Source: Flavobacteriales bacterium
GTDB lineage: Bacteria; Bacteroidota; Bacteroidia; Flavobacteriales_G; Salibacteraceae
Direction: 5' to 3'
Length of the DNA: 64,000 nt
Assembly (NCBI GenBank): GCA_018660685.1
Contig: JABJJW010000023.1
Span: 1-64,000, forward strand
The notes below the pieces were generated by a model that saw only the letters and a program-made list of their open reading frames with translations, ran no database searches and was not told the DNA's origin. This document shows, piece by piece, positions 1 to 64,000 of this stretch (the first letter of the stretch is position 1; every line of letters begins with the position of its first letter). Position numbers and translations under genes: made by a program.

Positions 1-78
1 CGGAGAGGTATCGGTACTTAATTGAATCCCGTTCTTGCGTAATCATCAACGCTATCTAAAACGATGAGGGTTTTTTCG

Positions 79-152
79 TGGTCCCACCTGGACTCGAACC
101 AGGGACCACCTGATTATGAGTCAGGTGCTCTAACCAACTGAGCTATAGGACC
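79..152 (-). tRNA. tRNA-Met (anticodon CAT)
   Basis: Read on the minus strand, the sequence folds as a complete cloverleaf. It has a 7-bp acceptor stem (GGTCCTA with TGGGACC, including one T-G pair), a D arm with AGCTCAGTTGGTTAGAGC, a 5-bp anticodon stem CCTGA/TCAGG around loop CTCATAA, and a T arm with GGTTCGAGTCC. The anticodon is CAT. The acceptor start and D arm look like elongator tRNA-Met rather than initiator. A tRNA-Ile carrying lysidine-modified CAT cannot be excluded by eye. CCA is not encoded. Confidence 0.93.
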
Positions 153-241
153 GATGAAACTTCATTTCAACTGAGGTGCTTCTCCAGCCGAAATCCCTGT
201 TTCTAAAGGGCGTCAAATGTAATCATTCGTACTTTAGACCG

Positions 242-877
242 ATGCAAATTGAGTGGGGAAAAGTAGAGGCCGTCATCCTAGATTTAGGGGGAGTAATTCT
301 AGACATTGACTACCACAAAACAGTAGAAGCATTTGTCAATTTAGACTTCGATAATTTCGGCGAACTCTATTCTCAACTACAACAAGATGGCCTCTTTGAT
401 CAATTAGAAACGGGAGCAATTACCGGTCATGAATTTATCAAGCGCATTCAGAAGGAAATTCCACATCGATCTGCGTTAGAAATTGAGGCTGCATGGAATG
501 CCATTATTCTCGCCTTCCCTGAAGGCAGGCTTGAAACCTTGAACCGCATCAAGAAGCAATACCGATCATTTTTACTGAGCAATACAAACGAGATTCATCT
601 CAAATTTTTCAACTCTCTGCTTCATACTAAGCACGGCCACCACAATCTGGGTCCCTTCTTCAACAAATTGTACTTATCTCACGAAATTCAACTCAGAAAA
701 CCGAACCACGAGGCCTTTGAAATAATTCTCGAGGAACAAGGCCTAAGCGCAGATCAAGTATTGTTCGTGGATGACTCTACTCAGCACATTGAAAGCGCAA
801 GAATATTGGGCATGCAAGCCTATCATTTGTGGGATGGGGAAACCCTCGAAGAACTATTCAGTCCTGTCTTGACATAA
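242..877 (+). CDS. HAD-family phosphatase (YihX-like)
   Basis: Predicted cytoplasmic haloacid-dehalogenase-superfamily phosphatase, probably acting on a sugar phosphate or other small phosphoester. Motif I is ILDLGGVILDID with the nucleophilic Asp near residue 14. As in YihX-type enzymes, the residue two after it is Gly rather than the usual Asp. Motif II is the SNTN segment, motif III the Lys in LRKPNHEAF, and motif IV the acidic pair in LFVDDS. I chose the ATG at 242 (212 aa). An in-frame ATG at 176 would add 22 residues that do not look like the family, and it lies only 24 bp from the tRNA gene. The 3' end overlaps the convergent epimerase gene by 24 bp. The substrate is not deducible. Confidence 0.85.
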   Translation: MQIEWGKVEAVILDLGGVILDIDYHKTVEAFVNLDFDNFGELYSQLQQDGLFDQLETGAITGHEFIKRIQKEIPHRSALEIEAAWNAIILAFPEGRLETLNRIKKQYRSFLLSNTNEIHLKFFNSLLHTKHGHHNLGPFFNKLYLSHEIQLRKPNHEAFEIILEEQGLSADQVLFVDDSTQHIESARILGMQAYHLWDGETLEELFSPVLT

Positions 878-1255
878 TTCGACCAAGACGCCATTGGCAG
901 ATTTAGGATGAAAAAAGCACACCAACTTGTTGTCCGCACCTTCCTTGATGTCACCGATGGCCTGAAAACCTTCAGCAATTAATCTTTCACGCTCACTCAT
1001 GATGTCATCAACAGCGTAGGCTATGTGGTGAATGCCCTCGCCCCGCTTCTCTATAAACTTGGCAATAGCGCTGTCCTGAGTAGTCGCTTCAAGTAACTCA
1101 ATCTTTGACTCACCCATCATGAAAAAACTGGTAGTCACTCCTTCAGAGGCAACAGCTTCTTCTTTGTAGGCCTTAGAATTAAAAAGCTTGGAATAGGTCT
1201 CGTTTGCTGTGTCAATGTCCCGAACTGCGATACCGATATGCTCGATTTTCTTCAT
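854..1255 (-). CDS. mce: methylmalonyl-CoA epimerase
   Basis: Glyoxalase/VOC-fold enzyme that interconverts (2R)- and (2S)-methylmalonyl-CoA, linking propionyl-CoA carboxylase or methylmalonyl-CoA mutase in propionate metabolism. The 133 aa match the family's usual length. The two beta-alpha-beta-beta-beta modules are clear: KKIEHIGIAVRDID at the start and EGIHHIAYAVDDI at residues 73-85. Predicted metal ligands are His6, Glu53, His76 or His77, and Glu126 in VLVELCQ. It is a single gene that converges on the HAD gene with a 24-bp overlap. The carboxylase beta subunit (18.4 kb) and cobalamin adenosyltransferase (52 kb) of the same pathway are elsewhere in the window. Confidence 0.93.
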   Translation of the reverse strand: MKKIEHIGIAVRDIDTANETYSKLFNSKAYKEEAVASEGVTTSFFMMGESKIELLEATTQDSAIAKFIEKRGEGIHHIAYAVDDIMSERERLIAEGFQAIGDIKEGADNKLVCFFHPKSANGVLVELCQDRTE

Positions 1256-1266
1256 TTCAGGGCACT

Positions 1267-1302
1267 AAAAAACCCCTCCCCGCAGAGTCTTTGGAGAGGG
1301 GC
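1267..1302 (-). terminator. Rho-independent terminator
   Basis: On the minus strand a GC-rich stem (CCCCTC with GAGGGG, extended with one mismatch) is followed directly by six T residues. It lies 20 bp after the stop of the exported protein gene at 1323-2156 and before the epimerase start. Confidence 0.75.
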
Positions 1303-1322
1303 TTTCCGTTCTTCGATCAATG

Positions 1323-2156
1323 TCATTTTTTCTTCGTGAACTCGCTCGTAGAGTTATCGAAGTTAAGATAATAAAGTCCTTTTTTCAAATTTCCGCAGTC
1401 AATTTTATCGGAATATCCCTTTTTCACGATGTTACCGTGAATGTCATACACCTCAAACATAGTCTCACCTGTGAAGTCCATATACTTGTCTACACCCTTC
1501 TTTGGGTTGAAGTCAAGAATCGGACTTGAGCTCTGATAAGATGCCGTTGGACTGTATCGAGGAACTCCTGTATAGTCAACTTTCTTCGCTCTAAATTTGT
1601 TTTCTCCTGAGTGTGGAGTGATTTTGAACTGGTAGCTATTCACCTTCCCTGTTCTTCCTTCTCCTTCTACTTCACCTACATAAACCCACTTGTTCCATCT
1701 GTACTGTTCAACGATGAACGTAAGTACTCCGGCTTCGTTTTTCGTAGACCATTTTAAAACACCATCATTTCCAATCGCAATGCTCTCAGTCTCAAATGTG
1801 GATTTTGGATTTAGAACTTCTGGATTGAGCACTTTAGGTGCACAGTCGTCCTTGTGCTTAATCACCACCACAACTTGATCACCAAGCTCCAGATTGTGAA
1901 TGCTCAAGTCGATCTCAAATGCACTTGAGTTCCATTCGTCTGTAGTAACGCTTCCGTTTACCGTGACTTCGAACGTACAGAAACCAACACCTGATCCGGC
2001 AAAAGGGTTTCTAACGTATAAATTCTTCCCTTGATAATTTCCTTCCAAGACAATATTCCCAGCCATAGCAAAGCCGGAAACGAGAAGAAAAACAAGCAGA
2101 TTAAACAGTCTCACTCGGATTGAAGTTTCTGTTAAATTGAGATTGACAGGGCTCAT
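1323..2156 (-). CDS. exported protein with T9SS-like C-terminal tail
   Basis: Function unknown. After a basic N terminus there is a signal-peptide-like stretch (RLFNLLVFLLVSGFAMA, cleavage before GNIVLEG), so the protein is exported. The middle looks beta-rich. The last 45 residues, starting MFEVYDIHGNIVKKGYS and containing LKKGLYYLNF, resemble the strand pattern of T9SS type A sorting domains, although the end (EFTKKK) is shorter than typical. The ATG at 2156 is chosen. The frame also has a GTG at 2165, but its G is part of a TAAATTTG promoter-like element, so that start is unlikely. A terminator follows the gene. Confidence 0.7.
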   Translation of the reverse strand: MSPVNLNLTETSIRVRLFNLLVFLLVSGFAMAGNIVLEGNYQGKNLYVRNPFAGSGVGFCTFEVTVNGSVTTDEWNSSAFEIDLSIHNLELGDQVVVVIKHKDDCAPKVLNPEVLNPKSTFETESIAIGNDGVLKWSTKNEAGVLTFIVEQYRWNKWVYVGEVEGEGRTGKVNSYQFKITPHSGENKFRAKKVDYTGVPRYSPTASYQSSSPILDFNPKKGVDKYMDFTGETMFEVYDIHGNIVKKGYSDKIDCGNLKKGLYYLNFDNSTSEFTKKK

Positions 2157-2164
2157 AAGCTGCA

Positions 2165-2172
2165 CAAATTTA
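2165..2172 (-). promoter_or_regulatory. candidate -7 box TAAATTTG
   Basis: On the minus strand TAAATTTG exactly fits the Bacteroidota -7 consensus TAnnTTTG and ends 8 bp before the ATG at 2156. No TTG is visible about 20 bp upstream. If it is real, the transcript would have almost no leader. Confidence 0.4.
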
Positions 2173-2192
2173 GCATTCCATTTTATCTGGAG

Positions 2193-2750
2193 TTATGATG
2201 CCTCCTGATTTACAATAAGATGATTGACGCTTTCAAGCATAAATCGGGCAACGCTCTCTGCGTATCCGCCTTCTTCATTGAAATCGTGAAACTCAAAGGT
2301 CACGCCATTTAATGTTTTCACTGAATAAAAATGGAATTCCGGATCGAGGAACGAACCATCAATTTCTGACTTATATAGAATAAAATCCTCGCCTTCTTCG
2401 ACTACTGTATTCTTATACATGAGATCATTCATCATCTCTGTTTTGAACAAATTGAGATCACCACCTTCAGCGGCAACCATATGAAAAGTTGAGCCAACCG
2501 ATATAACGGTCTCACCATAACCGGTCTCTTCGATCGTTGGAATTCCACGCATTGAATCTGGAATATAGATCGAGAAAGGCATAAAGTAATCGCCTAAATC
2601 CAGTGTAGTGGTTCCGTTTTGAAGGACGGCTGGTAGATCAGTGGCCGTTGAATCATTAGCATCATCAGATGAGGCATCTCCGCCGCCGCTGCATGCGGTC
2701 AAAACCAGGAGACTGACTGTAATCAGCCAGAGGTGTCGAATTTGTTTCAT
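2193..2750 (-). CDS. putative lipoprotein of unknown function
   Basis: 185-aa protein with a clear lipoprotein signal: positive start MKQIRH, hydrophobic core, and lipobox LTAC with Cys20. A Gly/Ser/Asp-rich linker (SGGGDASSDDANDST) follows, consistent with outer-membrane anchoring in this phylum. The rest (about 45-185) is a compact globular region with no motif I recognise. The next minus-strand gene (exported protein, 1323-2156) starts 36 bp downstream of its stop. The UbiA-family gene lies upstream on the same strand with a 38-bp gap. Confidence 0.75.
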   Translation of the reverse strand: MKQIRHLWLITVSLLVLTACSGGGDASSDDANDSTATDLPAVLQNGTTTLDLGDYFMPFSIYIPDSMRGIPTIEETGYGETVISVGSTFHMVAAEGGDLNLFKTEMMNDLMYKNTVVEEGEDFILYKSEIDGSFLDPEFHFYSVKTLNGVTFEFHDFNEEGGYAESVARFMLESVNHLIVNQEAS

Positions 2751-2788
2751 AGTAGTGTGAAAAATGAGGGTGAAAAGTAAAAGAATTT

Positions 2789-3739
2789 TTAATTGATCTG
2801 GGAATATTCCAAAAGCATGTAAATCGCAAGTTGAACTATTCCTAAAAGCATGGTCAATTTCAGTCCTTGACTTAAGACTCTAAAATTGGTTTCGACTTTC
2901 CCTCTAAACAGTAACCAGAATGAAGAAATCAAAAGCATTGAAATCACCATAGCAACGATTCGGGTGGCGTTTTCGTTGGCCATTTGAAAAACAAAAAATC
3001 CCTGTGCTACAAGGGCCAAAAAAATGTTTGCCGAAATCAACCACCGAGTCAATGGCAGACCATATTGAATTGGAAATGACCTGGACCCTACTTCTGTATC
3101 TCCCTCCAAATCTTCGCAATCCTTGACCAACTCTCTAGCCAGATTCGAAAAAAACATCAGACTCCCATACACCATCAAGAGACTGACAATGGATAAATAC
3201 GTTTCATTATTGGAGGCCTTTAACTTGTTGAATAGATCCCGTTCAGCGATAATGAGTAAGGCTGGTAGCGAGGCTATCAGCATGCTGACCAGAACGTTAC
3301 CGGCAAGTCCCATTTGCTTTCCACGGTAAGCGTAAACGGTGAGCAGGATTAAAACAACCGGGTATAAAACGGTCCATTTTTCATTGCCCGTTTTAATGCC
3401 GAGGTGCAATGTGATTAGTGCCCCAACGATGACCGGAATCCCGATAAGAATTAAAAACCCGCCCAGTTTAATCTCATTTTTTACAAGAAACCTGTCGGGT
3501 CGATTCTTCTTATCAGCCGCTCGATCTCTCCAATCGTTCAACCAATAACCTATGACAGTCACCAAGATTACATCGAGGAGGAGAAGGTTAAAGTCGTCTG
3601 GCGAGAGAACCGGTTCTTGTGCTACATGCACTCTTATAGGCCATAACAAGAATGTATCAAAAACAAAATAGTACAGCGCAATAAGGGCCAGATTTCCCAG
3701 CCTAATAAATGCGATAATTTGTTTGAGTTTTTCAACCAT
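2789..3739 (-). CDS. UbiA-family prenyltransferase
   Basis: Integral membrane prenyltransferase of the UbiA superfamily, which transfers a polyprenyl group from its diphosphate to an acceptor. Two Asp-rich Mg/diphosphate motifs are present: NDWRDRAAD at residues 68-76, and DCEDLEGDTEVG near 205-217. About eight or nine hydrophobic segments surround them. At 316 aa the length is normal for the superfamily. Bacteroidota homologues are often annotated as (S)-2,3-di-O-geranylgeranylglyceryl phosphate synthase-like, but the substrates cannot be read from sequence. No menaquinone or carotenoid genes are nearby. Confidence 0.85.
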   Translation of the reverse strand: MVEKLKQIIAFIRLGNLALIALYYFVFDTFLLWPIRVHVAQEPVLSPDDFNLLLLDVILVTVIGYWLNDWRDRAADKKNRPDRFLVKNEIKLGGFLILIGIPVIVGALITLHLGIKTGNEKWTVLYPVVLILLTVYAYRGKQMGLAGNVLVSMLIASLPALLIIAERDLFNKLKASNNETYLSIVSLLMVYGSLMFFSNLARELVKDCEDLEGDTEVGSRSFPIQYGLPLTRWLISANIFLALVAQGFFVFQMANENATRIVAMVISMLLISSFWLLFRGKVETNFRVLSQGLKLTMLLGIVQLAIYMLLEYSQIN

Positions 3740-3779
3740 CTAACACCGTCGTGGCAATGATAGTTGAATCATGAAAATT

Positions 3780-4931
3780 CTAGCTCAACGCTTGCTCCAG
3801 ATCCGCGATTAGATCATCGACATCTTCAACACCAACGCTCAATCGAATTAATGAATCGGTCACGCCCGTTTTTTCTCGCTCTTCTTTAGGAATTGCAGCG
3901 TGGGTCATGGATGCAGGATGACCAGCGAGAGATTCAACTCCTCCAAGAGATTCGGCAAGCGTGAATACTTCCATTTTCGAAACAACACGGTAAGCGTCTT
4001 CCAGTTTATCTCCCTTTAGTGAGAAGCTAATCATTCCACCGAAGTCACGCATCTGCTCTTTGGCAACCTCGTGGTTTGGATGATCCTCGAATCCAGGCCA
4101 ATACATTCTATCAACTTTCGGATGCGCCTTCAACCATTTGGCGACTACAGCTCCATTTTCGCAATGTCTCTGAATCCTGAGATGCAAGGTTTTAATGCCT
4201 CGCAACACAAGAAAAGAATCCATCGGACCAGGTACGGCACCCACACTATTCTGGATAAAGGCTAATCGTTCCTGCAGCGCATCATCGTTCAAAGCCAAGA
4301 AGCCCATGACGACATCCGAGTGGCCACCGATGTACTTCGTCACAGAATGCATGACTATGTCTGCCCCTAAATCAAGGGGGTTTTGTAGGTAAGGAGACGC
4401 GAATGTGTTGTCTACGACAAGAAGAATATTATGTCGTTTCGCTAATTCGGCGAAGCCCTTAATATCGATGATGTTCATGGTTGGATTAGTGGGAGTCTCA
4501 ATCCAAATCATTTTCGTTTTCTCGGTGATATACTGCTCGGCGTGTTGCGGAGTATCCATTCCGATAAAGTGAAAATTCAAGCCATAATTTTCATGCACCT
4601 TGGTGTAGAGTCGGTAGGTTCCACCATAAAGATCATTCGTGCTAATTACCTCTTCCCCTGGATTGAGCAATCTCATGCAAGCATCAATCGATGCCAATCC
4701 ACTGGCGAATGCAAGACCATGTTTCCCATTCTCCAATGCCGCAAGATTTTTCTCAAGCGCATGTCGAGTAGGGTTCTGAGTCCGGCTGTATTCGTAACCT
4801 TTATGTTCTCCTGGGGTTGGTTGAGCATAGGTGGAAGTCTGATATATTGGAGTCATAATGGCTCCTGTAGCCGCGTCGGGCTCCACTCCAGCATGAATCG
4901 CTTTCGTGGCGAATTTCATCTCTTTATTCAT
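3780..4931 (-). CDS. cystathionine gamma-synthase / beta-lyase-type trans-sulfuration enzyme
   Basis: PLP enzyme of the Cys/Met metabolism family, acting in trans-sulfuration or methionine synthesis. The PLP Lys is K199 in SVTKYIGG. YEYSRTQNPTR (residues 46-56), SGLASIDA and the C-terminal ESLGGVESLAGHPASMTH are family signatures. I use the ATG at 4931 (383 aa, typical length). The open frame extends to 5024, but those 31 extra residues lack family character and would overlap the divergent acetyltransferase gene at 4973. The sequence does not let me separate gamma-synthase from beta-lyase or gamma-lyase activity. Confidence 0.9.
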   Translation of the reverse strand: MNKEMKFATKAIHAGVEPDAATGAIMTPIYQTSTYAQPTPGEHKGYEYSRTQNPTRHALEKNLAALENGKHGLAFASGLASIDACMRLLNPGEEVISTNDLYGGTYRLYTKVHENYGLNFHFIGMDTPQHAEQYITEKTKMIWIETPTNPTMNIIDIKGFAELAKRHNILLVVDNTFASPYLQNPLDLGADIVMHSVTKYIGGHSDVVMGFLALNDDALQERLAFIQNSVGAVPGPMDSFLVLRGIKTLHLRIQRHCENGAVVAKWLKAHPKVDRMYWPGFEDHPNHEVAKEQMRDFGGMISFSLKGDKLEDAYRVVSKMEVFTLAESLGGVESLAGHPASMTHAAIPKEEREKTGVTDSLIRLSVGVEDVDDLIADLEQALS

Positions 4932-4972
4932 ATTGCGAAAATAGTGTCTTGACAATGTTATTTTAGCTGCCG

Positions 4973-5512
4973 ATGCAACCATATTTAAGCTTCGAAACAG
5001 ACCGCCTAATTCTGAGACCCTCAAACCTCGATGATGCGGCGTTTCAATTGGAATTGATGAACACCCCGAAGTGGTTAGACTACATTGGGGGTCGGGATAT
5101 CAAGACAATTGAGGATGCCGAAACCTACATTAAGGAAAAAATAATCTCTCAATTTGAGCGAGTGGGATTTGGCAATTACGTGGCCATTCGCAAGGAAGAT
5201 GGGATGAAGATCGGTGCCTGTGGCTTGTACGATCGACCAGAACTGGAGGGCGTGGACATCGGCTTTGCCTTTTTACCAGAATACGAACACTCGGGTTATG
5301 GGGTGGAATCAGCACGTCGGATAAAAAGCGCGGCGATTGAAGACTTTGGAATCACAAGTTTAAAAGCCATCACGATCGAGCGAAACGTGCGTTCTCAAAG
5401 GCTTTTAGAGAAGATTGGGCTGAAATTTGAAAAGTATATTCGGCTTCCAAATGATGCTGAAGAATTGATGCTTTATTTCGGAGACTTCAGTGATGAGAAT
5501 GAAGCGAATTGA
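4973..5512 (+). CDS. GNAT acetyltransferase (RimJ/RimL-like)
   Basis: 179-aa cytoplasmic N-acetyltransferase of the RimJ/RimL branch. It starts with the typical FETDRLILRPSNLDDA. It carries the beta4 strand VDIGFAFLPEYEHSGYGVESARRI (acetyl-CoA pyrophosphate loop, here HSGYGVE instead of the usual WGKGYATE) and the C-terminal TIERNVRSQRLLEKIGLKFE. The acceptor substrate is unknown. The stop overlaps the start of a second, broken copy of the same family, so the two probably arose by tandem duplication. Confidence 0.88.
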   Translation: MQPYLSFETDRLILRPSNLDDAAFQLELMNTPKWLDYIGGRDIKTIEDAETYIKEKIISQFERVGFGNYVAIRKEDGMKIGACGLYDRPELEGVDIGFAFLPEYEHSGYGVESARRIKSAAIEDFGITSLKAITIERNVRSQRLLEKIGLKFEKYIRLPNDAEELMLYFGDFSDENEAN

Positions 5513-5998
5513 AACGGAACGTCTAATTCTTCGCCCATATACAATGCAGGACGTTGAGGCATCTTACCAGATGAACGAGTGAGTGAATACACCGCTGATG
5601 GCGGTGTTCAATCTTATTCAGAAGTCGAACGCAGGATACAAGAAGATGTACTTGGTGACTATGCCAAACACGGTTATGGTCGATTCGCGGTCGAGGAAAA
5701 ATCAACTGGAGAGCTCATTGGCTTCTCCGGTCTGAAATACCTTGAGGACATTGATGAAGTTGACCTAGGGTATCGATTCATTAGCAGCACATAGGGAAAA
5801 GGATACGCTACTGAATCAGCTCGCGCTTGTCTTGAGTTTGGATTTGGTGAATTGAATCTGCCGAAAATCATCGCCTACGTACTTCCTGCAAACGTTGGCT
5901 CCATTCGCGTGCTTGAAAAGCTCGGATTTCAATTTGAAAAAGAGGTAGAGGAAGATGGGTTGACTGCCAATCAATACTTTTTAAGTTCGAATAAATAA
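5493..5998 (+). pseudogene. decayed GNAT acetyltransferase gene
   Basis: A second GNAT gene that overlaps the end of the first by 20 bp. Frame 1 begins MRMKRIETERLILRP and stops at a TGA at 5580-5582. The family sequence resumes in another frame (SEYTADGG) and runs through FAVEEKSTGELIGF to a TAG at 5792-5794. That TAG stands where relatives have Trp in the WGKGYATES acetyl-CoA loop. The same frame then continues GKGYATESARACLEFGFGE to a final TAA at 5998. So there is at least one 1-nt (mod 3) deletion near 5577 and one Trp-to-stop change. No full-length product is possible without recoding. Confidence 0.85.
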
Positions 5999-6022
5999 CT
6001 GACCCCTAATCAAGATTGAGAA

Positions 6023-6697
6023 ATGTCTAAAAAGAAATTTAAATCGTCTATAAGCTGGGGGCCGCTGTTCTTGGAATTGCTGGTCGTTTTTCTTGGCGTC
6101 ACAGCCGGATTCCTATTGAACAATTGGAGCATTGAACGAGATGTTCGTGACCTCGAAGCACATTACGTTTCGAGCTTTCTAATTGATGTTGATAGTAATA
6201 TCGCGGAGATCGAGGGTTTCACAAGAGAAGACTCGATTTGGTTGCGACGTGCACAACCCGTTCTAGGTCAGCTTCAGGCTAAGAGTCTTCCTTTAGATTC
6301 AGCCAAAACGGTCATTTCAATGATTCTGAATATCAGTTCATTTGAAGCTCGACAAGGAACGTATGAAGACATCATCAATAGTGGGAATCTGAATATTCTT
6401 CAAAATTTTGAATTGAAATCGACACTCTCCAACTACAAGCTAAACATCGAGGGAGCTCAATTCATTAATAGCTATTCATATGATTACTTCAACACCTATG
6501 TCATGCCATTCGTCTTCGAAGAAATTGACCTCGCAAATGGAAGGATCATCGATTCTAACGTTTTAAATGAGGTGCGTTTCTCAAATGTGTTTGCTGGATA
6601 CATTTCAATGATCCAGCAGCGAAACGCCGCCTACATTGAGCTTCTAAGAGAATCCAAAAACTTGAAACGAATGCTCCTCGAGGAACAAGAGCTCTAG
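6023..6697 (+). CDS. DUF6090-like membrane-anchored protein
   Basis: 224-aa protein with one N-terminal membrane segment (LFLELLVVFLGVTAGFLLNNW, about residues 14-34) followed by a mostly helical extracytoplasmic region. The pattern of a basic start, a membrane helix with a FLGVTAGF-like core, then NNW and a helical domain matches the DUF6090 family common in Bacteroidota. Function is unknown. It stands alone between the broken acetyltransferase gene and the convergent aldo/keto reductase gene, with 13 bp between the stops. Confidence 0.75.
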   Translation: MSKKKFKSSISWGPLFLELLVVFLGVTAGFLLNNWSIERDVRDLEAHYVSSFLIDVDSNIAEIEGFTREDSIWLRRAQPVLGQLQAKSLPLDSAKTVISMILNISSFEARQGTYEDIINSGNLNILQNFELKSTLSNYKLNIEGAQFINSYSYDYFNTYVMPFVFEEIDLANGRIIDSNVLNEVRFSNVFAGYISMIQQRNAAYIELLRESKNLKRMLLEEQEL

Positions 6698-6710
6698 TTT
6701 AATTCCCCGC

Positions 6711-7727
6711 CTAACCGTCAATGCTGTCTCTGGGAACATTGTAGACCAGATCTTGAACATACTCGCCGGCTAAAAAATCGTGCGGAAAGCCGAGCTTGAT
6801 TGCACTCACCTCATCCAACTCAGCCATGGCATCTTCTGGAATAATGAAATCAATTTTTCCGAGACTGTCTTTCATCTGTTTCTCATTTCTTGCTCCAATA
6901 ATTGGAATGGAGGTAAAGTCTTTTTGCATTGTCCAGCGCAGAGCCAGTTGTGCAGGAGTGACTCCAAGCCTCTCGGCTACTTCAACCGTTTTCTTCGTAA
7001 TTGCGGTAGCTCGTTCTCCCCTTCGCGCACTGTCTTCGAGGATCCGCCCACTCTCTCCTCGTAAGTATTTTCCGGTGAGCGCACCTCCGGCGAGCGGTGC
7101 CCACGGCGTCAGAGCCATTCCGAAGTCTTTTGCCATTGGAATAAGATCTCGCTCGGGCGCTCGTTGAATTAAACTGTACTCAATCTGCAACCCAACGAAT
7201 TGTGTCCAATTTCTAAAATCGGCAATTGTATTTGCCTTTGCGACGACCCAAGCCGGCGTGTCAGAAATTCCGATATAGTGAACGAGACCATTACTGATGA
7301 GGTCGTCCAATCCACGCATGACCTCGTCTTCCGGGGTTAGGAAATCCCATGCATGAACCCACAAAACGTCGATGTAATCCATGTCCAACCTCTCCAAACT
7401 TTCGTTCACGGATCGCATCATATTCTTCCGGTGATTTCCAGCATAGTTAGGATCTCCTTTTTGCGGATCTCGCAATGTGTACTTCGTAGCGACCACAAAA
7501 TGATCCCGATCTGCATTCACAAATTCGCCGACGAATTCTTCACTCGTCCCTTCAGTATATCGATTTGCGGTATCGATGAAATTCCCGCCAGCGTTCGCGT
7601 ATGCATCAAACACCATCTTACTTTCTTCTTTATCCGATCCCCAGCCCCACTCGGTTCCGAAAGTCATTGTGCCCAATGCCACTTCGGAAACGCGCAAGCC
7701 GCTTTGTCCAAATAGTTTGTATTTCAT
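6711..7727 (-). CDS. aldo/keto reductase
   Basis: NAD(P)H-dependent TIM-barrel oxidoreductase of 338 aa. Family motifs run in order: LGTMTFG near residue 20; FIDTANRYTEG near 50-60 with the catalytic Asp and Tyr; VATKY with the catalytic Lys near 80; the DVLWVHAWD strand with the catalytic His near 126; and the cofactor loop IPIIGARNEKQ near 285-295. The substrate is unknown. The gene is monocistronic as far as can be seen and converges with the DUF6090 gene. Confidence 0.92.
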   Translation of the reverse strand: MKYKLFGQSGLRVSEVALGTMTFGTEWGWGSDKEESKMVFDAYANAGGNFIDTANRYTEGTSEEFVGEFVNADRDHFVVATKYTLRDPQKGDPNYAGNHRKNMMRSVNESLERLDMDYIDVLWVHAWDFLTPEDEVMRGLDDLISNGLVHYIGISDTPAWVVAKANTIADFRNWTQFVGLQIEYSLIQRAPERDLIPMAKDFGMALTPWAPLAGGALTGKYLRGESGRILEDSARRGERATAITKKTVEVAERLGVTPAQLALRWTMQKDFTSIPIIGARNEKQMKDSLGKIDFIIPEDAMAELDEVSAIKLGFPHDFLAGEYVQDLVYNVPRDSIDG

Positions 7728-7784
7728 AATTGATGAATTATTAGATCAATAATAGGTAACAACCAATACTCAGAGATAATGGTC

Positions 7785-8879
7785 CTAAGGCTTCTTAAAG
7801 GAAATCAATTTGCGTCCTAAGTAAACCCGCTGAATCCATCGAGGAAGAACGATTGCACCTATTAGCAAATAAGGATAATACGTCATGATTCGCCAGATCA
7901 CTCCAATCGATATGGCAAGCCCTAACGGAGAAATGAACTGTTGTAAAAATCCGCTGAACGCAACTTCTGCCACCCCAGCTCCGCCAGGGGTTGGAGAAAT
8001 AAGAAGAATGACCCACATCACCAATTGCCTGGCATAAATCAAGAAGTGATCTACAATGGATATATCTGTCAGCGTGAATGCAAGGATTAAAAAGTTGACC
8101 ACCCAGAAACGAGCAGTCCACGAAAGGAATGTTGCCACAAAAGCACTAAACCAAAAGCTCCATGGCTTTGATCTGAGCTCTACACTCGTGACAATGAGCT
8201 CGTTTCCGGTATCGACCGCACCCCTTCTCCATTTTCGCAAGAATGGAATTGAAAATACTCCAACCATCAATCGCTTTGCGGCTTCTGGATATCGGAAAAT
8301 CGCTAGCCAAATCAGTGATATTAACGCTAGAATGAACACATAACCAACGATGAATATCTCTCGTGCTCCCAAGGTGATCCCAAATACTTCTTTCTGTAAT
8401 TCCAGTGGGAAAAGCGTACTCCATCCGACTATCAGTAACAGCAGGGGAACCATTAAAACGTAGAAGAGCTCGTCGAGAAAGGCCGTGATCATCACGACTG
8501 CCGTGCTCCGTCCCAGGGAAATTTTCTCCTTGTTGATGATGAAGATGGCGATGCTCGAGCCACCCACGATGGACGGAGTCACGGATGAGGCAAATTCCCA
8601 GAGCATGATGACATCAAAAGCTTGTCTCCAATTGAGTTTCTTCTCGGTTAAAATTCGAATCCGAATCATGTATCCGATATCGCGAAGAGCCACCATGACC
8701 AAGGCCACACCAATCCAAAGTGTGGAAGTCCACGTCCAGTTTATGGCACTCAGAGCTTCTTTTTGTTCGTTGAAATCCCGTATCAGAAAAAAGGCCACAA
8801 TGACGATTCCAATCCCGATCGGAATGAGCACGTTGCTCGGCTTAAGTAACTGTCTAAGTGGATTGCTGCGTTTTGCCAT
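7785..8879 (-). CDS. LPG synthase/flippase-like membrane protein (YbhN family)
   Basis: Polytopic inner-membrane protein with about eight hydrophobic segments and no C-terminal catalytic domain. It matches the lysylphosphatidylglycerol-synthase transmembrane (UPF0104/YbhN) family. The conserved SVTPSIVGG segment (near residue 98-106) and ISPTPGGAGVAEVAF segment (near 291-305) are the family hallmarks. Members are thought to be lipid flippases, but this is not proven for most. The ATG at 8879 (MAKRSNPLRQ) is preferred to the one at 8927, because the intervening 16 residues look unrelated. It is divergent from the arsC-like gene. Confidence 0.82.
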   Translation of the reverse strand: MAKRSNPLRQLLKPSNVLIPIGIGIVIVAFFLIRDFNEQKEALSAINWTWTSTLWIGVALVMVALRDIGYMIRIRILTEKKLNWRQAFDVIMLWEFASSVTPSIVGGSSIAIFIINKEKISLGRSTAVVMITAFLDELFYVLMVPLLLLIVGWSTLFPLELQKEVFGITLGAREIFIVGYVFILALISLIWLAIFRYPEAAKRLMVGVFSIPFLRKWRRGAVDTGNELIVTSVELRSKPWSFWFSAFVATFLSWTARFWVVNFLILAFTLTDISIVDHFLIYARQLVMWVILLISPTPGGAGVAEVAFSGFLQQFISPLGLAISIGVIWRIMTYYPYLLIGAIVLPRWIQRVYLGRKLISFKKP

Positions 8880-8991
8880 TTGAAGAATGCAAAGAAAATC
8901 GTTATTGGCTAGGGATGCCGACATCATTGCAATGATTTAACAGGGATCGAGACTTGTGCAATCTCCTACATTCGCGATGGACTTGAAATTC

Positions 8992-9342
8992 ATGAGGAGA
9001 ATCTATTATCTAAGTACTTGTGACACGTGCAGACGAATCATGAAGGAAACCGGAACGGAAGGATTTGAGTTGTTCGATATCAAAAAAGAAAACATCTCGG
9101 CTTCCGATTTAGACCTCGCTAAGGAATCCATTGGATCCTATGAGAACTTGTTTAACAAGAGAGCACAGAAACTGAAGAAGAATGGCATCGATTTGACGAC
9201 CAAATCCGAGAATGAAATGCGCACTCTAATTCTCGGTGAATACAGCTTTCTAAAACGACCCGTCTACTTTATCGATCATGAAGTCTTCGCAGGAAATTCA
9301 ACGGCGACTGTTTCAGCAATTAAAGAACAACTCGGTGTCTAA
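8992..9342 (+). CDS. ArsC/Spx-family thioredoxin-fold protein
   Basis: Small cytoplasmic protein of the arsenate reductase (ArsC/Spx/MgsR) family. It has a CxxC at Cys10 and Cys13 (STCDTCRRI) and the family FELFDIKKENIS strand-turn near residue 30. LKRPVYFIDHEVFAGN near 90-105 has the conserved Arg-Pro. The CxxC is closer to Spx-like members than to classic ArsC, and no arsenic resistance genes are adjacent. True arsenate reduction is therefore uncertain. The start ATG at 8992 removes a 12-residue non-homologous extension. The downstream transporter start overlaps its end. Confidence 0.82.
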   Translation: MRRIYYLSTCDTCRRIMKETGTEGFELFDIKKENISASDLDLAKESIGSYENLFNKRAQKLKKNGIDLTTKSENEMRTLILGEYSFLKRPVYFIDHEVFAGNSTATVSAIKEQLGV

Positions 9343-10252
9343 GCGAGGCATAGCGCACATAGTATTATTTTGTGTCGGAGCGATCTACGCGGTAAATTAC
9401 ATCGTTGCCAAAGGGATCATGCCGGATTTCATCGGGCCGTCAGGATTCATTTTTTATCGCGTATTTCTAGCGACGGTTATTTTTTGGATCATTCATCGGT
9501 TCACCTCAAAAGAAAAGATTGATCGAGATGATGTCCCGAAATTCATTCAGGCGGCAATATTTGGAGTCGCGCTGAATCAGCTCATGTTTTTCAACGGCCT
9601 CAATTTGACGACACCGCTGAACGCCAGCTTCATCATGACATCCAATCCAATTTTGGTGTTAATAGCCTCGGCGTTCATCCTCAAAGAACGTATTACCCCA
9701 ACAAGGCTCACGGGCATCATGCTTGGACTTGGTGGAGCCCTTTTAATCATTCTCCTTCCCTTTCTACTTGGCGTGAGTGACGTTGAATGGATGGCAGGTG
9801 ATCCATTGGGAGATGGAATGATTCTAATCAACTCTATGAGTTATGGAATCTACTTGGTCACGGTCAAACCTCTGCTAATGAAGTATGAACCATTGACTGC
9901 CATCAAATGGATTTTCACGTTTGGGTGCGTCCTTGTATTTCCGTTTGGATACGATCAGGCCTTAGCGGTCGATTGGTCGTCATTTACTCCAGAAATCTGG
10001 TGGGGGTTCGCCTTCGTCATCATATTCGTATCTGTCCTGGTATACTTCTTTAACGTGTACGCGATGAAGTCTGTAAGTCCAAGTGTAGTAAGTGCTTATA
10101 TCTACCTCCAACCAGTATTAGCTGGTGGGCTGAGCCTTGCTCTTGGAATGGAAGAACTGCATTGGCTAAAAGTAGTCGCCGCCTTGATGATCTTCGGTGG
10201 TGTCTACTTGGTAGCGATCAGAAAAAAACCTACAGAATCTGAAGTTGGCTGA
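9335..10252 (+). CDS. EamA/DMT-family transporter
   Basis: Inner-membrane permease of the drug/metabolite transporter superfamily with two EamA repeats and about ten membrane helices. GAIYAVNYIVAKGIMP opens repeat 1. NASFIMTSNPILVLIASAF closes it, and MILINSMSYGIYLVTVKPLL opens repeat 2. VSAYIYLQPVLAG is the typical end of repeat 2. The GTG at 9335 gives an 8-bp overlap with the preceding gene. The alternative ATG at 9278 would force a 65-bp overlap and add a hydrophilic tail. The substrate is unknown. The 3' end overlaps the convergent protease gene by 23 bp. Confidence 0.88.
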   Translation: MSKRGIAHIVLFCVGAIYAVNYIVAKGIMPDFIGPSGFIFYRVFLATVIFWIIHRFTSKEKIDRDDVPKFIQAAIFGVALNQLMFFNGLNLTTPLNASFIMTSNPILVLIASAFILKERITPTRLTGIMLGLGGALLIILLPFLLGVSDVEWMAGDPLGDGMILINSMSYGIYLVTVKPLLMKYEPLTAIKWIFTFGCVLVFPFGYDQALAVDWSSFTPEIWWGFAFVIIFVSVLVYFFNVYAMKSVSPSVVSAYIYLQPVLAGGLSLALGMEELHWLKVVAALMIFGGVYLVAIRKKPTESEVG

Positions 10253-12587
10253 CAACGCGGGTATCATTGTCAATTGACACTTCTACCAGATAAAGGCCTG
10301 TTGGAAGGCCGTTAAGGGAAAGAGAATAGTTCTGAGAACTAATGCCCCTCTCCTCAATTAAAGCCCGGCCCGAAATATCTCGAATCACAACAGATTCAAT
10401 TTCCGTTGGGGCAAATATTTTCACTGATTCAGACGCCGGATTTGGGAAAATTTTCAAGCCAGAACTGATGGCTTCTCTTGTTCCGATTGGATCACCCTGA
10501 GTTGTAAAAACCCATGTGTCCGTCCATGCGCTTGCTACGCCATTTGTATCATAACGAGCTCTCCAATAATACGTAGTCTCTAAATCTAATCCTGCTATGT
10601 CGGCTTCCGTATCCATATTCCCAGAGTATTCATCGATGTAGGATGTTACCCCGGTGATTAGGTTGGTACTTGAAAAACTTGTATCCGTGTCAAACTGATA
10701 CTCGTATCCATCCACACCGCCAACCGACTTCCAATTGAGTGTAGGATCTGTTGAAATCAAAGTGGCTCCGTTTTTAGGATATTCTAGCAAAAGATCTCCA
10801 CTAAAAACGCCCGAAACCTCGAAGTCGTCCATGTAGAAGTTATTTCCACCTCTACCACCAAATTCAAACCGAACAAGAAGACCTTCGACCATGTAGGCTG
10901 CACCTAAATTGAGCGTATGCGTTTTCCATTCAGAGGTATCTGCAGGAGCCCAATTGGAATTTGTTGGAACTGCAGATTCAAGTTGGGCAGATGATCTGAC
11001 CCATCGCAATTTCCAGGTCTCACCAAGGTCATTGCTGACATACATTCTCAAGAAATCTCCGTTGTTATTCTGTCGTTTTGCGAATGCGGCCTTAAATGTC
11101 ATTTCGATGGAAGAGTATGGAGAAAAGTCAAAGCTGCTGGTATAGAGCTGATCGATGGTTAATCCACAACTCCCGTAATTGTTCATTTTTAGAGATTGAT
11201 TCCCAGCGAATGATGCTTCAGTCGTGACTTTCCATTCCAGGCCATCTTCATCCCAGTCATTGCTGACCCAATTTTGATCAGGGAGTTCAGTGAAATCTTC
11301 AAAATTCTCACTGAAAGGAAGGTAGTTTCCAACTTTTGACACAACGATCACTTCCTTCTCAATTTCTTCTGAATCGCTTCCTTGATTCGCTTTAAGTTTC
11401 ACAGTGTGCGTTCCTACATCGTTAAAAACCACGTATGGGTTGGCTGCTGTGGAGTTCTGAGGGTAGGCAGCGGTGCCAAAATCCCACTCGAACGACTCAG
11501 CATCGTATTGAGTTGCGTTGTAAAAACGTGTTGAGTTCCCCTCGAAAGTGATGAGGTTATCCGTGGTGAAATCAGCAGCGACCATTCCAACCACCCCTTT
11601 AGCCTCAACGTTACTCTCACTTGTCAAGTTTGTCAATGTAGAATGCATTGAGAGTGCCGCAATCGCGCGATCAATTTGTCCAATAGAGAACATGTTCTGG
11701 CAGTCATTGTAGCTCATGTAGTTTTCGATTTGATCTGGAGTTCCTGCTGGATAAGGACTGTCGCCACCTCCATCGTTGGCACATAAATCGATCGAATACT
11801 CACAAGATTGGGTTGAATAAGCCGATGGCGGCGTGTCACAAATTTGATCTCCTGAAAAAGCACAATTGTTTCCACATCCACTTTGGAATGTGTGATACAA
11901 GTCGATACAGTGACCAACCTCGTGCGTAAGCGTTCTACCGTCTGCCCCTGAAGTTCCAATTGTACCAAATGCGTCATTTCTTATGACGATGCCATACGTA
12001 CTCCAAGAGCCAGAGCCTGGAAATTGGGCATAACCAAGGATAGTTCCTCCTCCACCTGTGAAGTTGGCAATTGACTCAACGACCCATATGTTGAAATACT
12101 CATTTGTTTGCCAATTCGTCATCCCTTTTATTCCATTACCAGCTGCAACGGCCGCTGAAGTTTGGATGCGATTGATTCCATCTGTAGGATTATTACTCGG
12201 ATCTACTTGTGCCAACCTGAACTCAATATCTGCTCCTTGAGCATATGGCTTGAAAATGTCCCGAGTAAGATTAGTATCCGGATTGAGCCGGGCCATGTCC
12301 TCGTTTAGGACACGCATTCCATCGAGAACTTGCGCTTTGGATATATCATTTTCACAAGTGTTCCAGAGGATATGAACCACCGTTGGAACCACAATTTTAT
12401 CATTTGATCTCGTGCCTGATGCAGCCAATTGGGCGACCTGAGCCCGCAATTGTTCGTAATCCACTTTGAGCTGTGGGTTCGTATCAAACATCTCTTGAGT
12501 GTAGTGGTCGGTTCCACACCACTCGCTTTGTCCAAATCCACCTAACCACAGCATTGTGGCCAGCGTCACTCCAATTACTTTCTTCAA
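10230..12587 (-). CDS. secreted M43-type metalloprotease with T9SS sorting domain
   Basis: 785-aa exported protease. The signal peptide is MKKVIGVTLATMLWLGGFGQ. The cytophagalysin/pappalysin-like M43 domain covers about 50-310. It has zinc signature HEVGHCIDLYHTF near residue 225 (Asp replaces the Gly of the general metzincin pattern) and Met-turn NYMSYNDC near 290. A PKD-like domain follows (about 350-420, FEWDFGTA). Next come a jelly-roll domain like MAM/choice-of-anchor J (about 425-600) and an FN3-like domain ending in YYWRARYD (about 605-705). The last domain is a type A sorting domain, about 710-785, with IFPNPASESVKI. It is exported by Sec, then delivered to the surface or medium by T9SS. 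The upstream gene (12596-14920) is a paralogue with an 8-bp gap, so both are probably co-transcribed. Confidence 0.93.
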   Translation of the reverse strand: MKKVIGVTLATMLWLGGFGQSEWCGTDHYTQEMFDTNPQLKVDYEQLRAQVAQLAASGTRSNDKIVVPTVVHILWNTCENDISKAQVLDGMRVLNEDMARLNPDTNLTRDIFKPYAQGADIEFRLAQVDPSNNPTDGINRIQTSAAVAAGNGIKGMTNWQTNEYFNIWVVESIANFTGGGGTILGYAQFPGSGSWSTYGIVIRNDAFGTIGTSGADGRTLTHEVGHCIDLYHTFQSGCGNNCAFSGDQICDTPPSAYSTQSCEYSIDLCANDGGGDSPYPAGTPDQIENYMSYNDCQNMFSIGQIDRAIAALSMHSTLTNLTSESNVEAKGVVGMVAADFTTDNLITFEGNSTRFYNATQYDAESFEWDFGTAAYPQNSTAANPYVVFNDVGTHTVKLKANQGSDSEEIEKEVIVVSKVGNYLPFSENFEDFTELPDQNWVSNDWDEDGLEWKVTTEASFAGNQSLKMNNYGSCGLTIDQLYTSSFDFSPYSSIEMTFKAAFAKRQNNNGDFLRMYVSNDLGETWKLRWVRSSAQLESAVPTNSNWAPADTSEWKTHTLNLGAAYMVEGLLVRFEFGGRGGNNFYMDDFEVSGVFSGDLLLEYPKNGATLISTDPTLNWKSVGGVDGYEYQFDTDTSFSSTNLITGVTSYIDEYSGNMDTEADIAGLDLETTYYWRARYDTNGVASAWTDTWVFTTQGDPIGTREAISSGLKIFPNPASESVKIFAPTEIESVVIRDISGRALIEERGISSQNYSLSLNGLPTGLYLVEVSIDNDTRVVSQLQIL

Positions 12588-12595
12588 ATTGCTTT

Positions 12596-14920
12596 CTATT
12601 TAACTACTGAAACTGTGGTCGAGAACGTCCTGTTCTCCGAACTGACTCGTAAAATATATGTCCCTGTTGGTATTGAACTCGCGTCGAATTCAATTTTCCT
12701 AGCCGGTGACAACGAAGTCCAACTTAAGGATTGAATCACCCTTCCGTCAATTCCGACAAGATCTACTTCTGCCGATTTTACGTTTGTAGGAGTCTCAATG
12801 ATGAAGTTGTTCGAGGTTGGGTTTGGATATACTCTCAATTGATCATCTCTCAATTCTTCATTCACACCCACTCCATCACTCCCGACAGTAAACACCCAAG
12901 TATTACTCCATGCAGATGGGGAAGTGCTTATGACTGATCGAACCCTCCAATGGTACATTTCACCGTGCGTTAGTCCTTCTGTCGCAAACTTTGAATCAGA
13001 AGCGCTGCCTGATATTTTGCTACTCGAATTGAAGTTGGGAGAAGTATCGACCTCATAATCATAGGACTGTGAAGCTGGAACATTGGTCCACTCGAGCACC
13101 ACATGATCATTTGTGCTCGGAGCACCGCTATCTGGATAAACCAAATAAGGCGTAGTCTCATAGGATCCGCTAATATTAATGTTGTCTAGATATAATTGAT
13201 TTCCTCCTCCAGCAACTGTCCTGAACCTGAACAATGTGCTTTGTCCAAACCAAGAAAGCGGGACATTGCTGACATTAAACTGCTTCCAATCTCCAGGGGC
13301 ATCAGGTTCAAAAATGGAGGTCACAATTCCATTGGAACCAGCAAGAGAGCCAGCACTTGCGCTCCAAACGGATCTCCACGTATTTCCACAATCCTCGCTA
13401 ATGTGCATCTCCATTTTGTCATTGTTGCTTGATTCGCGCATTGCAAACGCAACTCTGAATGAAACAGACACGGCAGTCAGCGGGCGAGTGTCGATGCTAG
13501 AGTAAATAAGATCATCGTACCAGCCCACATTTTGACTCAGGTTGTAGAGCTTATAGCTCGCATTGTCATCAAATCCGATTTCATCATCGAGGGTCCATTC
13601 GTATAGATCATCCATATCCCAATCGTCTACGATCCATCCCGAATCTCCTTGACTGAAATCTTCTGTCCATGGCACCTTCGCTCCGTAAACCTCTGCAACT
13701 GAGAAGTAATTTTCTTCGTACACAGTTTGAGTAACACTGCCCTGAGTTACTGTTAATCGCACTGAATAGTCTCCGGCGGTGGTAAACGAAATTTCAGGGT
13801 GTTGTTCGGTTGACGTGTAATTTTCAGGGCCCGTGATTTCCCAGCTCCAAGAATCAGGCTCGTATCGCGACTCATCGAAAAGAGTTACTGTTTCTCCTCG
13901 ACATATATCTCGGCGTTCCATATAAATTCTCGCCTCAGTCAAATCCAACACGCCTGTATTTTTCAAGTTGTCCTCATCATGAAGATATCTCCTCGTCCAA
14001 AGATTATTTCCAAGCGCAAAGTGCATACGACCAACCTGTCCAGCAGTGAACATTGCTTCACATGAGGCATAGTCCATGAAGTTCTGGATGTTGTCTAGAC
14101 TGCTACAAGTGCTTTGACTTAGGTTGCATGAACCATTTCCAACGCCGATGCAATTCGGGGTATCGCTCACTCCATCATCCATCCCACAATTGCTTGAAAG
14201 CCCAGGCTCGTTTGTTGTCCCCCAAGTATGTGGTAGATTTAGAAAATGACCTATTTCGTGAGTCAAAGTTGTTGATGAGCTACCAGGAGAGCCCGTACCA
14301 ATACTACCTACATAGCGATGATCAGAAATAACCCCATCTACACTTGCAGAAGGTGCATTGCCAGGTCTGTAAGCATATGCCGCAGCAGACGAAATATAGA
14401 TTTGATCAGTAGTCCAAATATTGAGGTACTGAAATCCAGGTTTTCCCCAGTAATTCTTCTTTGAGCCGTCATCTCCAATGTGCGTTTCCTGTGAGACAAT
14501 CCTGTCTATGCCGTTCGTTGCTGATCCGAACTCATCAATCGTTGCCAGTCGAAACTCAATTTCTGCATCCCCAATTCGACTCTGAAAAGTTGAAACTATG
14601 TCATCAAGTTCATCATTCTGTGCACTGTATGTTTTGTTCATGTAGCGAACAGCATCATGTACCTGGGCATTGGTGATGTTTTCAGGTCCATCGTCATGGA
14701 CAATATGAAACACTACTGGAATAATGTATTTGTCTGCTCTGTTGGACTGAGAGCCTTCTAATGCGCTAAACATTAAATCGCTTTTCGCTATCCTTTTGGC
14801 GAGTTCCGGATCAGCATCATGCAATTGATTCTCAATGATGTGAGTAACGCAGCGCTGTTGTGCGAATGAGGTTCCAAAATATAGGAACGAAATGATAAAA
14901 ACGGGTACAAGTCTCTTCAT
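12596..14920 (-). CDS. secreted M43-type metalloprotease with T9SS sorting domain (paralogue)
   Basis: 774-aa paralogue of the protease downstream, with the same domain order. After the signal peptide MKRLVPVFIISFLYFGTSFA comes the M43 zinc site HEIGHFLNLPHTWG near residue 220 and Met-turn NFMDYASC near 285. A PKD-like region (SWSWEITGP), a jelly-roll MAM-like region, an FN3-like region (YHWRVRSV) and a C-terminal sorting domain with VYPNPTSNNFIIE follow. In this copy the metzincin Gly is Asn, as in cytophagalysins I know. It is the first gene of the pair and probably carries the promoter. The two proteins are similar throughout but clearly diverged. Confidence 0.93.
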   Translation of the reverse strand: MKRLVPVFIISFLYFGTSFAQQRCVTHIIENQLHDADPELAKRIAKSDLMFSALEGSQSNRADKYIIPVVFHIVHDDGPENITNAQVHDAVRYMNKTYSAQNDELDDIVSTFQSRIGDAEIEFRLATIDEFGSATNGIDRIVSQETHIGDDGSKKNYWGKPGFQYLNIWTTDQIYISSAAAYAYRPGNAPSASVDGVISDHRYVGSIGTGSPGSSSTTLTHEIGHFLNLPHTWGTTNEPGLSSNCGMDDGVSDTPNCIGVGNGSCNLSQSTCSSLDNIQNFMDYASCEAMFTAGQVGRMHFALGNNLWTRRYLHDEDNLKNTGVLDLTEARIYMERRDICRGETVTLFDESRYEPDSWSWEITGPENYTSTEQHPEISFTTAGDYSVRLTVTQGSVTQTVYEENYFSVAEVYGAKVPWTEDFSQGDSGWIVDDWDMDDLYEWTLDDEIGFDDNASYKLYNLSQNVGWYDDLIYSSIDTRPLTAVSVSFRVAFAMRESSNNDKMEMHISEDCGNTWRSVWSASAGSLAGSNGIVTSIFEPDAPGDWKQFNVSNVPLSWFGQSTLFRFRTVAGGGNQLYLDNINISGSYETTPYLVYPDSGAPSTNDHVVLEWTNVPASQSYDYEVDTSPNFNSSSKISGSASDSKFATEGLTHGEMYHWRVRSVISTSPSAWSNTWVFTVGSDGVGVNEELRDDQLRVYPNPTSNNFIIETPTNVKSAEVDLVGIDGRVIQSLSWTSLSPARKIEFDASSIPTGTYILRVSSENRTFSTTVSVVK

Positions 14921-15002
14921 GCTGCTTAATTAGGACGAACGAAAGTAATCAAACGTCAGTGCGTGCTTTGTGACAAAAGAGACCAAACGAGGGGTGCTAA
15001 CC

Positions 15003-15695
15003 TCACTCGTTGATATCGGTAAAGCGCTGAATATCCTTCACTTGACCGAATACCATGAGCGTATCATTTTCGGTAATGGTGGTTTTGGAGCTAGGCACTC
15101 CTAGTACATGCTGTTCTACTACATGTTCTCCATTCTTTTCCTCGACAAACTCCCGCTTTATCGTAATGACGGTCAGTTTGTACTTATCTCGCAGACCAAC
15201 ATCTTCTAGTGACCGATTGATGATTCCCTTCGGCGCTCGAATTTCTACGATTTCATAGCTGTCTGGCAACTCAAGGAAACTGAGAATGTTCGGATTGAGC
15301 AATCTTTCAGCTACAATTTTTCCAATCTCATCCTCAGGAGAAAGTATCTCCGTAATTCCGAGTCTTTCTAAAATCATTCGCTGATGCTTCCCATGTGCCC
15401 TGGCGATTATTCGATTGGCGTTTAGCTCTAATAAATGAGCGCCAGCAAGTAGCAGTGCTTCAAAGTCCTTACCAATAGCTAAAACAATCGCATCCATTTC
15501 ATGAATCCCTTGACCAACCAACGCCTTTCGGTCCGTGGCATCCATAGCAATAGCATGCGCTACATCGTCTTTGATTAGCTCAACATGGGAAGGATTGTTG
15601 TCAATGGCGACGACTTCACCTCCCTTTGATGCGAGAACTAAAGCGATCGCTCTTCCAAATTGTCCAAGGCCTATTACGGCATATCTTCTGGCCAT
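15003..15695 (-). CDS. TrkA/KtrA-type potassium uptake regulatory protein
   Basis: Cytoplasmic RCK protein that gates a K+ uptake channel. Residues 1-125 form the Rossmann RCK_N domain with dinucleotide loop GLGQFGRAIA (8-17) and acidic strand end VVAIDNN. Residues about 140-230 form the TrkA_C domain. At 230 aa with one RCK unit it resembles KtrA rather than the two-unit TrkA of E. coli. The membrane partner (KtrB/TrkH) is not adjacent and is not in this window. It is divergent from the sigma/barrel chimera. Confidence 0.9.
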   Translation of the reverse strand: MARRYAVIGLGQFGRAIALVLASKGGEVVAIDNNPSHVELIKDDVAHAIAMDATDRKALVGQGIHEMDAIVLAIGKDFEALLLAGAHLLELNANRIIARAHGKHQRMILERLGITEILSPEDEIGKIVAERLLNPNILSFLELPDSYEIVEIRAPKGIINRSLEDVGLRDKYKLTVITIKREFVEEKNGEHVVEQHVLGVPSSKTTITENDTLMVFGQVKDIQRFTDINE

Positions 15696-15743
15696 TTTTC
15701 AGGTATTAATCGGCAAACATAAACTGAATAAAGATTACCAATT

Positions 15744-15774
15744 TTGAAAAAAATACATTGGGGTTGTAACTTTC
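15744..15774 (+). promoter_or_regulatory. candidate promoter of the sigma/barrel gene
   Basis: TTG at 15744-15746, a 20-nt spacer, then TAACTTTC at 15767-15774. This differs by one base from the Bacteroidota -7 consensus TAnnTTTG. It would give a leader of about 30 nt before the TTG start at 15814. Confidence 0.4.
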
Positions 15775-15813
15775 GACCTTTGACGCCGTCACAAACCCAG
15801 CAACCTAGAAAAC

Positions 15814-16893
15814 TTGAACACCAAGGACTTTAACCGAATTGTCGATGAATGGGCTGATCCCCTGTTCAGATTTGCCATTTCTATGAGCAAAGACGAGGAC
15901 GTTGCAAAGGACGCCGTTCAGGATGCATTTGCAAAACTATGGGAGCGAAAAGATGACGTTAATTCAACAAAAGTGAAGTCGTATCTCTTTACTACAGTAC
16001 ACCACAAAGTGGTTGATCATTTCAGAAGAGATCAACGTCATGATGACATTGAAACTTCAGGGATTAATCCTTCAACGCGACAACCATCCCATGATTTGCA
16101 AGAGGTGTTGCACGAAGCGCTACAAACGCTGCCTGAGATCCAGAGAAGTGTGATACTGCTCAGAGATTATGAAGGGTATAATTACGAGGAGATCGTTGAC
16201 GGTGAAATTGATGGCAATGATTCTACCATCTACGATTCAGATGATGACGACAAGAAAAAGCAAGATCATGTAAGCCATTGGGCCGGAATCAGAATCGGTA
16301 TAAATGGATATCTAGTGAACGATGCTCTTCCAATTCCAAACAGCATTGACTTTATGGAACTGGACTACTCCAGAAGCATTAGCTGGGATCTCAACTTGAT
16401 TGAGAAGGATTTCAACCTTGTCAAGGAACATGTTGAGCTGGTCACTGGCCTTGGAATGCACTTCGCATCCTACGCTTTCGATAGCAAACACACCACACTC
16501 CTTGATACAGACCCCACCTTGACTGCAGGCGTGGATTCTAGTATCTCATTCACCAAGAACAAATTGAGAGCGACATATTTAACTGCTCCTTTGATGCTCG
16601 GATTCTCAACATCTACAGATGAGGACAAAGCATTCAGACTTGCTGCTGGAGGCCAAGTGTCTTGGAGAATTGCATCTAAGCTCAAGCAACAATACACGCT
16701 TAAAGGCGATACGAAAACACTCAAGGATAAGAATGACTTCGATCTCAATCCATTCCTCTTCCACGCTGTTGGTTCAGTTGGATACGGTCCAGTAAATATA
16801 TATGCCAAGTATGGCTTAAATGAATTATTCAAGCCTGGAAAACTCGCTACGCCAGTAACCCCGTTTGATATAGGAGTACAGTTGATGTTTTAA
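15814..16893 (+). CDS. chimeric ORF: truncated ECF sigma factor fused to outer-membrane beta-barrel
   Basis: One 359-codon frame joins two unrelated proteins. Residues 1 to about 127 are an ECF sigma-70 factor. Region 2 carries AKDAVQDAFAKLWERKDDV and SYLFTTVHHKVVDHFRR. Region 4 starts at LQTLPEIQRSVILLRDYEGYN and breaks off after YEEI, before the DNA-recognition helix. An acidic linker (IDGNDSTIYDSDDDDKKK) follows. Residues 155-359 are then the barrel half of an outer-membrane protein (HWAGIRIGINGYL to the terminal FDIGVQLMF). No signal peptide precedes the barrel. The natural start is probably TTG at 15814. In relatives I would expect separate sigma and barrel genes. An internal deletion, real or from assembly, best explains this. 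A strong terminator follows. Confidence 0.8.
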   Translation: MNTKDFNRIVDEWADPLFRFAISMSKDEDVAKDAVQDAFAKLWERKDDVNSTKVKSYLFTTVHHKVVDHFRRDQRHDDIETSGINPSTRQPSHDLQEVLHEALQTLPEIQRSVILLRDYEGYNYEEIVDGEIDGNDSTIYDSDDDDKKKQDHVSHWAGIRIGINGYLVNDALPIPNSIDFMELDYSRSISWDLNLIEKDFNLVKEHVELVTGLGMHFASYAFDSKHTTLLDTDPTLTAGVDSSISFTKNKLRATYLTAPLMLGFSTSTDEDKAFRLAAGGQVSWRIASKLKQQYTLKGDTKTLKDKNDFDLNPFLFHAVGSVGYGPVNIYAKYGLNELFKPGKLATPVTPFDIGVQLMF

Positions 16894-16918
16894 TCAATTG
16901 CTGTTTAGTTAGGTTGCT

Positions 16919-16954
16919 GAAAGCCTTCTCTTACAAGGGAAGGCTTTCGCTTTT
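16919..16954 (+). terminator. Rho-independent terminator
   Basis: A perfect 10-bp stem GAAAGCCTTC/GAAGGCTTTC around a 10-nt loop is followed by GC and four T residues on the plus strand. It lies 25 bp after the stop of the sigma/barrel ORF and overlaps the stop codon of the convergent gene at 16931. Confidence 0.75.
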
Positions 16955-18325
16955 ATAGACGTGCAAGCCAGAAGTTTCGAATCGTTTGAGGAGCACAACA
17001 TTCTTCTCGGCGACACATACCGTATCCCTTTCGAAAAGCAAATAGACCGGCGACTCTGCACAGTAGTCTAGACCAGAAGCATTCACCGCGAGATTATTCA
17101 TCTCCTGGGCGTAGAAATTAATCGGCGCGTTGAGATATACCGACTTGCCAATCGTGATTGGTTCATCAGTTTCGATGCTCTCCTCAATTAACTTCATCGC
17201 ACTCTTGACATCCGCGTATTCCTTAAAGTCAACTGTATGGCTCAGATTGAATGCCAAACCAAAATTTAGACCCGTTGCCACCAAAATGCAGAGAATCCCA
17301 ATTCTTCTCATCCATGGGTGTTTTGATCGTCCGTGGATTATCACCACTGAAAACACCATAAATGGAATTAGCATTATGGCCGTTCGATCTATCAAGTACG
17401 GTGAATCCAACAGGTGGTGCTGGAGAATGGATGCAATTCCAATGGCAATTGGAATTAGCGCCGTCAAGCTGTCAGCTTTCATAAGCTGCCCTCTCAGAAG
17501 TCTCACGAAGGGAATGGCGGAAAGTAAAATGGCCAAGAGAAGCGGTGCTAAATAAGTTCCTGGTAAATTGTGGTAGCTGATAGAATAGGCCACTGATGTG
17601 AGCGTGTCTTCATAGAAACTCTTTACACCACCATAGTACAGCTCATTCGCCTCAATCAATTGATAAATTGGAAGCGAAAACAGCAGTATGGGAACCAGAA
17701 TAGCGATCGCCACATCTCGCCAAAAATGTTTGTCCCAGCTCTTATCCTTCAGGACGTTTACTAATCCAATTAAACCTATCACTATCAGATATGGCAAGAG
17801 AAAGGTAAAGTTTGCCCACGCCGCAATGATTCCTCCTACGATTGATAAGATTCGGTCGCGAGATTGTCCTTCCTCAACGTACTTAAGAAAGAAGTGCCAT
17901 GAAAACATGAGGGCTGGGAGTGCTATTCCATATCCGCGCGCCAGAACAAAGTAGTCAAGCAAATAAGGCTGATAAATCAGAACAATCAAGCCCAGCCATG
18001 CGCTCGTAGGACTAAGCCGTTTCATCACTTGAAAGGCGTAGAATCCGAAAGGAATCATGGACAGAACGACAGGCAGTCTTAGAAAGAATTCTTCATTCCC
18101 AAATAACAGCCTCATCGCATACATCAGAAGAGAATGCAGAACATGATTATTGGCTGCAGGATAAGGGATGTTAGTTATGATATGCCCTAGATTTCCACTG
18201 GCATATCCCAGAAAGGTCCAACATTCGTCGTAGGTGAAATCAAGAATTGCGGCTCGACAGAACACATAGATGACCGCTGGTGCCATTACCGTCAAGAAGA
18301 GTATTTGCTGTTGCCTAGCGTTCAT
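16931..18325 (-). CDS. GT39-like polytopic membrane protein
   Basis: 464-aa inner-membrane protein with about ten to twelve hydrophobic segments. The N-terminal layout resembles GT39/PMT-type polyprenyl-phosphate-sugar transferases: the first loop after helix 1 carries an acidic pair (FTYDECWTF, about residue 30), then an NNHVLHSLL amphipathic stretch and RLPVVLSMIPFGFYAF. The C-terminal 100 residues are a soluble extracytoplasmic tail. It lacks the KPP motif seen in the window's other two GT39 genes, so the catalytic assignment is tentative. It is divergent from the carboxylase gene. Confidence 0.65.
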   Translation of the reverse strand: MNARQQQILFLTVMAPAVIYVFCRAAILDFTYDECWTFLGYASGNLGHIITNIPYPAANNHVLHSLLMYAMRLLFGNEEFFLRLPVVLSMIPFGFYAFQVMKRLSPTSAWLGLIVLIYQPYLLDYFVLARGYGIALPALMFSWHFFLKYVEEGQSRDRILSIVGGIIAAWANFTFLLPYLIVIGLIGLVNVLKDKSWDKHFWRDVAIAILVPILLFSLPIYQLIEANELYYGGVKSFYEDTLTSVAYSISYHNLPGTYLAPLLLAILLSAIPFVRLLRGQLMKADSLTALIPIAIGIASILQHHLLDSPYLIDRTAIMLIPFMVFSVVIIHGRSKHPWMRRIGILCILVATGLNFGLAFNLSHTVDFKEYADVKSAMKLIEESIETDEPITIGKSVYLNAPINFYAQEMNNLAVNASGLDYCAESPVYLLFERDTVCVAEKNVVLLKRFETSGLHVYKSESLPL

Positions 18326-18369
18326 TGACCTCGGCTAAAGTAAGACTTCCCTGAACCATGGCTAATGGT

Positions 18370-18377
18370 TAGATTTG
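18370..18377 (+). promoter_or_regulatory. candidate -7 box TAGATTTG of the carboxylase gene
   Basis: TAGATTTG fits TAnnTTTG exactly and lies 30 bp upstream of the ATG at 18408. The -33 triplet 20 nt further up is TTC rather than TTG. A short CCAT/ATGG inverted repeat sits just before it. Confidence 0.45.
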
Positions 18378-18407
18378 ACCCCTTCGAACACGACGGAATC
18401 CGCGACG

Positions 18408-19949
18408 ATGAAAGAGAAAATTCAAGACTTAGAAGCAAAGAAAGCCGAAGCTCGATTGGGCGGAGGAGAGAAGAGAATTGAAGCGCAGCATGCAAAAGGC
18501 AAGCTCACTGCCCGTGAGCGCATTGACTTGTTTTTTGACAAAGGCTCCTTCGAGGAAATTGGCATGCTGGTTCAACACCGCTCCACCAATTTCGGATTGG
18601 ATAAGCAAAAATTTCTCGGTGATGGTGTTATTACAGGATACGGGACTGTGAACGGTCGCTTGGTCTATGCATTTTCACAAGATTTCACCGTTCTCGGTGG
18701 ATCATTGGCAGAAGCGCACGCAGAAAAGATTTGCAAGGTCATGGATTTGGCAATGAAGAATGGTGCTCCAGTTATTGGTCTAAATGATTCAGGTGGAGCT
18801 CGAATCCAAGAAGGCGTCGTTTCACTTGGTGGATACGCCGACATATTTTACCGAAACACGTTGGCCAGTGGTGTGATCCCACAACTAAGCTGCATTATGG
18901 GACCTTGCGCTGGTGGCGCAGTCTATTCTCCCGCACTAACTGATTTCATCTTGATGGTCGAAAACACGAGCTACATGTTTGTGACCGGACCCAATGTCGT
19001 GAAGACCGTGACCAATGAAGATGTCTCAGCCGAAGAACTAGGTGGAGCAGACACGCACGCTTCAAAATCAGGAGTGACGCATTTTGCGTGTGAGAATGAA
19101 GTTGATGCACTGGAGCACGTCAAGAAGCTATTGAGCTACATGCCATCAAATTGTGAAGAAGAAGCTCCTATGCAGGAGTATTCAAGCGGAGACGAATCAA
19201 GAGATAAACTAAACAACCTCATCCCTGAGAATCCAAACCAGCCTTATGACATTCGAGAAATTGTGGCTGAAGTCGTTGACGCCAATAGTTTTTTGGAAGT
19301 GCATAAAGATTATGCAGAAAACATCGTAGTTGGATTTGCTCGACTTGCCGGACGAAGCATTGGAATAGTTGCCAACCAACCCGCAGTACTTGCGGGAGTG
19401 TTGGATGTAAATAGTTCCAAGAAAGGAGCGCGATTTGTTCGCTTTTGTGATTGCTTCAATATTCCGCTTCTTGTACTTGAAGATGTTCCAGGGTTTTTAC
19501 CTGGCACAGATCAAGAATGGAATGCAATTATTACCAACGGAGCAAAGCTTCTTTATGCATTCAGCGAAGCGACCGTTCCTCGTGTGACCGTCATTACGCG
19601 AAAAGCCTACGGCGGAGCTTATGATGTAATGAACTCAAAACACATTGGGGCTGATCTAAACTACGCTTGGCCATCCTCTGAAATTGCTGTGATGGGAGCT
19701 AAAGGCGCAGCTGAAATAATTTTCAGAAAGGAAATTTCTGCGGCGGATGATTCGCAAGCCAAATGGCAAGAAAAGGAACAAGAATACTCTGAGTTATTTG
19801 CACATCCCTACAACGCTGCAGCCAGAGGTTATATTGATGAGGTGATCAGACCAGATCAGACTCGAGAAAAGCTTATTAGGGCATTTGACATGCTAAAAAA
19901 TAAGGTAGACAACTTACCTAGAAAGAAACACGGAAACATTCCTTTGTAG
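18408..19949 (+). CDS. pccB: acyl-CoA carboxylase beta (carboxyltransferase) subunit, propionyl-CoA type
   Basis: 513-aa carboxyltransferase subunit that moves CO2 from carboxybiotin to an acyl-CoA, most likely propionyl-CoA. Signatures are the N-terminal [20 protein letters not shown], the first crotonase half with [20 protein letters not shown] and [16 protein letters not shown], and the second half with [16 protein letters not shown] and the [13 protein letters not shown] loop. The ATG at 18408 gives the usual family length. The frame opens upstream with TTG at 18375, inside the promoter. The biotin carboxylase and biotin carrier subunits are not adjacent. The epimerase at 0.9 kb acts on its product. 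The symbol follows function rather than proven substrate. Confidence 0.9.
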
Positions 19950-19973
19950 TTGTCTAACCCACTGACAACTATT

Positions 19974-20764
19974 ATGAATAAATCTTGGTTGTTCTTTCTT
20001 TTAATGCTTTGCACTTCCCTTCGTGCACAAGATCCACGTACAGATAGTCTTCAAGATTTAATTCAACGTGGAGACACGAACTCGATCATCGCCATTGATT
20101 GGGTGCACATGAGTCGTCATCACTTAATCAATAGTAATTACCCCAAGGCCATTCGATTTGCTCACAAAGCCATCGAACTGAGCATTGGCGATACGAACAT
20201 TGAGTGCAAGGCAAGATTTTATCTAGCCAATTCTCTCCAGAACTCGCAGCCTCGAAAGGCACTCGAAGCAGTGCTGGAAAATGAGGTTATCATGGAGGAA
20301 TATGATCACCCCTGGCAGTATTTCAACCTTCGGCTAGCAAGTGCACTGTATCGCGATTTTGGTGAATTCCCCGAGGCTGTTGCGAATCAACAAAAGGTCG
20401 TTGATCTCGTTGAATCTGGTAACGACAGCTTCTTTTTGATGGAATCTTATACCGACATGGGTTTCCTCTATGATCGGATGCATGAATACGAGACCTGTCT
20501 TGAATGGCAATTCAAAGCAAAAACCTTGGCTGAATTGATGAAGGACACGAGTTATGCTTCCTTCATTAATGGTCGGATAGGCATTGCATATGACGAACTT
20601 GAACAATTTGACAGCGCTCATTTTTATAATGAATTATCCCTTGCCGTGCAGAATTTGAAAATGACACAGAATATGTCGCCCAGAACCTTTCGAATATTGG
20701 AAATACCTATGGCAAACAAGGAAGGTGGGATGAAGCTCTTGTGAGAATACCGATTAGCGATTAA
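19974..20764 (+). pseudogene. frameshifted and truncated TPR protein gene
   Basis: The exported TPR protein starts MNKSWLFFLLMLCTSLRAQ (signal peptide) and has helical repeats. After NLKM the frame ends in a non-homologous tail and stops at 20744. Adding one A to the AAAA run near 20660 restores NDTEYVAQNLSNIGNTYG and KQGRWDEAL, an excellent TPR unit, in the +1 frame. That frame itself stops at 20764 after RIPISD, in mid-protein. So there is a homopolymer-type frameshift and then a truncation. The lost C terminus may have been a histidine kinase or LuxR output domain, as in similar Bacteroidota proteins, but that is inference. The end overlaps the stop of the convergent gene. Confidence 0.75.
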
Positions 20765-21162
20765 CGATCGGCGGCAGAGATGTGAAACTCTCCGTCACGA
20801 GTGACGTACGGATTCTGCTCGACCGAGCAACCCCCGTTCAAAAATGTCTCATATCCATTTGGAATAGTCGCATCCAAAAAGTGGGTAATTCCTGTTGCTT
20901 CAAATCTTACGATGAACATCGCGTCGTGGTCTACATCCGGATAGATGCGACGAGCAGTGAGCTCCTCATATCGATAATCATGAGACTGCCCAGGGTTAAG
21001 TGGAACAAGTTCTGTGATTGAATATTCTCCAAAATCTTCGGCTTCCAAGATGGCAAATGCAACTTGCACTTGACATTTTGATGCATCAGAACTTGAAAAG
21101 GTCTGGGCGATTGAAGCGTTCAATCCTAGAAAGATAATTAGCAGCGTCAGTAACGATTTCAT
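20761..21162 (-). CDS. small exported protein of unknown function
   Basis: 133-aa protein with signal peptide MKSLLTLLIIFLGLNASIAQ (cleavage before TFSSSDA). The mature part has two Cys (Cys30 and Cys111) that could form a disulfide and looks mostly beta-stranded. I do not recognise the family. Its stop overlaps the end of the broken TPR frame. About 90 bp of AT-rich sequence separate its start from the stop of the GT2 gene. Confidence 0.65.
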   Translation of the reverse strand: MKSLLTLLIIFLGLNASIAQTFSSSDASKCQVQVAFAILEAEDFGEYSITELVPLNPGQSHDYRYEELTARRIYPDVDHDAMFIVRFEATGITHFLDATIPNGYETFLNGGCSVEQNPYVTRDGEFHISAADR

Positions 21163-21251
21163 GTAGTTGATCAGCTAGGTTGATACCAAAGATTGCAATT
21201 TGAATTGAAAAAACAATGGTTTTTCCTGAAAAGGAAGACATTTTTACCCTG

Positions 21252-21947
21252 TTATTTTAACAGAATTCGAATGAAGTTCAAGCTCTCAGGAATAAGGACG
21301 CCAAGACCCATTTTACTAAACTGAACGTCATTTCGAAGATGAACAACGCACGAATCGATTTGGCAATTGGAGTTCACCGCCATTTTGATAAACTCCATAT
21401 CCACGAGAAACCGATTGATCTTAGTACGGAGAAATATTTCTTTCCCTTTTTGATTCATCCCCTTTATTCCGCATTGCGTATCGGTGATCGGAAATCGTAA
21501 AATGCTTTTCAAAACAAAACGAAACGCTTCGCTCAAAATTCTTCTAAACCAAGGAACACTCGCATAATAGTCCTCTTCTCGATATCCTAAGACAACATCA
21601 GCTCCATTACTCAGCGTATGGATCAAAGAAGCCATACTCTCAACCTCGTAAGGAAAATCCGCATCCGTGAAAAGCATAGTATCAGTTTCACATCGGGAAA
21701 ATCCAGCTCGCAGCGCCGCTCCTTTGCCGGCATTTCTTAGGAGATGATGAATTATCACGTTACTGTGCTTTTCCTTGAGGAGATCAAATGGCACTCGATC
21801 CTCAGACCCGTCGTTGACTACGATGAGATTTACGTTAGAACCGGAAGCAGCCTCCAATTCTCGAAGTTTGGAAAGCGTGTATTCCACCCAGTCAATTGAT
21901 GGTTTGTATACAGGAAGGACAAGCGTTATGGTGTTCTGATCACTCAA
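21252..21947 (-). CDS. GT2 glycosyltransferase (polyprenyl-phosphate sugar synthase-like)
   Basis: 231-aa GT-A fold enzyme of the dolichyl-phosphate mannose/glucose synthase type. It has LVLPVYKPS at the start, VNDGSEDRVP, GKGAALRAGF for nucleotide binding, and the metal-binding LFTDADFPYE near residue 95 (DAD motif). ITDTQCGIKGMN near 160 is typical of DPM1/DPG1-like enzymes. It has no membrane segments of the C-terminal type, so it acts at the cytoplasmic face and would supply a polyprenyl-linked sugar. It follows radA by 14 bp on the same strand, probably co-transcribed without functional link. Confidence 0.85.
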   Translation of the reverse strand: MSDQNTITLVLPVYKPSIDWVEYTLSKLRELEAASGSNVNLIVVNDGSEDRVPFDLLKEKHSNVIIHHLLRNAGKGAALRAGFSRCETDTMLFTDADFPYEVESMASLIHTLSNGADVVLGYREEDYYASVPWFRRILSEAFRFVLKSILRFPITDTQCGIKGMNQKGKEIFLRTKINRFLVDMEFIKMAVNSNCQIDSCVVHLRNDVQFSKMGLGVLIPESLNFIRILLK

Positions 21948-21961
21948 GCGGTCAAATGTAC

Positions 21962-23329
21962 TTATCCGAATAAGCTCTGGAAGACTTCATCGACTCGCTT
22001 GACAGGTCTGATCGTAATCTTAAACGACTTGGGATCCACTCCCTTAAGTCCATAACCAGAAAGGTAGATTTCCTCAAACCCTAACTTCTCCGCTTCTCGA
22101 ATTCTCTGTTCGATTCGAGTTACAGGTCTAATCTCTCCACTAAGGCCAACCTCACCTGCGAAGCATATCTGACCGGGGATTGGGTAGTCTTCTGAACTAC
22201 TAAGAATGGAACAAATGACAGAAAGGTCAATCGCCGGATCATCAACACGGATTCCCCCAGCCATATTGAGAAAAACATCAAATTTCCCTATGTTGAATCC
22301 ACAACGCTTTTCAAGTACGGCGAGCAACATATGAAGTCTTCTTACATCATAGCCAGTAGTAGTGCGCTGAGGCGTGCCATATGCTGCTGTGCTCACCAGA
22401 GACTGCACTTCAATCATCATAGGACGTTCGCCCTCCATACTCGCGGCAATCGCTGAGCCACTTAAGCCTTCATCTCGTTGACTTAGTAACACTTGAGACG
22501 GGTTATCCACCTCGACCAACCCGCTTCCCTGCATTTCATAAATGCCCAATTCGTTCGTAGATCCAAAGCGATTCTTGGAAGACCGAAGTAGTCGATAGAG
22601 ATGTTGGCGGTCGCCTTCAAATTGCAGCACGACGTCAACCATGTGTTCCATCACTTTCGGACCAGCGATATTCCCTTCTTTGGTGATGTGTCCAATTAAG
22701 ATGACCGGTGTATTGCTCTCTTTGGCAAACTGAATCAGCTCTCCTGTGCACTCTCGGATTTGAGCGACGGAACCAGGAACAGAATCGATTTCTGGGCTTT
22801 GCAGCGTTTGAATGGAATCAATTATAACCAAGCTCGGCTCCGTCTCATCAATGCGCTCCATGACGCGTTCTAAAGAGGTATCAGTCAATAGCAAAAGATC
22901 ATCATGGAGGTTCCCGATTCGTTCGGCTCGCATCCTGATCTGGTTGGCACTCTCTTCGCCCGATACATAAAGGGTTTTGACACCCTTAAAATTTAGCCCA
23001 AGCTGCAGTAGTAAAGTTGATTTACCAATACCCGGATCACCGCCAATTAACATGACGCTTCCCGGAACGATTCCTCCACCAAGCACTCTGCTCAGCTCAT
23101 TATCTGGGATGGGAAGTCGATCATTCGCCTCTGCTTTTACCTCGGTAATGGGAATCGGCCTTTTTGCAACCTGCTCAGAAAAACTTCTCCGAAGGCCTGA
23201 TTTCGACTCTTTGTAAACGACCTCTTCTACGAGCGTGTTCCACTCGTTGCAACCAGAACATTTACCCAGCCACTTGGCGCTCTGAGTTCCACAGTTTTGG
23301 CATACGAAGGTGGTTTTGGCTTTGGGCAT
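21962..23329 (-). CDS. radA: DNA repair protein RadA
   Basis: 455-aa RecA-like branch-migration factor in recombinational repair. The N-terminal zinc finger has Cys10, Cys13, Cys24 and Cys27 (FVCQNCGTQSAKWLGKC). The ATPase has Walker A GGDPGIGKST near residue 95 and the RadA-specific KNRFGSTNELG near 255. The C-terminal third is the Lon-protease-like domain (from about 275), including GGIRVDDPAIDL and GEVGLSGEIRPV. Length is normal. The sufS gene ends 70 bp upstream of its start on the same strand. Confidence 0.97.
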   Translation of the reverse strand: MPKAKTTFVCQNCGTQSAKWLGKCSGCNEWNTLVEEVVYKESKSGLRRSFSEQVAKRPIPITEVKAEANDRLPIPDNELSRVLGGGIVPGSVMLIGGDPGIGKSTLLLQLGLNFKGVKTLYVSGEESANQIRMRAERIGNLHDDLLLLTDTSLERVMERIDETEPSLVIIDSIQTLQSPEIDSVPGSVAQIRECTGELIQFAKESNTPVILIGHITKEGNIAGPKVMEHMVDVVLQFEGDRQHLYRLLRSSKNRFGSTNELGIYEMQGSGLVEVDNPSQVLLSQRDEGLSGSAIAASMEGERPMMIEVQSLVSTAAYGTPQRTTTGYDVRRLHMLLAVLEKRCGFNIGKFDVFLNMAGGIRVDDPAIDLSVICSILSSSEDYPIPGQICFAGEVGLSGEIRPVTRIEQRIREAEKLGFEEIYLSGYGLKGVDPKSFKITIRPVKRVDEVFQSLFG

Positions 23330-23398
23330 GTGATTGAATGGAAGTATGCGAAGATTACATATTTCGGCTTAAGAAATTGTAGGCTTAATTGGAAGAAA

Positions 23399-24616
23399 TC
23401 AAAGAAGCATGGAGGCTGCTTTTTTAATCCCTTCTACAAGGACATCAACTTCCTCTTTTGTGTTGTAAATCGCAAACGAAGCTCTCACCGTTCCAGGAAT
23501 TTCGAATCGATCCATCAAAGGCTGAGTGCAATGATGTCCCGTTCGTACCGCAATTCCAAGTTGATCGAGGATGGTCCCGATGTCATAAGGATGGGTTTCT
23601 TCGATTAGAAATGAAATCACGCTTGCTTTGTGATCCGTTTCCCCGTAGAATTTCATGCCCTTTATTTCCTTCATCTTTTCAACCGCATAGTCGTGAAGTT
23701 CCCCTTCCCAACGTGCGATCTCGTCGATGCCAATTTCGTTGATGAAATCAATCGCCTTACCGAAGGCGATGGTATCCGCAATGTTGGGCGTTCCAGCCTC
23801 AAACTTGAATGGTAGTTCATTGAAGGTTGTGCCTTCAAATGATACTCGATCGATCATCTCACCACCGCCTTGATATGGTGGCATATCCTTCAACCAATAT
23901 TCTTTCCCATAGAGAATTCCGATTCCTGTAGGCCCATACATTTTATGGGACGAAAGACAGTAAAAGTCCGCGTCAAAATCCTGCACATCGATCTTCATGT
24001 GAGGCGCAGCTTGCGCTCCATCAATCAGTACCGCAGCTCCAACTTTATGGGCTTTTTCGATTATCTCATGAATCGGGTTGATCGTGCCGAGCGTATTGCT
24101 AACGTGATTTACAGCGACCATCCTTGTTTGTCCACTCAACAGCTCATCGAAAGCTAAAATGTCCAACTCCCCTTTTTCAGTAACGGGAATAACCTTCAAG
24201 ACGGCGCCCCAATCATCGCACAGTAATTGCCATGGTACAATGTTGCTGTGGTGCTCCATTCCAGAAATCAGTATTTCATCCCCTTCTTCAATGAAGAGTT
24301 TCCCCAATGAGCTGGCCACCAAATTGATTGATTCAGTTGTCCCTCGGGTGAAAATAACTTCATGTGTGTGCTCAGCATTGATGAACTTTTTAGCCTGTTC
24401 ACGAACCGCTTCAAACTGATCAGTGGCACGCTGACTGAGTGTGTGCACTCCACGGTGAACGTTTGCATGATCCCTCGAGTAATAAACCTCCAACGCTTCG
24501 ATGACTGATGTTGGCTTTTGAGAGGATGCGGCATTGTCGAGATAAACAAGCGGATGTCCGTTGACTTCTTGAGTCAAAATGGGAAATTGTCCTCGTATTG
24601 CCTGAATGTCAAGCAT
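23399..24616 (-). CDS. sufS: cysteine desulfurase SufS
   Basis: 405-aa PLP enzyme that takes sulfur from cysteine for Fe-S cluster assembly. It is group II NifS/SufS type. PLP binds Lys225 in SSHKMYGPTG, and the persulfide-forming Cys363 is in RTGHHCTQPL. VYLDNAASSQKP near residue 24-35 is the SufS start signature. It overlaps the end of sufD by 8 bp, so the two are translationally coupled as the last suf genes. No SufE or SufU partner is adjacent in this window. Confidence 0.96.
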   Translation of the reverse strand: MLDIQAIRGQFPILTQEVNGHPLVYLDNAASSQKPTSVIEALEVYYSRDHANVHRGVHTLSQRATDQFEAVREQAKKFINAEHTHEVIFTRGTTESINLVASSLGKLFIEEGDEILISGMEHHSNIVPWQLLCDDWGAVLKVIPVTEKGELDILAFDELLSGQTRMVAVNHVSNTLGTINPIHEIIEKAHKVGAAVLIDGAQAAPHMKIDVQDFDADFYCLSSHKMYGPTGIGILYGKEYWLKDMPPYQGGGEMIDRVSFEGTTFNELPFKFEAGTPNIADTIAFGKAIDFINEIGIDEIARWEGELHDYAVEKMKEIKGMKFYGETDHKASVISFLIEETHPYDIGTILDQLGIAVRTGHHCTQPLMDRFEIPGTVRASFAIYNTKEEVDVLVEGIKKAASMLL

Positions 24617-25901
24617 CTAGATCTTCAAATTTCTTGTGAATGAACTCTGCGACATACTCCTGGAGAGCAGGAATTGAAATTTCTTCCAAGACGTCTCCCG
24701 CAAAAGCTTGAATTAAGAGTTTTGATGCCTCCAGCTTATTCAACCCTCTACTTCGCAAATAGAATAAGGCTTCGTCATCCAATTGTCCGATCGTGCATCC
24801 GTGACTACACTTGACATCATCGGCGTAAATCTCGAGCTCTGGTTTAGTGTTAATACTGGCATTGTCACTGAGGAGAATATTCTGATTGCTCTGGAATGCA
24901 TTCGTCTTTTGCGCTTCTTGACGAACCATGATCTTTCCGTTGAATACTCCCGTCGATCGTTCGGTCATTACTCCTTTATACAACTCATTGCTCTCGCAAT
25001 TAGGGGAGCGGTGATCGGCATAAGTATGGTTGTCTAGATGCTGTTTTCCACTTGTGAAGTAGATTCCATACATGTTGGACTCACAGCCTTGACCGTTAAT
25101 GTCGAAATTAAGATTGTTGCGAACCAACCTTCCGCTCTGTGTTAAGGTGACAACCTTTGCCGTACTCGTACCTGCTTGATGAACATGTGTAGTATTGATC
25201 AGCGATGATTCATCGCCGTCATTTTCAATCAGATAGTACTCTAAATTAGAGCCGTCTCCGACAGACACTTCCGTGACCACATTGACAAAGCCCCCTTGCA
25301 ACTCAGCTCCAATGTTATGGGCGATGATTTGTACTTGAGCGTTCTCCTCAATCAGAAATAAATTTCTGAGATTATTCGCCTGATTTACGCCTCCTGATAG
25401 ATTCAGTATTCTCAACGGCCGTTTAATCTCGCATCCTTTCTTGATCCTGATAAAAGCCCCGTCCTTGAAATAGCTCGTGTTAAATGCGCTAAACGCGTGT
25501 TTTTCAGAATCGGCATATTTACCAAGATGCTCTAGTATCAAGTTCTTGTTTTCTCCATCCTGATTTAATACGGAGCCGAAGACCAAGCCTGACTCGCTCG
25601 CATTTGAGGATAACTCTTTATTAAAACCCCCATTAACGAACACAATGTCGATGGAATCCATTGCTGGAATCGAATACTCATTAATGGAACTAGGCATCCA
25701 ACTGTTATCAATGTAGTCCTTATCCAAAATGGCATTAACTCTGGTGTATTTCCAGTACTCATCTCTAGTCGTTGGAAAATCCAGACCATTATGGATATGA
25801 GCCCTTGCCGTTCCCTGGACTGGGAATACAGCTGGGATGCTGTCAAACTGCTTCAGAAATGTCTGTTTGTCTCCCATTTCAATAACTTCAGATAGCTTCA
25901 A
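24609..25901 (-). CDS. sufD: Fe-S cluster assembly protein SufD
   Basis: 430-aa scaffold subunit that forms the SufBCD complex. The right-handed beta-helix core and the C-terminal [22 protein letters not shown] and [11 protein letters not shown] are typical of SufB/SufD. Its start overlaps the end of sufC by 14 bp (ATG at 25901), and its end overlaps sufS. A second possible start is the ATG at 25877 ([11 protein letters not shown]). Confidence 0.94.
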
Positions 25902-26652
25902 CTCCGTTGGTTAGCCAGTCATAGCCCTTTTCTTCTAATTCTAAGGCAAGCGTCTTGTCGCCGGATTTTACAATTCGGCCATCAAACAAAACGTGCACAA
26001 AATCAGGAATGATGTAATCGAGAAGTCTTTGGTAATGCGTGATGACGATGAACGCATTTTCATCATTTTTCAGCTTATTCACCCCATTGGCAACGATCTT
26101 CAGTGCATCGATGTCCAAGCCAGAATCCGTTTCATCAAGAATGCCCAATCTAGGCTCGAGCATGGCCATTTGGAATATTTCGTTGCGCTTCTTTTCTCCA
26201 CCTGAAAACCCTTCATTCACAGATCGGTTGGCCAATGATTGTTTCAATTCAACGAGCGCTTGTTTTTCTTTCATCATAAACATGAAGTCCTTCGCGCTGA
26301 TATCATCAAGGCCGCGATGCTTCCTTTTTGCATTCACTGCTGCCTTCAAAAAATTGATGTTGCTCACTCCTGGGATTTCCACTGGATATTGAAACGCCAA
26401 AAACAAACCAGCTCGAGAACGCTCTTCCGGCGCGAGCTCAAGAACGTCGTCCCCCAAATACGACACCTCATCTGCTTCCACTTCGTACTCCTCTCGCCCT
26501 GCAAGCACGGAAGCAAGAGTGCTCTTTCCGCTCCCGTTCGGTCCCATTATGGCGTGTACCTCTCCCGGTTTAACTTCTAGATCAATTCCCTTTAGAATTT
26601 GATTTCCATCAATGGAAGCTTTCAGGTTTTTGATTTTCAAAAAATCACTCAT
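25888..26652 (-). CDS. sufC: Fe-S cluster assembly ATPase SufC
   Basis: 254-aa soluble ABC ATPase powering SufBCD. Walker A is GPNGSGKST near residue 37-45. The Q-loop is [13 protein letters not shown]. The ABC signature is the SufC-type [15 protein letters not shown], and Walker B is [12 protein letters not shown]. Its ATG overlaps the stop of the upstream membrane glycosyltransferase by 4 bp (ATGA), so it is translationally coupled to that gene rather than to sufB as would be usual. Confidence 0.97.
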
Positions 26653-28100
26653 ATCGAATTCGTTCTTGTATCGTGTTGTTTCTTCAACTGGAGCAATAGC
26701 GCTCCTCGATAGCGATCAATAGTATCGACATCGAATGTGGTTGAAATTTGTCTCTTATGCGCGTCACCGTTTATCAGGATTTGATCCCCCACCTTCAAAT
26801 TGCCGGTGTGGTTTTGAAGCTTAAGAGCCATGTCTTTTTGGTCATACATGTGCCTGTAAAACAGTAGAGATCCATAGAAGTGATCGTGAATCACAACGGT
26901 CTCATGCAGGTTAATATCCGCCCGATACGCTCGGCTCAAGAATGCCTCTTGGGCCTCGTATTCCATTTCGGTCAGCCTCAGCTCGTTTGCCTGAGCGCTA
27001 TTGAACATGTTGAATGCGGGGAATATGAAGAGAACAACCAAGCTTACGACTTTGAGTCGCGGGGTTGCTAATTTCAGGAGTGTCTGAACTCCTTGTGCCG
27101 TACTAATGGCTAATAATGGATAAAGAGGCATGTCGTACCATTCCAATTTCGAGCGAGAAAAGGAGATTACCAATAAAAAAGAGAGGGCAACGACCGAGGA
27201 GTATCGAAATAGTGGTTGTGTGGAAGGATCAAAAAATGATATGGTGATTCCAATTGCTGCCAGAGGCATCCACCAAACATATCGGTCGGTAAATAGATTC
27301 GTTATGAAGTAAGTGAAACTGTGATCATGCCCCATAGCGTTCGTATATCGTCCGGCATTCGAACGAAATACCATATCGAGATACCCTGGTTGAAGGGAGT
27401 CGCGTACTAGCAGATATCCGAACACTACTCCCACAACCACAATCAAGGCTGCATAAAATTGCCAACTAGTCAAAATAGTTCCAAATAGGTTTCGATCATG
27501 GATCAATGTATAAACTGCAAGCCCCGGAAGCATGAGAAAACCTGCGACGGACTTGGCCAGAAATCCGAGGGAAACGAGAATTCCTAAGTACAGCAACCAC
27601 ATTGTGTTCTTCGTTTGAACGAATAGGAAATAAGAGATGGCTTGAGCAAAAAGGATAAGGGTTAAAAGACCGTCGGCTTCCGCCCCACGTGCAGTATGAA
27701 ACCCTATAAAACCAACCGAAGTCAATAAAATCAACGAACTCAACCATGCCGCTTCTTCTCCAAGGTGCTTTTTCGTGAATCCAAAAAGGAGAAAGATCGT
27801 AGCCGCGGCGGCTAGAGCGCTTGGGAGGCGTAGGCTCAATTCACTTATTCCCAAGACAGCGACCGAACTCATCTGCAACCAAGTTTGCAGAGGTGGTTTT
27901 GATGCCGTGAAACTTGGATTTCCGTCAAAGTATGAAACAATCCAGGAGCCATTTTGCAGCATTTCAATTGCATGTACTGTGAACCATCCTTCGTCCCATA
28001 ATCGCACGTGGGTTGATCCCAGCTTTAGGAATATAAAGAGGTAAATAGGAATGAAGAGAAGCAACCAACTCCATCGTCGATATTTAAGAAGGTTGGTCAT
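26649..28100 (-). CDS. GT39-like glycosyltransferase inside the suf operon
   Basis: 483-aa polytopic membrane protein of the GT39/ArnT-like superfamily, which moves a sugar from a polyprenyl phosphate donor on the periplasmic side. The first periplasmic loop has the catalytic-type acidic pair RLWDEGWFT near residue 35. The [15 protein letters not shown] motif is near 70 and [16 protein letters not shown] follows. About ten to twelve membrane segments and a soluble C-terminal tail complete it. It starts 1 bp after the sufB stop and overlaps sufC by 4 bp, so it is embedded in the suf operon with no gap. The acceptor is unknown, and I know of no functional link to Fe-S assembly. Confidence 0.85.
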
Positions 28101-29549
28101 TTATCCGACGCTTCCTTCAAGAGAGATCGTCAAGAGTTTTTGGGCTTCAATGGCAAACTCCATGGGTAGTTTATTGAGCACTTCTTTTGCATACCCATTC
28201 ACAATCAGACTTACTGCTTTTTCTTCATCTATTCCGCGTTGTAAGCAATAGAATATTTGATCCTCACCAATTTTCGACGTAGTTGCCTCGTGTTCCACCT
28301 TCGCACTGCTGTTTTGCGCCTCAATGTACGGAAAGGTGTGCGCTCCGCAATCGCTTCCAATGAGCAAAGAATCGCATTGGCTAAAGTTTCTAGCATTAGC
28401 CGCTTTAGGCAAGACTTTGACCAAGCCTCTGTAACTGTTGTTGCTCTTTCCTGCCGAAATTCCTTTGCTGATGATGGTACTCTTGGTGTTCTTTCCAATG
28501 TGCATCATCTTCGTTCCTGTATCCGCCTGCTGATAATGATTTGTTACGGCCACAGAGTAAAACTCACCGGTTGAGTTATCACCTTTCAATATGCAACTTG
28601 GATACTTCCAAGTTATCGCGGATCCAGTTTCGACTTGAGTCCAGCTAATCTTGGAGTTTCGACCTTCGCAAAGGCCTCGCTTCGTTACAAAATTGTAAAT
28701 CCCGCCTTTGCCATTTTCGTCTCCTGGATACCAATTCTGAACAGTTGAATATTTGATCTCCGCATCGTCCATGGCAACCAATTCAACCACCGCGGCGTGA
28801 AGTTGGTTTTCATCTCGGATCGGCGCGGTGCAACCTTCAAGATAGCTTACATAACTTCCTGCATCAGCAATCACTAGCGTTCGTTCAAACTGACCCGTGT
28901 TGGCTTCATTAATTCTGAAATAGGTGCTTAGTTCCATCGGGCATCTCACTCCTTTTGGGATGTAGCAAAATGATCCATCGGTGAACACTGCTGCATTAAG
29001 CGCTGCGTAGAAGTTATCATTCATTGGAACGACGCTTCCCAAGTATTTTTTAACCAATTCAGGGTGGTTGTGGACTGCTTCTGAGAATGAGCAGAAAATG
29101 ATCCCAAGTTCACCTAGCTTCTCTTTGAAAGATGTTTCTACACTGACACTATCGACTACTACATCAACAGCGACCCCTGAAAGTCTCTTTTGTTCTTCCA
29201 CGCTGATGCCAAGCTTGTCATACATGCTGAGCAATTCGGGGTCTACCTCATCGAGGCTGTCAACTTTCTTCTTTGTCTTAGGAGCTGAGTAATAGTGAAT
29301 GTCTTGAAAGTCGACTGGTGGATAGTGTACATGAGCCCAAGTTGGTTCCTTCATTTGTTGCCAAGTGCTGAACGCTTTCAGACGATATTCCAAAAGCCAC
29401 TCAGGTTCATTTTTCTTTGACGAAATCAGTCTGATAATATCTTCGTTAATTCCCTTAGGGGCCTTATCAGACTCAAATTTGGACACAAATCCAAACTCAT
29501 ACTTCTTTCCTTTTAGCTCTTCGGCTAATTCTGTTTCTGTATACGCCAT
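28101..29549 (-). CDS. sufB: Fe-S cluster assembly protein SufB
   Basis: 482-aa scaffold subunit on which SufBCD builds the nascent cluster. The central [21 protein letters not shown] and the [28 protein letters not shown] region are SufB hallmarks. The C terminus has [16 protein letters not shown] and [13 protein letters not shown], including the Cys proposed for sulfur transfer or ligation. Length is normal. It follows the A-type carrier gene by 9 bp. Confidence 0.97.
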
Positions 29550-29558
29550 CCCGGGATT

Positions 29559-29885
29559 CTAAATCGAAAAGCTTTCGCCGCAACCGCATGTTCGGTTGGC
29601 ATTAGGGTTGATGAATGAAAAACCCTTTCCGTTGAGGCCTCCTGCATAGTCGAGCTCAGTCCCCACCAGATATAGGAAACTCTTTTTGTCTACGACAATC
29701 TGAACTCCTTTGTCTTCGAACACCTTATCATCATCTTCGAGTTGGGTGTCAAAATCCATCAAGTACGTAAGACCAGAGCAACCACCTCCTTTTACTCCAA
29801 CGCGGATAAATGCTTCTTGAGCAACGGACTGGTCGTCCTTAAGTTTAACCACTTGGGCTTTTGCATTGTCACTTACTCGAATCAT
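29559..29885 (-). CDS. sufA: A-type Fe-S carrier (IscA/SufA family)
   Basis: 108-aa HesB/IscA-family carrier that receives and passes on Fe-S clusters. The three cluster-ligating cysteines are all present: Cys36 in KGGGCSGL, and Cys100 and Cys102 in the TCGCGESF tail. It is the first gene of the suf operon. Being next to sufB supports the name SufA, but SufA, IscA and ErpA are not separable by sequence alone. A 21-bp palindrome lies 27 bp upstream. Confidence 0.92.
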   Translation of the reverse strand: MIRVSDNAKAQVVKLKDDQSVAQEAFIRVGVKGGGCSGLTYLMDFDTQLEDDDKVFEDKGVQIVVDKKSFLYLVGTELDYAGGLNGKGFSFINPNANRTCGCGESFSI

Positions 29886-29911
29886 ATTCTCTCTCGATTA
29901 GCTGCAATCTT

Positions 29912-29932
29912 TATTTAGAAATAGTCTAAATA
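29912..29932. promoter_or_regulatory. palindromic operator candidate upstream of suf
   Basis: TATTTAGA-N5-TCTAAATA is a perfect 8-bp inverted repeat with a 5-nt spacer, centred about 37 bp upstream of the first suf start codon. The position and symmetry suit a dimeric regulator such as an Fe-S, iron or redox sensor. The arms are too AT-rich and the stem too weak for a terminator. The regulator is not identifiable from this window. Confidence 0.5.
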
Positions 29933-29987
29933 GATAGCTTCTTAGCGCGAAATTACTGCATAAACAGCGCTTTAGCAAATGATGTTT

Positions 29988-30665
29988 TTAATGAATTTCT
30001 TGGGCGAACTTAAGTTTGAATCTCCTTCGTATCCACCAGGTCATTGCATACAAAATCGGTGTATCCACAAGTGCACTGAGCGATTTGAACATCCAGCCAT
30101 CGTAAATGAATGAACCAATCGTAGACCAGTCCTTGACTCCAGCGAATAACACGATGACGACCAACGTCGTATCGACCAGCTGAGAAACGATGGTTGAAGC
30201 ATTATTTCTCAACCAAAGGTGACGCCCTCCGGTCATCTTTTTCCAGAAGTGGAACAATCTCACATCCACCAATTGTGCGATGAGGTAGGCAATCATGGAT
30301 GCTGAAATGACTCGCCAGGAGTTTCCATATGCAGTTTGATATAGTTCATCTGAAACGGGAGAACCATCGATGGCAGGAAACAAAGAACCAACCCAAAGAA
30401 TGAGTAGGGTAAACATAAGTGCTGCAAATCCCATGAAAACAACTTGATTGGTTCTCTTTCGACCATATATTTCTGAAAGAATATCCGTTATCAAAAAGGT
30501 GATTGGATAAGGAAGAACACCTGCGGAGAGGACAAAAACCTTGAACCCAAGGTCTACGGTAACAAATTTGTTCGCGATCAAATTGCAAACAATCAATGCC
30601 GTAATAAAGGACGCCGCCAGGAGGAGGTACAAGCGATCAGCTTGGCGTCTTTGAGCTTTGTTCAT
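29988..30665 (-). CDS. VUT-family queuosine precursor transporter (YhhQ-like)
   Basis: 225-aa inner-membrane protein with about six helices, of the VUT/DUF165 (YhhQ) family, which imports 7-deazaguanine precursors of queuosine. Family features are ANKFVTVDLGFKVFVLSAG, YPITFLITDILSEIYGRKR (near residue 60) and SQLVDTTLVVIVLF (near 165). The ATG at 30665 is used; eight further upstream codons are open but do not look like the family. The presence of queA at 61 kb suits a queuosine-using organism. Confidence 0.88.
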   Translation of the reverse strand: MNKAQRRQADRLYLLLAASFITALIVCNLIANKFVTVDLGFKVFVLSAGVLPYPITFLITDILSEIYGRKRTNQVVFMGFAALMFTLLILWVGSLFPAIDGSPVSDELYQTAYGNSWRVISASMIAYLIAQLVDVRLFHFWKKMTGGRHLWLRNNASTIVSQLVDTTLVVIVLFAGVKDWSTIGSFIYDGWMFKSLSALVDTPILYAMTWWIRRRFKLKFAQEIH

Positions 30666-30907
30666 GAAACAAATAAACCATTCTCGCATTTGTTTTTACT
30701 CTTTCTCTAGGTGCCCAAGAAGGCGTCATGACTTTTGAAGCTAACAAAGTCAACGTGAACTCGAAGGGAGAAAAGACAGAAGCTGTCACACCAGAACCTT
30801 CAGTAATAACGGTTGATCTTACAGGCGGCACAGTCATGATCGAGACAAGCAACCCTGAGGTGAAGGAATTGCTTCAAGACAAGCTAACATTTAACATCAC
30901 GAAATAG
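30664..30907 (+). pseudogene. small exported protein gene with a broken or non-standard start
   Basis: The stretch between the two neighbouring minus-strand genes holds a clear plus-strand reading frame. TILAFVFTLSLGAQ, a good signal-peptide end, is followed by EGVMTFEANKVNVNSKGEKT and more, ending FNITK at TAG 30905-30907. The frame has no ATG before the signal peptide. An ATG at 30664 (MKQI) is in another frame and is separated by a TAA at 30674, so a 1-2 nt indel in an A-rich stretch near 30675 would join them. Translation could alternatively begin at the internal ATG at 30728, giving 59 aa without a signal. Family unknown. It overlaps the 5' end of the divergent VUT gene by 2 bp. Confidence 0.45.
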
Positions 30908-31063
30908 ATGGGAGAAGTTGGCAAGCAATTCAGCCTACATCTTGATCAGGCTATACTAGCCCATTTCTATACAGATATGGGAATGATCATTTTCACTCGA
31001 AATGATGTGCATCCATTGAAATGGGGAATCCAATTCATGGAAGCTGCCCCAAGCGAAGGCTAA
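30908..31063 (+). CDS. possible small protein, 51 aa
   Basis: The ATG directly follows the TAG of the preceding small frame, in the same phase, and runs 51 codons to TAA at 31063, ending MEAAPSEG. Codon use looks like that of real genes here. It fills the gap exactly up to the stop of the convergent membrane protein gene, with which it overlaps by 4 bp. It could be a separate small protein or the rest of the preceding one behind a stop. I recognise no family. Confidence 0.3.
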   Translation: MGEVGKQFSLHLDQAILAHFYTDMGMIIFTRNDVHPLKWGIQFMEAAPSEG

Positions 31064-31674
31064 CCCCAACCACCTATGAGTGGTACATAGACAGTGACAA
31101 AGCCGGTAATCCATCCGAGATAGATTTGTCTGAGATCGTGAGAATCTAACAGATATCGCGCACTTCCAACCAGTCCACTGACTAAAATTCCGAGCATCAC
31201 AAAACCCACAATGGGCAATTCGTACAGCTGTGCAACTCCATAAATCGAAGCTGTCAAGCCTCCCATACCAATCATGTGGATACTTATTTTAGTAAGGAAG
31301 GTGAATAAGAGCGCGGCTCCTACGGCTATACTGCTCCCAAGAAACAAGGAATAAATTACGTCCGGTAGCGGAACATCTCTCATCAGAATGTAATTAGCCA
31401 AATACAATACAAAGGCAAAAGCAATCGGGACAATCCGCTCTCTTCTATCATGAAGATGCACGGAGCTCACGAGGTTTTTCCATCGGAGGAATAAGGTGAA
31501 AATTAGCGGGATGACGGTAGTATTGACGAAAATCCAGCCTACGAGAAATAGCTGCTTTGGCATCGGCGTTGTCTGAGCGATGTAGGTATTCAGACTAAAA
31601 ATTGCAAGCAAGCCCGCAGTTGGCAGAAATATTGGATGGAAAACAAACGATACAAAGAGGGCTGTGTTCCTCAT
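31060..31674 (-). CDS. conserved membrane protein, PAP2-like
   Basis: 204-aa inner-membrane protein with about six hydrophobic segments. KISIHMIGMGG (near residue 128-138) and SARYLLDSHDLRQIYLGWITGF (near 172-193) resemble the phosphate-binding motifs of the PAP2 superfamily. However, the first Arg-containing motif is not obvious (RRERIVP near 78 may serve), so activity is uncertain. It overlaps the end of rpoN by 4 bp (ATGA) and is translationally coupled to it. Confidence 0.65.
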   Translation of the reverse strand: MRNTALFVSFVFHPIFLPTAGLLAIFSLNTYIAQTTPMPKQLFLVGWIFVNTTVIPLIFTLFLRWKNLVSSVHLHDRRERIVPIAFAFVLYLANYILMRDVPLPDVIYSLFLGSSIAVGAALLFTFLTKISIHMIGMGGLTASIYGVAQLYELPIVGFVMLGILVSGLVGSARYLLDSHDLRQIYLGWITGFVTVYVPLIGGWG

Positions 31675-33128
31675 AATTCTTTTCTAAGCCGAGCAACCGG
31701 AATGTCAAGTTGTTCTCGATACTTGGCCACGGTTCGACGTGCAATATTATAGCCTTTGCCCTTGAGTTCTTTCGCTAAATTCTCGTCCGTCCAAGGTTTC
31801 TTTTTGTTTTCTGTTTCAATTAACTCTTGCAATATTTTCTTGACTTCCCTTGTGCTCACCTCTTCACCGTCATCCGTTGTTAGGGACTCAGAGAAAAAAT
31901 ACTTTAATGAAAAAGTGCCATAAGAAGTTTGAACATACTTGCTATTCGAAACTCTGCTCACCGTGCTGATGTCCATGTTAATCTTCTCAGCAATGTCCTT
32001 CAGAATCATTGGACGTAGCTTGGTTTCGTCACCAGTCAGGAAGTATGCCTTTTGATATTCCACGATCGCTTGCATCGTCGTGATCAAAGTATTTTGGCGC
32101 TGTCTAATAGCATCAATGAACCACCTTGCGCCGTCAAGTTTTTGCTTGACAAAAAGGATTGCTTCTCGCTGTGACTTCGTTGGTTTTCCTTTAATGCTGC
32201 TAAATTCCTGCATCATCTCGGAGTACTTCTTACTGACTTTCAATTCAGGAGCATTTCTTCCATTCAGTAAGACTTGAATTTCATCCCCTTCATTGACCAG
32301 CGTGAAATCTGGAATTATTTGCTCGACCGGTCGGCTAGACTCATTCATCGAGTTACCAGGCTTTGGATTCAGCTGGGTTATCTCCTCAATCGCATCTTTC
32401 AAATCGTCTTCCGAAATCTCAAGACGGTGGAGAATTTTACTGTAGTGCTTCTTTACAAACTCATCGTAGAATTTATCTAGGACGATGGTCGCAGTCTTCA
32501 CTGGAACAGTCATTGTTTTACGTCGCATTTGAATCAACAAACACTCGCGTAAATCTCTTGCTCCAATTCCTGGTGGATCTAGATCCTGTATTTGAGTACT
32601 CAAAAGATGAACAATCTCCTCTTCTGATGTCATCAACCCTTGAGTAAATGCAAGGTCATCAACGATGGCACTCACTTCCCTTCTCAAGTAGCCACTATCA
32701 TCGAGGCTTCCGACTAAATGCTCAGCAATCGAACTATGCTTGTCGCTTAAAGAGCGCAATGAAAGCTGAGAGAGCAATCGATCATGGAAGGTACTGACCG
32801 TCCCAATCGGGAGGGTTCTTTCTTCATCATCACTGCTGTAGTTGTTCGCTTCATACTTGTATGACGGTGTGCCATCATCATCCATGTAATCGCTAAAATC
32901 AAACTCCTGTTCGGCATCACTCAGATCATCTCCTTGATCGTCGTCAAGATCTCCGTACTCATCTTCTCGTTCTTCCTTTCCTTCGTCTAAAGCCGGGTTG
33001 GCCTCAATCTCCTCCTTAATCCTAGCTTCGAGTGCAATGGTAGGAAGCTGAAGCATCTTCATTAGCTGAATCTGTTGAGGACTCAGCTTTTGCAGCATTT
33101 TTTGTTGAAGGGATTGCTTCAGGGCCAT
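31671..33128 (-). CDS. rpoN: RNA polymerase sigma-54 factor
   Basis: 485-aa alternative sigma factor for enhancer-dependent promoters. Region I is the Gln/Leu-rich N terminus (KMLQKLSPQQIQLMKMLQLP). An acidic region II spans about residues 50-100. The core-binding domain follows, then the HTH region (DISTVSRVSNSKYVQTSYG near 385). The RpoN box ARRTVAKYREQLDIP is at the C terminus. It lies 28 bp after asnS, an adjacency I recall from other Bacteroidota. No bacterial enhancer-binding protein is in this window, so its regulon is not visible here. Confidence 0.97.
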   Translation of the reverse strand: MALKQSLQQKMLQKLSPQQIQLMKMLQLPTIALEARIKEEIEANPALDEGKEEREDEYGDLDDDQGDDLSDAEQEFDFSDYMDDDGTPSYKYEANNYSSDDEERTLPIGTVSTFHDRLLSQLSLRSLSDKHSSIAEHLVGSLDDSGYLRREVSAIVDDLAFTQGLMTSEEEIVHLLSTQIQDLDPPGIGARDLRECLLIQMRRKTMTVPVKTATIVLDKFYDEFVKKHYSKILHRLEISEDDLKDAIEEITQLNPKPGNSMNESSRPVEQIIPDFTLVNEGDEIQVLLNGRNAPELKVSKKYSEMMQEFSSIKGKPTKSQREAILFVKQKLDGARWFIDAIRQRQNTLITTMQAIVEYQKAYFLTGDETKLRPMILKDIAEKINMDISTVSRVSNSKYVQTSYGTFSLKYFFSESLTTDDGEEVSTREVKKILQELIETENKKKPWTDENLAKELKGKGYNIARRTVAKYREQLDIPVARLRKEL

Positions 33129-33156
33129 GGTCGAAAATTACGAATAGAATACCGGA

Positions 33157-34578
33157 TTAAAACTCCGCGTTTTTCGGTGTTCGTGGAAATGGGATTACAT
33201 CACGGATGTTTGACATGCCACTGACGAAGCTGACCAGTCTTTCGAATCCGAGGCCGAAACCACTGTGCACGCAAGAACCAAATTTGCGCGTTTGTAAATA
33301 CCACCATAGTGACTCTTCTTCGATTCCAAAGTCTTCGATCTTTTGCTTGAGTACATCGTAACGCTCTTCTCTCTGCGAACCGCCGACTATCTCACCAATG
33401 CCTGGGAAAAGGATGTCCATGGCACGCACGGTTTTATCATCTTCATTCACCCTCATGTAAAATGCCTTGATCGAAGCTGGGTAATCGTAAAGAATGACCG
33501 GCTTTCCGAAGTGCTTTTCAACGAGGTAACGCTCGTGTTCGCTCTGCAAATCAGCTCCCCATTCCTCAATTACATACTGGAATTTCTTCTTCTTATTTGG
33601 CTTCGAATTCCTGAGGATGTCAATGGCCTCAGTATAACTGCATCTCACAAATTCATTGCTTACCACAGATTCTAGTTTCTCGAGCAGAGGAATCGACCGT
33701 TTGTCTTGTGGCAAACTTTTCTCCTCCTCGATTAATCGATCATGCAAGAATTGCAAGTCGTCTTTACAGTTCTCCATCAAGTACCGGATGACATACTTAA
33801 GGCAGTCTTCCGCTAGATCCATGTTGTCAAAAAGATCATTGAATGCCACCTCGGGTTCGATCATCCAGAATTCAGCAAGGTGTCTGGTAGTATTAGAATT
33901 TTCGGCCCGAAAAGTTGGTCCAAACGTGTAAACCTTTCCTAGACCCATGGCAAACAGCTCCGCTTCCAGTTGGCCAGACACGGTAAGATTGCTTTCTTTC
34001 CCAAAGAAGTCTTCACCCCAATCGAGGGAGCCATCTTCAGTAAGCGGTGGAGATTTGGGATCAAGCGTAGATACTCGGAACATTTCTCCTGCTCCTTCTG
34101 CATCCGAACCGGTGATTATCGGTGTGTGGACCATGAAGAATCCATTGTCATTGAAATACTTGTGGATGGCAAACTGCAGCGCGTGGCGGATTCTGAAGAC
34201 TGCTCCGAATGTTTGTGTTCTTGGTCTCAGGTGTGCAATTTCCCTGAGAAATTCCATCGAGTGTTTCTTAGGTTGAAGCGGGAACTCATCTGGATCAGAA
34301 TCACCCAAGACTTTGATGTCTGTAGAAAACATCTCTACCGTCTGTCCTCGTCCTTGAGACGCAGCGATCTCTCCTGTGACCTGCAAGCAAGCGCCAGTTG
34401 TGATTCGTTTCAACAATTCCGGTGACTCAGTCTCGAAGTCAACAACAACTTGGAGGTTCTTTACTCCAGAACCATCATTGAGGGCAATGAACCGATTACT
34501 TCTAAACGTTCTTACCCAACCTCTTACTTCAATTGTTTTACCAATCGGCTCTGCCGAAAGTATTTCCTTGATGTCCAT
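33157..34578 (-). CDS. asnS: asparaginyl-tRNA synthetase
   Basis: 473-aa class IIb aminoacyl-tRNA synthetase charging tRNA-Asn. The N-terminal OB fold ([13 protein letters not shown] near residue 17-29) binds the anticodon. The catalytic core has motif 2 ([15 protein letters not shown] near 210-225) and motif 3 ([17 protein letters not shown] at the C-terminal end). Length is normal. Probably the first gene of an asnS-rpoN-membrane protein operon. Confidence 0.97.
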
Positions 34579-34626
34579 CTTCCTCTAGAATTGGCTGCAA
34601 AGGAAAGAAGTTGATACGAATTTGAT

Positions 34627-35109
34627 CTAGTAAATATCGAGGAGTCGGCAACCTTCTTCTCGGTACTTAGCCCATCCCCAATCGGTGTAACCTGTTTGGG
34701 TCTCGATTTCGTAATAGTATTCGCCCGGTAATCGGATAATGGTCATAGTGCTGTCACCATTCTCACACTCGGGAATATTTCTAGGAAAGAGCGTGAGTCG
34801 CCCTTCATAGACCAGTGCTTGATCGTCACTTACATCGGCTGAATCCGCAACCCAAACATCTACCCATCCTTCGCCCTCGTTGTTCGTGTAAAATTCCCGT
34901 CTAAACTGGCAGTTATTATTGTCTACTGTAGCTTCCGGACAATAATTTGCAGCGGTAATATCAGTACATCCAGTGCAGTCGCCGGCTTTTTCAGCCTTTG
35001 GATCATAGTCATCTACGCAGTCCACATTAGCCATGCATCCTACTCGTTTGCAACTTTGAAATGGAATAATGAGAAAGGCTGAAATGATTGCTATGTATAG
35101 GGTTTTCAT
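34627..35109 (-). CDS. putative Cys-rich lipoprotein
   Basis: 160-aa protein with lipoprotein signal MKTLYIAIISAFLIIPFQSC (lipobox FQSC, Cys20). A Cys-rich stretch follows, with six Cys between residues 25 and 70 (VGCMANVDCVDDYD, CTGCTDITAANYC). The CTDITAANYCPEATVDNNNC part resembles the short repeats around ANYNPEATVDDGSC seen in secreted Bacteroidota proteins. The rest is beta-rich. Function unknown. It stands alone; the TetR gene is divergent on the other side. Confidence 0.72.
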   Translation of the reverse strand: MKTLYIAIISAFLIIPFQSCKRVGCMANVDCVDDYDPKAEKAGDCTGCTDITAANYCPEATVDNNNCQFRREFYTNNEGEGWVDVWVADSADVSDDQALVYEGRLTLFPRNIPECENGDSTMTIIRLPGEYYYEIETQTGYTDWGWAKYREEGCRLLDIY

Positions 35110-35126
35110 CGTATTGATCTTTCGAA

Positions 35127-35134
35127 CAAATATA
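35127..35134 (-). promoter_or_regulatory. candidate -7 box TATATTTG of the Cys-rich lipoprotein gene
   Basis: On the minus strand TATATTTG fits TAnnTTTG exactly, 17 bp before the ATG at 35109. A TTG lies 22 nt further upstream (35157-35159), slightly beyond the usual spacing. Confidence 0.4.
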
Positions 35135-35224
35135 GAAAACAGCTCAATCTATTGGACAAATTGCCCAATACCAGTCTTCACACAAATTTGCCGCTGAACA
35201 CACGGGAAACGTTTTCATACTTTT

Positions 35225-35257
35225 TTGTTTCCAGTGTTAAAGAAGACACTACATTCG
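35225..35257 (+). promoter_or_regulatory. candidate promoter/operator of the efflux operon
   Basis: TTG at 35225-35227 and TACATTCG at 35250-35257 (one base off TAnnTTTG) are 22 nt apart, just upstream of the TetR gene start. Between them is an inverted repeat AGTGT-N8-ACACT (35233-35250). An operator there would let the TetR protein block its own promoter. Both elements are weak by eye. Confidence 0.35.
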
Positions 35258-35265
35258 CCGATTGA

Positions 35266-35898
35266 ATGGAAGATGTGCAGATTGATAAGGGAGTAGAAAT
35301 CATCTCCAAGGCAGGAATGCTTTTGATGCAGAATGGCATTAAGAGTATGACCATGGACGATATCTCGAGGCAGCTGGGTATTTCGAAAAAGACGTTGTAC
35401 CAGTATGTCAATGACAAGAATGACTTAGTAGTAAAGGTGATGGGAACGATCGTTGATGCTGAAAAGCAGGCGGCTAATTCCCTTTGTGCTGCAAATCCAA
35501 ATGCCATCGACATGGTGTTTGAGCTCACGAAGGAAATGAGTCAGAAATATGATCGTACCCATCCTTCCATCCACTATGACATGCAGAAATACCATCCGGA
35601 TGCTTGGGAGGTATTTACAGACTTTAAAGAAAACTTTATCGCTGACTGTATGAAGGACAATATAGAACGTGGTATAGAACAAGGACTTTACCGTAGCAAC
35701 ATTGATCCCTTCATTATTTCGCGTGTTTATACCGCCAAAGTTGAATTCTGTTTTGATGGACACACGTTTCCGCCGAGCCAATATGACTTTGGGAAAATTC
35801 ACTTAGAAATAATGAGATACCACGTCAGAGGAATAGCCAGTGACAAAGGGCTGGAATACTTAAAACAAAAGGTCAAACAAGAAAAGATCGAACTATAA
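35266..35898 (+). CDS. TetR-family transcriptional regulator
   Basis: 210-aa regulator. The N-terminal HTH (about 10-55) is typical: GIKSMTMDDISRQLGISKKTLYQYVNDKNDL. The C-terminal ligand domain is not recognisable by eye. It is the first gene of a TetR-TolC-adaptor-RND operon, 3 bp before the TolC gene. It probably represses this operon and itself, and a candidate operator lies in the promoter region. Confidence 0.92.
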   Translation: MEDVQIDKGVEIISKAGMLLMQNGIKSMTMDDISRQLGISKKTLYQYVNDKNDLVVKVMGTIVDAEKQAANSLCAANPNAIDMVFELTKEMSQKYDRTHPSIHYDMQKYHPDAWEVFTDFKENFIADCMKDNIERGIEQGLYRSNIDPFIISRVYTAKVEFCFDGHTFPPSQYDFGKIHLEIMRYHVRGIASDKGLEYLKQKVKQEKIEL

Positions 35899-35901
35899 AT
35901 C

Positions 35902-37305
35902 ATGTTCAAGCCAAACACCAAACTAACCATCATGCTTTCGGTCATGGGATTGGGAGTCTCTGCTCAACAGAGTTATTCCCTCCAGGAAGCAGTTAACTAT
36001 GCTGTAAAGAATAACTATCAAATACAGCAGGCCAATATTGATGTAGCCATCTCGAACAAAAAGGTCAAAGAAACCACAGCCATTGGCCTACCTCAGGTCA
36101 AGGCTGAGGCAAGTTTCAATGATTTTTTGAATATTCCAGTTCAGGTTGCGCCTGCCGATGCATTCGGTTTCCCCGATTGGATGAACCAAGCTCTAGCGCT
36201 ATCAGCAATTCAGAACGGAATTGACATCCCGGATCAAGATCCAAATGCCATCTCTGAATTTCAATTTGGACAGAAGTTCAGTGCCTCGGCTGGCATCACC
36301 GCTTCCCAATTACTTTTTGACGGTTCATATTTTGTGGGATTGCAGGCGGCCAAAGCCTATTTGAACTACGCAGAACTAGGGGCAGAAAGAACCGCAAGTG
36401 AAGTGAAAACAAGCGTGTCGAAAACGTATATCAATGTGGTTGCTGCCAATGAAAATATCAAGGCCCTTTCAGAAAACAAGGAGAACATCGATGTTATATA
36501 TAGTGAGACGCTTATGCTCTTTGAATCTGGCTTCATCGAAAAGCAGAATGCCGATCAAATTCGTTTGCTCCAATCAAACGTTAAGAATCAGCTCCTCTTT
36601 GCAAAACGGCAGAGAAAAGCGGTATTGAACTTGTTGAAATTTCAAATGGGAGTTAGGATTACTGACAGTATTTCCTTAACCGATGATATTGATGCTCTCG
36701 TCGAACTCGGATCAGAGGATGCCCTCGTGTTGATGAATGAGCCTTTCGGAGTAGACAAACATATTGACTATAGGACGATGGCTCAAGGAGAACGATTAAG
36801 CGAGCTATCATTATCAAATACACGTGCCGGATTTTATCCGCAGTTAAGCGCGTTCATTTCCCATACCGAAAACGCTTATCGAAATGAATTTAATTTTCTA
36901 GAAGGTGGTGGAAGTTGGTACCCAACCACGCTCTGGGGATTGCAATTGAATGTACCCATATTCAGCTCTGGGATGCGATACATGCAAGCCCAACAAAGCA
37001 AGTTGGAATTGGCCAAAATTCAGTCCCAAAAACTTCAACTTGAGCAAAGCCTCAACATGGCCGCGATCAATTCGTCATCCAACTATCGAAGTGCCCTCGA
37101 TCGCTATGAAACTGTGAGCGATGACTTAGAACTTGCAAAATCTATTAAGGAGACCAACCAAATAAAGTACAATGAAGGAATGGCTTCGAGTACCGACATC
37201 ACGCAAGCTGAGTCTCAATACCTGCAGACATTAGGAAACTATATCAATACGACCATCGAACTTTTAAATGCCAAGCTTGACTTGGTCACAGCATATGGAA
37301 AATAA
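35902..37305 (+). CDS. TolC-family outer membrane efflux protein
   Basis: 467-aa outer-membrane channel component of a tripartite pump. The signal peptide is within MFKPNTKLTIMLSVMGLGVSAQ. The YSLQEAVNYAVKNNYQIQQAN start and the two long coiled-coil repeats (about 150-260 and 335-450) with YNEGMASSTDITQAESQYLQ are typical of OEP proteins. It acts with the next two genes. A 38-bp gap separates it from the adaptor ATG. Confidence 0.93.
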   Translation: MFKPNTKLTIMLSVMGLGVSAQQSYSLQEAVNYAVKNNYQIQQANIDVAISNKKVKETTAIGLPQVKAEASFNDFLNIPVQVAPADAFGFPDWMNQALALSAIQNGIDIPDQDPNAISEFQFGQKFSASAGITASQLLFDGSYFVGLQAAKAYLNYAELGAERTASEVKTSVSKTYINVVAANENIKALSENKENIDVIYSETLMLFESGFIEKQNADQIRLLQSNVKNQLLFAKRQRKAVLNLLKFQMGVRITDSISLTDDIDALVELGSEDALVLMNEPFGVDKHIDYRTMAQGERLSELSLSNTRAGFYPQLSAFISHTENAYRNEFNFLEGGGSWYPTTLWGLQLNVPIFSSGMRYMQAQQSKLELAKIQSQKLQLEQSLNMAAINSSSNYRSALDRYETVSDDLELAKSIKETNQIKYNEGMASSTDITQAESQYLQTLGNYINTTIELLNAKLDLVTAYGK

Positions 37306-37342
37306 AAGAAACTCAACTCAAACCAAACAAACAATACGCACC

Positions 37343-38395
37343 ATGCGACTATCTTCATTACTCATCGTCCCAGCATTTGCTCTTGCTTCATGCGGAGGGG
37401 GTGCCACAGAGGAAAGTGAAGGCGTTAACGACAGCACTTCAGTTGTGCCAACTGAAATTGGAACGGCCGTTACAGCTTACCAACTTTCGCCAACAACCTT
37501 TAATCATTTCTTCACTGTACAAGGAGTGGTTGAAACAGACCAAAACGCTCTTATTTATCCTGAAGCACCGGCCCGTGTCACAAGTATTAAGGTGAGCGAA
37601 GGAGACAACGTCAGCAAAGGTCAGACGATCATGACGCTCGACAGTCGCATTATCAAGAATCAAGTTGATGAGCTCAAGCTCAGACTTTCGCTTGCTGAAA
37701 CCATCTTTACAAAGCAGAAGAGTTTGTGGGATCAGGAAATTGGATCTGAGATTCAATATCTGGAAGCGAAGAACAATTTCGAGTCGCTCCAACAAAACTT
37801 AGAAGCAGTTGAAGCCCAACGCGACCTTTACACTATCAAGGCGCCATTCGCTGGAATCATGGACGAGATTTTACCGAAGGAAGGTGAAATGGCAAATCCA
37901 GCAATGCCGATCGGACGATTGGTGAACACGCGAAATGTTTACATCAAAGCTGATGTGACTGAGCGCTACCTAGCGGTCATTAAACCAGGTGATGAAGTTG
38001 AAGTTACATTTCCAAGTCTTGGTGTTTCTAGAACTAGCAAGATTGAGCGGTTAGGTAATTACATCAATCCAGCCAATCGAACATTCAAAGTGAGGATCGG
38101 TCTAAACAACTCAGATCTGAGCCTCAAGCCAAACCTACTCGGAGAGCTGAAGATCAAAGATTACAGCAGCGATAGTGCAGCGGTCATTCCAACTTCATTG
38201 GTTCAGATGTCTCCTACAGGGGATGAGTTTGTCTTCGTCATCGAAGACGGGAAAGCATTAAAAGTGGCAATCACAACAGGGATGAGTCAAAAAGACATGA
38301 TTGAAGTCACATCTGGTCTTAGCGGTTCTGAACTGCTTATTCAGCGTGGTGCGCGTTCAATCAAGGATGGAGATAAACTCATCGTCAAGTCGTAA
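37343..38395 (+). CDS. RND efflux periplasmic adaptor (HlyD/MFP family), lipoprotein
   Basis: 350-aa membrane fusion protein linking pump and TolC channel. The ATG at 37343 gives a lipoprotein signal MRLSSLLIVPAFALASC (Cys17). The longer frame back to 37268 lacks sense and overlaps the TolC gene. A barrel-sandwich half (PARVTSIKVSEGDNVSKGQ), a coiled-coil hairpin (about 115-160) and the second half (YTIKAPFAGIMDEILPKEGE) follow, then beta-barrel and membrane-proximal domains. Anchored in the periplasmic leaflet. Confidence 0.93.
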   Translation: MRLSSLLIVPAFALASCGGGATEESEGVNDSTSVVPTEIGTAVTAYQLSPTTFNHFFTVQGVVETDQNALIYPEAPARVTSIKVSEGDNVSKGQTIMTLDSRIIKNQVDELKLRLSLAETIFTKQKSLWDQEIGSEIQYLEAKNNFESLQQNLEAVEAQRDLYTIKAPFAGIMDEILPKEGEMANPAMPIGRLVNTRNVYIKADVTERYLAVIKPGDEVEVTFPSLGVSRTSKIERLGNYINPANRTFKVRIGLNNSDLSLKPNLLGELKIKDYSSDSAAVIPTSLVQMSPTGDEFVFVIEDGKALKVAITTGMSQKDMIEVTSGLSGSELLIQRGARSIKDGDKLIVKS

Positions 38396-38422
38396 TAGGA
38401 CAACCAAAAAAGTCAAACCAAC

Positions 38423-41400
38423 ATGGAAAATAAAGACAGCGGTAAGCTCCTAAGACAATTTGGATTAAGTACAGCAAGTATTAATAATCGTATGACGGTC
38501 ATTGTTGTATTGGTTATCCTGGTAATTGCAGGACTTGGATCCTACTTCAGCATGCCACGTGAGGCGTTTCCTGAAGTGGTAATCCCTCAGATTTATGTGG
38601 GCACGCCTTATCCAGGTAACTCGCCAGTAGACATTGAAAAACTAGTAACGAGGCCCCTAGAAAAGGAGATCGGCGCGATATCTGGAATCGACAGAATTAC
38701 TTCAACCTCCGTTGAAGGATATTCTACCATTTTCATTGAATTTGATTTCAGTGTTACCCCAGACGAAGCTCTTCGAAAGGTGAAAGACAAAGTGGATATC
38801 GCCATGGGCGACCCAGAATTTCCACAAGATCTTCCTGCGGACCCGAACGTTTTCGAGCTCAATATTTCTGAATTAACTCCGGTTATGAATATTAACCTGA
38901 GTGGTGACTTCAGTCTTGATCAGCTTAATGAATACGCTGAATACCTCGAGGACCGAATTGAAAAGCTACCAGAGATTACGGAAGTTGACATCCGAGGAGT
39001 TCAAGACAAGGAACTCAAGGTAAATGTCGATCTCTTCAAAATGCAAGCAAGCGAGATCAACTTTAATGATATCGCCAATGCGGTTCGAGGAGAAAACGTG
39101 ACGATCTCTGCCGGTAGTCTTCTCGATGGTAGCATGCGTCGTACAGTCCGAGTAGTAGGAGAGTTTGAGAGACCCGAAGAATTAGGAGACGTCATCGTCA
39201 AGATGGAAAATCAAGACATAGTCTACCTCCGCGACATTGCAGAAATTGTGTTTGAAGAAGAAGAAGCGGAGAGCTACGCTCGTCAGTCAACAAAGCCAGT
39301 TGTAATGGTCGACGTGAAGAAGCGAGCGGGTGAAAACCTTATCAACGCCGCTGATAAAATCGTTGAAATTTTGGAAGAAGCACAGGATGGAAAATTTCCT
39401 GAAAATCTTGACATTACCATCACGGGCGATCAGAGCAAGCAAACCAGAACTCAGGTTAGCGAACTTGAAAACAGCATCATTTTCGGAATGCTCTTGGTGA
39501 TTTCTGTACTGCTTTTCTTCCTTGGATTGCGAAATGCCCTCTTCGTGGGAACAGCAATTCCACTTTCGATGTTCATTGCCTTTTTTATTCTGAGCATAGC
39601 CGGCGTAACGCTCAATATGATGGTGTTGTTCTCCCTCGTATTGGCACTCGGAATGTTGGTGGACAACGGAATTGTGGTGGTTGAGAACATCTATCGACTA
39701 ATGGATGAAGGAATGAACCGTTACGATGCTGCAAAGTATGGAGTAGGCGAAGTGGCATGGCCAATTATCGCCTCCACTGCTACGACGTTAGCAGCCTTTA
39801 CACCATTGATTGTGTGGCCTGGTCTGATGGGAGAATTTATGTTCTTCCTACCGATGACACTCATGATTGTTCTAGGTTCTTCACTGTTCGTGGCACTTGT
39901 CATCAATCCAGTGTTAACCGCGATGTACATGAAAGTCGAGGAAGAGCCAATGAAGGCGCGACGCGCAATCACCATTGGTTCCTTATTAATGGCATTCGGC
40001 ATTTTGATCAGCTTTGGAGTAGTTTGGTTGGGGAATCTTGTAATCCTGAGCGGATTCTTAGTTCTGACCACCAAGTTCATTTTATCTCCTGGAACAAGAT
40101 TTTTCCAAAACAAGTTGATCCCTTGGCTCGAAGAATCTTATGAAGGCTTCTTGCGGCATGTATTTCACCGCAAAACGCCTCTAGCATACTTCTTCGGGAC
40201 CATCGTGATGCTCTTCGTCGCATTCGGTTTGCTAGGTGCTTTTATGCCGAAGGTGGTTTTCTTTCCTTCGAACATGCCTAACTATGTCAACATCTTTATT
40301 GAAGCTCCTATTGGAACCGACATCAAGATGGTAAATGAAATTACCAAGGACTTGGAAGGAAAAGTCATTGGCTACCTCGAACAGTTCGATGTTGAGGAGG
40401 AAGAGAACGGAATCACCCATAAGTACAACTTCTTGGCTGAATCAGTGATTGCACAGGTAGGAGCTGGAACCTCGGATCCGAACGAAGGTCCTTCCATGGC
40501 TGCCACTCCAAACAAGGCAAGAATTACTGTCTCCTTTGTTCAGTTTCAACACCGGAGAGGCGTGAGCACCAACGAGGTCATGGATGATCTCCGTGCTCTT
40601 GTGGCGGGGACGCCAGGCGTTCAAATTACGGTGGACAAAGATCCAGCAGGACCACCCCAGAAAAAGCCGATTAACATCGAGGTGTCTGGTGATGATTATG
40701 ATGTCTTGTTGTCTGAAGCGAACGCTGTAAAAGCATACATCAACGACCAAAACATTCCTGGGGTTGAAGAACTCAAACTTGATGTCTTGGTTGGTAAGCC
40801 TGAAATGCCTGTGGTCATCGACCGAGCAAAAGCTCGACGATATAATTTAAGCACAGGGCAAATCGGTTCGACACTGAGAAATGCGCTCTTCGGAATGGAA
40901 GTGAGCAGCTATAAAACTGGTGAAGACGATTATCCAATCATGATAAGACTGGAGGATAAGTATCGATATGACGAAGATGCGATGATGAATCAGCTGATCA
41001 CATTCAGAGATCAAACCAATGGAAAAATCCAGCAGGTGCCTATTTCAGCAGTCGCTTCTGCAGAACGTTCTACTACGTTCAGTGCTGTCAAGCGAAAGGA
41101 CCAAAAGAGGCTCATTACAGTTACTTCGAATGTCCTAGAAAGTCACAATGCCAATGAAGTGGTTGCAGAAGTAAAGGAAGCCGTTGAAGGTTATGAGGCT
41201 TCTGAAGGAATTGGCATGAAGTTCACCGGACAACAGGAGGATCAAGAGAAGGAAATGGCCTTTTTGAGTACAGCTCTGATGATTGCCATATTCTTGATTT
41301 TCCTCATTCTGGTTGCTCAATTCAATAGTGCGCTGACACCATTTATCATCGTCGGGTCTGTTGTTCTGAGTTTGATTGGGGTTTTCATGGGCTTGGTAAT

Positions 41401-41878
41401 CTTTCAGATGGATTTCGTCATCATTATGACGATGATTGGCATCATTTCTCTTGCGGGAATTGTGGTAAACAACGCCATCGTCCTGATTGATTATACCAAA
41501 CTGGTCATGGATAGAAAGCGGGCAGAACTTGGGCTTGACTCAAGCGCCAAGCTTCCAATTCCTATCCTCATTGACTGTATGGTTGAAGGAGGCCGAAAGA
41601 GACTTCGCCCTGTTTTACTTACCGCAATCACCACGGTATTGGGTCTAGTCCCACTAGCGATTGGACTGAATATTGACTTCATATCGCTCCTATTGGAATA
41701 CGATCCGAAAATCTATGTCGGAGGTGACAATGTCGTTTTCTGGGGGCCGATGAGCTGGACAGTCATTTTTGGATTGACTTTCGCCACGTTCTTAACCCTT
41801 GTAATCGTGCCTGTTATGTACTACTTGAAATCAAGACTTGCATACAAGCTAGCTGGAGATCGGGAGTTGCATCTCTAA
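38423..41878 (+). CDS. RND-family efflux permease (AcrB-like)
   Basis: 1151-aa inner-membrane proton-driven exporter. AcrB-like features are AFPEVVIPQIYVGTPYPG near residue 52, VTRPLEKEIGAI, and the TM4 proton-relay segment LALGMLVDNGIVVVENIYR near 410. That segment keeps the first Asp of the AcrB pair and has Asn for the second. GGRKRLRPVLLTAITTVLGL lies near the C terminus. It is about 100 residues longer than AcrB. The extra length includes two hydrophobic segments after TM6 (about residues 510-555). The substrate (drug, lipid or metal) is not deducible. It is the last gene of the operon and is followed by a terminator. Confidence 0.93.
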   Translation: MENKDSGKLLRQFGLSTASINNRMTVIVVLVILVIAGLGSYFSMPREAFPEVVIPQIYVGTPYPGNSPVDIEKLVTRPLEKEIGAISGIDRITSTSVEGYSTIFIEFDFSVTPDEALRKVKDKVDIAMGDPEFPQDLPADPNVFELNISELTPVMNINLSGDFSLDQLNEYAEYLEDRIEKLPEITEVDIRGVQDKELKVNVDLFKMQASEINFNDIANAVRGENVTISAGSLLDGSMRRTVRVVGEFERPEELGDVIVKMENQDIVYLRDIAEIVFEEEEAESYARQSTKPVVMVDVKKRAGENLINAADKIVEILEEAQDGKFPENLDITITGDQSKQTRTQVSELENSIIFGMLLVISVLLFFLGLRNALFVGTAIPLSMFIAFFILSIAGVTLNMMVLFSLVLALGMLVDNGIVVVENIYRLMDEGMNRYDAAKYGVGEVAWPIIASTATTLAAFTPLIVWPGLMGEFMFFLPMTLMIVLGSSLFVALVINPVLTAMYMKVEEEPMKARRAITIGSLLMAFGILISFGVVWLGNLVILSGFLVLTTKFILSPGTRFFQNKLIPWLEESYEGFLRHVFHRKTPLAYFFGTIVMLFVAFGLLGAFMPKVVFFPSNMPNYVNIFIEAPIGTDIKMVNEITKDLEGKVIGYLEQFDVEEEENGITHKYNFLAESVIAQVGAGTSDPNEGPSMAATPNKARITVSFVQFQHRRGVSTNEVMDDLRALVAGTPGVQITVDKDPAGPPQKKPINIEVSGDDYDVLLSEANAVKAYINDQNIPGVEELKLDVLVGKPEMPVVIDRAKARRYNLSTGQIGSTLRNALFGMEVSSYKTGEDDYPIMIRLEDKYRYDEDAMMNQLITFRDQTNGKIQQVPISAVASAERSTTFSAVKRKDQKRLITVTSNVLESHNANEVVAEVKEAVEGYEASEGIGMKFTGQQEDQEKEMAFLSTALMIAIFLIFLILVAQFNSALTPFIIVGSVVLSLIGVFMGLVIFQMDFVIIMTMIGIISLAGIVVNNAIVLIDYTKLVMDRKRAELGLDSSAKLPIPILIDCMVEGGRKRLRPVLLTAITTVLGLVPLAIGLNIDFISLLLEYDPKIYVGGDNVVFWGPMSWTVIFGLTFATFLTLVIVPVMYYLKSRLAYKLAGDRELHL

Positions 41879-41914
41879 AAATGAGTTAAGAAAAATCAGA
41901 ATAAGATTCCAAAC

Positions 41915-41960
41915 AAGCCCACTCGTTGTCTGTTGACAGCAGTGGGCTTTGATTATTTTT
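41915..41960 (+). terminator. Rho-independent terminator of the efflux operon
   Basis: A perfect 9-bp stem AAGCCCACT/AGTGGGCTT with a 17-nt loop is followed by TGATTATTTTT. It lies 36 bp after the RND permease stop. Its T tract doubles as the -7 box of the next gene. Confidence 0.7.
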
Positions 41961-41961
41961 G
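41933..41961 (+). promoter_or_regulatory. promoter candidate for dsbD
   Basis: TTG at 41933-41935, an 18-nt spacer, and TATTTTTG at 41954-41961, an exact TAnnTTTG match. It lies 21 bp upstream of the ATG at 41983. It overlaps the terminator hairpin of the preceding operon. Confidence 0.55.
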
Positions 41962-41982
41962 CGCTCTTACAATTTCAAGGAA

Positions 41983-44520
41983 ATGAAGGTATCCATCTGG
42001 ACCATTTTTGTTAGTGTCTTACTTACTTTTAATGCCACAGCTCAGATCTACAACCCTGTAAAATGGGCGTTTGACTATCAATTGGATGGTGATGATCAGG
42101 CTATCCTCAAGTTTACAGCGACCATCGAAGACGGATGGCACGTTTACGCTACGAAGTTGGAAAGCGATATGGGGCCAATTCCTACGGAGTTTCTATTCGA
42201 GAATCTTGAAGGCGCTGAGCTTGTAGGGGAAATTAACGAACCAACCCCTCACAAAGAATACGATCCGAATTTTGAAATGGAGCTGAGTTGGTTTGAGAAG
42301 GAAGTTACTCTTTCTCAGAAAGTGAAGCTCACTTCACCGATGGCAACAATCACTGGTGAGCTTACCTACATGACTTGCGATGAATCCAAGTGCTTGCCTC
42401 CAGAATACATTCCCTTTGAATTTAACATTGAGGCTGCCCTAAAACCAGGAACAGCATCGATGCCAACTGAACAACTGTCATCTTCAGAAGCGACGGAGGT
42501 GAACAATCAAATTGCGGCTCAAGAACCGACAAATTCTCCTGAGCTAGCCGGTGATGCTGTTGAAATTTACACCCCAGTAGAGTGGCTTTTCACGGTCACT
42601 AAGCTAGACGCTGGCATGTATACGGTTAAAGCAACCGCAACCATTGAAGATGGCTGGCATGTCTATTCCATGACATTGCCAGAGGAGGATGGCCCCTTGG
42701 CAACAGAGCTCAATTTGCTTGGGGTTTCTGCAATCATGGGAGATGTTCGAGAGATCGGAGACTTACATTCTGATTACGATCCGAATTTCATGATGGAATT
42801 GGACTTTTATGACGGCACAATGACCCTTGAAGCAGACATCAAAGTTGGTGACGAGGAATTTGTCGAGGGAGAAGTTTATTACATGACTTGCGATAATGAA
42901 AAATGCCTTCCCCCAGAGGCGGTAATTTTCAAGTTTGACGCCAAAACTGGTGAGTTAGTCATGGAAGAACCTGATGAAACAAGCCAGGATGTCGGGACGG
43001 TAGAAAACCTCAAATCGCTGAAGATTGAGACCATAGAATTAGATCATCCAACTAATGATTGTGGTGACGAAGGACACTCAAGCACGAACGATCAAGAGGG
43101 CAAAGGTTATCTAGGTATATTTTTCTTAGGTTTTCTTGGCGGTCTTGTTGCATTGCTCACACCATGTGTCTTCCCTATGATTCCGCTTACGGTGAGTTTT
43201 TTCACAAAGGGAAGCGAAAATCGAAGCAAAGGATTGATGAACGCCTTTCTGTACGGCTTTTCAATCTTCGCCATTTACGTCATCCTTTCGCTGCCATTCC
43301 ATTTCCTCGACTCGGTCGATCCAGAAATACTGAATACCATTTCAACCAATGTCTGGTTGAATGTGAGCTTCTTCGTCATTTTCGTAGTCTTCGCCATCTC
43401 CTTTTTTGGATACTTCGAGATTACGCTCCCAAGTGGAATGGCAAACAAGGTTGATTCAGCATCGAGCCTCGGAGGTTTATTCGGAATATTCTTCATGGCA
43501 CTCACATTGGCCATTGTTTCCTTTAGCTGTACTGGTCCAATTCTAGGATCACTGCTAGCCGGATCATTGAGTTCGTCAGGTGGAGCATTTCAATTGACTG
43601 CAGGTATGGCTGGGTTCGGCATGGCCCTCGCTCTACCATTCGGCTTGTTTGCGGCATTTCCTGGATGGCTCAATTCGCTTCCGCGTTCTGGTAGTTGGTT
43701 GAACACTGTTAAAGTTGTTCTTGGCTTTGTTGAACTCGCCCTCGCGGTTAAGTTTTTATCGAATGCTGACTTGGTCGAGCATTGGGGACTTCTCAAACGT
43801 GAAATTTTCTTCGGTCTATGGATCGTGATTGGAGCTGGTTTAGCTCTCTACTTGCTTGGCTTGATCAAATTCCCTCATGACAATCCAAACGAACAGATCA
43901 AGTGGGGTAGAAAAAGTTTAGCCGTAGTCGTCATCGCTTTTGTGATCTATTTGATTCCTGGGTTGACGAACACGAAGTACGCGAACCTCCAATTACTGAG
44001 CGGATTTCCGCCACCATTATTCTATAGCCTTTATGAACAGGAGTCAAACTGCCCATTGGGTATAAATTGCTTTAAAGATTACGAGGACGGGTTGGCATAT
44101 GCCAAGGCAAACAACAAGCCGGTCATGATTGACTTTACAGGTTGGGCGTGTGTGAATTGTCGCCGAATGGAAGAAAATGTGTGGGTCAATCAGGAGATCT
44201 TTGATCGTCTGAACGACGATTTCGTTTTGATCAGTCTGTACGTTGATGATCGAAAAGAGCTTCCTCTAGACGAACAGTTTGAATACACCACGACCGACGG
44301 AAGGAAGAAAAAAATCAAAACCGTTGGAAACAAGTGGGCTACGCTTCAAACTGAAACTTTTGTCAACAACAGTCAGCCATATTACGTCTTAATGTCGCCG
44401 GACGAAAAATTGCTCAACGTTCCGGTTGGATATACCCCAGATGTGGCCGAATACAAGGAGTTTCTTGATTGCGGTTTGGACGCATACGAAGCCACAAAGG
44501 CAATGGCGCTTGATAAATGA
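41983..44520 (+). CDS. dsbD: DsbD-type thiol:disulfide interchange protein with duplicated N-terminal domain
   Basis: 845-aa protein that carries electrons from cytoplasmic thioredoxin across the inner membrane to periplasmic thiols. After signal peptide VSIWTIFVSVLLTFNATAQ come two similar DsbD-alpha-like domains (about 22-152 and 186-315). Each ends in YMTCD-x2-KCLPPE with the redox Cys pair. The membrane part (about 365-665) has both catalytic Cys, in LTPCVFPMIPL and SFSCTGPILGS. The C-terminal thioredoxin-like DsbD-gamma has GWACVNCRRME (CxxC). ATG 41983 has an AAGGA upstream; the open frame to 41959 starts with TTG inside the promoter. The last codon overlaps the next gene (ATGA). Confidence 0.9.
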   Translation: MKVSIWTIFVSVLLTFNATAQIYNPVKWAFDYQLDGDDQAILKFTATIEDGWHVYATKLESDMGPIPTEFLFENLEGAELVGEINEPTPHKEYDPNFEMELSWFEKEVTLSQKVKLTSPMATITGELTYMTCDESKCLPPEYIPFEFNIEAALKPGTASMPTEQLSSSEATEVNNQIAAQEPTNSPELAGDAVEIYTPVEWLFTVTKLDAGMYTVKATATIEDGWHVYSMTLPEEDGPLATELNLLGVSAIMGDVREIGDLHSDYDPNFMMELDFYDGTMTLEADIKVGDEEFVEGEVYYMTCDNEKCLPPEAVIFKFDAKTGELVMEEPDETSQDVGTVENLKSLKIETIELDHPTNDCGDEGHSSTNDQEGKGYLGIFFLGFLGGLVALLTPCVFPMIPLTVSFFTKGSENRSKGLMNAFLYGFSIFAIYVILSLPFHFLDSVDPEILNTISTNVWLNVSFFVIFVVFAISFFGYFEITLPSGMANKVDSASSLGGLFGIFFMALTLAIVSFSCTGPILGSLLAGSLSSSGGAFQLTAGMAGFGMALALPFGLFAAFPGWLNSLPRSGSWLNTVKVVLGFVELALAVKFLSNADLVEHWGLLKREIFFGLWIVIGAGLALYLLGLIKFPHDNPNEQIKWGRKSLAVVVIAFVIYLIPGLTNTKYANLQLLSGFPPPLFYSLYEQESNCPLGINCFKDYEDGLAYAKANNKPVMIDFTGWACVNCRRMEENVWVNQEIFDRLNDDFVLISLYVDDRKELPLDEQFEYTTTDGRKKKIKTVGNKWATLQTETFVNNSQPYYVLMSPDEKLLNVPVGYTPDVAEYKEFLDCGLDAYEATKAMALDK

Positions 44521-45002
44521 AACCACTAAAGCTCGGTTATCTTTTCCTTCTTTTTCTTTTACTCGCTTGTCGAAAAGACAAGGTGGATGATGTCAATCCG
44601 CTCATTCCACCTGGTGATGGTCACGATCATGGTGCTCCTATAGAAAACACAGCTTCGGTAGAAGGTTATTCTGATAAGGTCGCTTATTACCCAGGTGACA
44701 GTGTTCGATTGATGATCTCTACTGCCGCCGATTCTATGGTCTCTATTGCCAAACGAAATAGGTCAAACCAATTCCACATCTTCCCATCACCTTCAAACGG
44801 TGAGTTAATGATCTCCCCTTCAAAAAATAATGTGGAATACTCCATAACTCTATTTGACGCTGAAGGAGACCTGCGACTGTCGACCAAATCCATCCTTGCG
44901 CAAGAATTCAAGATGGATTTGCGCTCTTTAGCTTCAGGCATATATTTTCTAAAAATAATTTCCTCTAGTGGCATGGAAATGCATAAGATAGTCTTGAACT
45001 AA
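44517..45002 (+). CDS. lipoprotein-signal protein with T9SS-like tail, possibly internally deleted
   Basis: 161-aa protein. Residues 1-18 are a lipoprotein signal (LFLLFLLLAC). A His/Asp/Gly-rich linker (GDGHDHGAP) follows. Next comes a single beta-strand pair GYSDKVAYYPGDSVRLMIS (50-68) that looks like the very start of an Ig-like or N,N-dimethylformamidase-like exported domain. From about residue 86 it is a type A sorting tail (FHIFPSPSNGELMISPSKN to GIYFLKIISS). A lipobox and a T9SS tail together are unusual, and the body domain expected between them is missing. It may be an internal deletion joined near 44740-44765. The start overlaps the dsbD stop by 4 bp. Confidence 0.6.
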   Translation: MKPLKLGYLFLLFLLLACRKDKVDDVNPLIPPGDGHDHGAPIENTASVEGYSDKVAYYPGDSVRLMISTAADSMVSIAKRNRSNQFHIFPSPSNGELMISPSKNNVEYSITLFDAEGDLRLSTKSILAQEFKMDLRSLASGIYFLKIISSSGMEMHKIVLN

Positions 45003-45024
45003 TTTCCAAGGTGTGCTACCTTCG
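44994..45024 (+). promoter_or_regulatory. promoter candidate for the GT2-PAP2-GT39 module
   Basis: TTG at 44994-44996, a 20-nt spacer, then TACCTTCG at 45017-45024 (one base off TAnnTTTG), only 5 bp before the ATG at 45030. Transcripts from it would be leaderless or nearly so. Confidence 0.4.
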
Positions 45025-45029
45025 CGCCC

Positions 45030-45782
45030 ATGATCAATGGCAAGAAGGTCGTGGTCGTCATGCCGGCGTATAACGCGGAAAAAACCTTAGAAACAACCTA
45101 CAACGAAATCCCTTTTCACATTGTAGATGATGTTGTTTTGGTTGACGACAAGAGTTCCGACCGCACTTCAGAACTGGCTCGAGAAATTGGCATTCAGCAT
45201 GTCATTACGCACCAGAGCAACCTAGGATATGGTGGAAACCAAAAGAGCTGCTACCGTAAAGCGCTCGAATTGGATGCAGACATCACCATCATGGTACATC
45301 CAGACTATCAGTACACTCCCTTGCTCATTCCAGCCATTGCCAACATTATCGGAAGCGGCTTGTATGACTCAGTCCTAGCAAGTAGAATACTTGGAAAAGG
45401 AGCTCTCCGCGGTGGAATGCCCATGTATAAGTACATCGCCAATCGGTTTCTAACGCTCATTCAAAACATTCTCATTGGGCAGAAACTTAGTGAATACCAC
45501 ACTGGCTATCGTGCATTCTCTAAAGACATTTTAAAGACAATCAACTTTGAAGCAAATTCAGATGATTTCGTCTTTGACAATCAGATGATCTGTCAAATAT
45601 TTCATGCTGGTTTTGAAATTGCCGAAGTCACTTGTCCGACTAAATATTTTGAAGAAGCATCGTCCATCAATTTCACCCGTAGTAGTAAGTACGGTCTGGG
45701 TGTGCTTTGGACTTCTATGCAATATTGGCTGAGTAAAAAAGGTCTTTCAAGTCCAAAAATATTCCAGACGGCCAATGTTTAA
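45030..45782 (+). CDS. GT2 glycosyltransferase (polyprenyl-phosphate sugar synthase-like)
   Basis: 250-aa GT-A fold enzyme. It has VVVMPAYNAEKTLETTY at the start, VLVDDKSSDRTSELA (nucleotide-binding Asp), NLGYGGNQKSCYRKALE, and the metal-binding site MVHPDYQY near residue 90. HPDYQY in place of the usual DxD is common in this subgroup of bacterial homologues. HTGYRAFSKD near 155 is typical of DPM1-like enzymes. It would load a sugar onto undecaprenyl phosphate on the cytoplasmic side. It overlaps the PAP2 gene by 8 bp and forms a module with PAP2 and GT39. Confidence 0.87.
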   Translation: MINGKKVVVVMPAYNAEKTLETTYNEIPFHIVDDVVLVDDKSSDRTSELAREIGIQHVITHQSNLGYGGNQKSCYRKALELDADITIMVHPDYQYTPLLIPAIANIIGSGLYDSVLASRILGKGALRGGMPMYKYIANRFLTLIQNILIGQKLSEYHTGYRAFSKDILKTINFEANSDDFVFDNQMICQIFHAGFEIAEVTCPTKYFEEASSINFTRSSKYGLGVLWTSMQYWLSKKGLSSPKIFQTANV

Positions 45783-46422
45783 AACGCAATTCGCTATTCG
45801 GGAATTTTCGCTTCCTATGATGATTTGGATGCTGCTTGGAGCAGGCATCATATTTGGAACCGATAAACTTGATTTACATCTCTGGATAAATCAGCTCAAC
45901 CATCCACTTACTGATACAATCTTCCGCTACCTGACTCATCTCGGTGATGGCATTTTCGCGGGATTAATCGTTTTGATCATCTTCTTTTATAAGATCCGTT
46001 ATGCCGTGATCGGATTAGTTGGAGTTTTCGGATCTGGGATATTCTCTCAATTGTTGAAACGTTTGATATATGATGATCACTACAGACCATCTAAGGTTTT
46101 TGAATCCTTAGCTGATTTACATTTTGTGGATGGAGTCATCCTTTATAGCCGACATTCATTTCCTTCAGGGCACGCAACAACGGCATTTGCCTTGTTTCTT
46201 TTCTTGGCCTTCCTTGCTCCATATAAGTGGGTAAGAGCTGTGTGCTTTGGCCTAGCGATAGTGACCGCATTTAGCCGAGTCTACATCAGTCAGCATTTCT
46301 TCGAGGACATTTATGTAGGAAGCTTAATTGGGTTTACGTTCATGTATGCCGCGATCATTTTCATAAACTCCAAAAATTGGGGTGATCGAGGATTACTCTC
46401 ACAGTTTGATTCGAAAAAATGA
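45775..46422 (+). CDS. PAP2-family membrane phosphatase
   Basis: 215-aa inner-membrane phosphatase with about six helices. The three PAP2 motifs are present: KRLIYDDHYRP near residue 98-108, the SRHSFPSGHATTAFAL loop near 124-139 with the catalytic His, and SRVYISQHFFEDIYVGSLIG near 163-182. Likely substrates are lipid phosphates or diphosphates such as undecaprenyl diphosphate. It lies between a GT2 and a GT39 gene and overlaps both (8 bp and 4 bp), which suggests recycling or trimming of the shared lipid carrier. Confidence 0.9.
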   Translation: MFKTQFAIREFSLPMMIWMLLGAGIIFGTDKLDLHLWINQLNHPLTDTIFRYLTHLGDGIFAGLIVLIIFFYKIRYAVIGLVGVFGSGIFSQLLKRLIYDDHYRPSKVFESLADLHFVDGVILYSRHSFPSGHATTAFALFLFLAFLAPYKWVRAVCFGLAIVTAFSRVYISQHFFEDIYVGSLIGFTFMYAAIIFINSKNWGDRGLLSQFDSKK

Positions 46423-48035
46423 ACACCGTACGGGATCATCTTATTCTTCTCGTATTCGCACTTCTTTTATTCATTCCGTTCCTTGGAAGCGTCCATCTTT
46501 TCGATTGGGATGAAATCAATTTCGCCGAGAGCGCGCGAGAAATGCTCCTCACGGGCGAGTGGTGGAGAGTTACCATAAACTTCGAACCCTTCTGGGAAAA
46601 ACCTCCCCTTTTCTTTTGGTTACAAGCCCTTTCAATGCGGCTTTTTGGGGTGACAGAATTTGCCGCCCGTTTACCCAACGCACTGTGCGGAATTGCTACT
46701 CTAAAGGTGCTCTATGAAATTGGAAGACAATGGCATGGGAAGCGGTTTGCCTGGCTTTGGGTATTTCTTTATGCTGGCAGCTTCCTTCCACATCTCTACT
46801 TCAAGTCAGCCATCATCGATCCTTGGTTCAACCTCTTTATTTTTCTAGCCGTCTATACCATCTTCTACATATCCGAGCACGCGAAAAAGAATCAGATTAA
46901 ACTTGGTTTCATCGGAGGTCTGCTCATTGGTTTGGCAATTCTCACCAAAGGCCCCGTCGGACTTTTGATTCTGGGGTTAACATTCATGGTCTGGCTAGTT
47001 CACACCCATTTTAAGTCGGTTCCATCGTTGAAGGTTATTGGAGTATTTGGAGCGACCGCACTTGTTGTCTCGTCCGTTTGGTTCGGATTTGAAACCATTC
47101 AAAATGGACCTTGGTTTATCACCGAATTTGTGGAATACCAAATCAATCTTTTCCTCAACCCTGTGGCTGGACATCAACAACCCTTCTTCTACCACTTTGT
47201 CGTGGTATTGCTTGGTTGTTTCCCTCTTTCTGCGCTCGCGTTGCCAGCATTCTCAAATCGGTTCAATGGCGACTCTTTCAAGCTGTCCATGTGGATGAAG
47301 TATTTGTTCTGGGTTGTCCTCATACTCTTCTCTTTGGTGACCACTAAAATTGTTCATTACAGCTCGATGGCTTATTTACCTCTCTCCTATTTAGCCACGC
47401 TGGCAGTCATCCAATCTTTAGAGAAAAATCGAATCAAGAATTGGGTTAGGCTTTGGATTTTAGCACAAGGTGCTGTGATTGCTTTTGCATTGATTTTGAC
47501 ACCAATTCTACTGTCGAATATGAATCTCTTGACTGATCGAATTACTGATCCGTTCGTTCTTGGGAACTTGGCTTCTGCTGTTGAACCTGTTGGGTGGGAA
47601 TGGATTATTGGAACGATGTACTTCGGTGTTTGTCTCTCTTCTTATTTCCTCTTAAAGACTGACCCATATCGCGGTCTATTGATTCTTTCAATTGGTACGG
47701 CGTTGACGATATTTTCAACTATGATCTCAATCGTTCCCTTGATCGAGTCTGTAAGTCAGAGAAGCGCAATTACCTTCTTCGAGAACCACGCGGATGAAGA
47801 GAGTTACAAAGCGACCTATGGGTACAAGAGTTACGCTCCATATTTCTATGGAAAAGTAACGCCTGAGACGGCCCTAAAGCTTCCGATTTCCAAGAATTCA
47901 AAGCTTGATAAACCCGCGTACGTTTCAGTAATGATCAAAAGGAATGACCGATTTCTTGAAGAGTTTCCTTCAGCTGAAAAGCTCTCAGAAAAAGGCGGTT
48001 ACGTGTTTTACCGATTGCCTCCTACTCTTCCATGA
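46419..48035 (+). CDS. GT39/ArnT-like glycosyltransferase
   Basis: 538-aa polytopic inner-membrane enzyme using a polyprenyl-phosphate sugar donor. The periplasmic loop has LFDWDEINFAESAREML (residues 24-40, acidic pair and conserved AESAREM). The PFWEKPPLFFWLQ motif (about 57-69) and FAARLPNALCGI are typical of ArnT-like proteins. About twelve membrane segments precede a soluble C-terminal domain. It is the last gene of the GT2-PAP2-GT39 set, with a 4-bp overlap with PAP2. Its stop converges with secA with a 14-bp overlap. The glycosylated acceptor (lipid A, other lipid or protein) is unknown. Confidence 0.9.
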   Translation: MNTVRDHLILLVFALLLFIPFLGSVHLFDWDEINFAESAREMLLTGEWWRVTINFEPFWEKPPLFFWLQALSMRLFGVTEFAARLPNALCGIATLKVLYEIGRQWHGKRFAWLWVFLYAGSFLPHLYFKSAIIDPWFNLFIFLAVYTIFYISEHAKKNQIKLGFIGGLLIGLAILTKGPVGLLILGLTFMVWLVHTHFKSVPSLKVIGVFGATALVVSSVWFGFETIQNGPWFITEFVEYQINLFLNPVAGHQQPFFYHFVVVLLGCFPLSALALPAFSNRFNGDSFKLSMWMKYLFWVVLILFSLVTTKIVHYSSMAYLPLSYLATLAVIQSLEKNRIKNWVRLWILAQGAVIAFALILTPILLSNMNLLTDRITDPFVLGNLASAVEPVGWEWIIGTMYFGVCLSSYFLLKTDPYRGLLILSIGTALTIFSTMISIVPLIESVSQRSAITFFENHADEESYKATYGYKSYAPYFYGKVTPETALKLPISKNSKLDKPAYVSVMIKRNDRFLEEFPSAEKLSEKGGYVFYRLPPTLP

Positions 48036-51000
48036 GTTGGAGTATTTCCCACTGGCCCTGCTCAACTTTCTGCTCCGCCAATTTGAACTTAACAACCTTG
48101 GTTTCTCCCGATTGGATGTCTCGAATTTCTACGCGGTCGTTCCGTCCTGGCTTCTTATCTACCCTTACTGGTTCACGCTTCATTTCTGACTGACCTGAAT
48201 TGTTCCCTACTCGAGGATCCGGTGCTTGACCTGGGGCAACTTCTTGCTTTGTAGCAGTAACTCTATCAAGGGAAGAATCAGCCTGCACCCCTTGCGTTGC
48301 ATGTGCCTGACTTGCTTCCTGATTAGGTAGGTTAGCTCTGAATAGGAATGAGACGATGTCTCTATTCACTTTTTCCAAAAGCTTCTCAAATAGATTATAG
48401 GACTCAAACTTATAAATCAGCAATGGATCCTTTTGCTCGTACTGAGCGTTTCGAACGGACTGCCGGAGATCATCCATTTCGCGCAGGTGCTCCTTCCATT
48501 GAAGGTCAATCATCGCAAGCGTAACGGACTTCTCAAGTTCAAGTTGAATGTTTTTTCCTTGAACAGCCAAAGCAGCTTCCATGTCCACCACAACAGGAAG
48601 CGCTTTGCTACCATCGGTGAGTGGAATTTCAATATTCTTGAATTGATCGCCTTGGGTCGAATGCACACGTTGGATTACAGGTAAAGCTACTTGAGCGATG
48701 TACTTATTCTTGTCTTGATAATGAGACAGGGCCTTGCTAAAGACAACATCAGCAAGCTCATCTGGCCCTCGTTGCAAGAATTCTTCCTCGCTTACAGGAC
48801 TCTGAATGGTCAATGTCCTAAATAAATCGAGTTCAAAGCTCTCATAATCACGCGCCTCCTGATGCTCGTTTACCAATGCTACGCAGACACTGTGAATTGC
48901 TGTAGATGTTTCGACGGTCATTCTTTCACCAAACAACGCATGTCGCCTTCTCTTGTAAATAACCTCCCGTTGCATGTTCATGACGTCATCATACTCGAGC
49001 AAATTCTTTCGAATTCCAAAGTTGTTTTCTTCAACTTTCTTCTGTGCCCGTTCGATGCTCTTGCTGACCATGCTGTGCTGAATCACTTCTCCTTCTTTAA
49101 GGCCCATGCGATCCATCAGTTTAGCAATTCTCTCTGATCCAAAAATTCGCATCAAGCCGTCCTCCAAAGAGACAAAGAATTGGGATGATCCAGGATCTCC
49201 TTGACGTCCAGCTCGACCTCGAAGCTGACGGTCAACACGCCGCGATTCATGGCGTTCCGTACCGACGATGGCGAGACCACCGGCCTCTTTCACACCAGGT
49301 CCCAATTTAATATCAGTACCACGACCTGCCATGTTGGTGGCGATTGTGACAGTCCCTGGTTTACCTGCAGCGGCAACGACTTCAGCCTCACTTTGGTGAA
49401 GCTTAGCATTCAATACCTGGTGAGGTATCTTTTTCATTTTGAGCATCCTACTCAGAAGCTCAGAAATCTCGACTGTCGTAGTTCCGACAAGAATAGGTCG
49501 CCCGGCATTTCGAAGTCGTTCTACTTCTTCAATGACTGCGTTGTATTTCTCCCTTGCAGTTTTAAAAACTAAGTCTTCTTGATCGTCTCTGGTTATCGGT
49601 TTGTTGGTAGGAATAACAACCACATCCAACTTATATATCTCCCAAAACTCACCCGCTTCTGTTTCAGCAGTACCAGTCATACCACTTAGCTTGTTGTACA
49701 TCCGAAAGTAATTTTGCAGCGTCACTGTGGCATAGGTTTGAGTCGCTGCCTCCACTTTCACATTTTCCTTCGTCTCAATTGCTTGGTGGAGTCCATCAGA
49801 GTAGCGACGCCCTTCCATCACACGTCCGGTTTGTTCGTCAACAATCTTGACTTTCCCATCCATTACCACATACTCAACTTCCTTTTCAAAAAGCGCATAT
49901 GCCTTTAAAAGCTGATTGACAGCATGGATTCTTTCGGCTTTTTCCGCGTAGTCCGTGATTAATTTATCCTTGACCTGAGAACGTTCCTCGATATCTGGAA
50001 TTCGATTCTCTAGATCGCTCAATTCAGAGCCAATGTCAGGTAAAATGAAGAAAGATGAATCATCTCCTTGGTCTGTGATTAGGTCAATCCCCTTTTCGCA
50101 GAGCTCAATACTATTGTGCTGTTCTTCGATAGTGAAAAAGAGCTGATCATCGATCTTGTGCATCTCCTTCATCTGATCCTGCATGTAATAGTTCTCCGTT
50201 TTCTGCAGTGTCGTTCTTACTCCGGGCTCACTTAGAAATTTGATGAGTGCCTTGTTCTTTGGCAATCCCCTGTAGCATCTGAGAAGTTGCTCTCCTCCAA
50301 GTTTGACTTGAGATTCGTAAACTTTTTTGTCACCTACTTCTTCAGGATCCAGCGCAAGCAATTTTTTGGCTTCCGCGAGTAATTCATTCACAAGTTTTCT
50401 CTGGGCACCAACCAACTTTTCTACACGTGGCTTTAATCCTTCAAATTGTTGCTCATCCCCTTTAGGAGTGGGACCAGAAATGATCAATGGAGTTCGCGCA
50501 TCATCAATTAAAACGGAGTCAACCTCATCAACTATGGTGTAGTTGTGCTCTCGCTGAACCAAGTCTTTTGTTCTGCCCGACATGTTATCACGGAGGTAGT
50601 CGAATCCAAATTCATTATTGGTTCCGTAGATGATGTCACTTTGATAGGCATTTCTCCTTTCCTCACTATTCGGTCGGTGCTTATCAATACATTCAACCGA
50701 GAGACCATGGAACTCAAACATTGGAGCCATCCATTCGGAGTCACGACGTGCCAGATAGTCATTGACGGTTACGATATGAACTCCTCGCCCGGTTAGCGCA
50801 TTCAAGTAAACGGGAAGGGTTGCAACAAGCGTCTTACCTTCTCCTGTGGCCATCTCAGCTATATTTCCGTTGTGCAAGACCATACCACCGATCAACTGCA
50901 CATCATAGTGGAGCATGTCCCACGTAATGTCAATACCAGCAGCCTCCCACGTGTTTTTCCAAACCGCAGTGTCACCCTGAACAATTACATGTTTGTGCCT

Positions 51001-51432
51001 AGATGAAATCTCACGATCATACTCTTCGGCAGTCACAGAAAGCTCCGTATTCTCTTTGAATCGTCGCGCGGTTTCTTTCACCACCGCAAATGCCTCGGGC
51101 AGTAAGTCCCCCAAGACAACCTCAAGTTGTTCTGTAAGGATCTTGTCTAGTTTGTCGATCTGTGAATACAGATCTTCTTTTTTTAGATAGTCTAATTGTG
51201 GGTCTTCAACCTGTGCCTTCAACGAGTCAATTTGGTCTTGGACATCCTTGGTTGCTAATGCGATTCTAGTTCTGAAATCCGCAGTTCTAGCTCTTAACTC
51301 ATCATTGGTCAGCGTAGAATAAGACTCAAAAAAGTTATTGATTTCTTGAACGCGCGGAGTCAATTCTCTGATGTCCTTTTCACTCTTGTTTCCAAAAACG
51401 GTATTAAGGACTTTATTGACTATTTCTAACAT
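48022..51432 (-). CDS. secA: protein translocase ATPase SecA
   Basis: 1136-aa motor of Sec export. NBD1 has Walker A EMATGEGKTLVA near residue 192 and DEVDSVLIDDARTPLIISG near 300. NBD2 has GTDIKLGPGV and QLRGRAGRQGDPG near 720-760. Compared with E. coli SecA (901 aa) there is a long insertion between about 320 and 490 and a Gln/Pro-rich linker near the C terminus, both usual in Bacteroidota. The C terminus ends in a basic GRNDRVEIRDIQSGE domain rather than a zinc-binding SEC-C motif. The stop overlaps the convergent GT39 gene. Confidence 0.97.
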   Translation of the reverse strand: MLEIVNKVLNTVFGNKSEKDIRELTPRVQEINNFFESYSTLTNDELRARTADFRTRIALATKDVQDQIDSLKAQVEDPQLDYLKKEDLYSQIDKLDKILTEQLEVVLGDLLPEAFAVVKETARRFKENTELSVTAEEYDREISSRHKHVIVQGDTAVWKNTWEAAGIDITWDMLHYDVQLIGGMVLHNGNIAEMATGEGKTLVATLPVYLNALTGRGVHIVTVNDYLARRDSEWMAPMFEFHGLSVECIDKHRPNSEERRNAYQSDIIYGTNNEFGFDYLRDNMSGRTKDLVQREHNYTIVDEVDSVLIDDARTPLIISGPTPKGDEQQFEGLKPRVEKLVGAQRKLVNELLAEAKKLLALDPEEVGDKKVYESQVKLGGEQLLRCYRGLPKNKALIKFLSEPGVRTTLQKTENYYMQDQMKEMHKIDDQLFFTIEEQHNSIELCEKGIDLITDQGDDSSFFILPDIGSELSDLENRIPDIEERSQVKDKLITDYAEKAERIHAVNQLLKAYALFEKEVEYVVMDGKVKIVDEQTGRVMEGRRYSDGLHQAIETKENVKVEAATQTYATVTLQNYFRMYNKLSGMTGTAETEAGEFWEIYKLDVVVIPTNKPITRDDQEDLVFKTAREKYNAVIEEVERLRNAGRPILVGTTTVEISELLSRMLKMKKIPHQVLNAKLHQSEAEVVAAAGKPGTVTIATNMAGRGTDIKLGPGVKEAGGLAIVGTERHESRRVDRQLRGRAGRQGDPGSSQFFVSLEDGLMRIFGSERIAKLMDRMGLKEGEVIQHSMVSKSIERAQKKVEENNFGIRKNLLEYDDVMNMQREVIYKRRRHALFGERMTVETSTAIHSVCVALVNEHQEARDYESFELDLFRTLTIQSPVSEEEFLQRGPDELADVVFSKALSHYQDKNKYIAQVALPVIQRVHSTQGDQFKNIEIPLTDGSKALPVVVDMEAALAVQGKNIQLELEKSVTLAMIDLQWKEHLREMDDLRQSVRNAQYEQKDPLLIYKFESYNLFEKLLEKVNRDIVSFLFRANLPNQEASQAHATQGVQADSSLDRVTATKQEVAPGQAPDPRVGNNSGQSEMKREPVRVDKKPGRNDRVEIRDIQSGETKVVKFKLAEQKVEQGQWEILQLMEE

Positions 51433-51520
51433 CTCCTTTCAATTAATGTGGTGAGGCTGAGTTCAACTCTCTTGCCAAATCAGTTTGCCTGACATATTGC
51501 CACTTTTTCAATAAAGCGGT

Positions 51521-51528
51521 CAAAGGTA
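51521..51528 (-). promoter_or_regulatory. candidate -7 box TACCTTTG of secA
   Basis: On the minus strand TACCTTTG fits TAnnTTTG, 88 bp before the secA ATG. The -33 position has no TTG. It lies between the secA start and the terminator of the DUF2795 gene. Confidence 0.35.
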
Positions 51529-51564
51529 ATTAGAATGCGATGGTGTTGATTTGACGACTGAGAA

Positions 51565-51593
51565 CAAAAAACCCCCGACAAAGCCGAGGGTTC
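51565..51593 (-). terminator. Rho-independent terminator
   Basis: On the minus strand, a short GC stem (CCTCGG with a CGGGGG partner, small loop) is followed by six T residues. It sits 27 bp after the stop of the DUF2795-like gene. Confidence 0.65.
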
Positions 51594-51619
51594 GTTTCAA
51601 ATTTCATTTTTGACCCAAG

Positions 51620-51841
51620 CTAATACTCATCTTCATTGAAGAAGAAGTCCTCCTTGGTCGGATAGTCTGGCCAGATATCCTCAATTGTTTCGTAGCTCTC
51701 ACCTTCATCTTCAAGAGCCTGAAGATTTTCAACCACTTCGAGTGGCGCACCTGTTCTCATTGCAAAATCAATGAGCTCGTCCTTAGTCGCCGGCCAGGGC
51801 GCGTCTTCGAGGTATGATGCTAATTCTAATGTCCAATACAT
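51620..51841 (-). CDS. DUF2795-like small acidic protein
   Basis: 73-aa acidic protein (MYWTLELASYLEDAPWPATK at the start, PDYPTKEDFFFNEDEY at the end) that I recognise as highly conserved in Bacteroidota, where it is annotated with DUF2795. DELIDFAMRTGAPLEVVENLQ is a helical core. No signal peptide or membrane segment. Function unknown. It lies upstream of secA on the same strand but is separated from it by a terminator, so it is its own unit. Confidence 0.85.
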   Translation of the reverse strand: MYWTLELASYLEDAPWPATKDELIDFAMRTGAPLEVVENLQALEDEGESYETIEDIWPDYPTKEDFFFNEDEY

Positions 51842-51949
51842 TTCAATCCTTATTTAAAGGGTCTACTGAGTCGGTAAAAATATATTTTATGCCATATGAT
51901 ACAAGCTGAAATTGCATCTGCGTTTTGTTCTGATTTTCAGACACTTACG

Positions 51950-52495
51950 CTATGAACGTGGTTTCCAAGGTATTTCGTCAACCTCAAATTCCTGCGTAAG
52001 CTTTCTAGATAAGACGAAAAAATAATCGCTGAGGCGATTTAAATATTGAAGAATCAACTCGTTAACTGGATCATTTTCATCGAGGGCCACGCAAAGTCTC
52101 TCCGCACGGCGACATACACATCTACAAACATGAGCTGAGCTCACCGATGGATGTCCACCAGGAAGAACAAACGACTTCATTTCAGGAAGTGATTCATCCA
52201 TCTGATCCATTTGATCTTCCAACCTCAAAATATCATCTTGAGAAATCATGGGGAGTTCCATTCGATTCTTCACAGGATCAGAGGCCAAATTTGAGCCGAT
52301 TGTAAAAAGTTCTTCTTGAACCCTGATTAAATCAGAACTCTTATTTGCTGGAACGTGATCGCGCAACACGCCAACAAATGAATTCAATTCGTCAACAGTC
52401 CCATAGGCTTCAATCCGGAGGTGATGCTTAGGTAGTCGCGTTCCTCCAAGAATACCCGTTTCTCCTTTATCTCCCTTCTTGGTGTAGATCTTCAT
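51950..52495 (-). CDS. cob(I)yrinic acid a,c-diamide adenosyltransferase (PduO type)
   Basis: 181-aa ATP:cob(I)alamin adenosyltransferase that makes adenosylcobalamin, the cofactor of methylmalonyl-CoA mutase. The N-terminal ATP-binding KIYTKKGDKGETGILGG is followed by RIEAYGTVDELNSFVG (near residue 27-42). CRCVCRRAERLCVALDEND and the LILQYLNRLSDYFFVLSR tail are PduO signatures. The ATG at 52495 begins exactly at the family start; six upstream codons are also open. No B12 synthesis genes are near, so cobalamin is presumably salvaged or made elsewhere in the genome. Confidence 0.93.
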   Translation of the reverse strand: MKIYTKKGDKGETGILGGTRLPKHHLRIEAYGTVDELNSFVGVLRDHVPANKSSDLIRVQEELFTIGSNLASDPVKNRMELPMISQDDILRLEDQMDQMDESLPEMKSFVLPGGHPSVSSAHVCRCVCRRAERLCVALDENDPVNELILQYLNRLSDYFFVLSRKLTQEFEVDEIPWKPRS

Positions 52496-52563
52496 GTGTT
52501 CAACAATAGCCATTTCCTAGGCAACTTCAAACTGTACTTTTGGCCGCCCATGATCCCGGGCAA

Positions 52564-53481
52564 ATGAACTTAGATTATAGCAACAAATTCATTCAATGGA
52601 TTGTACTCGCCCTCCTCGGTTTAACTTGGGGAAGCTCCTTTATCTTGATGAAGAAAGGGTTGATCTATTTTTCTCCGGAGGAAGTTGCTGCGTACCGCCT
52701 TTCTGTTGCCATGATCTTTCTTCTTCCCGTAAGCATCAAAAGCCTGAAAATTCTTAGAGGTAAGTTTTGGCCGCTGCTCGCAACTGGTCTTTTCGGGAAT
52801 GCGATTCCAGCCTTTCTCTTTGCTTATGCGCAAACAGAAATCCCAAGTGGCCTCAGCGGGATGCTTAACTCGCTAACCACCTTGTTCACTCTAATAATTG
52901 GCATCGCTTTTTTTAGAGCCCCGATTTTGAAAAGTCAAATCATCGGCGTTCTCGTAGCTTTAATTGGCGCAATGGGTCTGATTGGATTCGAGGTAATTGG
53001 AAGTTTCGGCACCTATGCAAAGTATGCGTCGCTCATTATCATGGCCACTGCGTGTTACGGTCTCGCGGTGAACGTGATCAAATCATTTCTTCAAGAAATC
53101 AAGCCAACGCACATTACGTCTGTGGCATTCCTGCTCGTTTCTCCGGCCGCTCTTATCTATCTTTTAGTTGCAACCCCCTTTGTAACAACGATCATGACGG
53201 ACAGCTCGAGTTGGGTTGGACTAGGTTATCTGTCAATATTAGGTGTGGTCGGAACCGCCATTGCGGTGGTGATATTCAATCAACTCATCAAAGAGACGAC
53301 GGCCATTTTTGCGAGCACCGTCACCTATCTGATTCCAATTGTGGCCATTGGGTGGGGAATTGTAGACGGTGAAACAATCACATTTTACGATGTGATGTAC
53401 ATGCTTCTCATTCTTGGCGGAATACTTCTGATCAATCTCAGCCGCTCATCGATTGTAGCTAAGATTCGGAAGGGATCATAA
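52564..53481 (+). CDS. EamA/DMT-family transporter
   Basis: 305-aa inner-membrane permease with two EamA repeats (about ten helices). LLGLTWGSSFILMKKGL opens repeat 1 and PSGLSGMLNSLTTLFTLIIG closes it. ATACYGLAVNVIKSFL opens repeat 2 and ASTVTYLIPIVAIGWG closes it. The ATG at 52564 is used; a TTG at 52540 in the same frame would add eight residues. Substrate unknown. It is a second, distinct member beside the one at 9.3 kb. Confidence 0.9.
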   Translation: MNLDYSNKFIQWIVLALLGLTWGSSFILMKKGLIYFSPEEVAAYRLSVAMIFLLPVSIKSLKILRGKFWPLLATGLFGNAIPAFLFAYAQTEIPSGLSGMLNSLTTLFTLIIGIAFFRAPILKSQIIGVLVALIGAMGLIGFEVIGSFGTYAKYASLIIMATACYGLAVNVIKSFLQEIKPTHITSVAFLLVSPAALIYLLVATPFVTTIMTDSSSWVGLGYLSILGVVGTAIAVVIFNQLIKETTAIFASTVTYLIPIVAIGWGIVDGETITFYDVMYMLLILGGILLINLSRSSIVAKIRKGS

Positions 53482-53532
53482 CCTGCAAAAAGTGAATGGA
53501 TTAAGCCTTAAAAACATTTATCCACGAACCTT

Positions 53533-53562
53533 TTGTTAATAACCGATATTCCGTTACTTTTG
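53533..53562 (+). promoter_or_regulatory. promoter of the rplU-rpmA operon
   Basis: TTG at 53533-53535, a 19-nt spacer, and TACTTTTG at 53555-53562, an exact match to the Bacteroidota TTG / TAnnTTTG pattern. It lies 29 bp upstream of the rplU ATG. This is the clearest promoter in the window. Confidence 0.7.
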
Positions 53563-53591
53563 CGCCCCTTTTTAAAAGTAAAAGAAAAGCT

Positions 53592-54140
53592 ATGTACGCA
53601 ATTGTAGATATAGCAGGGCAGCAGTTCAAAGTAGAAAAAGACCAAAAGGTTTTCGTTCATCGCTTAGATGCAGAAGAAGGAAAGAAGGTAAACTTCGACC
53701 GAGTTCTTCTCATTGATGACAATGGGAAAATCAACATTGGCGCCCCAGCTATCGACGGTGCACAAGTAAGTGCAACTGTCTTAGAGCACCTTAAAGGTGA
53801 CAAGGTTATCGTCTTCAAAAAGAAGCGAAGAAAAGGATACAAGAAAAAGAACGGGCATCGCCAGTATTTGACTGAAATCCAAATCGATAGCATCAAGGCG
53901 AGTGGAGCCAAGAAGGCCGCTCCCAAGAAGGAAGAAGCCCCGAAGGTAGAGGCAGCTCCGAAAAAAGAAGCCCCTAAAGCTGAAGCTAAAGTCGCAAAGA
54001 CAGAAGCACCTGCCGCTAAAGCAGCAAGCAGTGATATTAGTTCTATGACAGTAGCTCAATTGAAAGAATTGGCTAAAGAAAAGAGCATATCGGGTTACTC
54101 TTCTATGAAGAAAGCTGAATTGATCAAAGCACTTAGTTGA
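53592..54140 (+). CDS. rplU: 50S ribosomal protein L21 with Lys/Ala-rich C-terminal extension
   Basis: 182 aa. Residues 1-103 are a normal L21 (MYAIVDIAGQQFKVEKDQKV, KKKRRKGYKKKNGHRQYLTEIQIDSI), which binds 23S rRNA in the large subunit. The rest is an extension absent from E. coli L21. A low-complexity Lys/Ala/Glu/Pro linker (about 104-148) comes first. A compact helical end, MTVAQLKELAKEKSISGYSSMKKAELIKAL (about 151-181), then resembles a SAP or Rho N-terminal nucleic-acid-binding domain. It is followed by rpmA after 19 bp, the usual pair. Confidence 0.95.
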   Translation: MYAIVDIAGQQFKVEKDQKVFVHRLDAEEGKKVNFDRVLLIDDNGKINIGAPAIDGAQVSATVLEHLKGDKVIVFKKKRRKGYKKKNGHRQYLTEIQIDSIKASGAKKAAPKKEEAPKVEAAPKKEAPKAEAKVAKTEAPAAKAASSDISSMTVAQLKELAKEKSISGYSSMKKAELIKALS

Positions 54141-54159
54141 TTCAATAAAATTTTAAAAC

Positions 54160-54420
54160 ATGGCACATAAAAAAGGTGTTGGTAGTTCGAAAAACGGTCG
54201 TGAATCAGAAAGTAAACGCCTAGGCGTCAAGATTTACGGAGGACAAGCTGCAATCGCAGGAAACATAATCGTTCGCCAACGAGGCACACAGCACAGACCA
54301 GGTCTAAACGTAGGAATGGGTAAGGATCACACCATTTTCGCTTTGATTGATGGAACTGTTCAGTTCAAAAAGAAAAGAGACAACAAGTCTTACGTATCAG
54401 TTCTTCCTACCGAAGGCTGA
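54160..54420 (+). CDS. rpmA: 50S ribosomal protein L27
   Basis: 86-aa L27. It starts [20 protein letters not shown] with no cleavable N-terminal extension of the Firmicutes type. [23 protein letters not shown] and [13 protein letters not shown] are fully typical. The N terminus reaches the peptidyl-transferase centre. Second gene of the rplU-rpmA operon, followed by a strong terminator. Confidence 0.98.
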
Positions 54421-54442
54421 CTAGATCATTGATCGTATTCTA

Positions 54443-54482
54443 AATCCCGATCAAGGCTTTCAGCCCGGATCGGGATTTTTTT
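54443..54482 (+). terminator. Rho-independent terminator of rplU-rpmA
   Basis: A perfect 10-bp stem AATCCCGATC/GATCGGGATT with a 15-nt loop, followed by a run of T residues, lies 22 bp after the rpmA stop. Confidence 0.85.
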
Positions 54483-54506
54483 GTTTCATTCGTTCGATAT
54501 TCAATC

Positions 54507-55775
54507 ATGCTACAGATCGCACACATAAGAGAAAATAGGCAATCAGTTATTGAAGCTTTGCGAAAACGAAAGATCGACGCAACGGCCGATATAGATCACG
54601 CCATTGCTGTTGACGAAAAGCGTCGTCACGCTCAATACACGCTCGACCAAAACCTCGCCGAGGCTAAAAAACTAGCCGGCGAAATTGGGAAACTGTATAA
54701 AGAAGGCAAGGCAGACCAGGCAAACGCAGCAAAAGAAAAGTCTACTGAGCTGAAGACCTATAATCAGCAACTTGATCAAGAATTAAAAGAAGCTGAATCT
54801 CAGCTCAGAGCCATTTTAGCCACTATTCCAAATACTCCGCATGCCTCTGTTAAAGAAGGGAACTCGGCGGAAGAAAATGAGAGTCTCAGAACTTGGGGTG
54901 AGGCAATTGATGCTGATCATGCCACACCGCATTGGGATCTCACATCCAAACACGGGTTGATTGATTTTGAACTTGGTGTTAAAATCACCGGAGCTGGTTT
55001 CCCTGTTTACAAAGGAAAAGGAGCAAAACTCCAACGTGCCCTAATTCAATTCTTTATTGATGAGGCAGAGAAGGCAGGCTACGAGGAGATTATTCCGCCC
55101 CTCATGATCAATGAAGAGTCAGGGTTTGGTACTGGCCAGCTTCCTGACAAGGATGGGCAGATGTACCATGCGACCGTAGACAACCTTTTTCTCATTCCGA
55201 CAGCGGAGGTTCCAATCACGAACTTGTACCGTGATGTCATACTCAATGAAAAAGAACTTCCCATAAAAAACACAGGCTACACACCTTGCTTTCGTCGTGA
55301 AGCCGGATCCTACGGAAAGGAAGTTAGAGGTTTGAACAGGCTGCATCAGTTTGACAAAGTCGAGATTGTTCAAATTTCAAAGGCCTCAGATTCTTATGCG
55401 CTTTTAGAAGAAATGCTTGAACATGCTGAAAGCCTTTTACAGAAATTGGAGCTGCCCTATCGCGTACTGCGTCTTTGTGGTGGAGACATGGGATTCACTG
55501 CAGCATTGACATACGATCTCGAGGTATATTCTGCTGGCCAAAGCAGGTGGCTCGAAGTGAGTTCGATTTCTAATTTTGAAACATTTCAAGCGAATAGGAT
55601 GAAGCTTCGGATTAAAGCTAGTGACGGTTCCAAGGAATTGGCGCATACGCTCAACGGAAGCGCCCTCGCGCTTCCTAGAATTGTCGCCGCACTCCTCGAA
55701 AACAACTTTGATGGAAAACGAATCAAAATTCCCGAAGCACTCGTACCATACACTAGGTTTGAATACATAGAATGA
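54507..55775 (+). CDS. serS: seryl-tRNA synthetase
   Basis: 422-aa class II synthetase charging tRNA-Ser. The N-terminal long coiled-coil arm (about 25-105) contacts the long variable arm of tRNA-Ser. The catalytic core has motif 2 (YTPCFRREAGSYGKEVRGL near residue 258-276) and motif 3 (HTLNGSALALPRIVAALLE near 378-396). The TAEVPITNLYRDVIL stretch is a SerRS signature. The stop overlaps the start of the following lipoprotein gene by 4 bp (ATGA). Confidence 0.97.
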   Translation: MLQIAHIRENRQSVIEALRKRKIDATADIDHAIAVDEKRRHAQYTLDQNLAEAKKLAGEIGKLYKEGKADQANAAKEKSTELKTYNQQLDQELKEAESQLRAILATIPNTPHASVKEGNSAEENESLRTWGEAIDADHATPHWDLTSKHGLIDFELGVKITGAGFPVYKGKGAKLQRALIQFFIDEAEKAGYEEIIPPLMINEESGFGTGQLPDKDGQMYHATVDNLFLIPTAEVPITNLYRDVILNEKELPIKNTGYTPCFRREAGSYGKEVRGLNRLHQFDKVEIVQISKASDSYALLEEMLEHAESLLQKLELPYRVLRLCGGDMGFTAALTYDLEVYSAGQSRWLEVSSISNFETFQANRMKLRIKASDGSKELAHTLNGSALALPRIVAALLENNFDGKRIKIPEALVPYTRFEYIE

Positions 55776-56344
55776 AAGCCATCGCTTACATATCAGGTAT
55801 ACTAGCCATTTCGTTATTGGCTACTTCGTGTGACCGAAAGGTCAAAGAAGAGAGGCTTCAACGCATTGATGGTTTAGAAATTCACTTACAGAACTCTTCC
55901 GAGGTTCTAGGCCAATTAGATTCTATGCTTATTGTCAATCGGTTGGCAGATATTGATAGAACGGGACTTTGGATCTATGACAACGTCACCGACACTTTGG
56001 AACGACAACCTGGTATCGCTTTCGGCGACTTCATGCGTACCAAAAAGTACTACAATCAAGCACTGACTAGATATGTTTCTGTGAGCACTGAAATCTCGTA
56101 TTCGGAGGTGCAGCTTCAATCCCTTCGTTCTGACGTTAAAAACAGCTTCTACAGTGAACAAGAATTCAAAGGTTTCTTCAATGCTGAAGCGGCGTCCATA
56201 GCCAAAGTGGTCGAGGCGACGTACGAACTCGAAGAAAAATATGAGTTTTCAAACGATAGATACGCTAAATTCAAACCGGTCGTTAACTCAATGGTTGACT
56301 CAATAAAAGCAATCATTTATGCTCCTGAATCGGTTAATCCATAG
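55772..56344 (+). CDS. putative lipoprotein of unknown function
   Basis: 190-aa protein with lipoprotein signal MKAIAYISGILAISLLATSC (lipobox LATS-Cys, Cys20). The remainder is predicted almost wholly helical and probably coiled coil (RLQRIDGLEIHLQNSSEVLG and on). It is coupled to serS (4-bp overlap) and to the following TPR protein (26-bp overlap). That suggests it works with the TPR protein in the periplasm or at a membrane. I do not recognise the family. Confidence 0.75.
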   Translation: MKAIAYISGILAISLLATSCDRKVKEERLQRIDGLEIHLQNSSEVLGQLDSMLIVNRLADIDRTGLWIYDNVTDTLERQPGIAFGDFMRTKKYYNQALTRYVSVSTEISYSEVQLQSLRSDVKNSFYSEQEFKGFFNAEAASIAKVVEATYELEEKYEFSNDRYAKFKPVVNSMVDSIKAIIYAPESVNP

Positions 56345-58166
56345 CATCCTACTTTCTCTCTTCATTCTTGGCTCGTCCGGTTTGCAAGGGCAGGGCACTA
56401 CGGATGATCAGCTGGCCGCGCATTATTACCGAGAAGGCGATTATGAAAAGGCCTTGCTCTACTACCAAAAACTGTACGATGCAAGACCTAGCGAGGATAA
56501 CTATCGCTACTACCTCAAATGCCTTCTTGCGTTAGAGGAATATAAACCCGCAGAAAAACTCGCCAAGAATCAGGCGAAGTATAACGCCAGAACATTGCGT
56601 TACCAGGTTGACGTCGGTAATGTTTTACGCCTCGCTGGCGAACCCTCAAAGTCATCAAAGCATTTTGATAAAATCATCAAGGAATTGGATAGAGCGTCGG
56701 TCACTCAGATTCTTGATATGGGAAAAGCCTTCAGTGAAATTAGCCTTGAGCATCGTGCCTTAGAGGTCTATAATCGAGGTCGAAAACAGATTGGAGATTC
56801 TTATCCATTTCACTTTCAGATAGCTTCCGTACTCGGGCAAATGGGTGATGTAGAAGGAATGATCAACGAATACCTCGATGTACTCGAAGTGAGTCCTAGC
56901 TATTTGCAAAATGTCCAAAATACGCTCAACCGAGTGATTGGATTTGAAGAAACAAACGCGTACAATGAAGTACTACAAGATCAGCTGCTCAAGCGTGTTC
57001 AGAAGAATCCATCAAGCGACATCTACAGCGAAATGCTGACATGGATGTACATCAAACAGAATCGTTTTGCGGCCGCTATGACCCAAGTAAAGGCCATCGA
57101 TAAGCGCAATAAAGAAGATGGCATTCGGGTGATGAAGCTGTCACTTTTAGCCTTAAACAACTACAAGTATCAAGTGGCGGTTGACGGATACAAGTACGTA
57201 AGAGAGAAAGGCCCGAGCAATTTTCACCACGTTCTAGCGAGCGTTGGTATGCTCTGCGCGATGAAGGAAGACGTCATTTCGAGTGAATACACGCTAGCAG
57301 CTATTGAAGATTTGCTCGATGAGTATTTGAGTGTGCTGGTAGACCTAGGGCAAAACAAAGGTTCTTGGGAAATCATCAGAGACTATGCTCATCTGAAAGC
57401 CTTTTATCAAGGGAAATACGACCAAAGTGCGGTCAAGGAGTCCATTGACGTATTGTCAAATGCCGTTCAATTACCTGGGCTTTCCGAAATTGAATTGGCG
57501 CAACTAAAACTAGAATTAGCGGATGTCTATGTTATTTCCAATAAAATTTGGGATGCGTCCCTGCTATACGGTCAAGTTGAGAAGAAATTCAAATATGAAG
57601 AGATTGGATTCGAAGCTAAATTGAAAAATGCGAAGGTTTTTTACTACTCCGGTGATTTTGAATGGTCAGAAGCTCAACTGGATGCATTGAAGGGATCAAC
57701 GTCAAAACTGATCGCCAATGATGCGTTGGAATTAAGTGCGTTTATCTCAGAAAACACTGGACTAGATACAACCATGGATGCCCTAGCCCTTTTCGCTAAG
57801 TCAGATCTGATGATTGTTCAGCATAAATATGACAGCGCTCTTTTCTTTTTAGAATTAATCGAGAGCAATTATCCAGGTCATGAGTTAATGGACAACATAC
57901 TTTTCCAATTGGCTAGGATAAACCAAGCTCAGTCGCAACCTGAACGTGCAGCAGAAACTTATCTAGAACTCGCTGAGACTTATCCTTTCGGCATTTTGGT
58001 TGACAATGCATTGATGGAAGCGGCACGCATCTATGAAAACAAGCTCAATCAGCCTGAAAAGGCAATGGAACTCTACGAGCAGATTCTAACAGAATTCACA
58101 AATAGCCTTTTCGTTATCGAAGCAAGAAAACGATTCCGCCATTTGCGAGGTGACTTGCTACAGTGA
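56319..58166 (+). CDS. exported TPR-repeat protein
   Basis: 615-aa protein with signal peptide MLLNRLIHSILLSLFILGSS. Many degenerate TPR-like helix pairs follow. The clearest are the first (YYREGDYEKALLYYQKLYDA, about 35-54) and those near the C terminus (YLELAETYPFGILVDNALME and KAMELYEQILTEF). Such proteins scaffold complexes in the periplasm or at the outer membrane; no catalytic motif is visible. The start overlaps the lipoprotein gene upstream by 26 bp. A 75-bp gap separates it from ftsX. Confidence 0.82.
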   Translation: MLLNRLIHSILLSLFILGSSGLQGQGTTDDQLAAHYYREGDYEKALLYYQKLYDARPSEDNYRYYLKCLLALEEYKPAEKLAKNQAKYNARTLRYQVDVGNVLRLAGEPSKSSKHFDKIIKELDRASVTQILDMGKAFSEISLEHRALEVYNRGRKQIGDSYPFHFQIASVLGQMGDVEGMINEYLDVLEVSPSYLQNVQNTLNRVIGFEETNAYNEVLQDQLLKRVQKNPSSDIYSEMLTWMYIKQNRFAAAMTQVKAIDKRNKEDGIRVMKLSLLALNNYKYQVAVDGYKYVREKGPSNFHHVLASVGMLCAMKEDVISSEYTLAAIEDLLDEYLSVLVDLGQNKGSWEIIRDYAHLKAFYQGKYDQSAVKESIDVLSNAVQLPGLSEIELAQLKLELADVYVISNKIWDASLLYGQVEKKFKYEEIGFEAKLKNAKVFYYSGDFEWSEAQLDALKGSTSKLIANDALELSAFISENTGLDTTMDALALFAKSDLMIVQHKYDSALFFLELIESNYPGHELMDNILFQLARINQAQSQPERAAETYLELAETYPFGILVDNALMEAARIYENKLNQPEKAMELYEQILTEFTNSLFVIEARKRFRHLRGDLLQ

Positions 58167-58241
58167 TGGATGAATAAACGTGTGTTAGTTATTTTCTTCC
58201 GTCTTCAAATCCACACATTCTAAAAAATCTAGATTCGCCTA

Positions 58242-59120
58242 ATGGCTCGCAAATCAGAAGAACGATTTCAGAGACGCAGACTTCGCGGCTCATACATGAG
58301 TGTGATTCTCAGCGTTGCGCTGGTTCTATTTACCTTGGGTCTTCTTGGATTGGTTATTCTGTACGCCCAAAAGCTAAGTACGCAAGTCCAAGAGAACATT
58401 GGGTTCACCATCTACCTCAACGATGACGTGAAAGAGTTAGATGTGACTCGACTGCAACAGGCAATTGAACTCTCCGATTATGCTCTTGAAACCACGTACA
58501 TTTCAAAGGCCCAAGCGGTTGAACTCTTAAAAGAAGACTTGGGTGAAGACTTCTTGCAGTACTTAGATTACAACCCGCTTCTCGCAAGCATCGAAGTCAA
58601 GCTTAATGCAGAATACGCACATTCCGACAGTCTTGCCATCATCACATCTCATTTGGGGCGCAGCTCGAAAATCAAGGAAATTGATTATCAGGAGTCATTA
58701 ATTCAGATGGTTCAGGAGAACATTCAGCGAATGAGTGTCCTGTTGTTTAGTTTCTCTTTGCTTTTATTAATAGTTGCTATTGCATTAATTAACAATAGCA
58801 TACGCCTCTCAATCTACAGCAAACGTTTCCTTATTAAAAGCATGCAGCTAGTAGGAGCCACCCAAGGATTTATACGACGACCCTTCATCAGACAAGGAAT
58901 CATGCATGGCATATACAGTGCTATGATTGCCATCCTTCTCATCATGGGAGTAATGTATTATTCGCAGCAGTATTTGCCCAATCTAATTCAGATTCAAGAC
59001 ATCGAAATTTTAGCCTATTTATTTGTCATCGTTTTGATACTTGGAATTGTAATTTCGTGGCTCTCTACAAGCTTAGCCGTGCGTAAATTTTTACGAACAA
59101 GAAGCGACAAATTGTATTAA
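58242..59120 (+). CDS. ftsX: cell division protein FtsX
   Basis: 292-aa membrane subunit of the FtsEX ABC complex that links division to peptidoglycan hydrolase activation. There are four membrane segments. The first is at about 20-45 (VILSVALVLFTLGLLGLVIL). A periplasmic loop follows (about 50-165, with YISKAQAVELLKEDLGEDFL). Three more lie at about 170-285 (LLIVAIALINNSIRLSIYSK is typical of the FtsX domain). ftsE is not adjacent, as is common in this phylum. It starts a dense run of same-strand genes with the DUF3098 gene 1 bp downstream. Confidence 0.92.
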   Translation: MARKSEERFQRRRLRGSYMSVILSVALVLFTLGLLGLVILYAQKLSTQVQENIGFTIYLNDDVKELDVTRLQQAIELSDYALETTYISKAQAVELLKEDLGEDFLQYLDYNPLLASIEVKLNAEYAHSDSLAIITSHLGRSSKIKEIDYQESLIQMVQENIQRMSVLLFSFSLLLLIVAIALINNSIRLSIYSKRFLIKSMQLVGATQGFIRRPFIRQGIMHGIYSAMIAILLIMGVMYYSQQYLPNLIQIQDIEILAYLFVIVLILGIVISWLSTSLAVRKFLRTRSDKLY

Positions 59121-59121
59121 G

Positions 59122-59352
59122 ATGAGCGACACAGAAAACAACAAAGACTTTCCTCTAGAACGACAAAACTTTATGTTTATCGGAATCGGCATGCTGGTAG
59201 TGATCGTCGGGTTTTTCCTAATGAGTGGAGGAGGCGCCGATGATACGACATCATTTAACCCAGACATTTTCAATGTCAGAAGAATGTTCATCGCTCCGAT
59301 TGCCATAGTTACAGGCTACGGTCTGGTTATGTGGGGAATCATTAAAAAGTAA
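59122..59352 (+). CDS. DUF3098 membrane protein
   Basis: 76-aa protein with two membrane helices (FMFIGIGMLVVIVGFFLMSGG at 16-36 and IVTGYGLVMWGIIKK at the end). Between them is GADDTTSFNPDIFNVRRM, a pattern I recognise as DUF3098. In Bacteroidota it usually lies between ftsX and uppP, as here. Function unknown. Confidence 0.85.
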   Translation: MSDTENNKDFPLERQNFMFIGIGMLVVIVGFFLMSGGGADDTTSFNPDIFNVRRMFIAPIAIVTGYGLVMWGIIKK

Positions 59353-59360
59353 TCCTCATC

Positions 59361-60146
59361 TTGAGCATTCTTGAAGCGTTTATTCTCGGTATCGTTCAAG
59401 GCTTAACCGAATTTCTTCCTGTTAGTAGTAGCGGTCATCTAGAATTGGTGAAGGCTCTGCTAGGAAATGATAGCCTTCCTGCTGAAAGCCTCCTATTGAC
59501 CGTCGTCCTTCATTTTGCAACAGCACTTGCGACGATGGTAGTCTTCAGAAAGGATATTGCCCAAATTTTCAAGGGCCTCTTCCAATTCAAGGCAAATGAA
59601 GAGTTCACATTTTCATTGAAAATCGTGCTGTCGATGATCCCAGCCGCAGTGATTGGAGTTCTTTTCAATGATGAAATTGAAGCTCTTTTCTCTCAGCAAA
59701 TTTTACTCGTCGGTTTTATGCTCCTGCTCACAGGAGGTCTCTTATTTCTCGCTGATCGTGCGAAAAAAACAGACCGTAATGTGGGTTATACCCACGCCCT
59801 GATAATTGGAATTGCACAAGCCATTGCCATTCTTCCTGGCATAAGTCGAAGTGGCGCCACAATATCCACAGCAGTTCTACTGGGAATTGACCGCGAAAAA
59901 TCAGCCCGGTTTTCGTTTCTCATGGTCATCCCACTAATTCTAGGGAAGATGGCGAAAGACATAATGGAGGGACAGCTCATGGAAACTCAAATTGGGTGGG
60001 CTCCTTTGATCGTGGGAGCGACTGCTGCTTTTATCGCTGGACTATTTGCATGCCAATGGATGATTGCATTGGTAAAAAAGAGTCAACTAAAATATTTTAG
60101 CTTCTACTGTTTGATCGTAGGAGTTTTAGCAATCGTCTTTTCATGA
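59361..60146 (+). CDS. uppP: undecaprenyl-diphosphatase UppP (BacA)
   Basis: 261-aa inner-membrane enzyme that turns undecaprenyl diphosphate into the monophosphate carrier for peptidoglycan and surface glycans. Motif 1 is ILGIVQGLTEFLPVSSSGHLEL (residues 7-28). Motif 2 is ILPGISRSGATISTAVLLGI near 157-176. There are about eight helices. The only sensible start is TTG at 59361, 8 bp after the DUF3098 stop, which fits the family's usual N terminus. Confidence 0.95.
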   Translation: MSILEAFILGIVQGLTEFLPVSSSGHLELVKALLGNDSLPAESLLLTVVLHFATALATMVVFRKDIAQIFKGLFQFKANEEFTFSLKIVLSMIPAAVIGVLFNDEIEALFSQQILLVGFMLLLTGGLLFLADRAKKTDRNVGYTHALIIGIAQAIAILPGISRSGATISTAVLLGIDREKSARFSFLMVIPLILGKMAKDIMEGQLMETQIGWAPLIVGATAAFIAGLFACQWMIALVKKSQLKYFSFYCLIVGVLAIVFS

Positions 60147-60147
60147 G

Positions 60148-60173
60148 AAGTGCAGGCCTTGCGACCTGCACTT
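60148..60173 (+). terminator. hairpin after uppP, possible weak terminator
   Basis: A perfect 9-bp stem AAGTGCAGG/CCTGCACTT with an 8-nt loop starts 2 bp after the uppP stop. It has only a short T run, so termination may be weak. The remaining 170 bp to truB hold no gene that I can see. Confidence 0.4.
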
Positions 60174-60343
60174 TGATTGAGTCGAAACTTGCCTTAGCCA
60201 ACTCAATCGCTCACAAAAACGTAGCATGGTGTGTTCTATGTCTCACTCATTATAAAAGCAATTTCTCATCATTCTAAGGCGTGCAACAAATGAATGGTGT
60301 TCGGATTCGTAATTCAATACGTTAATCACCCTATTTAGGACCA

Positions 60344-61054
60344 ATGAAGCCCTTTGGACATACTTTGTTTATCGACAAGCCTTTAGACTGGACATCTTTT
60401 GACGTCGTCAATAAAATCCGATATGGAGCGAGAGATATTATTGGTGTCAAAAAGGTCAAGGTGGGGCACGCGGGAACATTGGATCCTTTAGCCTCTGGAT
60501 TGGTCATCATCTGTGTTGGATCCCATACCAAGATAATTGAGGGTTTTATGGGGTTGGACAAAACCTATTCTGGATCGTTTGTTTTAGGTGCCTCACGACC
60601 TTCCTACGACATGGAAACGGAAATCGATCATCGATTTGAACTCCCGCCGAATGAATTGACATTGCTAAATGATATGGCTCAATCCATGACGGGAGACATG
60701 GACCAAATTCCACCGATATATTCAGCTAAAAAGATCGGAGGAAGGAAGGCATACGAACTGGCGCGAAAAGGGAAAGACGTTGAACTGAAATCATCACGAG
60801 TCCATATCGAATCATTCGTGATCGATAATTCTCGTTTTCCAGAAATTGGTTTCGAGGTGAAGTGTAGTAAAGGAACGTACATCAGAAGCCTTGCTCACGA
60901 CTTTGGTAAAAACCTTGGTTCTGGTGCTTATCTCAGCTCTTTGCGGCGGGTCGCTATCGGCCCTCATAACATCGACGAAGCGCAGTCGATTGAAGAAGGA
61001 ATAGAGGAGCTCCGGCGATCGTATTCTATTTACCAAACTGAACATTCGGAATAG
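60344..61054 (+). CDS. truB: tRNA pseudouridine-55 synthase TruB
   Basis: 236-aa enzyme that makes pseudouridine 55 in the T loop of tRNAs. The family start is FIDKPLDWTSFDVVNKIR (residues 9-26). VGHAGTLDPLASGLVI has the catalytic Asp (near residue 46). PPIYSAKKIGGRKAYELARKG and CSKGTYIRSLAHDFG are further signatures. It lacks the C-terminal PUA domain of E. coli TruB, as is common for shorter members. Confidence 0.96.
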   Translation: MKPFGHTLFIDKPLDWTSFDVVNKIRYGARDIIGVKKVKVGHAGTLDPLASGLVIICVGSHTKIIEGFMGLDKTYSGSFVLGASRPSYDMETEIDHRFELPPNELTLLNDMAQSMTGDMDQIPPIYSAKKIGGRKAYELARKGKDVELKSSRVHIESFVIDNSRFPEIGFEVKCSKGTYIRSLAHDFGKNLGSGAYLSSLRRVAIGPHNIDEAQSIEEGIEELRRSYSIYQTEHSE

Positions 61055-61067
61055 AGCGCAGAAATAT

Positions 61068-61075
61068 TAAATTTG
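61068..61075 (+). promoter_or_regulatory. candidate -7 box TAAATTTG of queA
   Basis: TAAATTTG fits TAnnTTTG exactly, 43 bp before the queA ATG. Twenty nt upstream is TTC rather than TTG. Confidence 0.4.
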
Positions 61076-61118
61076 CAGCCCTTTTTCAATTGGGAATCAT
61101 ACAAATAAGTTACTCTTC

Positions 61119-62171
61119 ATGAAGCTTTCACAATTCAGATTTGATTTACCACAGAATCTTATTGCTAAATACCCAACAGAGCACCGCGATGAGTCGCGAC
61201 TCATGGTTGTTAATGCTGCCGAAGGCACAATTGAGCATAAAGTGTTCAAGGACGTTATCAATTATTTTGATGAAGGTGATGTCATGGTGCTCAACGATAC
61301 CAAAGTATTTCCTGCGAGGCTTTATGGAAACAAGGAGAAGACTGGAGCAAAAATCGAAGTATTCCTACTTCGTGAATTGAACAGGGAGAGCCGTCTTTGG
61401 GATGTGCTTGTAGACCCAGCTCGTAAGATCAGAATAGGAAATAAACTCTACTTCGGCGATCATGATTCATTGGTAGCAGAAGTAATTGATAACACCACAT
61501 CAAGGGGACGTACGCTGCGATTCTTATTTGATGGAAGTTATGACGAGTTCAGAAGCACTTTGATGAGCCTTGGAAACACGCCTCTTCCAAAATACATCCA
61601 TCGGGATGCTGAGCCGGAAGATAAAGCGCGATATCAAACTATTTACGCACAGCGTGAAGGCGCTGTTGCAGCTCCAACTGCAGGACTTCACTTTAGTCGT
61701 GAGGTATTGAAGAGATTAGAGCTGCAAGGAATAGACTTCGCAAACTTGACACTGCATGTTGGCTTGGGAACATTCAGAAATGTTGAAGTCGAAGATTTGA
61801 CAAAGCACAAGATGGATTCTGAGCAAGTTGAAATCTTGCAAGAATGTTGTGACATTGTGAACAACGCCAAGAAGACCAAGAAGCGCATCTGTGCTGTTGG
61901 AACAACTTCGATGCGAGCAATGGAAACTTCCTATTCCACCGAAAGGCTTTTGAAGCCATGCGCTGGTTGGACAAATAAGTTCATTTTCCCTCCGCATGAG
62001 TTCAGCGTAGCTGACAGCATGATTACAAACTTCCACGTTCCAGAATCGACATTGTTGATGATGGTCTCTGCCTTTGGAGGTTACGACTTGATGATGGAAG
62101 CATATCAAACAGCCATCAAAGAGAAGTATCGGTTCTTCAGTTATGGAGACGCGATGCTCATCATTACCTAA
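61119..62171 (+). CDS. queA: S-adenosylmethionine:tRNA ribosyltransferase-isomerase QueA
   Basis: 350-aa enzyme that converts preQ1 in tRNA to epoxyqueuosine. Signatures are [21 protein letters not shown] at the start, [16 protein letters not shown] near residue 55-70, [15 protein letters not shown] near 185-200, [15 protein letters not shown] near 213-227 and the C-terminal [20 protein letters not shown]. The ispD gene follows after 5 bp. The VUT transporter at 30 kb probably supplies queuosine precursors to the same pathway. Confidence 0.97.
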
Positions 62172-62176
62172 TCCGC

Positions 62177-62851
62177 GTGGATAGACATGTCGTAATCGTT
62201 GCAGGAGGAAAAGGAAGTCGCATGCGAAGCGAGCTTCCTAAACAATTTCTTCTTCTGCTCGAAGTGCCTATTCTCATGCATACCGTCGAACGATTCGTAC
62301 ATGCGTTCGAGGACATCAATATCATTGTCGTTCTTCCCAGTGATCAAGTCAAGGCTTGGGAAAATCTATGCCTCCAGATGGATTTTGACATTCCACACAA
62401 AGTTGTTGCCGGAGGAGAAACTCGCTATGCCTCTGTCACAAATGGACTGAACTCCTGTGAAGGATCTGGCGTAGTAGCAATTCATGATGGGGTTAGGCCT
62501 CTATTAAGCCCTGGCTTCATTCAAAAATGCATGAATCACGCAGAAAAGAACGGTTCCGCCATTCCTGTTCTTCCGATTAAGCAGAGTTTAAGAATGGTAG
62601 AAGAATCCGGAAGTTCTGCAATTGATCGAAAGGGGATTCACACCGTCCAGACACCGCAGTGTTTTCATTTGGATGAGCTGAAGTCCTGCTACGCTCAAGA
62701 TTACAATCCAACATTCACAGACGACGCGACTGTCTATGAAGCTGCTGGCAAATCAGTGTCTCTTGTAGAAGGAGAAGAGAGCAACCTCAAGATTACCACG
62801 CCCATTGACATCAAAATTGCGCAGACGATTCTGAAGAAGTCTAAGCGTTGA
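62177..62851 (+). CDS. ispD: 2-C-methyl-D-erythritol 4-phosphate cytidylyltransferase IspD
   Basis: 224-aa enzyme of the MEP isoprenoid pathway. The CTP-binding AGGKGSRMRSELPKQF (residues 9-24) is diagnostic. VVAIHDGVRPLLSPGF (near 99-114) and the C-terminal EGEESNLKITTPIDIKIAQ are also typical. The start is GTG at 62177, 5 bp after the queA stop, and it gives the family's usual N terminus. Confidence 0.95.
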   Translation: MDRHVVIVAGGKGSRMRSELPKQFLLLLEVPILMHTVERFVHAFEDINIIVVLPSDQVKAWENLCLQMDFDIPHKVVAGGETRYASVTNGLNSCEGSGVVAIHDGVRPLLSPGFIQKCMNHAEKNGSAIPVLPIKQSLRMVEESGSSAIDRKGIHTVQTPQCFHLDELKSCYAQDYNPTFTDDATVYEAAGKSVSLVEGEESNLKITTPIDIKIAQTILKKSKR

Positions 62852-62866
62852 GCCTACCTTTGAGTA

Positions 62867-63928
62867 ATGTCCTCTCCAAAGCGCAACATACGCTCCTTAA
62901 GCACTGAAGAACTAATCGAGTTTTTCAAGGAGATAAATCAACCCAAATTTCGAGCAAGTCAAGTGGAGCAATGGCTTTGGCAGAAACATGCCAAGACCTT
63001 TGACTTGATGACCAATCTTCCTGTCGAAACTCGTGCTGCACTCGAGGAGCATTTCACAGTTCATGCGGTTGAAATAGCTGAAGAACAGGTAAGCAGTGAC
63101 GGAACGATTAAATGTGCGTTCAAACTTCACGAAGGAAAGGTTGTCGAGGGCGTTCTCATTCCGGCGAATGATCGAATGACCGCCTGCATTTCTTCTCAAG
63201 TGGGGTGCAGTCTAGCTTGTAAATTCTGCGCTACCGGACGATTGAAGCGAATGCGAAACTTGGAGCCTGACGAAATCTTCGATCAGGTTGTTGCCATTAA
63301 GGATGTTGCTCGCAGGCATTATGACAAACCGCTGACGAACATTGTCTATATGGGCATGGGAGAACCATTGTTGAATTATAAGAACGTGGTCACGTCCATC
63401 GATCGGATCAGCGCCGACTTCGGTTTAGGAATGTCCCCGAAACGAATTACACTTTCCACTGCTGGAATCTCGAAAATGATTCATCGAATGGGCGACGAAA
63501 AAGTGAAATTTAGATTGGCACTTTCACTGCACGCTGCGAATGATGAAAAGCGTAGTAAAATCATGCCCATCAATGAACAAAACAGCCTTGATAGCCTGAT
63601 TGATTCTATGAATCACTTTTACCATGCCACAGGAAATCGAGTGACATATGAATACATCATTTTCAAAGACTTCAATGATTCTATTGAGGATGCCGATGAG
63701 CTGGCCGCCTTCGTCCGCAAGGCACCTGGAAGAGTAAACATCATTGAATACAATCCGATTGACGATGGTGAATTTGAGCAAGCTTCACCTGAAAAAGTGG
63801 ATGCATTTGCTGCGCACCTCGAGCGAAAAAGAGTGATCGTCAACATCCGTCGAAGTAGAGGAAAGGACATTGATGCTGCTTGCGGCCAGCTAGCCAATAA
63901 AAACGAAATCGCCACCAGTGCGGCTTAA
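62867..63928 (+). CDS. rlmN: dual-specificity rRNA/tRNA methyltransferase RlmN
   Basis: 353-aa radical-SAM enzyme that methylates C2 of A2503 in 23S rRNA and A37 in some tRNAs. The CxxxCxxC cluster motif is in QVGCSLACKFCATGRLKRM near residue 115-130. YMGMGEPLLNY near 164-174 binds SAM. The substrate-bonding Cys is in the C-terminal GKDIDAACGQLA (near 335-345). The stop overlaps the start of the next, cut-off gene. Confidence 0.97.
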   Translation: MSSPKRNIRSLSTEELIEFFKEINQPKFRASQVEQWLWQKHAKTFDLMTNLPVETRAALEEHFTVHAVEIAEEQVSSDGTIKCAFKLHEGKVVEGVLIPANDRMTACISSQVGCSLACKFCATGRLKRMRNLEPDEIFDQVVAIKDVARRHYDKPLTNIVYMGMGEPLLNYKNVVTSIDRISADFGLGMSPKRITLSTAGISKMIHRMGDEKVKFRLALSLHAANDEKRSKIMPINEQNSLDSLIDSMNHFYHATGNRVTYEYIIFKDFNDSIEDADELAAFVRKAPGRVNIIEYNPIDDGEFEQASPEKVDAFAAHLERKRVIVNIRRSRGKDIDAACGQLANKNEIATSAA

Positions 63929-64000
63929 TTTCTTCATACTCATATTTTGCCTGGTCTCAATTAATTCCGTGAACGGACAGTACGTAGAAGCAATCAACTG
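63918..64000 (+). CDS. start of an exported protein (cut by window end)
   Basis: A GTG at 63918, overlapping the rlmN stop by 11 bp, opens a frame MRLNFFILIFCLVSINSVNG then QYVEAIN up to the window edge. This is a clear signal peptide with a cleavage site after VNG. The mature protein lies outside the window, so its function cannot be judged. Confidence 0.5.
   Translation, partial: MRLNFFILIFCLVSINSVNGQYVEAIN

Follow-up and report, generated by a model that had tools for sequence, protein, structure and literature searches.

An open frame joining an ECF sigma factor to an outer-membrane beta-barrel, probably the scar of a local deletion in a conserved operon

The window, by which we mean the whole 64,000-nucleotide stretch of Flavobacteriales DNA that was analysed, contains at 15814-16893 a single open frame of 359 codons, with a TTG start and a TAA stop, in which the 5' part of an ECF sigma factor gene passes directly into the coding sequence of an outer-membrane beta-barrel. 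The first-pass annotation had described this frame as uninterrupted, and a check of the sequence and its open reading frames confirmed that it is stop-free from end to end. We think it probable that a local deletion, either fixed or present as a strain variant, left this frame behind as a scar, and that the frame is a null remnant and not a working architecture. The deletion would have removed about 1.4 kb from within a conserved operon of sigma factor, presumed anti-sigma factor and outer-membrane barrel. The features are:

15765..15790, + strand: ECF-type promoter TGTAAC-N16-CGTC ahead of the sigma gene (TGTAAC/CGTC pair kept in congeners)
15814..16194, + strand: 5' part of the ECF sigma gene, codons 1-127, with region 2, linker and start of region 4 (PF04542, partial PF08281; congener identity)
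16192..16195, + strand: deletion junction, with the putative common tetranucleotide ATCG (congener sigma and barrel gene sequences)
16195..16275, + strand: acidic linker of the barrel protein, VDGEIDGNDSTIYDSDDDDKKKQDHVS (aligns with the linker of congener barrel proteins)
16276..16893, + strand: complete outer-membrane beta-barrel domain (HWAG...QLMF) and stop codon (identity to genus barrels; model; Foldseek)

Pfam searches with the fused protein placed Sigma70_r2 (PF04542), the region 2 of functional ECF sigma factors, at residues 10-75 (E 4.9e-11), Sigma70_r4_2 (PF08281) at residues 97-127, where the match spans no more than model positions 2-32 of 54, and OMP_b-brl_2 (PF13568) at residues 205-339 (E 5.3e-9). 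A structural model predicted from an alignment of the protein and its relatives had a mean pLDDT of 88 and a pTM of 0.60; it contained the region 2 helices of the sigma factor and three region 4 helices, the last of which ended at residue 129. Residues from about 131 to 155 were poorly ordered, with pLDDT below 50 for 131-143, and eight barrel strands followed from 158 to 358, with pLDDT mostly above 90. The Foldseek neighbours of the sigma half were the ECF sigma factors SigH, RpoE, and SigW, and those of the barrel half were Ail and OmpA.

The sigma half was 72% identical to the sigma factor of congener G007 and deviated at only one of 46 columns otherwise invariant among relatives. Its best family model was that of the GFO_1088/PG0214-family ECF sigma factor (NCBIfam NF058625), with 94.8 bits; the same model was also the best one for the intact congener sigma factors, with 126-128 bits, and all of these scores lie below its curated cut-off of 130. 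Unlike NF058625 sigma factors, the copy in the window is missing the C-terminal end of region 4. Its last sigma residue is I127 (codon 16192-16194), within the first helix of the helix-turn-helix, so that region 4 is incomplete and its recognition helix is absent; the congener sigma factors go on with SQVKVYIFRGRQKL. The first-pass annotation had described an ECF sigma factor ending right before its recognition helix; the identification as a sigma factor stands, and the end has to be moved to I127.

The barrel half was 59-67% identical, over the entire domain, to the barrels of the genus and of G015, a species of a sister genus. The barrel domain has the same extent as in congeners and all eight strands in the model, so it is complete, and the earlier view that only the 3' half of a barrel had been retained did not hold. 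The window protein shares the entire domain of OMP_b-brl_2 proteins, the eight-stranded OmpA/Ail-like barrels, but differs from them in having no signal peptide. Comparison with congeners, whose barrel proteins begin with an export signal (MK...FAQ), indicated that the signal peptide and about 70 N-terminal residues are missing because the 5' end of the barrel gene was deleted. As residues 1-127 are sigma factor and hydropathy in a 19-residue window reached a maximum of only 0.82, with no apparent signal peptide or transmembrane helix in the fused protein, the barrel is indeed without a signal peptide, as had been noted.

The unfused parent locus was found at the same place, as three separate genes, in eight congeners and in G015. 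It consists of a sigma gene (about 160-171 aa), a gene for a protein with one transmembrane helix (337-354 aa), and a gene for a barrel protein with a signal peptide (296-303 aa; 312 aa in outgroup G015), in that order, adjoins the same TrkA-like gene, and is followed downstream by the same carboxylase gene. Both flanks are syntenic in the window, where the TrkA-like gene lies at 15003-15695 and the carboxylase gene at 18375-19949. A search of relatives for separate sigma, barrel, and intervening genes, which the first-pass annotation had proposed, thus recovered all three at the syntenic place. The middle protein had no Pfam match; from its position and its single transmembrane helix, it is presumably an anti-sigma factor. 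It was found in 11 of 12 congeners by the same search that detected it on no contig of the whole assembly of the window's own genome, the congeners serving as the positive control. The possibility that the missing 1.4 kb had moved elsewhere in that genome was rejected on this result. Class members beyond the family (G208, G178, G285, G369, and G141) had this gene order too, with a middle protein of the same kind, and the operon is therefore an old module. What the scar exposes is a conserved and little-studied operon of Bacteroidota that has a promoter motif of its own and encodes a sigma factor, a one-TM regulator and an outer-membrane barrel. Barrel relatives were also seen elsewhere in the class (L110-L114, in G208, G364, G060, G178, and G417), some of them 481-487 aa long with a repetitive N-terminal head of the 'DVSGAGDVKA' type followed by the acidic linker and the barrel; the headed proteins of G208 and G178 lie within the same sigma operon.

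The window tracks the congener sigma factor up to I127 and the congener barrel protein (...IVDGE...) from the very next codon, the join being in frame at about 16192-16195. The stretch missing between these points is 1406-1507 bp long in nine relatives (the eight congeners and G015) and holds the recognition helix and C-terminus of the sigma factor, the whole middle gene, and the ECF-type promoter, signal peptide, and N-terminal segment of the barrel gene. At the break points the congeners read GA[GA]AT[ACT]GC... in the sigma gene and AT[CT][GA]T[TA]GA[CT]GG... in the barrel gene, from which it appears that the two parents had about 4 bp (ATCG) in common at the join. With the congeners intact and about 1.4 kb lying between the break points, these comparisons support the earlier proposal that a deletion at about 16192-16204 united the sigma gene with the downstream barrel gene. 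Intact genes with extra sequence between them in the closest strains had also been named as the mark of an artefact. That arrangement was found, but it is not proof of an artefact because a genuine local deletion would look identical.

An artefact, in which the operon is intact in the population and was collapsed by the assembler or by binning, is the less likely reading, although one that we take seriously. The draft assembly comprises 28 contigs and, like those of its named congeners, is probably a metagenome bin; in G012 and G001, too, contigs break inside the operon. Against this, there was no direct repeat of at least 10 bp in window positions 15700-17000, and the short repeats present in the parent locus of congener G007 included none joining the two break points; direct repeats were ruled out on these grounds both as the cause of the deletion and as a trap for the assembler. 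An overlap of about 4 bp is far below usual assembler word sizes. We prefer a true local deletion because the middle protein is absent from every contig, the neighbouring genes are in place to either side, and the 4-bp overlap is too short; damage of other kinds to the sigma gene in other congeners, described below, also speaks against an artefact.

Among about 440 genomes from genus to class (60 relatives, the family, and 395 class genomes) the same fusion was found in no other genome, a result which fits a deletion scar as well as an artefact and speaks against a maintained fusion, for which occurrence in more than one genome would be the sign. None was seen in viral contigs. A contig search with a single protein as query gave no match; a search with an alignment gave matches in 13 relatives, mostly the same congeners, every one of them to unfused barrel sequence. 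The first-pass annotation had raised the prospect of a new protein architecture, and this was not borne out, as the congeners have both genes intact with about 1.4 kb between them. An expressed fusion of sigma region 2 and barrel with a function of its own, for example as a cytoplasmic decoy or an RNA-polymerase-binding protein, seems to us very improbable. The frame is open throughout, sigma region 2 and the barrel are well conserved, and so is the upstream promoter; nevertheless, the recognition helix is gone, there is neither signal peptide nor transmembrane helix, the entire middle gene and the barrel promoter have been lost, and sister species broke the same gene differently, which points to loss and not gain. 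As an architecture, the fused frame is of no import.

Selection on the two halves was judged by the count of invariant columns instead of dN/dS, an attempt at which found synonymous sites near saturation between congeners (pS about 0.8); the codon comparison left out the rows for G006 and G009 in the sigma gene and for G011 in the barrel gene. Both halves are free of stops and frameshifts and have few unusual substitutions. This clean state is equally expected from a maintained fusion or from an assembly join. The constraint still apparent in both halves implies that the deletion, if real, happened recently or is a strain variant. The barrel half had unusual changes at 8 of 91 columns, the highest count, the next highest being 6 of 89, and this excess is no more than a weak sign.

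The closest real combination of a sigma system with a barrel is found in the Dma family of Bacteroides, where an anti-sigma domain and a barrel lie on one dual-membrane-spanning chain with an ECF21 sigma factor as partner (PMC13088901). The parent operon resembles the Das/Dma systems in that genes for a sigma factor, for a membrane-anchored regulator, and for a barrel lie together in Bacteroidota (PMC13088901); it differs in having the membrane protein and the barrel as separate chains, and the window fusion differs in that a sigma factor was joined to the barrel, by deletion. That the fusion is itself a Dma-like protein, with anti-sigma domain, transmembrane helix, tether, and barrel in one chain, is the most improbable of the readings considered. 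Dma proteins do end in a beta-barrel and do partner ECF21 sigma factors in Bacteroidota (PMC13088901); however, the N-terminal part of the window protein is a sigma factor and not an anti-sigma domain, no transmembrane helix precedes its barrel, and the congeners encode the one-TM protein and the barrel as separate genes.

Nearly all 13 genus members, and outgroup G015 as well, had the TGTAAC/CGTC pair about 48-54 bases before the sigma gene, with variants in G010 (AGTC), G012 (CGTAAC), and G001 (CGTT). Genome-wide, the exact motif TGTAACTT-N14-CGTC occurred 0-4 times per genome, compared with 0-1 for the reversed pattern, and stood mainly before sigma and barrel genes; in seven congeners one exact site precedes the sigma gene and another the barrel gene. 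This placement suggests autoregulation and a small regulon. In G000, G007, and G009, other sites precede genes for small exported proteins (102-105 aa), with the motif 21-26 bases upstream (G000:C28:87466-87491, L098; contig C6 of G007 and G009, L090, L099, L106, and L109) and two neighbouring copies each in G007 and G009; these proteins are likely members of the regulon. We propose that in the relatives the sigma factor is released by the membrane protein upon an envelope signal and that the freed sigma factor drives transcription of its own operon, of the barrel gene, and of genes for a few small exported proteins from TGTAAC-N16-CGTC promoters. In the window genome the barrel gene's own promoter site was presumably lost with the deletion and the first site (15765-15790) kept, which would leave the promoter at 15765 without its cognate sigma factor. 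The sigma fragment would be unable to bind the -35 element and would have no protein to retain or release it, and the barrel could not be exported, so that most probably the circuit is null. Should the fusion protein be translated, it would have no export route and no evident role, and it would probably be degraded.

The sigma gene was broken, each time differently, in four of the 12 congeners and, with the window, in five of 13 species representatives. G006 (L038) has a TAG at codon 110 and G009 (L036) a TAG at codon 87, in both cases with intact middle and barrel genes, in sigma genes that are otherwise intact, and in high-quality assemblies of 7 contigs each. The rest of the G009 gene is nearly identical to that of G007; past the stop the two differ by nine silent changes and two amino-acid changes, and since the changes are mostly silent, that stop is young. 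In G010 (L044) a DUF4372/DDE_Tnp_1 insertion-sequence transposase gene (2377-3543, minus strand) lies directly behind the sigma gene, the frame of which is cut short by about 12 codons; the middle and barrel genes are missing. In G011 (L042, 1849-4301) the sigma gene has a 5' frameshift and a foreign segment in mid-gene, and both the middle and barrel genes contain a TAA. Four of the five lesions spare region 2 and strike the linker, region 4, or sequence downstream. As the breaks in G006, G009, G010, and G011 are independent, the genus shows recurrent loss of the circuit.

As controls, another ECF sigma gene of the genus was uninterrupted in all 12 genomes in which it was found (5 of 13 versus 0 of 12 broken; Fisher p 0.024, with small counts and a comparison made after the fact), and 173 orthologous copies of 22 neighbouring genes had stops at alignment ends only. 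Outside the genus, a class-wide search gave no internal stops in sigma relatives among the matches listed, and an order-wide search gave one distant partial match (G020) with a TAA. We offer only tentatively the broader suggestion that an envelope-signalling sigma circuit is being lost recurrently, possibly under selection, while the second ECF sigma factor and the neighbouring genes stay intact. Repeated breakage of the operon makes the genus a possible setting in which to study at what point an envelope stress circuit turns costly. VLHEALNTLPEIQRSVILLRDYEGY of the relatives is replaced in frame by CWPWTVYIPNTFTPNNDGC in the sigma gene of G011; no second copy of this segment that could be its donor was found in the G011 genome, and we take the segment to resemble a gliding-motility C-terminal (CHU_C-type) domain.
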